Of a stretch of DNA of 36,611 bases, positions 1-36,611 are shown in pieces (positions within the stretch are counted from its first letter, which is position 1; each line of letters begins with the position of its first letter). The stretch comes from Actinomycetota bacterium (lineage in GTDB: Bacteria > Actinomycetota > Actinomycetes > Streptosporangiales > Streptosporangiaceae). The stretch lies in NCBI GenBank assembly GCA_003168215.1, contig PMSW01000104.1, positions 7,893 to 44,503 of the forward strand, in the 5' to 3' direction. Made by a program: the position numbers and the translations under genes. The notes beneath the pieces were generated by a model. It searched no databases, was not told the origin of the DNA, and saw nothing but the letters and a program-made list of their open reading frames with translations.

Positions 1-71
1 CTGCCGGCCAGGCCTTGCCGGGGTTCAGCGCAGGCGGCCTGGAACTGCCGGCCAGGCACTGCCGGCCTGGT

Positions 72-1343
72 TCAGCGCAGGCGGTAAAGGTCCTCGCCGG
101 CGTCGGGCACGACGAGCGTCTCCGGGTCGGCTGCCCACGCCGCCGGGTCGATCTCCGCCGGGTCGAGGTAGCCGAGATTGACCGCGCGGGTGACATCCTC
201 GGGGATACCGGTGGCCAGGGTGACCGTCACCCGGTCGCATTCGCCGCGGATCTCGTCGTAGGTTCCCGCGCCTCGCAGGTGCGTGGAGTGCGCGAGGTCG
301 CCCCAGTGCAGGTCCTTGAAGCGGTCCCACTGCTGGACGAAGTAATCCCGGCAGTGATAGCCGATCTGCGCGATCGCCGGGTGCGTGGCGGCGATCTCGC
401 GGATGTGCGGGGCGTACAGCACAACCTGGCCGCCGTCGGCCACGATGGGCTCCACCTTGTAGAAACCCTTGGCACCGGTCCACATGTCGCCGTATCTGGC
501 CGGGATCAGCGACAGGACCCGGCGCACCGGGGCGTCGAGGTAGCGGATGTGCGTCTCGGCGGATACGTCCGCCGCCGCCGCCCAGGCCGCTGACGGATCA
601 CCGAATGTCATGGCGTGCAGGTCCTGCGTGCGGGATTTCGTCACGACGCAGAGCGCGAGCCGTTCGCCGGGGACCATCGACGCGGCCTCGTCGATGAGCG
701 CGCGGACCGGGGTGATCCCGCGGGTACCGATGGTCTTCGCGCTCGTGATCAGCGCGCCCAGCCAGTGCGACACGTCGATGAGCTCCCCGGCCGAGACCCC
801 GGGGAAGAGGTACTTGTTGCCGCCGGAGAAGCCCGCGACCTCGTGCGGGAACACCGGCCCGGCGATGATCGTGACGTCGTGCTCGATCACGGCGCGGTTG
901 ATGCGCACGTGCACGGTGTGGCGCAGCATGCCGCCGGACAGCTCGGCGATCCGGCCGGCGCCGATGGCTCCGACATTCGCGAAGGTCGAGCGATCCCACC
1001 AGGCGTGGTTGAGCACGGTCGTCGATGGATAGCGGCCGGCCACGGCACCGGCGGCGTAGCCCAGGTGCGCGGCGAGCGCCTGCTCGCTCATCGCGGCGTG
1101 GGTGCCGAGTGCGACGAGTACCGTCAGGCGGCTGACGCGGCCGTGCAGGACGCCGTGGATCGCCGATACCAGCAGCGGCAGCGGGCAGCTGCGGGTGCCA
1201 TCGGGCACGAGCACGCAAACGCTGCGCCCGTCCAGGTGCGCGGCCCGGAGCTGGTCGTGCACGAACGCCCGGATCTCATCCTCAGTCAGGACGCCGTGCG
1301 GCCCGCCGGCCTGCGCTACTCCGGTGGCCGCCGTTTCGGCCAT
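72..1343 (-). CDS. LarA-superfamily (nickel-dependent lactate racemase-like, DUF2088) hydroxyacid racemase/epimerase
   Basis: 423 aa ORF with PDGTR..., LGTHAAMSEQ, PHEVAGFSGGNKYLFPG and SHWLGALI motifs (LarA His/Lys active-site context). Confidence 0.85.
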   Translation of the reverse strand: MAETAATGVAQAGGPHGVLTEDEIRAFVHDQLRAAHLDGRSVCVLVPDGTRSCPLPLLVSAIHGVLHGRVSRLTVLVALGTHAAMSEQALAAHLGYAAGAVAGRYPSTTVLNHAWWDRSTFANVGAIGAGRIAELSGGMLRHTVHVRINRAVIEHDVTIIAGPVFPHEVAGFSGGNKYLFPGVSAGELIDVSHWLGALITSAKTIGTRGITPVRALIDEAASMVPGERLALCVVTKSRTQDLHAMTFGDPSAAWAAAADVSAETHIRYLDAPVRRVLSLIPARYGDMWTGAKGFYKVEPIVADGGQVVLYAPHIREIAATHPAIAQIGYHCRDYFVQQWDRFKDLHWGDLAHSTHLRGAGTYDEIRGECDRVTVTLATGIPEDVTRAVNLGYLDPAEIDPAAWAADPETLVVPDAGEDLYRLR

Positions 1344-1401
1344 GTCACCCCACGTCCGCTGGCCGGCGTTCCCGGCCGCGAGGGCTGCCCGGGCCAGCTA
1401 A

Positions 1402-1415
1402 AAAGGCTCACCTTT
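1402..1415. promoter_or_regulatory. Candidate operator, inverted repeat AAAGG-CTCA-CCTTT in the larA-like/uxaC divergent intergenic region
   Basis: Perfect 5-4-5 inverted repeat 11 bp before the uxaC ATG. Confidence 0.4.
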
Positions 1416-1426
1416 ACTATCGCAGT

Positions 1427-2848
1427 ATGGATGCGCCCCGGTCGGCGCCGATGGCGCACCCGGATCAGCTGCTGCCCGCGGCGCCCGGCGAGCGCGCGAT
1501 CGCGCGGAGGCTGTACGCGGCGGTGCGCGACCTGCCGGTGATCTCCCCGCACGGCCACGTCGACCCGCGGCTGCTGCTCGACGACGAGCCGTTCCCGGAT
1601 CCGGCGGCGCTGCTCGTGACGCCCGACCACTACGTGACCCGGCTGCTGCACGCCGACGGGGTCGGGCTCGACGCCCTCGGCGTCGGGCAGGGCCCGCTCT
1701 CCGAAGGCGCGTCGCGGGCCGCCTGGCGGCTGCTGTGCGAACGCTGGCACCTGTACCGGGGCACGCCGGTGCGCTTCTGGCTGGAGGCAGCGCTGGCCGG
1801 CATCTTCGGCGTCACCACGCGGCCGTCGAAGGAGACGGCCGACGCGCTCTACGACCAGGTGGCCGAGTGCCTCGGGCAGGATGCCTACCGCCCGCGGGCG
1901 CTGTTCGGCCGGTTCCGCATCACGGTCCTCGCCACCACTGACGACCCCTGCTCCGACCTCGCGGCGCACGCCGCGCTAAACGCCGACCCGGCCTGGCCGG
2001 GTCGCGTGATCCCGACGTTCCGCCCGGACCGCTATCTGGAGCCGGCGCAGCCAGGGTGGCCTGCCGCGGTCGCCCGGCTGGGCGAGGCGGCGAAGGCCGA
2101 CACGGGCGATTACGCGGGTTACGTGCGCGCGCTGGAGGAGCGGCGGCGGCATTTCATCGCCCACGGCGCGACCTCGGCCGACCACAGCCACGCCGACGTG
2201 CGGACCGACCCGCTCGAGCCCGCCGCGGCGGCGCGCATCTACCGCGCGGCGCTGGCCGGTGCGGCCACGGGCGAGGAGGCAGCGGCGTTCCGACGGCACA
2301 TGCTGCTGGAGATGGCCCGGATGTCCTGCGATGACGGGCTGGTGATGACGCTGCATCCCGGCGTGCGCCGCGGCCATCACCGGCCCACCTGCGAGCGGTT
2401 CGGGCCGGACACCGGCCATGACATCCCGATCCGCGTCGAGTTTACCGACGCGCTGCGCCCGCTGCTGGAGCGCTTCGGCACGCATCCGGGCTTCCACCTG
2501 GTCGCCTTCACCGCCGACGAGACCGTGTGGTCGCGCGAGCTCGCGCCGCTGGCCGGGTTCTATCCCTGCGTGTACGTCGGCGTGCCGTGGTGGTTCCTCG
2601 ACGCCCCCGACGCCATCCGGCGCTTCCGTGCCGCGGTGACCGAGACAGCCGGTTTCTCGCGTACGTCCGGCTTCGTCGACGACACCCGGGCGTTCTGCTC
2701 GATACCCGCCCGGCATGACATGTCGCGCCGTATCGACGCGGGCGTCCTCGCGCGGCTGGTGGCCGAGCACCGGCTCGACGAGGACGAGGCCGTCGAGACC
2801 GCGGTCGACCTCGTCACCGGCCGCCCGGCCGCGGCGTTCAAGCTGTGA
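1427..2848 (+). CDS. uxaC: Glucuronate (uronate) isomerase
   Basis: 473 aa; PVISPHGHVDPRLLLDDEPFPDPAALLVTPDHYVTRLLHADGV, typical UxaC N-terminus. Confidence 0.93.
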   Translation: MDAPRSAPMAHPDQLLPAAPGERAIARRLYAAVRDLPVISPHGHVDPRLLLDDEPFPDPAALLVTPDHYVTRLLHADGVGLDALGVGQGPLSEGASRAAWRLLCERWHLYRGTPVRFWLEAALAGIFGVTTRPSKETADALYDQVAECLGQDAYRPRALFGRFRITVLATTDDPCSDLAAHAALNADPAWPGRVIPTFRPDRYLEPAQPGWPAAVARLGEAAKADTGDYAGYVRALEERRRHFIAHGATSADHSHADVRTDPLEPAAAARIYRAALAGAATGEEAAAFRRHMLLEMARMSCDDGLVMTLHPGVRRGHHRPTCERFGPDTGHDIPIRVEFTDALRPLLERFGTHPGFHLVAFTADETVWSRELAPLAGFYPCVYVGVPWWFLDAPDAIRRFRAAVTETAGFSRTSGFVDDTRAFCSIPARHDMSRRIDAGVLARLVAEHRLDEDEAVETAVDLVTGRPAAAFKL

Positions 2849-4269
2849 GCTCCCCGCGGCTGTCGCGAACCGCCGGGCAGGGCCGCGCCACCGCGCCAGT
2901 GCGCCTGGTCCACCTGGGGCTCGGCAACTTCTTCCGCGCCCACCAGTGCTGGTACACCGAGCACGCCCCGGACGCCGCGGACTGGGGGATCGCGGCCTTC
3001 ACCGGGACCAGCAGCCCTCCCCTTGTCGATGAGCTGAACGAGCAGGAAGGGCTCTACACGCTGGTGTCACGGGCCGGCGACGAAGACCGGTTCGAGGTGC
3101 TGAGCAGCTTGTCCCGGGCCCACGCCGTAGCCGACCACGATGCGTGGCTGCGCTACTTCGAGGCCCCGGAGCTGGCCGCGGTCACGATCACGGTGACCGA
3201 GGCCGGGTATCTCCGCGGCGCCGGCGGCGGTCTGGACGTCGGCCGCCCCGACGTCCAGGCCGACATCGAGGCGCTGCGCAGCGACCCCACCGGGCTCGTG
3301 CGGACCGCTCCCGGGCGCCTGGTCGCCGGGATCGCGGCCCGGCGGCGGGCCGGCGCGGGCGCGCTCGCACTCGTCCCCTGCGACAACGCGCCCGGTAACG
3401 GCGCGCTGGCGGAGCAGGTCGTCCGCGACCTGGCCGGGCTCGTCCATGCCGATCTGGCCGCGTGGTTCAGGGACTCGGTGACCGTCGTGACCACGATGGT
3501 CGACCGGATCACGCCCCGACCGACGCCGCAGGACGCCCGCACCGTGCTCGAGCGCACGGGGTTCGACGACCGCTGTCCCGTCGTCAGCGAGCCGTTTCAC
3601 GAGTGGGTGCTCAGCGGCGCGTTCCCGGCCGGGCGGCCGCGCTGGGAGGACGCCGGCGCGACGTTCACCGACGACGTGACGCCGTACGAGCACCGCAAAC
3701 TATGGCTGCTCAACGGCGCGCACTCGCTGCTGGCCTATGCCGGGTCCATCCGGGGCCACGCGACCGTGGCCGGGGCGGTGGCTGACGAGACGTGCCGGTC
3801 CTGGCTGGAGGAATGGTGGGCAGTGGCGTCGCCGCACCTGGACCAGCCCGCCGCCGGTGCCGCCGCAGGTGCCGCCGGGGGCGCCGCCGCGGACGTGGCC
3901 GCGTACCGCGCCGCGCTGCTGGCGCGCTTCGCCAACGCGCGGATGCACGACCGGCTGGACCGGATCGCCGCCGACGGCTCGCAGAAGCTCCCGATCCGCA
4001 TCTTGCCGGTCCTGCGCGCCGAGCGCGCGGCGGGCCTGGTGCCCGCCGGCGCGACGCGCGTGCTGGCCGCCTGGGTCTGTCACCTGCGCGGCCTCGGCGC
4101 GCCCATCCGCGACACGCGGGCCGCCGAGGTGGTCCCGCTGGCTGCGGGTCCGCTCGGCGCGGCCGTGCCGCGTGTCCTCGGCGCGCTGGACCCGGCGCTC
4201 GGCGCCGATGCCGATGTGGCGGCCATGGTCGTCGATCAGAGTGAGCAGTTCGTCCAGCAGGGGCGGTGA
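2845..4269 (+). CDS. uxuB: Mannitol dehydrogenase family protein, probable D-fructuronate/mannonate oxidoreductase (UxuB-like)
   Basis: 474 aa; VRLVHLGLGNFFRAHQCWYTE, polyol dehydrogenase Rossmann N-terminus; GTGA start/stop overlap with uxaC. Confidence 0.85.
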   Translation: MSSPRLSRTAGQGRATAPVRLVHLGLGNFFRAHQCWYTEHAPDAADWGIAAFTGTSSPPLVDELNEQEGLYTLVSRAGDEDRFEVLSSLSRAHAVADHDAWLRYFEAPELAAVTITVTEAGYLRGAGGGLDVGRPDVQADIEALRSDPTGLVRTAPGRLVAGIAARRRAGAGALALVPCDNAPGNGALAEQVVRDLAGLVHADLAAWFRDSVTVVTTMVDRITPRPTPQDARTVLERTGFDDRCPVVSEPFHEWVLSGAFPAGRPRWEDAGATFTDDVTPYEHRKLWLLNGAHSLLAYAGSIRGHATVAGAVADETCRSWLEEWWAVASPHLDQPAAGAAAGAAGGAAADVAAYRAALLARFANARMHDRLDRIAADGSQKLPIRILPVLRAERAAGLVPAGATRVLAAWVCHLRGLGAPIRDTRAAEVVPLAAGPLGAAVPRVLGALDPALGADADVAAMVVDQSEQFVQQGR

Positions 4270-4342
4270 GATGAGCGCGAGCAGCCAGCACCCAAGGCGA
4301 ATCGGCACTGCGGCGAGCTGGCCGCACCTACCCTAGGTCGTT

Positions 4343-5098
4343 ATGCTCTGGCCCGGATTCCGCCTCGCCGTCACACTGCTCACCGCGATCCCGCTGCCGC
4401 GCGGCAAAGCCGACGAGCCGCCTTCCCGGCCCGCCGCGGGCGCCGCCATGGTCTGGGCGCCGGTGATCGGCCTGCTGCTCGGCTGCGCCGCGGCCCTGGT
4501 GCTGTACATCTTCCAGCGGTACTGGCATGCCGGACCGCTGCTCGGCGCGATGCTCGCCATCATCGTGCTCGCGGCCCTGAGCAGGTGCCTGCATCTGGAC
4601 GGCCTGGCTGACTTCGCGGACGGGCTCGGCAGCCGCAAGCCAGCTGACGAGGCGCTGGCCATCATGCGGCGGTCCGACATCGGCCCGTTCGGCGTCGCCG
4701 CCCTAGTGCTGACCGTGCTGCTCCAGCTCGCGGCGCTGACCCAGGCCGATGCGCTGGGCCGGGGCGTGACCTCGGTGATCGCCGCCGCCATCACCGGGCG
4801 GCTGGCGCTGACCTGGGCCTGCCGGCATGGCGTGCCCGCCGCTCGCAGCGAGGGCCTGGGCGCGCTGGTGGCCGGCACGGTGCATCCCGCCATCCCGGCC
4901 GTGCTCACGGTGGCGGCACTGGTGGGGGGCGCCGCGTTCGGCTGGATCTTTACGGTAGCTGTCGCGGCGGGACTCGCTGCCTCGCTGGCGGTGACCTGGC
5001 TCGCGGTCCGCCGTCTCGGCGGCATCACCGGCGATGTGCTCGGCGCGCTGACCGAGGTCGCCGCCGCTGTCTGCCTCGTGGTCCTCGCCCTGAGCTGA
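4343..5098 (+). CDS. cobS: Adenosylcobinamide-GDP ribazoletransferase (cobalamin synthase)
   Basis: 251 aa; LTAIPLPR..., CLHLDGLADFADGLGSRKPADEALAIMRRSDIGPFGV motif; multi-TM. Confidence 0.93.
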   Translation: MLWPGFRLAVTLLTAIPLPRGKADEPPSRPAAGAAMVWAPVIGLLLGCAAALVLYIFQRYWHAGPLLGAMLAIIVLAALSRCLHLDGLADFADGLGSRKPADEALAIMRRSDIGPFGVAALVLTVLLQLAALTQADALGRGVTSVIAAAITGRLALTWACRHGVPAARSEGLGALVAGTVHPAIPAVLTVAALVGGAAFGWIFTVAVAAGLAASLAVTWLAVRRLGGITGDVLGALTEVAAAVCLVVLALS

Positions 5099-5130
5099 CC
5101 GGTCGCCGCCCGCGGCGGCGTGATCAGATG

Positions 5131-5176
5131 AGCGGTTACGATTGCGCCGGTTTCCGCCGGCCGGATCGTAACCGTT
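5131..5176. other. Long stem-loop between cobS and the convergent HIT gene (possible bidirectional terminator)
   Basis: CGGTTACGAT / ATCGTAACCG perfect 10-bp arms around a 22-nt loop that is itself CCGG-rich. Confidence 0.5.
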
Positions 5177-5268
5177 ATCCCAAAGCACGATGCTGCTGCG
5201 GTGAAAGTGACTACTGGGGCACTTGATGCCCGTGCAGGCCGCTCGCGCTGGACACCCGGGCAGGCGGC

Positions 5269-5688
5269 TCAGGCGGATTCCAGGGCGTCGCGGAGGCGCC
5301 GGGCATAGCCGGCCGCCTCGTCGTCGCTCGCGTACTTCACCCGCGGCCAGAAGAAGCCGCGCAGCCCGTCGCCGCGAGTGCGGGGCACCACATGCACGTG
5401 CAGGTGCGGGACGCTCTGGCTGACGGTGTTGTTCAGCGCGACGAAACTGCCCTGCGCGCCGAACGCGGGCAGGACTGCCGCGCTCAGCCGCTGTACCCGG
5501 CTGAACAGCGGGCCGACCAGATCGGCCGGCAGGTCCGGCAGCGTCTCGTAATGCTGCCTCGGCACCACCAGCACATGGCCCTTGAACACCGGCCGGGCGT
5601 CGAGGAACGCCACTGCCGCCTCGTCGTCCAGCACGATCTGCGCGGGCACCGTGCCGGCCACGATGCGGCAGAACAGGCAATCAGTCAC
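5269..5688 (-). CDS. HIT family hydrolase/transferase
   Basis: CLFCRIVAGTVPAQIVLDD...; NNTVSQSVPHLHVHVVPR (HxHxH). Start GTG at 5688 preferred; ATG 5715 possible. Confidence 0.9.
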   Translation of the reverse strand: MTDCLFCRIVAGTVPAQIVLDDEAAVAFLDARPVFKGHVLVVPRQHYETLPDLPADLVGPLFSRVQRLSAAVLPAFGAQGSFVALNNTVSQSVPHLHVHVVPRTRGDGLRGFFWPRVKYASDDEAAGYARRLRDALESA

Positions 5689-5713
5689 CCCGGCCACGGT
5701 AACGTGCGGCGGC

Positions 5714-6439
5714 ATGGCAGCGGACGGACGGCGGCATGTGCTCGCCATCGGAGGGCTCGGGGGCACCGGCGCGGACCCGGCGGCGCTGCCCAGGCTGGTC
5801 GGGCACGCGCTGGAGCTGTCGGGGCGGCGCAGTCCGCGTGCCTGCGTGCTGAACACGGCGATGGGCGACGATCCCGGCACGTTCGTGCGGATGTACTCGT
5901 GGCTGTCCGCTATCGCGGCGCACCCCAGCCACCTGCAGCTATTCCCGATGCCTAACGTCGCCGATCCCGAGGACCTGCTGCTGTCCCAGGACGTGATCTT
6001 CGTGGGCGGCGGCAGCGTCGCCAATATGGTGGCGGTGTGGCGCGTGCACGGGCTTGACCGGGTGATGCGGCAGGCTTGGGAGCGGGGCATCGTCCTGGCA
6101 GGCGTCAGCGCGGGCGCGCTGTGCTGGTTCGAGGGCGGCACGACGGACTCATTCGGCCCTGCGCTGCGGCCGTTCACGGCCGGGCTCGCGCTGCTGGCAG
6201 GCAGCTACTGCCCGCACTACAGCTCGGAGCCCGGCAGGCGCCCGCTGTACGAGTCGCTGGTGGCGGCCGGCAGCCTGCCCGGCGGGATCGCTTGCGACGA
6301 CGGGACGGCCGCGCATTTCGCCGACGACACGCTGGCCGAGATCGTGGCCGACCGGCCGGGCGCGTTCGGCTACCGGGTGGAGCACGACGGCGCAGGCGGT
6401 GCCACGGAGACCAGGCTGCCCGCGCGACTGCTGCGATAA
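5714..6439 (+). CDS. Peptidase E-like / S51 family peptidase
   Basis: VIFVGGGSVANMVAVWRVHGLD; VLAGVSAGALCWFEG nucleophile elbow of S51 peptidases. Confidence 0.88.
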   Translation: MAADGRRHVLAIGGLGGTGADPAALPRLVGHALELSGRRSPRACVLNTAMGDDPGTFVRMYSWLSAIAAHPSHLQLFPMPNVADPEDLLLSQDVIFVGGGSVANMVAVWRVHGLDRVMRQAWERGIVLAGVSAGALCWFEGGTTDSFGPALRPFTAGLALLAGSYCPHYSSEPGRRPLYESLVAAGSLPGGIACDDGTAAHFADDTLAEIVADRPGAFGYRVEHDGAGGATETRLPARLLR

Positions 6440-6463
6440 GGACCCGCCGCGGCCGGGCCGGAT

Positions 6464-6481
6464 GCCGGGCCATGGCCCGGC
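6464..6481. terminator. Candidate GC-rich hairpin terminator downstream of the S51 peptidase gene
   Basis: Perfect 18-bp palindrome GCCGGGCCATGGCCCGGC; no U-tract. Confidence 0.35.
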
Positions 6482-6534
6482 CGGACGGCGGCACCGGTCT
6501 TGACTGACAGAACATTACCGACGAGAAACCTTTA

Positions 6535-6556
6535 CGGACGAGAACGGATTCGTCCG
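6535..6556. terminator. Candidate hairpin terminator downstream of the SRPBCC gene
   Basis: CGGACGA-8 nt-TCGTCCG stem-loop between convergent gene ends. Confidence 0.35.
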
Positions 6557-6565
6557 GGCGCGCGC

Positions 6566-7069
6566 TCAGGCATAACGCTGATGCACCCGATCCCAGCCCG
6601 TGACGTTCACCAGGTCGGCGGACGTCCCGTCAAGGAACCCGGCCAGCGCGTCCAGGTGCCAGTGCCAGCCCGCCAGCGTCCTGGTGCGGAATTCCGCCGG
6701 CAGCTCCAGGGTGCTGGAGAAGGCCAGCAGTGTGCCGGATCCGTCCGGCCGCAGCTCCCAGCGGAGCACGCCGTGCAGGTCCCCCGTCATCTCCAGCAGG
6801 CGCGGCGGGTCCAGCCGGGTGATCGTCGCATGCATCTCGGCACGGTTGCCGCAGTCGTCGGCGTTCAGCCAGCGGAGCACGAACTTGCCGCCCTCGACCA
6901 GGTCGACCTCGGCCTGCCCCCACCAGCCGATCAGCTCTGCAGGGTCGGTCAGCGCCTTCCATACCCGCTCCACCGGGTACGCGATCCGGCGGCGGAACCG
7001 CAGCACGGCATGCTCGCCGTCGGCCGCCTCCAGTACTCCGTCAGCCTCCGGATGCTTGTCCTGCGTCAT
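6566..7069 (-). CDS. SRPBCC / AHSA1 family protein
   Basis: RFRRRIAYPVERVWKALTDPAELIGWWGQ...; 167 aa, overlaps upstream ArsR gene by 29 bp. Confidence 0.88.
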   Translation of the reverse strand: MTQDKHPEADGVLEAADGEHAVLRFRRRIAYPVERVWKALTDPAELIGWWGQAEVDLVEGGKFVLRWLNADDCGNRAEMHATITRLDPPRLLEMTGDLHGVLRWELRPDGSGTLLAFSSTLELPAEFRTRTLAGWHWHLDALAGFLDGTSADLVNVTGWDRVHQRYA

Positions 7070-7463
7070 GATCGGGGCCTCCCTTTCGCCTGCGCTTTCG
7101 GCCGGTGGATGAGCCCTTGCGCTCGCCGGCGCTTCCCGCCGGAGTCTCCGCTGGTTTTCTGGCCGGCCTGTCGAGATGGCGTTCGAGCTCGTCCAGCCGG
7201 CCGGCCCAGAGCCGCCGGTACGGCTGCAGCCACGCGTCGATCTCGGCAAGGGCCGCGGGCTGCAGCTCATACCATCGCCGCTGCGCATCGCGGCTGACCC
7301 GGACAAGCCCGGCCTCGCGCAGCACCCGCAGGTGCCTGGAGGTGCCGGGCTGGGTCAGCCCGAGCAGGCCGGTTAGCTCGCCGACCGGCCGCGGCTGCTC
7401 CAGCAGCAGGTCCAGGATGCGGCGGCGGTGCGGCTCGGAAATGACTTCGAACGCCGTAGGCAT
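7041..7463 (-). CDS. ArsR family HTH transcriptional regulator
   Basis: MPTAFEVISEPHRRRILDLLLEQPRPVGELTGLLGLTQPGTSRHLRVLREAGLV. Confidence 0.92.
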   Translation of the reverse strand: MPTAFEVISEPHRRRILDLLLEQPRPVGELTGLLGLTQPGTSRHLRVLREAGLVRVSRDAQRRWYELQPAALAEIDAWLQPYRRLWAGRLDELERHLDRPARKPAETPAGSAGERKGSSTGRKRRRKGGPDHDAGQASGG

Positions 7464-7468
7464 CCAGC

Positions 7469-7493
7469 TAATATATGATCTTGCTTATATATG
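7469..7493. promoter_or_regulatory. AT-rich direct repeats TWATATATG x2 (candidate ArsR operator/promoter)
   Basis: TAATATATG (7469-7477) and TTATATATG (7485-7493) immediately 5' of the arsR-like start in an otherwise GC-rich region. Confidence 0.35.
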
Positions 7494-7698
7494 CGTCAAG
7501 TAATGTACACACAGCGAGCGGCGGGGTGCGAATCACGTTCAGCACAGTTGCGCAACGCCTGCCGCTCAATTGCCCAATCACCTGAGGCTCAGGAGTACTG
7601 TTGGCGGGGTTTTCGCACCTTCGATAACGAAGAGTGACTCGCCAGGGCGGACTCACTAGTGCGCTGCTGGATCCCCTGACACGCCAGGAAGTCCTGCG

Positions 7699-8493
7699 AT
7701 GTTGCACCCCAATGACTTCTCGTATGGCCTGCTGACCCCTGCGCTCGGCTACCTGATGTCGTGCCTCGGAGCGTTCCTCGGGCTTCGCTGCACCACCAGG
7801 GCACGCGCGTACTTCGGCCGGGCACGGGCCCGCTGGCTGGCCCTCGCCGCCGTGTCCATCGGCGTCACGGGGGTCTGGGTGATGCACTTCATCGCGATGC
7901 TGGGGTACACGATCCCTGGCGAGACCATCCGCTACAACGTCCCGATCACCGTGCTGAGCATGCTGCTCGCGGTGGCCGTTGTCGGCATCGGGCTGTTCAT
8001 CGTCGGCTTCGGCGGCAACGGCTACCGGCCCTTGCTGATCGGCGGCGTGATCACCGGGCTCGGCGTGACGAGCATGCACTACATGGGCATGGCGGCGATG
8101 CGGATGGCCGCCACGATGGCCTATGACCTGCCTGTGGTGGCCCTCTCGGTGGTTATCGGCGTCGTGGCCGCGACGGCAGCGCTCTGGGCAGCACTGCGGC
8201 TGCACGGCGTCTGGTCCACCCTGGGCGCCGCGATGATCATGGGCGTGGGCGTCAGCGGGATGCACTACACCGGGATGGCGGCGATGACCGTCCATGCCGT
8301 CGCCCACGCCGGGACTGGCATGCTGATGGGCGGCGCGACGGCAGAGGGGTTCCTGCTCCCGCTGATCATCGGGATCAGCGTCCTATCTTTCGCCCTCACC
8401 GCCACGATCGTGCTCTCGCCGAGCGCGGAGGAGATCCGCAGCGATGCCCAGCTGATGGAGCGCATCGACAAGGCCAGGGCGGCCCGCCAGTAG
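7699..8493 (+). CDS. MHYT domain integral membrane sensor protein
   Basis: Motifs VMHFIAML, SMHYMGMAAM, GMHYTGMAAM separated by TM segments; 264 aa. Confidence 0.9.
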   Translation: MLHPNDFSYGLLTPALGYLMSCLGAFLGLRCTTRARAYFGRARARWLALAAVSIGVTGVWVMHFIAMLGYTIPGETIRYNVPITVLSMLLAVAVVGIGLFIVGFGGNGYRPLLIGGVITGLGVTSMHYMGMAAMRMAATMAYDLPVVALSVVIGVVAATAALWAALRLHGVWSTLGAAMIMGVGVSGMHYTGMAAMTVHAVAHAGTGMLMGGATAEGFLLPLIIGISVLSFALTATIVLSPSAEEIRSDAQLMERIDKARAARQ

Positions 8494-8527
8494 GAGACCC
8501 GCACCGCCAGTAAGGGCCCGGCAACGA

Positions 8528-8737
8528 TCAGTGCTTTCTGGCTGTGGCGTGACGCAGCGACCAGCCGAGCGCCGCAAGGACGCTGGCGGGCAGCAGCCAC
8601 CACGCGTTGACCCCCTGGCTGTGCACCAGCACTGCCGTCAGAGCCAGCGCTACCGCCACGACAGCCCCGCCGCGCCAGTCATCGCCGATCACGAAGTCGT
8701 ACCAGAACGCGCCGAACGACTGCAGCCGGGCTCTCAA
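8528..8737 (-). CDS. Small membrane protein, unknown function
   Basis: 69 aa with two hydrophobic segments; TTG start overlapping the upstream TGA stop (TTGA). Confidence 0.55.
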   Translation of the reverse strand: MRARLQSFGAFWYDFVIGDDWRGGAVVAVALALTAVLVHSQGVNAWWLLPASVLAALGWSLRHATARKH

Positions 8738-9558
8738 CGGACTGCCTCGCCGGGCGGTACGGCGGTGGGTGCAGCAGCGGGGGGCGGCGCTGCGGGCGGG
8801 ACGGCGGCGGCCGCGCTGAGCGGGTCCGCGGCCGGCGTGGACTGGCGCAGCGCCAGCGCGTAGCCCAGCGACACCAGGCCGATCACCGGCACAAGCACCA
8901 GCAGCGCAATGTCATTGCCTGGCCAGCGCACGCCAGCGCCCTCGGCGCCCCAGAACGTCCCGAACGCCGTGAGCATGATGCCGACCGCGAACTTCATCGT
9001 GTTCTCCGGAACGCGCGCCAGCGGTGCGCGCACCGCGATGCCGATCACGGTCACGACGAGCACCGCCGCCACGGCGGCCAGCGTGGCGGCCCCGAGATCA
9101 CCCTGGCTGTCACCGAACGTGATCACTATGAAGATGACCTCAAGGCCCTCGAGCAGCACGCCCTTAAAGGAGAGCGTGAAGGCGTACCAGTCGCTGACCA
9201 CGCCCCGGCTGCCGGTGGCCACGGCCCGGGCGGCCGCGACCTCCCGCGCATAGGCCCTCGCCTCATCGTGCAGGTCCTTGTAGCCCGAGAAGCGCAGGAT
9301 CGCCTTGCGCAGCCATTGCAGCCCGAATGCGGCCAGCAGCGCCCCGACGACCAGGCGCAGCGTGCCGAGCGGGATCTGGGTGAGCGCGGGCCCGATCGCC
9401 GCCGTCATGCCGCCGAGCACGACCAGCGCGACGGCCATGCCCTGGAACGTCGACCGCCACTGCCTGGTCAGGCCGGCGGCAAGCACGATAGTCAGCGCTT
9501 CGGTCGCCTCGACCAGGCATGCCACGAAGACTGTCAGGAACAGCGGAAGCGCGCTCAC
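8734..9558 (-). CDS. Multi-pass membrane protein (COG4280-like)
   Basis: VSALPLFLTVFVACLVEATEALTIVLAAGLTRQW...; AGGAGG RBS before GTG 9558; Pro/Ala-rich C-terminus. Confidence 0.75.
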   Translation of the reverse strand: MSALPLFLTVFVACLVEATEALTIVLAAGLTRQWRSTFQGMAVALVVLGGMTAAIGPALTQIPLGTLRLVVGALLAAFGLQWLRKAILRFSGYKDLHDEARAYAREVAAARAVATGSRGVVSDWYAFTLSFKGVLLEGLEVIFIVITFGDSQGDLGAATLAAVAAVLVVTVIGIAVRAPLARVPENTMKFAVGIMLTAFGTFWGAEGAGVRWPGNDIALLVLVPVIGLVSLGYALALRQSTPAADPLSAAAAVPPAAPPPAAAPTAVPPGEAVR

Positions 9559-9661
9559 CTGGCCTCCTGGGACCCGGGCGGGACGGCATTGACGATCGTT
9601 CCACGATACGCGGCAGGGAAGGCGGCGCCGGCCCGGCGCGGTCCCGGCTGCGTGGCGGGCG

Positions 9662-9744
9662 CCTGGTTCTCCGGCCGGCGACCAGGGCGGCCACCTGGTT
9701 CTCCGGCCGGTGACCCGGGCGAGCAACTGGTCCTGCGACCAGCA
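9662..9744. repeat. Tandem repeat, about 32 bp, about 2.5 degenerate copies
   Basis: CCTGGTTCTCCGGCCGG(C/T)GACC(A/C)GGGCG repeated at 9662 and 9694, partial at 9727. Confidence 0.75.
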
Positions 9745-9796
9745 ACCGTGCGCGAGGGGTGATCGGCCCGGCCGGCCAGGCACTAACATCGGACCC

Positions 9797-11290
9797 GTGA
9801 CAACGACGTTGCTGACCAGCCAGACATCGCCGCGCGACGTACAAGCCGACGCCATCATCATCGGAGTGGTCCAGGGACCCGGCGGCCCATTGCCCGCTCC
9901 CGGGGCCGAAGACGTCGACCTGGCCATGGACGGCGGCCTCGCGGCCACGCTGTCCGTGCTCGGCGCCGCCGGCAAGGCCGAGGAAGTAACCAAGATCGCT
10001 ACTGCCGGCCGGCTGGCCGCCCCGCTGATCGTCGCGGTCGGGATCGGGCCCGTCCACGGCGACGCGCCCATCGAGGGAGAGGCGCTGCGGCGTGCTGCCG
10101 GTGCCGCCGTGCGCGCGCTGGCCGCCGCGAGACCGCGGCGGGTAGCGCTGGCGCTGCCGGCCAGGAACGAAGCGGAGGCCGAGGCGGTCGGGCTCGGCGC
10201 CCTGCTCGGCGGTTACGTCTTCGGCCGGTACCGCGCTAACGGGCAGCAGCCCGGGACCGAGCTCACGCTGCTGGGGGCCGGGGCTGCCGCCGCCCTGCCG
10301 CGCGCCCGGACGCTTGCTGACGCGGTCATGCTCGTTCGCGATCTGGTGAACACCGGCCCATCGCACCTGTTTCCCTCGAGCTTCGCAGCCGAGGCGGAGC
10401 AAGTCGCCAGCGCCAGCGGGATCGACGTCGAGGTGCTGGACGAGAAGGCACTGGCCGAGGGCGGGTACGGCGGCATACTCGGTGTCGGGCAGGGCTCGGT
10501 GCGCCCGCCGCGGCTCGTCCGGCTGGCGTACTCCCACCCCGGCGCCACCAGGACCGTTGTCTTCGTCGGCAAGGGCATCACGTTCGACTCGGGCGGCCTG
10601 TCCCTGAAGCCCCCTAAGGCCATGGAAACGATGAAGTCCGACATGAGCGGCGCCGCGGCCGTGCTCGCCGCCGTGCAGGCGCTGGCGGCGCTCGGGCCGG
10701 AAGTGAACGTCGTCGGGTACCTGCCGCTCGCGGAGAACATGCCCAGCGGCACGGCGCAGCGCCCGTCCGACGTCATCACGATCTACGGCGGCACCACCGT
10801 GGAGGTGCTGAATACCGACGCCGAGGGGCGTCTCGTGCTGGCCGACGCGCTGGCCAGGTCTGCCGCCGACTCCCCGGACCTGCTGATCGACGTCGCCACC
10901 CTGACCGGGGCGCAGGTCGTCGCGCTCGGCCCGCGGATCAGCGCCGTCATGGCCAACGACGACGACGTGCGCGACGGCGTGGTCGATGCCTTCCGGCGGG
11001 CAGGCGAGGGTGCCTGGCCGATGCCGCTGCCCGAGGAGCTGCGGAAGGGCCTGGACTCCCCTATCGCTGATCTGGCCAACGTGACGGGCGACCGGGCCGG
11101 CGGCATGCTGGTAGCCGGCCTTTTCCTGCAGGAATTCGTGCCGCCCGGCGTTCGTTGGGCACATCTGGACATAGCAGGGCCTTCGTTCCATGAAGGCGAG
11201 CCATATGGGTATACCGCGAAAGGCGGGACCGGCGCGGCTGCCCGGGCACTGGTGCAGATCGCGCTGGATGTCGCTGACGGACGGCTGTAG
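9797..11290 (+). CDS. pepA: Leucyl aminopeptidase (M17)
   Basis: NTDAEGRLVLADAL signature; GKGITFDSGGLSLKP; GTG start 9797. Confidence 0.95.
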   Translation: MTTTLLTSQTSPRDVQADAIIIGVVQGPGGPLPAPGAEDVDLAMDGGLAATLSVLGAAGKAEEVTKIATAGRLAAPLIVAVGIGPVHGDAPIEGEALRRAAGAAVRALAAARPRRVALALPARNEAEAEAVGLGALLGGYVFGRYRANGQQPGTELTLLGAGAAAALPRARTLADAVMLVRDLVNTGPSHLFPSSFAAEAEQVASASGIDVEVLDEKALAEGGYGGILGVGQGSVRPPRLVRLAYSHPGATRTVVFVGKGITFDSGGLSLKPPKAMETMKSDMSGAAAVLAAVQALAALGPEVNVVGYLPLAENMPSGTAQRPSDVITIYGGTTVEVLNTDAEGRLVLADALARSAADSPDLLIDVATLTGAQVVALGPRISAVMANDDDVRDGVVDAFRRAGEGAWPMPLPEELRKGLDSPIADLANVTGDRAGGMLVAGLFLQEFVPPGVRWAHLDIAGPSFHEGEPYGYTAKGGTGAAARALVQIALDVADGRL

Positions 11291-11373
11291 CAGGAACAGG
11301 CGGGGACGGGCAGGCCGCTGTGCGGCAGGCCCGGGCAGGCGGAACGGACGCAGACGAGACGGACAAGGAGTTC

Positions 11374-12756
11374 ATGGTGGCGGAAGGCAGCGGCTACGAC
11401 ATCGTCATCCTGGGCGGCGGCAGCGGTGGCTATGCCTGCGCGCTGCGGGCGGCCGAGCTTGGCAAGCGCGTCGCGCTGATCGAGAAGGACAAGGTCGGCG
11501 GCACCTGCCTGCACCGGGGCTGCATTCCGACGAAAGCGCTGCTGCACGCCGCCGAGCTGGCCGACGACGCCAGGGAGAGCAAGGCGTTCGGCGTGCTTGC
11601 CACGCTCGACGGCATTGATATGGCCGGGGTCAACGCCTATAAGAACAAGGTAGTGACGCGGCTGTGGAAGGGCCTGCAGGGGCTGATCTCCTCGCGGCAC
11701 ATCGAGGTCATCCAGGGCGACGGCCGGCTCGTATCGCCGACCCAGGTCAAGGTCGGTGATTCCGTCATCGAGGGCGCGCACATCGTCCTTGCCACCGGGT
11801 CGGAGCCCCGCAGCCTGCCCGGTCTCGCCATCGATGGTCAGCGCGTGATCACCAGCGATCAGGCACTCATGCTGGACCGGGTGCCCTCGTCGGTGGTGAT
11901 CCTCGGCGGCGGCGTGATCGGGGTGGAGTTCGCCAGCGTCTGGCGGTCGTTCGGCGCCGAGGTCACGATCGTGGAGATGCTGCCGCACCTGCTGCCGCCC
12001 GAGGAGGAGTCGAGTTCCAAGCTGCTGGAGCGTGCCTTCCGCCGGCGCGGCATCGGCCAGCAGCTCGGCGTCAGGTTCGAGGGGGTCAAGCAGACCGACT
12101 CCGGCGTCACCGTCACGCTGGAGGGCGGCACCACGATCGACGCCGAACTGCTGCTGGTGGCTGTCGGCCGCGGCCCGCTGTCGGCCGGGCTCGGCTACGA
12201 GGAGGCCGGCGTCGCCGTCGAGCGCGGGTTCGTCATCGTGGACCAGTACTGCCAGACCAATGTCCCGACGATCTCGGCCGTCGGCGATCTGACTCCCGGG
12301 CCGCAGCTGGCGCATGTCGGCTTCGGGGAGGGGATCATGGTCGCCGAGCGGCTGGCCGGGCTGCCGGTCACCCCGATCGACTACGACGGCGTCCCCCGGG
12401 TCACCTACAGCGACCCGGAAGTGGCCTCGGTGGGCATCACCTCCGCGATCGCGGCGCAGCGCGGCATCGAGACCGTGGAGGTCACCTATGACCTGGCGGC
12501 CAACGGCAAGAGCCAGATCCTGCAGACCCAGGGGGCCGCGAAGGTCATCTCCACCGCCGGCGGCGGGCCGGTGCTCGGCATCCACCTGGTGGGCGCGCGG
12601 GTCGGCGAACTCATTGCCGAGGCCCAGCTGATTTACAACTGGGAGGCGTTGCCGTCCGAGGTCGCCCAGCTCATCCATCCGCACCCGACCCAGTCGGAGG
12701 CGATCGGCGAGGCGCACCTGGCTCTCGCAGGCAAGCCACTGCATTTCCACGCATGA
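11374..12756 (+). CDS. lpdA: Dihydrolipoyl dehydrogenase (E3)
   Basis: DIVILGGGSGGYACALRAAELG..GGTCLHRGCIPTKALLHAAE; HPHPTQSE C-terminal motif. Confidence 0.95.
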   Translation: MVAEGSGYDIVILGGGSGGYACALRAAELGKRVALIEKDKVGGTCLHRGCIPTKALLHAAELADDARESKAFGVLATLDGIDMAGVNAYKNKVVTRLWKGLQGLISSRHIEVIQGDGRLVSPTQVKVGDSVIEGAHIVLATGSEPRSLPGLAIDGQRVITSDQALMLDRVPSSVVILGGGVIGVEFASVWRSFGAEVTIVEMLPHLLPPEEESSSKLLERAFRRRGIGQQLGVRFEGVKQTDSGVTVTLEGGTTIDAELLLVAVGRGPLSAGLGYEEAGVAVERGFVIVDQYCQTNVPTISAVGDLTPGPQLAHVGFGEGIMVAERLAGLPVTPIDYDGVPRVTYSDPEVASVGITSAIAAQRGIETVEVTYDLAANGKSQILQTQGAAKVISTAGGGPVLGIHLVGARVGELIAEAQLIYNWEALPSEVAQLIHPHPTQSEAIGEAHLALAGKPLHFHA

Positions 12757-12844
12757 CCGGGGCAGTGTCCCGCTACTGTCGGGAGCCGCGGTCCGGCCAC
12801 GCGCAGCAGCTAGAGTCGACTTAACGAAGGGTCACGGAAAAGCC

Positions 12845-14662
12845 ATGTCGGTCTCTGTATCCATGCCACAGCTCGGCGAGAGCGTCACCGAGGGAACCGT
12901 CACGCGCTGGCTGAAGAAGGAAGGCGAGCGCGTCGAGGCCGACGAGCCGCTGCTCGAGGTCTCCACCGACAAGGTCGACACCGAGATCCCGTCCCCGGTG
13001 TCAGGAATCCTGCGCGGCATCACCGTTGCTGAGGACGAGACCGTGGCGGTCGGCGCGGAGCTGGCCGTGATCGACGAGGAAGGTGCCACCGGTGCCGCGG
13101 ACGCCGGCGCTGCCGGCGGCTCCGCCCGCGCAGAAGCACCCGCCGCGCCGGAAAGTCCGGCCGCTCAGGATGGCGCACAGCCAGCCGCCTCCGCGGCTGC
13201 GGTGGGCCAGACCCAGGACGCGCCCGCTTCGCAACCGCCTCCCTACCAGCAGCCTGGTGCCCCAGAGGCCCCGTCTCAGCCGTCTCCGTACCAGCAGCCC
13301 TCGTACCAGCAGCCGCCTTCGTACCCTCCGGCGGGCGCCCCGGAGCCCGCTGCAGAGCCGATCTCGTACCAGCGGCCCGGTGCCGGGGACGTGCCGCAGC
13401 AGGCTCCGCCGCAGCAGCCGTCAGCTCCCCCGTACCCAACGGTTCCGCCACAGGCCCCGGCTCCCCAGTCCGTGCCGCAGCAGGCTGGACCCCCGCAGGC
13501 TGGACCCCCGCAGGCTGGACCGGCGGCCCCGCCGCAGCAGGCGCCCGAGTCCCCGGCCGGCGCCGACGGGTCCGCCGAGCGGGCGGATAGCGGCTCGGCG
13601 CTAACCTCAGGAGCCGACGGGCCCTACGTCACGCCGCTCGTGCGCAAGCTCGCCACGGAGCATGGCGTAGACCTCGCCTCAGTCGCGGGCACCGGGGTCG
13701 GCGGGCGCATCCGCAAGCAGGACGTCCTGGACGCCTCCCGCATGCTCCGCGAGCCCGGCGCCGCTGCAGCGGCCGCCCAGCCAGGGCAGGCGCCGGCGCC
13801 CGACACGGCAGCCCCGGCTGCCGCACCGTCTGCGGCCGCGCAGGCGCCCGCCGCGGCTTCCGCCACCGCGCCAGGCCAGGACCAGGAAGCCGGCCAGGCG
13901 CCCGCCGCCCAGGCCAGGCCCGCGATCGTGCCCTCCAGCTTGCGCGGCAAGACAGAGCAGATGTCCCGGGCTCGCCAGGTGATCGCCAAGCGGATGGTCG
14001 AGTCACTGCAGACCTCCGCCCAGCTCACCACCGTGGTGGAGGCCGATGTCACGGCGATCGCCCGGCTCAGGGATCTTGCCAAGGCGGACTTCGAGGCTAG
14101 GGAAGGCGTCAAGCTGTCCTTCCTGCCGTTCTTCGCGCTTGCGGCGGTCGAGGCGCTCAAGGTGCATCCCCGGCTCAACGCGGTCATCGACACGGCCAGT
14201 GCCCAGGTGACCTATCACGACGCGGAGCACCTTGGCATCGCGGTGGACACCGATCGCGGCCTGATGGTGCCGGTCATCAGGAAGGCCGGCGATCTCAACA
14301 TCGGCGGGCTCGCCCGCAAGATTGCCGACCTAGCGCAGCGTACTCGCGCGGGCCGGGTGAACCCGGATGACCTTTCCGGCGGAACGTTCACGCTGACGAA
14401 CACCGGCAGCCGCGGGGCACTCTTCGACACGCCGATCATCAACCAGCCGCAGGTCGCGATCCTCGGTACCGGCACCGTGGTCAAGCGCCCTGTAGTGGTG
14501 GAGGATCCCGCGCTCGGCGAGGTGATCGCGGTTCGGTCCATGGTCTACCTGGCGCTCACCTATGACCACCGGCTCGTTGACGGCGCGGACGCGGCCCGGT
14601 TCCTGGTCACGATGAGGTCCCGGCTCGAAGAAGGGGCATTCGAGACCGAGCTCGGGCTCTAG
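12845..14662 (+). CDS. sucB: Dihydrolipoamide acyltransferase (E2; 2-oxoglutarate dehydrogenase-type)
   Basis: N-terminal lipoyl domain (EVSTDKVDTEIPSP), Pro/Gln/Ala-rich linker, PSBD (TPLVRKLATEHGVDLASVAGTGVGGRIRKQDV), catalytic DHRLVDGADAARF. Confidence 0.94.
   Translation: MSVSVSMPQLGESVTEGTVTRWLKKEGERVEADEPLLEVSTDKVDTEIPSPVSGILRGITVAEDETVAVGAELAVIDEEGATGAADAGAAGGSARAEAPAAPESPAAQDGAQPAASAAAVGQTQDAPASQPPPYQQPGAPEAPSQPSPYQQPSYQQPPSYPPAGAPEPAAEPISYQRPGAGDVPQQAPPQQPSAPPYPTVPPQAPAPQSVPQQAGPPQAGPPQAGPAAPPQQAPESPAGADGSAERADSGSALTSGADGPYVTPLVRKLATEHGVDLASVAGTGVGGRIRKQDVLDASRMLREPGAAAAAAQPGQAPAPDTAAPAAAPSAAAQAPAAASATAPGQDQEAGQAPAAQARPAIVPSSLRGKTEQMSRARQVIAKRMVESLQTSAQLTTVVEADVTAIARLRDLAKADFEAREGVKLSFLPFFALAAVEALKVHPRLNAVIDTASAQVTYHDAEHLGIAVDTDRGLMVPVIRKAGDLNIGGLARKIADLAQRTRAGRVNPDDLSGGTFTLTNTGSRGALFDTPIINQPQVAILGTGTVVKRPVVVEDPALGEVIAVRSMVYLALTYDHRLVDGADAARFLVTMRSRLEEGAFETELGL
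13481..13525 (+). repeat. 15-bp tandem repeat x3 in the sucB linker (QAGPP-encoding)
   Basis: CAGGCTGGACCCCCG twice plus CAGGCTGGACCGGCG. Confidence 0.85.
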
Positions 14663-14705
14663 CGGCTGGCGGGGCATACTCCCGCGGCAGACGTCCACGG
14701 GGGAC

Positions 14706-15635
14706 ATGATGAGAGTCGTTGTCAGCGGATCAACCGGGCTTATCGGCACGGCACTCGGCGCCAGCCTGGCCAGCACCGGGGACGAGATGATCCGGCTGGT
14801 GCGCCGGCCGCCGGCTTCACCCGCCGAGATCCAGTGGGATCCTGGTGCCGCGGACGGCGGGATAGGCCGCGCGGCCCTGGCCGGTGCCGATGCCGTCGTG
14901 CACCTGGCAGGCGCCCCGATAGCGGCTGGCCGCTGGACCGCGGCACGCAAGCAGGAGATCCGGGATAGCAGGGTCGCGGGCACCCGGGGGCTTGTCTCGG
15001 CCCTGACTGCGATGGACCACCCGCCATCCGTTCTGCTTTCCGGATCGGCTATCGGGTACTACGGGGATACCGGGGGCCGCGAGGTTGACGAGTCGGCTCC
15101 GGCAGGCACCGGCTTTCTCGCCGACGTGGTCAGCGACTGGGAGGCGACCGCCGCACCCGCCGAGGACGCCGGGATCCGCGTGGTTAACCTGCGCACTGGC
15201 ATCGTGCTGTCCCGCCAGGGCGGGATGCTTGGCCGGCTGCTGCCGTTGTTCAGGCTCGGGCTCGGCGCGCGGATCGGATCGGGCACTCAGGTCATGAGCT
15301 GGATCATGCTGACCGACTGGGTGCGGATCGTCCGGTTCCTGCTGGATCGCCGCGACGTCGAGGGACCGGTCAACCTCACCGCGCCGCATCCGGCCACCAA
15401 TGCGGAGTTCACCGCAGCGCTGGCCTCGGCCGCCGGCCACCGGGCCCGGCTCGGGCTCCCGGCCGGCGCGCTGCGGTTCGGGCTCGGCGAGGTTGCCAGC
15501 GAGCTCCTGTCCAGCGCCCGGGTGATGCCCCGCCGACTGCTCGACGCCGGCGGGAAGGAACTCTGGCTCTCCGGCGGCCCCATCGACACTGCGCTCGCCG
15601 CCGAGTTCGGCACGGCTAGGCGGGAGGCCGGCTAG
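14706..15635 (+). CDS. TIGR01777 family NAD-dependent epimerase/dehydratase-like protein (DUF1731)
   Basis: VVVSGSTGLIGTALGASLASTG...; SGSAIGYYGDTGGREVDESAPAG; conserved neighbour of sucB/lipB in actinobacteria. Confidence 0.92.
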   Translation: MMRVVVSGSTGLIGTALGASLASTGDEMIRLVRRPPASPAEIQWDPGAADGGIGRAALAGADAVVHLAGAPIAAGRWTAARKQEIRDSRVAGTRGLVSALTAMDHPPSVLLSGSAIGYYGDTGGREVDESAPAGTGFLADVVSDWEATAAPAEDAGIRVVNLRTGIVLSRQGGMLGRLLPLFRLGLGARIGSGTQVMSWIMLTDWVRIVRFLLDRRDVEGPVNLTAPHPATNAEFTAALASAAGHRARLGLPAGALRFGLGEVASELLSSARVMPRRLLDAGGKELWLSGGPIDTALAAEFGTARREAG

Positions 15636-15650
15636 GCGGGAGGCCGGCTA
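15614..15650. repeat. 16-bp tandem duplication across the stop codon of the TIGR01777 gene
   Basis: GGCTAGGCGGGAGGCC x2 plus partial GGCTA. Confidence 0.8.
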
Positions 15651-16325
15651 AGTCATCCCTGTTGTTTCGCAGGCACCCGGGATCGGCTGATTTTCCTGGC
15701 GCGGCGATTCGTGCGTGAAGTGCGGGACCAAGTCCTGGAGTTTGTCGGCCGGGCTGTCACCGAACAGGGGTATCCGCCAGAGTGGCGGCACCCGGGCGTC
15801 CTGCCCGCGACGCTCGGTCACCATGCCGATGGTCAGCCGGAGCAGCCGTCTGGCCCCGGCGATCGCGAGCCCCGCGAGCGGCAGCTCCACGGCCACCGCA
15901 GACAGCAGGCTCAGCTGGAACCCGGGGGTTCGCAGGTCAAGGACGACGTCGAACCAGGCGTCGCAGAGCAGCAGCGTCGCCAGCACGATAAGGCAGATGA
16001 TCAGCACCTGCCTGCCGCGCCAGGCAGCCCACCCGGTAGCGGCGAGGGCAGCGAGCAGCGCTATGTCGAAGCCGACCCAGGCCCCGCGCCAGCCGCCGGC
16101 CCGGTAGTAAGGCGGCAGGGTCACGGCGAGGAAGCCGGTCCAGATCGCGAGGACTATGCAGCAGCCGATGATGGCGATCAGGATGATCTGCCGGCGGCGC
16201 GCGCTACGCGGCGGCACGCCGACCGCCCGGCGGACCGGGCCGATGCCGTCGATCTCGGCAAGTGTGCGCAGGAGCCGGATCCGGTCAGGCGGGCTCATCG
16301 CCCGCAGCTCTTCCTCCTCGAACAA
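15648..16325 (-). CDS. Membrane protein of unknown function
   Basis: 225 aa, about 4 hydrophobic segments, conserved-looking N-terminus MFEEEELRAMSPPDRIRLLRTLAEIDGIGP. Confidence 0.7.
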   Translation of the reverse strand: MFEEEELRAMSPPDRIRLLRTLAEIDGIGPVRRAVGVPPRSARRRQIILIAIIGCCIVLAIWTGFLAVTLPPYYRAGGWRGAWVGFDIALLAALAATGWAAWRGRQVLIICLIVLATLLLCDAWFDVVLDLRTPGFQLSLLSAVAVELPLAGLAIAGARRLLRLTIGMVTERRGQDARVPPLWRIPLFGDSPADKLQDLVPHFTHESPRQENQPIPGACETTGMT

Positions 16326-16459
16326 GGACTTACCTCCCCTGCCACGCTAGCCCCGGCTGCCTACGGAGCACCGGCCGTAATGGGTCGTATATGCCCCACG
16401 ACGGCTGGCCGCTACCGTCGATTAGCTGGGAATCCGGCAACGGCACATAGGCTGTCGGT

Positions 16460-17212
16460 GTGAGCGGCGAGCTGGTTTTCGCCCGGGCCGGCTTCGGCGC
16501 CCAGGCGATCGGTTACCTGGATGGCTGGGACCTGCAGCGGCGGCTGCATGAGCAGCGCTGCCGCGGCGAGATACCCGACACCTGCCTGCTTCTTGAGCAT
16601 CAGCCCGTGTATACCGCCGGTAAGCGGACAACCGCAGCGGACCGCCCGGTGGGCGATCCGGGCGCACCGGTGATCGACGTCGACAGGGGCGGGAATATCA
16701 CCTGGCATGGCCCGGGTCAGCTGGTCGGCTACCCGATCGTCGCGCTTGCCGAGCCGGTCGATGTCATCGCTTACGTCCGGTCCCTTGAGGACGCCCTGAT
16801 CAGGACCTGCGCTGAGTTCGGGGTGGCCGCGACGCGAGTGGACGGGCGCCGCGGCGTCTGGGTGACCGGCGAGCGTGACGGGATGCACGGCCGGTACGGC
16901 CCGGCGGCCGGCGGCCAGGCCAGTCCCGACAGGAAGCTCGGCCAGATCGGCGTCCGGGTATCCCGCGGCGTGACGATGCACGGCTTCGCGCTGAACTGCG
17001 ACTGCGACCTGGCCTGGTTCGACCGCATCGTGCCCTGCGGGATCAGCGACGCGGCGGTGTCGACGCTGTCCGCTGAGGCAGGCCGAAGCGTCCCGGTGCT
17101 GGCTGCGCTGGAGGCTGTCGAGCGCCATCTCGCCGAGGCGCTCGGCGCCAGCAGCTGGCGGCAGGCTGACGGAGCCGCCGGGCTTGTCCCGCCGGCCGCC
17201 GTCCTTAGCTGA
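16460..17212 (+). CDS. lipB: Lipoyl(octanoyl) transferase
   Basis: [59 protein letters not shown]. Confidence 0.95.
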
Positions 17213-17690
17213 GGCGCTGCGGCTGGTAGATCGTGGCGCCCGATGCGCGCGCCGCGAATGCGGCGGCTATCCGGCCGGTTACGTAACGCGGCGCGTAGCT
17301 GTCCAGCAGGCCGGGATCGGCGAACTGATAGTCGTCGAGTTCCTCCTCCTGCACGACGATGCGGGTGCTCTCGCTGACGGTGCCGCCGTCGAACACGAAA
17401 TGCATGATCGGCCGGGCGCCCAGGCCGTACGGCTGTGACCAGTCCACCGCGAGCAACGCGCCCGGCGGCAGCACGAGCCCAACCTCCTCCTCGACCTCGC
17501 GGGCGCAGCCGGCGTGCGGCGGCTCGCCCTGCTCGCAGACGCCGCCAGGAAGCGTCCAGTGGTCGCGGTAGTTCGGCTTGACGATCAGCACCCGCCCGGC
17601 CGGATCCGTGATCAGCGCGCCGGCCGCGACCACGACGCCCGGCAGCTGCGCAAACCACGTGTCATGGTCGGTGAACTGCCTGCCCGTCAT
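17205..17690 (-). CDS. Nudix hydrolase
   Basis: Nudix box [24 protein letters not shown]. Confidence 0.92.
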
Positions 17691-17932
17691 GGCTGCGCGG
17701 CCGGCCGCGCCGATGCGGGAGCGCGGGTACCTGGGGACGGGTCATGCTTCGTTGGCATCCACCCATGCTCCCCGACGCGAGCGCCTCGCGTCACATTGAC
17801 CCTCGCCGGCGGCCCTCCCCGGTGCAGGTAGCCGGCGCCGGCCGGGCACCGTGTTAGCGTAAATCCTGTGCTTACGGACTAGCGGCCTTGCCGTCGTGAC
17901 CGGATCCAGCCCTGGCCCGAGGAGCACCTGTC

Positions 17933-19276
17933 TTGTCTCGTCCCGAGATCACCGGCACCTCCCCCGCTGCTCCGGCCGGTGGCCGCAAGCCGCCGCCGGA
18001 TAGCCGCAGACGACTGCCCGCTGGCGGCGGCCGCCCGCCGGGCGGCGGCAAGCGAGAGAACCCCAGGGCGCAGAGCCGGCGCGCGACGCTCAGCCTGGCG
18101 ATCACCCTGCAGGTGGTGATCTCGGCTGGTGACGGACTGGCCATGATCGCCCTGGCGAACCGGGTCTTCCAGAGTTCGCACGCATCATGGGCGGTGGCCG
18201 CGGTCTTCCTCGCCGTCTGCGTGCCCATTACCGCGCTCGCCCCTCTTGCCGGAGTCCTGCTGGACCGGTTCCCCGCCCGGCCCGTGCTGGTGACCACGGC
18301 CCTCGCCGAGGCGCTCGTCGCCCTGATGCTCAGCCGGGTCAGCAGCGTCGGCGCCACCCTCGGCCTCTCCGTCGGCTTCGGCATCTGCGCCGCCGTGCTC
18401 CAGCCGGGGCTCGGCGCCATCGTCCCGCGCATCGCCGGGCACCAGGGCGTGACCAGGGCCAACGGGTACTTGCAGGCAGCAACATGGGGAGGCTTCACCG
18501 CCGGGCCGCTGCTGGCGGGCGTGCTAACCACGGCCGGCGGGTCGGGCCTGGCGCTGGCCGCCGACGCCATCCTCTATGCCCTCGGCGCGGCCGGGCTGCG
18601 GGCGCTGCGGCTCGCGCCTCTGGCATCCCCGGACAGCATCACCGGCGACCGGGGGCGCGTTTCGCTGGCCACCCAGATGCGGGCGGGCTTCAGCTTCCTG
18701 CGCGCGGACCGGGACGCGGGAATGCTGGTGGTGATCGTCGGGGTAATGGTGGCGTTCTCGAACCTGGCGGTCGTGGCCGAGGTGGTGTTTTCTGAGCAGG
18801 TGCTGCGGTCCGGGCCAGGCGGCTACTCGATCCTGGTGGCAGGCTTCACCAGCGGCATGGTCATCGGCACGCTCTGCGGAGGCCGGCTCCCCCAGCGCTG
18901 GCTGATGGTGGCGGCCCTGGCCGGGACGCTGGCCACCGGCACCGGCATTGCGCTGGCCGGCGCCGCCGCGGTTCTCTGGCAGGCGACGGTCGCCTACGGC
19001 TTCGGCGGACTGGCGGGCGGCGTCGAGGTCGTCGCCACCCGCAGCTTCCTCAACCACCGTGCACCCGAGGAGGCGGCCGGGCGGGTGTTCGCCCTGTACT
19101 CAGGCGTGCTGTTCGGCGCCGCGTCGGTTGGCATGGCCGTGGCGGCGGGCCTGCTGCCCGCGCTTGGCGCGCGCGGAGTCCTTGCCGTGGCCGGCAGCGG
19201 CGGGATCGTCGCCGGGACAGCAGGATCTGCTGTCTATGCCCGGCGCGTGGTCACTGCCCGCCGCGCTCACGTGTGA
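17933..19276 (+). CDS. MFS transporter
   Basis: 12-TM-like hydrophobicity after a Pro/Arg-rich N-terminus; PLAGVLLDRFPARPVLV loop motif; TTG start. Confidence 0.85.
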   Translation: MSRPEITGTSPAAPAGGRKPPPDSRRRLPAGGGRPPGGGKRENPRAQSRRATLSLAITLQVVISAGDGLAMIALANRVFQSSHASWAVAAVFLAVCVPITALAPLAGVLLDRFPARPVLVTTALAEALVALMLSRVSSVGATLGLSVGFGICAAVLQPGLGAIVPRIAGHQGVTRANGYLQAATWGGFTAGPLLAGVLTTAGGSGLALAADAILYALGAAGLRALRLAPLASPDSITGDRGRVSLATQMRAGFSFLRADRDAGMLVVIVGVMVAFSNLAVVAEVVFSEQVLRSGPGGYSILVAGFTSGMVIGTLCGGRLPQRWLMVAALAGTLATGTGIALAGAAAVLWQATVAYGFGGLAGGVEVVATRSFLNHRAPEEAAGRVFALYSGVLFGAASVGMAVAAGLLPALGARGVLAVAGSGGIVAGTAGSAVYARRVVTARRAHV

Positions 19277-19751
19277 TCTTCGGCGCTGGGCGGCGCAGAT
19301 GGCGGCTCACGTCGCCGACGAGATCGACGCGGACGCGCCGCTCCGCGAAGCGCCACTGCCCGTCGCGGCGCTCGAAGCGGTCATGGTAGCGGCCGCTGGC
19401 GATGGGCTGCAGAGCCAGGCCGGGCAGTGCCTGCAGCGCGGTGAAGTACGAACGCGACACCGCCGTGCCTGCCTCCTCGTCGACCTCGATGGCGATGTTG
19501 GTGGTGACATGCTTGGTGCGTGGCGTGCCGTCGTCGTAGACGATCACCGTGTCCCGGAACATCTTCTCGATGGCGGCCGGGCCGTTGACCGGCGCGCCGC
19601 CGCCCGTGAAGGTAGCGCCGGCGAGCAGGGTGCCGAGCCCCGCGAAATCGCCTTCGTCCACCAGCTCGGCGTAGGTTGTGATCAGGTTCCCGATGGCCCG
19701 GTGGCTCGACGATGGATCGGCCGGGACGCGAGTGGGTACGGACATGGTCAC
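19251..19751 (-). CDS. NTF2-like/SnoaL-like nuclear transport factor 2 family protein
   Basis: AIGNLITTYAELVDEGDFAGLGTLLAGATF...YHDRFERRDGQWRFAERRV; overlaps MFS 3' end by 26 bp. Confidence 0.87.
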   Translation of the reverse strand: MTMSVPTRVPADPSSSHRAIGNLITTYAELVDEGDFAGLGTLLAGATFTGGGAPVNGPAAIEKMFRDTVIVYDDGTPRTKHVTTNIAIEVDEEAGTAVSRSYFTALQALPGLALQPIASGRYHDRFERRDGQWRFAERRVRVDLVGDVSRHLRRPAPKITRERGGQ

Positions 19752-19934
19752 TGCCTCCAGGAACTGGGTCAGTCATGGATTGCCTCCGATGAACCATACG
19801 GAGCATTCCTCGCGGTTGAAGTCAGTCATGCGGTGTGCGCCGCGGGCAGTTGCCTGCCGATCCATTCGGTGACCGCGGCAGTGATGCGGGTGATGGCGGC
19901 CCGGTCGCGCGTGCGCTCCAGCCGCGCGCCCGGA

Positions 19935-20495
19935 TCAGCGGGTCTTCTCGAGCATTTCGAGGACTTCGCTGGTCGTGGCGGTTTCGCCGAGCTTGGGAAA
20001 GATCCGCTCGACGCTGTTGGCGTGCGTGGCGGCATCGGAGTCGGTCATGGCGTCGGTGGCGAGGACTACGTGATATCCGTGGTCATGGGCAGAGCGGGCG
20101 GTGGATTCGACTCCGCTGCTGGTGGCGACGCCGGCCAGCACGATCTGGGTGACGCCGTGCTCTTGCAGGTAGGCGTCGAGTGAGGTCCCGTGGAACGCGC
20201 TCCGCCGCTGCTTCGTCACCCGGTAGTCGTCTGGCTGCGGCTGCAGGTCTTCGACAATGTCGGCCCAGTCCGGGGACGGGACGAAGCCGGACTGGCTGGC
20301 TTCGGTGCGCCCGGGTGCGCGGCCCGTGACGTTCACCAGCACGACGGGCAGGCCGTGCCGGCGAAATGCAGTCGCCAGGCTCGCCGCCCGCTGCACGATC
20401 TCGCCGACGGGCTGCGCCGACGGGAGGGCGACGACTCCTTTCTGCAGGTCGATCACCACGAGCGCGGGCCTGGTGTCCATCGTTGTCAGTGTCAT
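19935..20495 (-). CDS. Isochorismatase family cysteine hydrolase-like protein
   Basis: ALVVIDLQKGVVAL; TKQRRSAFHGTSLDAYLQEHGVTQIVLAGVATSSGVESTARSAHDHGY; 186 aa from ATG 20495. Confidence 0.9.
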   Translation of the reverse strand: MTLTTMDTRPALVVIDLQKGVVALPSAQPVGEIVQRAASLATAFRRHGLPVVLVNVTGRAPGRTEASQSGFVPSPDWADIVEDLQPQPDDYRVTKQRRSAFHGTSLDAYLQEHGVTQIVLAGVATSSGVESTARSAHDHGYHVVLATDAMTDSDAATHANSVERIFPKLGETATTSEVLEMLEKTR

Positions 20496-20513
20496 CGCGT
20501 TCCTCTTTCCCTC

Positions 20514-20578
20514 AGGTGCTGTGCTGGTGCCGATAGGTGCTGTGCGGGGTGCCGATAGCTGCTGTGCGGGGTGGCGAA
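20514..20578. repeat. 22-bp tandem repeat, 3 copies
   Basis: AGGTGCTGTGC(T/GG)GGTGCCGAT units at 20514, 20535, 20557. Confidence 0.8.
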
Positions 20579-20601
20579 GGGGCATTCGGGATGCGGTGGA
20601 G

Positions 20602-22395
20602 TCAGCCGGTGTCCTCGCCGGGTCCGGGGTGCCCGGCGGGCAGCGGCTCGGTAACGGGCGGCGGCACCCCGTTCGCGGCCGCTGGCGGGATGTAGCGGCC
20701 TCCGCGCAGCAAGGATGCGAGAGCGGCAATCAACGACAGCGCTGCGGCCACGGCGAACACCACTACCAGGCCCTGGTGGAACGGCCCGGATATCAGGTCG
20801 GGGAAGAACTCCCTGCCAGTAAGGATCCGCTGATTTGCCGCCGGAAGCGAGGACAGCGCACCTTTCGACGCCAGCACGTGCTGCACCGGGTTCACGCCGA
20901 GAACTGCCGCGAACAGCGATGACACCGGCGGCAGGGAGGCGGCCTGATGCGCGATGGCGTGGGGCACGCCCTGGTGCTGCAGGCCGCTGGCCAGAGCTTT
21001 CGGGAGGCTGCTAGCCAGTCCGGCGATCATCAGCGAGAAGAACGCCCCGATCGACAGGGCGGTGCCGGAGTTCTGGAAGGTCGAGCGCATTCCCGAGGCC
21101 ACGCCGCGCTGGCTCGCAGGGACGCTGGTCATGATCGAGGAGGAGTTGGGGGCGGCGAACATGCCGGTGCCGATCCCGTTCACGGCGATGAGCAGGGCGA
21201 AGACCCAGTACGGAAAGTCAACGGGCAGCAGCATCAGGCCGATGAAGCTGCTGCCGAACACGGCCATCCCGGCGGTGGCAATGCCCCGGGTGCCGAACCG
21301 GTCGGACAGAGTTCCCGACACGGGACCCGAGATGAGAAAGCCGGCGGTCAGGGGCAGCAGGAAGATGCCGCACCACAGGGGCGTGTCGCCGTAGTTGTAG
21401 CCGTGCAACGGCAGCCAGATTCCCTGCAGCCAAATGATGAGCATGAACTGCAGCCCGCCCCGGGCGACGGACACGGCGAAGCCCGCCACGTTGCCGGCGG
21501 CGAAGGCCCGGATGCGGAACAGGCTGAGCTGAAACAGCGGCTCGGCGACCCTGGTCTCGATGATGCCGAACGCCACCAGCAGCGCGGTGCCGCCGGCCAG
21601 CCCGGCGACCACCCAGGGACTCGTCCACCCCATCGTGTGCCCGCCGTAAGGCTGGATGCCGTAGGTGACGGCGATCAGGATCGCGCCCAGGCCGACGGCG
21701 AAGGTGACGTTGCCCCACCAGTCGATGCGGCGGCCGTGCCGCTCACCGGTGTCACGGAGCTTGCGGTAGGCCCACACGGTCCCGAAGACGCCGACGGGCA
21801 CGTTGACCCAGAACACCGCCCGCCAGTCCAGGGCCGCCAGCAGCCCCCCGGCGACCAGGCCGATGAACATGCCGGCCAGGCCGGCGACCTGGTTGATGCC
21901 GAGCGCGAAACCGCGCTGTTCGGAAGGAAACGCATCGGTCAGGATCGCCGCCGAGTTGGCGGTCAGCATTGACCCGCCGATGGCCTGGAGCACCCGCCAG
22001 CCGATCAGCCACAGCGCTCCGTGGCCGCCCTCGAACGGGTCGAAGGACAGCAGGACGGAGGCCACGGTGAACACCGCGAAGCCGGCGTTGTAGATCCTGA
22101 CCCGGCCGAACATGTCGCCGAGGCGGCCGACGGTGACGACGAGGACGGCCTGGATCAGCCGATACCCCATGATCATCCACAGCAGGTAGGCGACGTTGCC
22201 CGGCGCCAGCGGATCCAGGTGGATGCCCCGGAAGATCGCCGGCAGCGCGATGATGACAATCGAGCCGTCGAGCTGGGACATGAAGACGGCGGCGGTCGTG
22301 TTCGACAGGGCGACCCACTTGTAGCGGTCGTCCGTCCCCCCGGTCAGCCCGCCGGCCGCCTGGCCGCCCTTCCCGTCCCGGCCGCCCGCCGGCAT
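20602..22395 (-). CDS. DHA2 (EmrB/QacA-type) MFS transporter
   Basis: 597 aa; AVFMSQLDGSIVIIALPAI; 14-TM-like; overlaps upstream MarR gene by 1 bp. Confidence 0.92.
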   Translation of the reverse strand: MPAGGRDGKGGQAAGGLTGGTDDRYKWVALSNTTAAVFMSQLDGSIVIIALPAIFRGIHLDPLAPGNVAYLLWMIMGYRLIQAVLVVTVGRLGDMFGRVRIYNAGFAVFTVASVLLSFDPFEGGHGALWLIGWRVLQAIGGSMLTANSAAILTDAFPSEQRGFALGINQVAGLAGMFIGLVAGGLLAALDWRAVFWVNVPVGVFGTVWAYRKLRDTGERHGRRIDWWGNVTFAVGLGAILIAVTYGIQPYGGHTMGWTSPWVVAGLAGGTALLVAFGIIETRVAEPLFQLSLFRIRAFAAGNVAGFAVSVARGGLQFMLIIWLQGIWLPLHGYNYGDTPLWCGIFLLPLTAGFLISGPVSGTLSDRFGTRGIATAGMAVFGSSFIGLMLLPVDFPYWVFALLIAVNGIGTGMFAAPNSSSIMTSVPASQRGVASGMRSTFQNSGTALSIGAFFSLMIAGLASSLPKALASGLQHQGVPHAIAHQAASLPPVSSLFAAVLGVNPVQHVLASKGALSSLPAANQRILTGREFFPDLISGPFHQGLVVVFAVAAALSLIAALASLLRGGRYIPPAAANGVPPPVTEPLPAGHPGPGEDTG

Positions 22396-22832
22396 CAGAT
22401 GCTCTGCGCCAGTCGCTCGAGCAGCGGCGCGGCCGCCATCAGCTGCTCGAGTTCCGAGGGCGTGAACCCGGCCGAGAGGGCGCGGGACAGCTGCTCGACC
22501 CGCGCGTTGCGGCGGTTCCGCAGCGTCTGCAGTCCGGCTCCGGTCAGTGACATGACGGCCCGCCTGCCGTCCCCGGGGTCGGGACGCCGCCCGATAAGGC
22601 CACGCGCCTCCAGCGCGCCGAGCGTCGCCCCCATCGACTGCGGGCTGATCTGCTCAAGCCTGGCCAGCGCGCTCGGCGTGGCCGGGCCGCCGCGGTCCAG
22701 GCGCACGAGGGCCGAGGTCTCGGGCAGCGTTAGCTCGCCTTCTGCCTGCACCTGGCGCAGCCGCCGGGTGAGCAGGCCGATGCTCACCCGAAGCGCCACG
22801 GCTACATCGTTGGCATCCGGATCCTGGCTCAT
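22395..22832 (-). CDS. MarR family transcriptional regulator
   Basis: LTLPETSALVRLDRGGPATPSALARLEQISPQSMGATLGALEARGLIGRRPDPGDGRRAVMSLT. Confidence 0.9.
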   Translation of the reverse strand: MSQDPDANDVAVALRVSIGLLTRRLRQVQAEGELTLPETSALVRLDRGGPATPSALARLEQISPQSMGATLGALEARGLIGRRPDPGDGRRAVMSLTGAGLQTLRNRRNARVEQLSRALSAGFTPSELEQLMAAAPLLERLAQSI

Positions 22833-22838
22833 ATCGTA

Positions 22839-22848
22839 AGGCTAGCCT
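22839..22848. promoter_or_regulatory. Perfect palindrome AGGCTAGCCT just 5' of the marR-like gene (candidate operator)
   Basis: 10-bp perfect palindrome 7 bp upstream of the ATG (minus strand). Confidence 0.4.
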
Positions 22849-22945
22849 GATAAGTCTGGCCATGCAAGTTGCCCCGGCGGGCGGTGCCGCTTGCCGCTGC
22901 TCCACGTGCCCAAGGACCCTTCACGCAGGTACATATGACATGCTA

Positions 22946-22962
22946 TTGCGAGTTAGTCGCAG
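22946..22962. promoter_or_regulatory. Nur-box-like inverted repeat upstream of NiCoT gene 1
   Basis: TTGCGA-GTTAG-TCGCAG, matching the tTGCaa-N5-ttGCAA architecture of Streptomyces Nur boxes. Confidence 0.4.
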
Positions 22963-23010
22963 CTCATTTACGCTTGCGAGTGCTGAGGCCTACCGGGGAG
23001 GTGCCACCAG

Positions 23011-24123
23011 ATGTCCGATTCACGTGCCCGGTTTGCGAGGATTCGTGACGGCCTGACGCCGCGGGAGTGGGCCAGGGCAGGAGCCATGGCCGGCGTGGTC
23101 ATCGGCCTCAACGTAGCCGGGTGGGTCATGCTGGCCGCCGCTGTCAGCGGGCACTACCACATCAGCGGGACAGAGATCTTCGGCTTCGGGACCGGCATCC
23201 TCGCCTACACGCTCGGCATGCGGCACGCCTTCGACGCCGACCACATCGCGGCGATCGACAACACGACCCGCAAGCTTGTCAGTGACGGCAAGCGGCCGCT
23301 GTCGGTGGGCTTCTTCTTTTCCCTCGGGCACTCCAGCATCGTGTTCGTGCTGGCGCTCTTCCTGAACTTCGGCATCCGCGCCCTCGACAGCCAGGTAAAA
23401 AACAGCGGCTCAGGGCTGCACAACATGACCGGGATCATCGGCACGACGGTCTCCGGGACGTTCCTGTACATCATCGCCGGGCTGAACATCGTCGTCCTGG
23501 CCGGCATCGTCAAGGTCTTCAGGGAGATGCGCAGCGGCAGGTACAACGACGATCAGCTTGAGGAGCAGCTCAGCAAGCGCGGGCTGATGAACAGATTCTT
23601 CGGACCGCTCGCCCGCCGGGTGGATGCCCCGTGGAAGATGTACCCCATCGGCATGCTTTTCGGCCTCGGGTTCGACACCGCCACCGAGGTAGCCCTGCTC
23701 GTGCTGGCCGGAACCGCCGTGGTCAGCGGCCTGCCCTTCTACGCCATCTTGTCGCTGCCGATCCTCTTCGCCGGGGGAATGTGCCTGTTCGACACCATCG
23801 ACGGATGCTTCATGAACTTCGCCTACGACTGGGCCTTCGCGCGCCCCGTCCGCAAGGTGTTCTACAACATCACCATCACCGGCCTGTCGGTATTCGTCGC
23901 CTTGTTCGTCGGCACTGTCGAGATCCTCGGCCTCATCGGCAGCGAGTACAACCTCGGCGGCGGGTTCTGGGCGTTCATGGCGGACTTCGACATCAACAAG
24001 GCCGGCTTCGTCATCGTCGGCATGTTCGTCGCCACCTGGGCCATCGCCCTGGCCATCTGGCATTTCGGCAAGATCGAGCAGAAATGGGACCTGGCCGCCG
24101 CCAAGGCGAGCGCCAGCGACTAG
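23011..24123 (+). CDS. HoxN/HupN/NixA-type (NiCoT) nickel/cobalt transporter 1
   Basis: RHAFDADHIAAIDNTTRKL; FGLGFDTATEVALL; LFDTIDGCFMNFAYDWAFARPVRKVFYN. Confidence 0.94.
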   Translation: MSDSRARFARIRDGLTPREWARAGAMAGVVIGLNVAGWVMLAAAVSGHYHISGTEIFGFGTGILAYTLGMRHAFDADHIAAIDNTTRKLVSDGKRPLSVGFFFSLGHSSIVFVLALFLNFGIRALDSQVKNSGSGLHNMTGIIGTTVSGTFLYIIAGLNIVVLAGIVKVFREMRSGRYNDDQLEEQLSKRGLMNRFFGPLARRVDAPWKMYPIGMLFGLGFDTATEVALLVLAGTAVVSGLPFYAILSLPILFAGGMCLFDTIDGCFMNFAYDWAFARPVRKVFYNITITGLSVFVALFVGTVEILGLIGSEYNLGGGFWAFMADFDINKAGFVIVGMFVATWAIALAIWHFGKIEQKWDLAAAKASASD

Positions 24124-24272
24124 CCGGCGGCCGCGGGCACGGAACGACTAATACGACGGCAGTGCCGCGCTGATGTGCCTGCCGGCGACGGCAATGACAT
24201 CGTGACCACTGGCCCGGCAGCGTCCGCGGGGCCGGCTGCAGGGACCGGGCAGGCGGCAGGATGCGGCCCTGA

Positions 24273-24827
24273 TCACGGGTACCGGTATCCATACTGGTGG
24301 TGGCTGCCGACGCCAGGCCAGCCCTGGCCGCTGCTGCCGCTGTAGCCGCTGCTGCCGCTGTGAACGCTATGGCCGCTATGGCCGCTGCGATGACCCTGCC
24401 CGGACCACCAGTCGCGGCGCATCCGCCGGTAGAACCGGGCCGCCACGAAAATCCCGGCCAGGCAGGCCGCTAGCCAGAGCAACAGGACAGCCTGAAAGAA
24501 CGCCAGGAAGAGCCACCCGGCCCCTGGAATCAGCAGCGCCGCAGCCAGCGCCAGCGCCGCCAGCGGCAGAAGCCGCGGCCCGCGGCGGCCGGATACCCAG
24601 GCAGACGCGACTCGCGGCGGGACCCGGCTGGCCTGCCGCCGTACCGCCGCTGGCTCGGGAAGATCTGCCAGGACGCGGCGCAAATCGCCGAAGATCCTGG
24701 CGCTCAGCGTGGCCGTGAGCCGCTCGTCCAGCTCTTCCGGTGTGAGGCGGCCTGCTGCGAAATGGTCGCGCAGCAGCTCAGCGACGCGGTCCCGGTCGGC
24801 GTCCGATGTCCGGAAGCGATCATCCAT
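24273..24827 (-). CDS. DUF1707 domain membrane protein with His/Ser/Gly-rich C-terminal tail
   Basis: RTSDADRDRVAELLRDHFAAGRLTPEELDERLTATLSARI; two hydrophobic stretches; GHRSGHSGHSVHSGSSGYSGSSG tail. Confidence 0.88.
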   Translation of the reverse strand: MDDRFRTSDADRDRVAELLRDHFAAGRLTPEELDERLTATLSARIFGDLRRVLADLPEPAAVRRQASRVPPRVASAWVSGRRGPRLLPLAALALAAALLIPGAGWLFLAFFQAVLLLWLAACLAGIFVAARFYRRMRRDWWSGQGHRSGHSGHSVHSGSSGYSGSSGQGWPGVGSHHQYGYRYP

Positions 24828-24849
24828 TGCCCTACTCGCCTTCTACTCT

Positions 24850-25581
24850 CTACTCTTCGCCTTGCTTGCCGCTCATGTCATCGGCCAGGATCTGGTAAAG
24901 CCCGCGCCGGGTCTGCTCCAGCAGCCGTTCCGCGGCGTGGATCTGCTCGGGGGTGCCTCCGTGGGCCACCTGGACAATGCTGCCGCCGAGCCTGGCGGCC
25001 ACCGCGAACAGGCCGGGCAGTTGCCAGGCCTCCTGCTGGGCCATCGACTCCCACGCGCCGCGAGCCATCTCGGGGTTCTGCTCCACGTAGGCGCGGCCCG
25101 CGGCGGTGAGGCTGAATGTGCGCCGGCCACCGGACTCCTCACCTGCGATCAGGCCCTCGTCGGCGAGCTGGGACAGGGCCGGATAGACGGCGCCAGGGCT
25201 GGGCCGCCAGGCCCCGCCGCTGCGCTCTTCGATCTCGGACATGATCTGGTATCCGTTGCGCGGTCCTTCCGCCAGCACCGCAAGGATCGCGGCGCGCACG
25301 TCACCCCGGCTGGCCTTCGTGCCCCCCGACGAGCCAGGTGAGCCGGACGCCTCAGGCCACCAGCCGCCGGGTGCCCCGCCGAAGCCGCCGCCCCACTGCC
25401 TCGGCCCTCTCGCCCTGCCGGAGCCCCGGCCCCGCGGCCCGCCGCGAGTGCCCTGGCCATGAACGGCGGACATCCTGCCCAGGGCGCGGTGGACCTGGTC
25501 GGCCAAGTCGCCCAGGCAGTTGAACACATCGAACAGACGAGGATCAAAGTCCCCGGCCCACGAACCGGCTGTCGGCATCAA
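24850..25581 (-). CDS. PadR family transcriptional regulator
   Basis: DVRAAILAVLAEGPRNGYQIMSEIEERSGGAWRPSPGAVYPALSQLADEGLI. Confidence 0.93.
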   Translation of the reverse strand: MMPTAGSWAGDFDPRLFDVFNCLGDLADQVHRALGRMSAVHGQGTRGGPRGRGSGRARGPRQWGGGFGGAPGGWWPEASGSPGSSGGTKASRGDVRAAILAVLAEGPRNGYQIMSEIEERSGGAWRPSPGAVYPALSQLADEGLIAGEESGGRRTFSLTAAGRAYVEQNPEMARGAWESMAQQEAWQLPGLFAVAARLGGSIVQVAHGGTPEQIHAAERLLEQTRRGLYQILADDMSGKQGEE

Positions 25582-25610
25582 GTGTCCCCGCTAACTTTCG
25601 CGATCGATCA

Positions 25611-25620
25611 CGATATATCG
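25611..25620. promoter_or_regulatory. Palindrome CGATATATCG upstream of padR-like gene (candidate operator)
   Basis: Perfect 10-bp palindrome 30 bp 5' of the minus-strand start. Confidence 0.4.
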
Positions 25621-25746
25621 ACAGCTTACGACACCATGGACTGGCAGACAAGATATAGCTCGATTCGGAATCCGGCGTTTGCGTACCAGCCTCGCGGTCC
25701 GGCCCCGTTAGCCATGAAGGCCGCGGCGCCGTCAAACCTCAGCAGG

Positions 25747-25756
25747 TAGATATCTA
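25747..25756. promoter_or_regulatory. Palindrome TAGATATCTA upstream of arsR/smtB-like gene (candidate operator)
   Basis: Perfect 10-bp AT-rich palindrome 35 bp 5' of the GTG start. Confidence 0.4.
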
Positions 25757-25790
25757 TGACATTGACGGCCTGTCCATCCCCGCGGAGGCC

Positions 25791-26198
25791 GTGTTCTGCG
25801 ATGATCTGACGATGCACCTCGTCCCCGCTGATCGCCGCAGCCGCCGGATGCTGGACGGCGAGCGGGTCTGCCAGGCTCTCGCCGGACTCGGTGATTGCGG
25901 CGACATCGCCGGACTGGCCGACCGGTTCAGGACCCTCGCCGATCCGAGCCGCCTCACCCTGCTGATCTGCATCCACCAGGCTGGCCCCATCAGCGTCACC
26001 GACCTGGCCGTCGCCGCCGATATGAACGAGACCACGGTCTCTCAGGCCCTCCGCCTGCTCCGTGCCACCGGGACGGTTACCGCGCACCGCAGCGGGCGCA
26101 TCGTGCGCTACGAGCTCACCAGCGACGAAATCGCCAAGCTGATCGACCAGATCGCCGGCCCGAGGAGCAGTTCAGGGCACATGCACGCGGCCACCTGA
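25791..26198 (+). CDS. ArsR/SmtB family transcriptional regulator, possible metal sensor
   Basis: LADRFRTLADPSRLTLLICIHQAGPISVTDLAVAADMNETTVSQALRLLRATGTVTAHRSGRIVRYEL; start could be ATG 25812. Confidence 0.9.
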   Translation: MFCDDLTMHLVPADRRSRRMLDGERVCQALAGLGDCGDIAGLADRFRTLADPSRLTLLICIHQAGPISVTDLAVAADMNETTVSQALRLLRATGTVTAHRSGRIVRYELTSDEIAKLIDQIAGPRSSSGHMHAAT

Positions 26199-28460
26199 CC
26201 CGCGGCGCGAGCCGGTGACGCGGCGCGAGCCCGCAGCCGGGACGCGGAACCGGCGCAGCCGCAGGCTGTTCCATACGACGAACGCCGAGGACAGGTTCAT
26301 CGCGGCCGCGGCGATCAGCGGGTTCAGGAATCCGGCGGCGGCCAGCGGGAGGGCCGCGATGTTGTAGCCGAATGCCCAGGCAAGGTTGCGCCGGATGGTC
26401 CTGAACGTGCCCCTGGCAAGCTTGATCGCGTCGGGGACGATCTGCAGGTCGTCCCGGAGCAGAATCATGTCCGCGGCGCAGATGGCGACATCGGTGCCCG
26501 ACCCGAGGGCCAGCCCCAGGTCCGCTGCGGCCAGGGCAGGGCCGTCGTTGACCCCGTCCCCGACCATGGCAACCGACCGGCCCTCGGCCTGGAGCCTTGC
26601 TATCACCAGCGCCTTGCCGGCCGGCAGCGCCCCGGCGATCACCTCCTCGATCCCGGCTGCCGCCGCTACGGCCCGGGCCGTAGCCTCGCTGTCGCCGGTC
26701 AGCAGCACGGATCGCAGGCCCAGCCTGTGCAGCTCGGCGACGGCCGCGAAAGCCGACGGCTTGACGGTGTCGGCGACCGCCACCGCCCCCCGGACCTGGC
26801 CGTCCCACCCGGTCAGCACCGCCGTCCAGCCAGCCTGCTCCCACGCCGCGCACTGATCGGCGAGGACCCGCGGAACGCCGATCCCGCGTTCTCCGAACAG
26901 CTTCTCGCGGCCGATGACGACCTCATGGCCATCCACGATGCCGCGTGCTCCCAGGCCGGCCAGGGCCACGAAGCGGTCGGCCGCCGGCAGCGGCCCGGCC
27001 TCCGCGCGGGCAGCCGCGCTGATGGCCGCGGCCACCGGATGCTCAGAGGCCTGCTCCACGGCTCCCGCATAACGCAGCAAAACGTCGCGGCCAATCCCGG
27101 CCACCGGCTCAACAGCCGTGACCGACATCAGGCCGGCCGTGACCGTGCCGGTCTTATCCAGCACCACGGTGTCGACCGACCGGGAGGACTCAAGCGCCTG
27201 GTAGCCCTTGATGAAGATGCCCAGCTGGGCTCCGCGCCCGCAGGCCACCACCAGCGCGGCCGGAGTAGCCAGCCCGAGCGCACACGGACAGGCAATGATC
27301 AAGACCGCAAGACCAGCGCTGAACGCATGCTCCGGCGTGCTCCCGGCCAGCAGCCATGCGGTAAGCGTGAGCACTGCCAGGACCAGCACGACCGGCACGA
27401 ACACGGCCGAGATCCGGTCTGCCAGCCGCTGGACGGCAGCCTTCTGCGCCTGCGCCTCCTCCACCAGCCGGATCAGGTGCGCGAGCTGTGTGTCCTTGCC
27501 CACCTTGACGGCCCGGACGATCAGGCGGCCGGTCAGCGCGATGGTCCCGCCGACGACACTGCCGCCCTCGGCCACCTCCGCTGGCACGGACTCGCCGGTC
27601 ATCATGCTGCGGTCCACCGCCGACTGCCCGAACTCGACGTCCCCGTCTGCCGCGACCGTCTCCCCCGGCCGGACCACGAACAGGTCACCGGGCCGCAGCA
27701 AGGCGATGGGGATGCGGCGCTCGCCTCCGTCATCAGCGAGGACGCATACATCCTTCGCGCCGGTGTCAGCCAGCGCGCGCATCGCCTCGCCCGCCGAACG
27801 GCGAGCCCGGGCCTCGAAGAACCGGCCGGCCAGCAGGAACGTGGTCACCGACGCGGCGACCTCCAGGTAGATACCGCCGCCGGATGAGTGGACCAGCTGA
27901 TGCATCGCGCTCTCGCGCGGCTCGCCCCGGTCGAGGAAGAACATCGCGTACACCGACCAGCCGCATGCGGCGGTGATGCCCAGCGAGACCAGCGTGTCCA
28001 TCGAGCAAGCGCCGTGCCGGGCGTTCATCAGCGCCGCGCGGTGGAACGGCCAGGCTGCCCACAGCGCCACCGGCGCGGCGAGGCCGATGAGGAGCCACTG
28101 CCAGCCAGGAAACCGGTACGCCGGAAACAGCGACAGCGCGATCGATACGTCCGACAACGGGACGAAGAAGATCAGCGCGAGAATCAGCCGGCGCTTGAGA
28201 TAGCCGGCTCGCGCGTCGTCCGGCCCGGGCTGCCGCGCTGCCTCCGCGGCGAGCCGGACGACGTCGGCGCCGTACCCGGCCTGCTCAACCTCGTTGATCA
28301 GCAGCTGCGCCGTGACAGCGTCCGGTGCGGTGATGCTGGCACGCTCAGTCGCATAGTTGACTGTCGCGCGGACCTCGCCAATCTTGTTGAGCCTCTTCTC
28401 CACTCGTGCGGCGCACGAGGCGCACGTCATGCCCTGGATGGAGAGCTCGATCTCGGTCAT
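26172..28460 (-). CDS. copA: Copper-type P1B ATPase
   Basis: HMA domain GMTCASCAARVEKRL; CPCALGLATP; DKTGTVT; SEHPVA; GDGVNDGPAL; YN and MNLSS TM motifs. Confidence 0.93.
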   Translation of the reverse strand: MTEIELSIQGMTCASCAARVEKRLNKIGEVRATVNYATERASITAPDAVTAQLLINEVEQAGYGADVVRLAAEAARQPGPDDARAGYLKRRLILALIFFVPLSDVSIALSLFPAYRFPGWQWLLIGLAAPVALWAAWPFHRAALMNARHGACSMDTLVSLGITAACGWSVYAMFFLDRGEPRESAMHQLVHSSGGGIYLEVAASVTTFLLAGRFFEARARRSAGEAMRALADTGAKDVCVLADDGGERRIPIALLRPGDLFVVRPGETVAADGDVEFGQSAVDRSMMTGESVPAEVAEGGSVVGGTIALTGRLIVRAVKVGKDTQLAHLIRLVEEAQAQKAAVQRLADRISAVFVPVVLVLAVLTLTAWLLAGSTPEHAFSAGLAVLIIACPCALGLATPAALVVACGRGAQLGIFIKGYQALESSRSVDTVVLDKTGTVTAGLMSVTAVEPVAGIGRDVLLRYAGAVEQASEHPVAAAISAAARAEAGPLPAADRFVALAGLGARGIVDGHEVVIGREKLFGERGIGVPRVLADQCAAWEQAGWTAVLTGWDGQVRGAVAVADTVKPSAFAAVAELHRLGLRSVLLTGDSEATARAVAAAAGIEEVIAGALPAGKALVIARLQAEGRSVAMVGDGVNDGPALAAADLGLALGSGTDVAICAADMILLRDDLQIVPDAIKLARGTFRTIRRNLAWAFGYNIAALPLAAAGFLNPLIAAAAMNLSSAFVVWNSLRLRRFRVPAAGSRRVTGSRRGSGGRVHVP

Positions 28461-28630
28461 GCCAGCCGGCCGTCCGGGCAGCGTTGCCGATGACCTGGCC
28501 TGCCCGCCTTCCGCATGCCTGCCGGGCAGGGGAAGCCGATCTCACGCATCCGGCAAACGTACTCTCCCGGCGCAGCGGCTACGGGCCGGCCTGCCAGAAC
28601 CCATCACCATGCCTGATTATCTGATCAGGC

Positions 28631-28659
28631 TTGACGCTGAACTGCGGGCTCGGTAACTT
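28631..28659 (+). promoter_or_regulatory. Sigma70-like promoter for riboswitch-NiCoT 2
   Basis: TTGACG - 17 bp - TAACTT, directly before the cobalamin riboswitch. Confidence 0.5.
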
Positions 28660-28665
28660 GCTGGC

Positions 28666-28810
28666 TGTCCGGGCCGCGCCCGGGTGGCAGCCAGTCCAGC
28701 GAAGTCCGGTGTGAGCCCGGCACTGTCCCGCAACGGTCAAGCCCCGCCAGGGGACGAGTCCGGTCGCCTGGCCTGGGGGCCGGACGAACATCAGTCCTCG
28801 GAGGAAGGGC
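28666..28810 (+). ncRNA. Cobalamin (B12) riboswitch
   Basis: GGTGGCAGCCAGTCCAGCGAAGTCCGGTGTGAGCCCGGCACTGTCCCGCAACGGTC ... GAGTCCGGTCGCCTGGCC core, 5' of a NiCoT gene; outer boundaries approximate. Confidence 0.9.
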
Positions 28811-28817
28811 GGTTCGC

Positions 28818-29963
28818 GTGACAGCGTCACGTTTCCGCACTGCCCGCGATTCGCTGTCGGCCCGCGAGTGGGGCCGGCTCGTCGCGATGTTCCTGTTCAT
28901 CCTGGCCGTGAATGCGGCGGGCTGGGGCATTTACGTGCTGGCCGTGATGCCCCACCACTTCGACTACCAGGGCGAGGGCGGGAGCAGAGGGCTTGGCGTC
29001 GGCCTGGGGGTGGCCATCACGGCGTGGTTCCTGGGGTTCCGGCACGCCTTCGACGCCGACCACATCTCGTGTATCGACAACACCACCCGCAAGCTGATGG
29101 CTGACGGCAAGCGCCCCCTGGGCAGCGGTTTCTTCTTCTCCTTCGGCCACTCCACGATCGTGGTGGCGGTCGGCGTCGGCATCACCCTCGCGGCCAGGGC
29201 GGTCTTCGGCGCGGTAGTCAACCCGGACTCGACCTACGAAACGGCCGGCGGGGCAGCCGGGACGCTGATCTCGGCCGGCTTCCTGTACCTGATCGCCGCG
29301 CTGAACCTGATCGTGCTGGCCGGCATCTTCAAGGTCTTCCGTGACATGCGGCGCGGCAGCTACGACGAGGCGGAGCTGGAGGCGCAGCTGCAGGCCCGCG
29401 GGCTGATGTACCGGTTCTTCGGCCGGTTCATGCGCTCGATCAACCACACCTGGCAGCTGTACTTCGTCGGCCTCGTCTTCGGCATCGGCTTCGACACCGC
29501 CACCGAGGTCGTGCTCCTCGCCGCGACCGCCTACGCCGCGATCCAGGGCCTGCCGTATTACGCCGTGCTCGCGCTGCCGTTCCTGTTCTCCGGCGGCATG
29601 ATGCTGTTCGACACCCTCGACGGCGCCTTCATGAACTTCGCCTACGGCTGGGCGTTCGCCCGGCCGGTCCGCAAGGTCTACTACAACCTGGTCATCACCG
29701 GACTGTCGATCGGCGCCGCGTTCATCATCGGCACCATCGAGATCCTCGGCATCCTGACCACCGAGGCGCACCTGCACGGCGGGTTCTGGTCAGTCATGGC
29801 CAACTTCAACATCAACGTGGCCGGGTTCTGCATCGCCGGGCTGTTCGTCACCGTCTGGGCACTGGCGCTCGCCTACTGGCGCTGGGGCAACGTCGAAGCC
29901 CGGTGGACATCCAGCGTCCCCGCAGCGCCAGCCCAGTGCCCCGAGCCAGTACCTGAGCGGTGA
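28818..29963 (+). CDS. HoxN/HupN/NixA-type (NiCoT) transporter 2, probable cobalt uptake
   Basis: RHAFDADHISCIDNTTRKL; FGIGFDTATEVVLL; GTG start with GGAGGAAGG RBS; B12 riboswitch upstream. Confidence 0.94.
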   Translation: MTASRFRTARDSLSAREWGRLVAMFLFILAVNAAGWGIYVLAVMPHHFDYQGEGGSRGLGVGLGVAITAWFLGFRHAFDADHISCIDNTTRKLMADGKRPLGSGFFFSFGHSTIVVAVGVGITLAARAVFGAVVNPDSTYETAGGAAGTLISAGFLYLIAALNLIVLAGIFKVFRDMRRGSYDEAELEAQLQARGLMYRFFGRFMRSINHTWQLYFVGLVFGIGFDTATEVVLLAATAYAAIQGLPYYAVLALPFLFSGGMMLFDTLDGAFMNFAYGWAFARPVRKVYYNLVITGLSIGAAFIIGTIEILGILTTEAHLHGGFWSVMANFNINVAGFCIAGLFVTVWALALAYWRWGNVEARWTSSVPAAPAQCPEPVPER

Positions 29964-30071
29964 CCCTCGAGGCCGGCCAGGCCCCCAGCAGCTACCGGCC
30001 ACGGACAGGGCCGAGGCGCTGGCGGGCCAGGCTGCCGCCACCAGGCAGCGGTACTGGACGCCGGGGCCGGC

Positions 30072-30878
30072 CTAGCCCGGCTGGCCGAGGCGAGCGGTGA
30101 TCGCCGGGGCCGCCTCGCGCAGCCACGCCTCGGCGCGCGGCAGCTCGTCCTTGGCGCCGTCCTCCCATAGCTTGCGGAACACCGGGTCCAGCTCGGCCGA
30201 GGCGCGGGAATCCTCGTGATAGCGGCGCGCCATGTCGACGGCGAACGGCGCCAGCTCCGCGCGATGCCGCGCCGTCATGCCGTAGGCGTCAGCGAACACC
30301 GCGACCCGGTGGGGGATGTCGGCGCCGGTGAACGCAGGCGCCCGGTCCCGCGGATCGCGCAGCGGCGCCCAGTACCACAGCGCGTTCGCGATGTCGTAGA
30401 GCCGGGTAGTCGGATGGGCCATGTCGAAGTCGATCAGCGCGACGGGCAGCCCGTCGCGGAAAACCACGTTGCCCGGGTAGTAGTCGCAGTGGCTGACCAG
30501 CTCGGTCCGTTCGCTGACCAGGCGTCCCACGCTGGCCGGCGTCCCGCCCCACACCGCGTCGGGCGGCGGCGCCCACCCGGCCGACGCCTCGTGCAGCGCA
30601 GCGATCAGCGTGGCCAGGGCGACGAGCACGTCGTCCCCCACCGTCTCCGGCGGCAGCGGGTTGCGCGGCACGTCGCCGGGGACGAACGACAGCATCTCGC
30701 GCCCCTGCCCGTCGACGCCGAACGGCAGCGGCGCGCCGGTGAACCCGGCATCGCGCAGGTGGGCCAGGTACGCCTGCACGGTCAGGCTGAACGGCCGCAG
30801 CGGCCGCCGCACCGTGTCCCCGATCCGCACGATCCCCTGGGTGACGCCATCCCCGATCAGCAGCTCGCCTTCGCTCAC
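30072..30878 (-). CDS. Aminoglycoside phosphotransferase (APH) family kinase-like protein
   Basis: [44 protein letters not shown] (Brenner and DFD motifs). Confidence 0.88.
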
Positions 30879-31074
30879 ACCGCAGCAGCTTAGCCCGCGC
30901 CCCGCACCGGCTTACGGCGTTGGCGGGCCACCCGGCTTGCCGGGGCTAGTTCAGACTTCGGAGAGAACCCTGGGACGTGCAAAATCCGAAACTGACCATG
31001 GTTATCCGCAGGAACTCTGCCTGGAAGGGGGGCGACCGTCGTGGCCGCCGGCGAGGCGGACGTACCCTGGTGGC

Positions 31075-32019
31075 GTGGTACTCGCACCTGAAGGACGCCG
31101 GATGCTGCGGCTAGAGGCGCGCAACAGCCAGACCCCGATCGAGCGCAAGCCGCCATGGATCAAGACGCGCCTGCGCACCGGGCCTCAGTACACCGAGCTC
31201 AAGCAGCTCGTGCGCAGCGAGGGACTGCACACGGTCTGCGAGGAGGCCGGCTGCCCCAACATCTTCGAGTGCTGGGAGGACCGCGAGGCCACGTTCCTGA
31301 TCGGCGGCGATCAGTGCACCAGGCGCTGCGACTTCTGCCAGATCGCGACCGGCAGGCCCGGGCCGCTGGACACCGACGAGCCGCGCCGGGTGGCTGAATC
31401 TGTCGCCACGATGGGCCTGCGCTACGCGACCGTCACCGGGGTGGCCCGCGACGACCTGCCGGACGGCGGCGCCTGGCTCTACGCGCAGACCTGCGTCCAG
31501 ATCCACGCGGCCGTGCCAGGCTGCGGCGTCGAGCTGCTGATCCCTGACTTCGACGCGGAGCCAGCGCAGCTGGCGGAGGTCTTTGCCGCCCGCCCCGAGG
31601 TGCTCGCCCACAACATCGAGACCGTGCCGCGGATCTTCCGGCGGATCCGGCCGGGATTCCGCTATGACCGCTCCCTCGACGTGCTCACCCGCGCGCGGCA
31701 GGCAGGCCTGATCACGAAGTCGAATCTGATCCTCGGCATGGGCGAGGAGCGGCAGGAGGTCAGCGAGGCAATGGCGGACCTGCGCGCGGCCGGGTGCGAC
31801 CTGCTCACGATCACGCAGTACCTGCGGCCGTCGGTGCGCCACCACCCGATCGAGCGGTGGGTACCGCCGGAGGAATTCGACGAGCTCGGCACCGAGGCAC
31901 TCAGCCTTGGCTTCGTCGGCGTTATGTCGGGGCCGCTCGTCCGCTCGTCCTACCGGGCCGGCCGGCTGTACCGCCAGGCCACGGACCGGCAGGCTGCCGC
32001 CGGCCGCCAGGCCAGCTAG
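31075..32019 (+). CDS. lipA: Lipoyl synthase (radical SAM)
   Basis: [44 protein letters not shown] start giving [17 protein letters not shown]. Confidence 0.95.
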
Positions 32020-32117
32020 GGCCGGCCGCGGGCTCGGCGACGTGCCCGGGCCTGCTCACGAAGGCCGCAGGCACCGCGGTTTCGCGCTGCGGGCCGCCTG
32101 ATCGTATTCTCACCTGC

Positions 32118-32834
32118 ATGGTAAAGAAGCCCGGCGCCGCGGCGTCAAAGAAGGATGCCGACGACCCGGCGGCGGCCGGCCGCATCAAGCAGATCCGCAT
32201 GGTCGCGGGAATTGTCCGCAAGGCCAACCCCAAGGCGATGCCGATCGTGTTCGGCATAGCCATCGCGATCATCGCGATCACCGTGGTTGCTGGCCTGGTC
32301 ACCGGGACGGCGCCCTTCGTGATCCCGCTGGGCGTCGCGCTCGGGCTGATGGGCGCCATGATCGCGTTCGGGCGCTTCGCGCAGGCCGCGCAGTACTCGA
32401 CGATCCATGGCCAGCCGGGTGCCGCCGCCGCAGTCCTGCAGAGCATGCGCGGGAACTGGACGGTGACGCCCGCGATCGCCGCGAACAAGAGCATGGACAT
32501 CGTGCACCGCACGGTCGGCAGGCCCGGTGTCGTCCTGGTCGGCGAGGGATCGCCCAGGGGGCTGCCGAGCCTGCTGGCGGCGGAGAAGAAGCGGGTCTCC
32601 AGGGTGGCCCTCGACGTGCCGATCTACGACCTTCAGGTCGGCGACGAGGAAGGCCAGATCCCGCTCAGGAAGATCCAGCGGCACATCATGAAGCTGCCCC
32701 GCAACCTCAAGGGCCCGGCCGTCCTGGACCTGAACTACCGGCTCAAGGCGCTGCCGCAGTCACTGCAGATGCCCAAGGGCCCGATGCCGAGGCAAGGCAG
32801 GATGCCCAAGGCGCCACGGCCCAAATTCCGCTGA
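32118..32834 (+). CDS. DUF4191 domain membrane protein
   Basis: RIKQIRMVAGIVRKANPKAMPIVFG...; conserved neighbour of lipA in actinobacteria. Confidence 0.88.
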   Translation: MVKKPGAAASKKDADDPAAAGRIKQIRMVAGIVRKANPKAMPIVFGIAIAIIAITVVAGLVTGTAPFVIPLGVALGLMGAMIAFGRFAQAAQYSTIHGQPGAAAAVLQSMRGNWTVTPAIAANKSMDIVHRTVGRPGVVLVGEGSPRGLPSLLAAEKKRVSRVALDVPIYDLQVGDEEGQIPLRKIQRHIMKLPRNLKGPAVLDLNYRLKALPQSLQMPKGPMPRQGRMPKAPRPKFR

Positions 32835-32934
32835 GTGCCGGCTTAGCGCCAATACCAGTGCGCAGCCATGCCGCGATGGCCGGCCGCGCGGTCCAGGGTG
32901 AGCCCGTGCCAGCGAAGATCCAGCACGGCTTCCG

Positions 32935-33372
32935 TCAGATCCGGATCACGAGCGTCTCGGCCGCCTTGTCGTGCAGCCCGCGCAGATCGCTGTCGAAGAC
33001 CAGCGGCGGCACCAGCGCGAGCAGCAGCAGGGTACGGAGCAGCGCCCACCAGAACCCGACCGGCTTGCCGTCCAGCCGTACCACCCGCACGCCTACTATC
33101 CGCTTGCCGACGGTGAATCCGGTCAGCGCGGTCAGCACGTAAACCTCGACGGCGAAGACGGCGATGGTCCAGTACTGGGAGTGGAATACGGCCACGGCAA
33201 TGATCATGCACAGCAGCCAGTCGATGAACAGCGCGCCAATCCGGCGACCGACGCCCGCGACCGAACGCGGGCCCTCCTCCGGCAGCCCGAAGTGCTGCCC
33301 CGGGTAGCCATTCTCTTCCCCGGCGGCCCGGGTACCGGACAGCCATGAGCCCGCCCAGCGTCGCTCGCTCAC
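32935..33372 (-). CDS. RDD family membrane protein
   Basis: GVGRRIGALFIDWLLCMIIA...GFTVGKRIVGVRVVRLDGKPVGFWWALLRTLLL; GTG start 33372 or 33393. Confidence 0.9.
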   Translation of the reverse strand: MSERRWAGSWLSGTRAAGEENGYPGQHFGLPEEGPRSVAGVGRRIGALFIDWLLCMIIAVAVFHSQYWTIAVFAVEVYVLTALTGFTVGKRIVGVRVVRLDGKPVGFWWALLRTLLLLALVPPLVFDSDLRGLHDKAAETLVIRI

Positions 33373-33445
33373 GAATACACCGTATCCGCGCAAGCCGGTG
33401 CTTGGGCACTCCGACCTGCCATCCTTATGCTTTCGCGGCGCAGGC

Positions 33446-33483
33446 GTAACACGTGCGAAACATCGGGGACACCGACAGGAAAC
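33446..33483 (+). promoter_or_regulatory. GlnR binding site (tandem a/b boxes) upstream of glnA
   Basis: GTAAC-n6-GAAAC-n6-GACAC-n6-GAAAC, matching gTnAc-n6-GaAAc repeated twice. Confidence 0.75.
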
Positions 33484-33552
33484 GGCCAGCGCCTAACCTG
33501 AGACGCGCACCCGGCGAACGGGCGGACGCGGCAGGCGGCAGAGGGAGAGTTA

Positions 33553-34977
33553 ATGTTCACTAACGGCGATGAGGTCCTGCGATTTGTGGCTGACGAGCAT
33601 GTTCAGTTCATCGACGTCAGGTTCTGTGACCTGCCGGGCACGATGCAGCATTTCACGGTACCCGCCGAGGCCTTCGACGAGAAAGTCTTCACCGACGGGC
33701 TGATGTTCGACGGCTCCTCGATCCGCGGCTTCCAGGAGATCCACGAGTCGGACATGCTGCTGATGCCGGACGCCACTACTGCCGTCGTCGACCCGTTCCG
33801 CGCGCGCAAGACGCTCAACCTCACGTTCTTCGTGCACGACCCGCTGACCGGCGAGCCCTACACTCGTGACCCGCGCAACATAGCCCGTAAGGCAGAGGAC
33901 TACCTGCGCGGCACCGGCATCGCGGACACAGCCTTCTTCGGGCCAGAGGCAGAGTTCTACATCTTCGACTCCGCGCGGTTCGAGACGTCCTCGAACGCCG
34001 GGTATTACTACCTCGACTCGATCGAGGGCGCGTGGAACACCGGCCGCGAGGAGCCGGGCGGCAACCTCGCCGCCAAGCCCGGCTACAAGGGCGGCTACTT
34101 CCCCGTCCCGCCGGCCGACCACTACACCGACCTGCGCTCGGAGATGGTCCACGCGCTGATCGAGTGCGGCATCACCGTCGAGATGCAGCACCATGAGGTC
34201 GGCACCGCAGGCCAGGCCGAGATCGACATCAGATTCGACACCATGCAGACGATGGCCGACAAGCTGATGCTGTACAAGTACGTCGTGAAGAGCGTCGCCA
34301 GGGCCGCGGGCAAGACCGTCACTTTCATGCCGAAGCCACTGTTCGGCGACAACGGCTCCGGGATGCACTGCCACCAGAGCCTGTGGAAGGACGGCAGCCC
34401 GCTGTTCTATGACGAGGTCGGCTACGCCGGGCTGTCGGACCTCGGCCGGTACTACGTCGGCGGCCTGCTCAAGCACGCGCCATCGCTGCTGGCGTTCACT
34501 AACCCGACGGTGAACTCCTACCACCGGCTGGTGCCCGGCTACGAGGCTCCGGTCAACCTCGTGTACTCGCAGCGCAACCGCTCTGCCTGCGTGCGTATCC
34601 CGATCACCGGCGCCAACCCGAAGGCGAAGCGGCTGGAGTTCCGGGTGCCCGACCCGTCCTGCAACCCCTACCTGGCCTTCTCCGCGATGCTCATGGCCGG
34701 CCTGGACGGGATCAAGAACAAGATCGAGCCGCCCGAGCCGGTCGACAAGGACCTGTACGAACTGCCCCCCGACGAGGCCAGGGCCATCCCGCAGGTACCA
34801 GGATCACTGGATAAGGTGCTCGACACGCTCGAGTCCGATCACGATTACCTGCTCGACGGCGGCGTGTTCACCCCTGACCTGATCGAGACCTGGATCGCCT
34901 ACAAGCGCTCCAGCGAGATTGACCCGATCCGGCTCCGCCCGCACCCACACGAGTTCGAGCTCTACTTCGACGTGTAG
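33553..34977 (+). CDS. glnA: Type I glutamine synthetase
   Basis: [65 protein letters not shown]. Confidence 0.97.
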
Positions 34978-35096
34978 CCAATTGAGGTGTAGCCAGTTAT
35001 TTTCAGGGCCCTGGCTGGGTCTGGCATCGTGACGGTACCGTAGCGGCAAGTCGCACGAACACAGGGAGGCTGTCGCTCTTACCCGGGGGGGTAACG

Positions 35097-35642
35097 GTGC
35101 GCAAGATTACCGCGGGACTTGCCATCACGCTGGATGGCGTGGTGGAGTCACCGTCGAGCTGGATGCTGTTCGACGACGAAATGAATGCGGTGATCAGCGA
35201 GGGAATAGGACGATCCGACGCCATCCTCTTAGGTCGGCGCACCTACCTGCAGTTCGCCAGGCTATGGCCGAGCCTGGGCAGCGACGTGCCCCTGGCCGAC
35301 TTCATGAACAGCACGCCCAAGTACATCGTGTCCAGCACCCTGGGCACCCTCGATTGGGCCAACTCGAGCCTGGTCACCGGCGACCTCGCGGCGGAACTCG
35401 CGAGGCTCAGGGATCAGCCCGGCAAGAACATCCAGGTTCCCGGCAGCCCCACCCTGGTGCGGTCGCTGCTCCGTGACGGGCTGCTCGACGAGCTCAGTCT
35501 CATGATCCAGCCGATCGTGCTCGGCTCCGGCATGCGGCTGTTCGACGAGATGACCGAGCAGGTGAGTCTCAAGCTCGTGGAGTCAAGGACCCTCAGCACC
35601 GGCGTGCTGTCCGTGACGTACGTCCTGCCGGCCAGCGGTTAG
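35097..35642 (+). CDS. Dihydrofolate reductase family (RibD C-terminal-like) protein
   Basis: GLAITLDGVVESPSSWMLFDDEM...ILLGRRTYLQFARLWP...IQVPGSPTLVRSLLRDGLLDELSLMIQPIVLGSGMRLF. Confidence 0.92.
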   Translation: MRKITAGLAITLDGVVESPSSWMLFDDEMNAVISEGIGRSDAILLGRRTYLQFARLWPSLGSDVPLADFMNSTPKYIVSSTLGTLDWANSSLVTGDLAAELARLRDQPGKNIQVPGSPTLVRSLLRDGLLDELSLMIQPIVLGSGMRLFDEMTEQVSLKLVESRTLSTGVLSVTYVLPASG

Positions 35643-35744
35643 CATCCTGCTGGCCGGCAGTGCAGGCAGGCGTGGCTGCCGCCTGCTACCAAACTGCAAT
35701 CGGTTGCGAACCACATTGCTACGGCGACGCCGGAATCTGAATCT

Positions 35745-36029
35745 ATGAGCAGAAACGACAGCGCAGCACGGCACGGACAGACTCTGGTTCTTGCAGCCGG
35801 CCCCGGCATGGCCAGCTTCACGGTCCATGACGTAGCCGCGGCTGTCCGCAAGTACATGGCGCCGGCTGCCATCGTGGCCATGGTCCGCTACTGGTCCAGG
35901 CTCGGCGTGGGCAGCCACGCGGCCCTCGAGGCCGCCCGCGATCGCACCGCTGCCGCCCCTGAGCCATCCCGGCCCGCCCGCCACCACGGCGGCCGCCACG
36001 GAGATCACTCGCGCACCAGGCGAGCGTGA
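35745..36029 (+). CDS. Hypothetical protein, 94 aa
   Basis: ORF with plausible start; no family recognised. Confidence 0.35.
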   Translation: MSRNDSAARHGQTLVLAAGPGMASFTVHDVAAAVRKYMAPAAIVAMVRYWSRLGVGSHAALEAARDRTAAAPEPSRPARHHGGRHGDHSRTRRA

Positions 36030-36107
36030 CTGGCGAGATCATCCCCCCGCCATCACCCGGTCCGGTGGCGTGCACGCCGGCAGTCCGCCCTGCCCTAGGT
36101 TCGGGAT

Positions 36108-36326
36108 ATGCGCTTCGCCTTCAAGACCTCGCCGCAGGACCCCACCTGGGGCGTCATGCTCGAGGTATGGCGCGAGGCCGACGACATCGAGCTATTCGAG
36201 TCCGGCTGGACGTCTGACCACTTCTGCGCGATCCGCCACGCGGACCCGGCCGGTCCCTGCCTGGAGCGCACACTGCGCACCGCGCCGGCCGTGCTCGAAC
36301 CGCTGGCAGCGGCACTGGCCGGCTGA
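36108..36326 (+). pseudogene. Truncated N-terminal remnant of an LLM-class (F420-dependent type) oxidoreductase
   Basis: MRFAFKTSPQDPTWGVMLEVWREADDIELFESGWTSDHF...PAGPCLE resembles LLM oxidoreductase N-termini, then an unrelated-looking tail and a stop at 72 aa. Confidence 0.6.
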
Positions 36327-36486
36327 GCCCGCCGGAAGCGCAACCGCTAGTTCTGCTACCTGCCTGCACCCGTTCGCGCACCGGCCGGCGACCCGCAGCC
36401 GCGACTCTTGGGTCATCGGGGTGCGCGTCGCCGAGCGAACGCGCGCAGAGCAACACCACGCGGGATAAGAGAGCTGGGGGTGTGCC

Positions 36487-36611
36487 ATGCGGCACAGGAG
36501 TTTCAAGTTTTGGGGCAGAGCAGGAGCGGTGGCTGCCACGGCAGTCGTTGCCATGGTCGGCGTCACGGCGCCGTCGTTCGCCACTTCGGCCCCGACGGGC
36601 CCGGTGTCCTC
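36487..36611 (+). CDS. 5' end of a secreted protein (runs off window)
   Basis: MRHRSFKFWGRAGAVAATAVVAMVGVTAPSFATSAPTGPVS: signal peptide-like; upstream GGGGGTG RBS. Confidence 0.55.
   Translation, partial: MRHRSFKFWGRAGAVAATAVVAMVGVTAPSFATSAPTGPVS

Follow-up and report, generated by a model that had tools for sequence, protein, structure and literature searches.

A bypass from mannonate to gluconate (gntE-gntK-gnd) was proposed for Thermotoga maritima by Rodionova et al. in 2012 (cited here via PMC6978723 and PMC7583248), and gnd-uxaE-uxaD-gntE-gntK form part of one regulon in that organism (PMC3750489). The conversion of D-mannonate to D-gluconate by GntE2 was measured in 2020 (PMC7583248). 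Among actinobacterial enzymes, GntE1 of C. glutamicum (LarAH group 19) has a uronate gene context and has been demonstrated to epimerise mannonate and gluconate; its Km for mannonate, at 120 mM, is very poor (PMC7583248), and what it acts on natively is described as unsettled. Lactobacillus suebicus also links the upper isomerase pathway with 6-phosphogluconate without a mannonate dehydratase, by means of a mannonate kinase and a 6-phosphomannonate 2-epimerase; there, phosphorylation precedes epimerisation, unlike in the route we propose below.

The locus studied here comes from a soil actinobacterium whose draft genome is 74.6% complete, and it lies within a window (the whole stretch of DNA analysed) of 36,611 nucleotides. 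Its LarA homologue shares superfamily, fold and active site with T. maritima GntE2 (LarAH20, PDB 4NAR) at ∼31–33% identity, and carries the E-V/S loop signature of LarAH groups 18–20, group 18 being a putative hexonate epimerase (NF052594). The same link from mannonate through gluconate to 6-phosphogluconate, with gnd and gluconokinase as partners, has been proposed for the UxaR-regulated gnd-uxaR-uxaE-uxaD-gntE-gntK operon of T. maritima. However, T. maritima deals with galacturonate by way of UxaE and UxaD, and has retained uxuA-kdgK-kdgA, whereas the actinobacterial locus pairs UxaC with a mannitol-dehydrogenase-type UxuB. The canonical Ashwell pathway (UxaC-UxuB-UxuA-KdgK-Eda) has the first two steps in common with our locus, but its dehydratase and aldolase were not detected in the draft genome. 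We found no description of an actinobacterial gntE/uxaC-uxuB unit in the open-licence papers that were searched. What is new is this layout and the near-exclusive replacement of dehydratases in Actinomycetota, the bypass itself being known mainly from Thermotoga.

Results

The initial annotation described a larA-type gene diverging from a coupled uxaC-uxuB pair across 83 bp, and the three open reading frames, the gap and a 4-bp overlap (GTGA) between uxaC and uxuB are all present:

72–1343, minus strand: gntE-like LarA homologue, 423 aa; predicted NPN-dependent D-mannonate/D-gluconate 2-epimerase (Lar_N; 4NAR match)
1344–1426, no strand assigned: divergent promoter region, 83 bp
1427–2848, plus strand: uxaC, glucuronate/uronate isomerase, 473 aa (Pfam UxaC, 1e-65; PRK02925; PDB 2q01)
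2845–4269, plus strand: uxuB-like reductase of the mannitol dehydrogenase family, predicted fructuronate reductase, 474 aa (Mannitol_dh domains)

Because the divergent block recurs across many genera, with GntE identities of 56–87%, the arrangement is not due to chance.

The first of these genes encodes a member of the LarA superfamily. Its Lar_N domain (Pfam PF09861) scores 73 bits against a threshold of 23.3 (E 1.9e-20), its best PDB match is T. maritima GntE2 (4NAR, E 1e-56), which is also the best fold match (TM 0.85) of its AlphaFold model (pLDDT 88), and a Foldseek search with that model returned only LarA-type structures at E<0.001. Residues D48, R51, H82, H167, E168, K177, H193, W288 and K292 are conserved with GntE2; among them, the NPN-binding R51, K177 and H193 and the catalytic D48, H82, H167 and K292 are invariant in GntE2 and 17 homologues, and W288 is the Trp in alpha-11 of the homologues that is expected of a GntE. 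The loop after the catalytic His reads HEV (hexonate-type) in this protein and its relatives, as opposed to the HFF of lactate racemases. In a tree with 11 LarA-type proteins, the homologue groups with GntE2 and is split from them at 100/100, the exact place of the long-branched GntE2 being uncertain. The best NCBIfam model was the group-18 hexonate family, for which the score of 151 bits falls short of the 500-bit cut-off. The most likely reaction of this protein is D-mannonate to D-gluconate. A lactate racemase proper was rejected, as the protein, at 70 bits, is under the LarA cut-off of 460 and the genome has a separate true LarA (541 bits) with an HFF loop. A UxaE-type epimerase was likewise rejected: that type belongs to a different Pfam family (PF16257), which occurs beside gntE in two related loci (L018 and L020) and is absent at the locus in the window.

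UxaC exceeds its NCBIfam equivalog cut-off (PRK02925, 532 bits versus 387) and matches the uronate isomerase 2q01 at E 2e-133. The UxuB-like protein has both the N- and C-terminal Mannitol_dh domains of Pfam but lies under every cut-off (D-arabinitol dehydrogenase, 247 bits; fructuronate reductase PRK15037, 229 bits versus 603), and its substrate was therefore judged from context: the coupling to uxaC and the conservation of the uxaC-uxuB pair predict fructuronate.

In relatives, the clusters additionally contain gluconokinase, gnd, beta-glucuronidase and a LacI regulator, and in many of them larB/C/E. A translated search located a gluconokinase-like FGGY gene directly 3′ of uxuB in seven loci (L006, L010, L012, L014, L015, L058 and L061), with scores of only ∼375 bits where the gluconokinase model requires 648; gnd adjoins gntE in five (L011, L017, L019, L020 and L066), a gntK-type gene is found in the L070 cluster, and in L018 and L020 gntE is paired with a non-homologous SDR mannonate oxidoreductase and UxaE. 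Many relatives have a LacI-type operator, GGCAAYCGATTGCC, at the place corresponding to 1344–1426, and a single operator is common to gntE/uxaC, gnd and beta-glucuronidase in relatives; a search of the window for this operator gave nothing above chance.

The genes for the cofactor and for gluconate use are present in the same genome. The initial annotation pointed to larB, larC, larE and gntK, and all four were found: larA2-larE-larB-larC on contig 134 (LarE 297 bits, LarB 257 bits, LarC 365 bits) and a GntK/IdnK-type gluconokinase above its cut-off on contig 126. A 6-phosphogluconate dehydrogenase (6PGD-domain protein) is encoded on contig 5. In this genome, gluconokinase and gnd are not adjacent to gntE/uxaC-uxuB. 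The absence of uxuA and eda, noted earlier for the window, holds genome-wide: neither UxuA, ManD nor Eda (PF01081) was detected in the draft. Taken alone these absences are weak because of the incompleteness of the draft, but dehydratase absence repeats in isolate genomes (Blastococcus and Streptacidiphilus) and in near-complete genomes of the class, with Eda likewise missing from most. An assembly gap was accordingly rejected as the general reason for the missing UxuA.

We surveyed 395 genomes of the class, counting either UxuA or ManD as a mannonate dehydratase. UxaC was present in 54, of which 14 had GntE only, 36 a dehydratase only, one both and three neither, a mutual exclusion with a Fisher p of 3e-9 (∼0.006 when blocked by family). 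Conversely, 15 of 18 gntE-type genomes had uxaC, as compared to 54 of 395 overall (p 1e-11). The co-occurrence of larA-like genes and uxaC without uxuA, raised in the initial annotation for one locus, thus extends class-wide with near-complete exclusion of UxuA and ManD, and the survey shows GntE apparently standing in for the dehydratase in about a quarter of related UxaC-bearing bacteria. GntE and ManD were found together in four surveyed genomes (G005, G009, G184 and G228). Among 17 genomes with homologues, 6PGD was present in all 17, LarC in 15, Eda in four and UxuA in none; true ManD was limited to two actinobacteria, in which the gntE locus is without uxaC, and enolase-superfamily proteins whose specificity is unknown gave low-scoring matches to ManD. 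The control genome of C. glutamicum gave matches for UxaC, LarC and 6PGD, and none for UxuA, Eda or high-scoring ManD.

Discussion

The three genes very probably constitute a dehydratase-free glucuronate route via gluconate. UxaC would convert D-glucuronate to D-fructuronate, which UxuB would reduce to D-mannonate; GntE, carrying the nickel-pincer nucleotide that LarB, LarE and LarC (encoded elsewhere in the genome) synthesise, would then invert C2 by abstraction and return of a hydride, yielding D-gluconate, which gluconokinase and 6-phosphogluconate dehydrogenase would carry into the pentose phosphate pathway. The epimerase would thus be a substitute for the mannonate dehydratase, whether UxuA or ManD, and for the branch through KDG kinase and KDPG aldolase. 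We infer the substrate, the direction of flux and the status of this route as the only one in the cell. The bypass of UxuA and KDG by a LarA protein, which the initial annotation put forward as unfamiliar, is well supported by comparative genomics as a predicted activity, but it is not new as such, having been proposed for T. maritima.

It is improbable that the LarA homologue instead epimerises another hexonate, uronic or aldaric acid in a parallel uronate route, as has been suggested for C. glutamicum GntE1 (e.g., glucarate to mannarate). GntE1, a homologue in a uronate context, has the poor Km given above, the authors who assayed it doubt that mannonate is its native substrate (PMC7583248), and UxuB scores slightly higher as an arabinitol dehydrogenase than as a fructuronate reductase; however, with another substrate the product of UxuB would have nowhere to go in the 14 genomes lacking both dehydratases, and neither the gluconokinase and gnd genes of the same clusters nor the pairing with an SDR mannonate oxidoreductase and UxaE in L018 and L020 would be explained. 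We give somewhat less credence still to epimerisation at the phosphorylated level, with the FGGY protein as mannonate kinase and the LarA homologue as 6-phosphomannonate 2-epimerase. L. suebicus has been proven to possess this activity, with no gene yet assigned to it (PMC6978723), and the low-scoring FGGY kinase genes that directly follow uxuB would fit it, but the LarA-family GntEs that have been assayed use free D-mannonate (PMC7583248, PMC11770544), the genome of the window has a gluconokinase above its cut-off, and the loop in the active site is similar to the one in GntE2.

Least probable of all, to the point of being hard to credit, is an ordinary Ashwell pathway with a dehydratase that was missed, in which GntE merely salvages gluconate or mannonate. 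Although the incomplete draft, the low-scoring ManD matches and the four genomes with both GntE and ManD are in its favor, it is at odds with the recurrence of the absence in isolates and near-complete genomes and with the lack of Eda in most.

On the preferred reading, with GntE as a mannonate/gluconate epimerase, it is likely that a substantial share of UxaC-bearing Actinomycetota have the nickel epimerase as their sole outlet for mannonate, and that a dedicated set of co-regulated, nickel-dependent genes lets them burn glucuronate, for example from beta-glucuronides, wholly by way of gluconate and the pentose phosphate pathway. If true, this would bear on the native substrate of actinobacterial GntE enzymes, for which it offers a concrete prediction. 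LarA homologues would be annotated more sharply in many genomes, and Blastococcus and Streptacidiphilus are culturable organisms for tests. More broadly, our findings suggest that the textbook Ashwell pathway has a modular exit, in which the dehydratase/Entner-Doudoroff half can be swapped for a nickel epimerase leading to the pentose phosphate pathway; such a swap would change the redox yield, giving NADPH and CO2 instead of pyruvate and glyceraldehyde 3-phosphate, and would add a nickel requirement to glucuronate use.

Results

The arrangement described in the initial annotation, in which a LarA-like gene diverges from uxaC-uxuB, was confirmed by ORF coordinates and Pfam/NCBIfam matches at the left end of the window (G000:C74:7893-44503, starting 7.9 kb inside a 48-kb contig):

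72-1343, minus strand: LarA-superfamily gene (gntE-like), Lar_N (Pfam, NCBIfam)
1427-2848, plus strand: uxaC, UxaC (Pfam, NCBIfam)
2845-4269, plus strand: uxuB, mannitol-dehydrogenase-family reductase (Pfam, NCBIfam)

The LarA-superfamily gene and uxaC are separated by 83 bp, and uxaC overlaps uxuB by 4 bp. The right-hand neighbor of uxuB is cobS, an unrelated gene, and no uronate genes were recognized by eye to the left of the larA-like gene in the contig's ORF list.

The top solved relative of the LarA homolog was 4NAR (E 1e-56; other LarA structures at 1e-8 or weaker), which is T. maritima GntE2, an enzyme that epimerizes D-mannonate to D-gluconate (PMC7583248), and 4NAR was also the first structural match (TM 0.85) of its AlphaFold model (pLDDT 88). 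Alignment with GntE2 showed that the NPN-binding residues (R51, K177, H193), the catalytic residues (D48, H82, H167, K292), the substrate-loop glutamate E168 and tryptophan W288 are all kept, whereas the second loop residue is V rather than the S of GntE2; the hexonate epimerase groups (18-20) are marked by a loop "EV/S" and a W in alpha-11 (PMC7583248). Because it scored 151 bits against a cut-off of 500, the protein is left out of NCBIfam group 18. A divergent LarA-like protein (L039, G377:C1:60996-62057) scored 150 bits to the GntE profile, the usual PHxx-GxSGG motif was not found in it, and it is possibly another LarA subtype.

Of the genes that the initial annotation had proposed seeking in the genome, larB, larC and larE are all present on contig 134 in a larA2-larE-larB-larC cluster (L004, 367-4333), a GntK/IdnK gluconokinase (166 bits vs a cut-off of 113.75) lies on contig 126, and UxuA and Eda were not detected in this draft (4.65 Mb, 74.6% complete). 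The draft also has a 6PGD-domain protein on contig 5, and ManD was likewise not detected in it. In the second LarA, the loop is the FF typical of lactate racemases, and its score exceeds the cut-off for that family; because it is a true LarA in the same genome, a single cofactor set probably serves both NPN enzymes.

A scan of genome contigs for relatives yielded 16 loci. The divergent gntE/uxaC-uxuB block recurs in seven (L005, L006, L008, L011, L012, L014, L015), in L010 and L017 gntE and uxaC are separated by additional genes, and on the short contig of L007 only uxuB and gntE are seen. Neighboring genes supply the remaining steps of the predicted pathway: a gluconokinase-like FGGY kinase directly 3' of uxuB (L006, L010, L012, L014, L015 and the class genomes' L058, L061), 6-phosphogluconate dehydrogenase adjoining gntE (L011, L017, L019, L020; NAD-type in L066), larB, larC and larE near gntE (L005, L006, L008, L009, L012, L014, L015, L017 and others) and, in many loci, beta-glucuronidase (892 bits vs 544 in L005). 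In L018 and L020 (Chloroflexota, Gemmatimonadota), the partners of gntE are UxaE and an SDR-type D-mannonate oxidoreductase in place of UxaC-UxuB (2364-6324 and 3481-10386, respectively); the L020 cluster further holds gnd, Eda, a KDG-kinase-like gene and a TRAP transporter. Both resemble the T. maritima layout (PMC3750489), though in distant phyla. In L068 (G180), L069 (G106) and L070 (G184), gntE adjoins uxuB without uxaC, no UxaC was found in these genomes, and L070 has a GntK-type gene and larBCE beside the pair; such loci would let mannonate or fructuronate enter the pathway with no uronate isomerase involved.

An exact palindrome, GGCAAYCGATTGCC, lies within the gntE/uxaC intergenic region of L008, L011, L055, L056, L057 and L059, and with one mismatch in that of L054. 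It also occurs between the LacI gene and gnd (L011), upstream of beta-glucuronidase (L055, L059) and between the LacI and beta-glucuronidase genes (L054, L064). Neither the site nor an adjacent LacI gene was found in the window or its closest relatives (L005-L007).

Positions of GGCAAYCGATTGCC sites
L008: 7891
L011: 2232, 4612, 4756
L054: 6238, 8966
L055: 8492, 11068
L056: 9193
L057: 8357
L059: 9104, 10748
L064: 10734

None of the 17 genomes from which the loci and the window come had UxuA; ManD was above cut-off in two (G005 Cellulomonas and G009 Paractinoplanes, whose gntE loci lack uxaC), and Eda was found in 4, 6PGD in 17 and LarC in 15. Across 395 genomes of the class, UxaC was present in 54, UxuA above cut-off in 20, ManD above cut-off in 61 and GntE-type proteins in 18, the last clearly set apart by score (469-727 bits vs ≤150). 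Co-occurrence without uxuA, which the initial annotation had suggested surveying, was borne out: 14 of the 54 UxaC genomes had GntE only, 36 a dehydratase (UxuA or ManD) only, 1 both and 3 neither (Fisher p 3e-9, a significance that relatedness inflates). Permutation confined to the mixed families f1, f17 and f25 gave 1/2 × 1/28 × 1/3 ≈ 0.006. In f1, the window's genome has GntE and G115 has uxaC then ManD, adjoining a LacI gene; one enzyme is thus exchanged for the other at loci of similar type. The three genomes with neither (G196, G213, G279) are candidates for disposing of mannonate in yet another way, for instance by the phospho-route of L. suebicus; the same-family genome G196 has uxaC (L053, G196:C4, 8561-9970) with gnd nearby (12330-13751).

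Discussion

Comparative genomics supports the reading of the initial annotation, in which the LarA-type enzyme would convert mannonate to gluconate and take the place of the dehydratase. The bypass has a precedent: it was proposed in 2012 (PMC7583248; PMC6978723) and the epimerase activity demonstrated in 2020 (PMC7583248), both for T. maritima, an organism that retains kdgA-kdgK-uxuB-uxuA (PMC3750489). Activity was also demonstrated for C. glutamicum GntE1, whose native substrate was left open by the authors because of its Km of 120 mM (PMC7583248); like the GntE genomes here, the C. glutamicum control genome has UxaC, LarC and 6PGD matches and no UxuA, Eda or high-scoring ManD matches. In the open-licence literature searched, neither the gntE/uxaC-uxuB unit nor the mutual exclusion of GntE and dehydratases was found described. 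Alternatively, the predicted epimerization might take place on 6-phosphomannonate, the substrate in L. suebicus. Because gntE pairs with either of two unrelated reductases that form mannonate, we infer that mannonate is the metabolite common to both cluster types. Where the palindrome, a conserved LacI-type operator by its placement at gntE/uxaC, gnd and beta-glucuronidase promoters, occurs, gntE, uxaC-uxuB, gnd and beta-glucuronidase appear to be united in a single LacI-type regulon, a candidate new glucuronate regulon.
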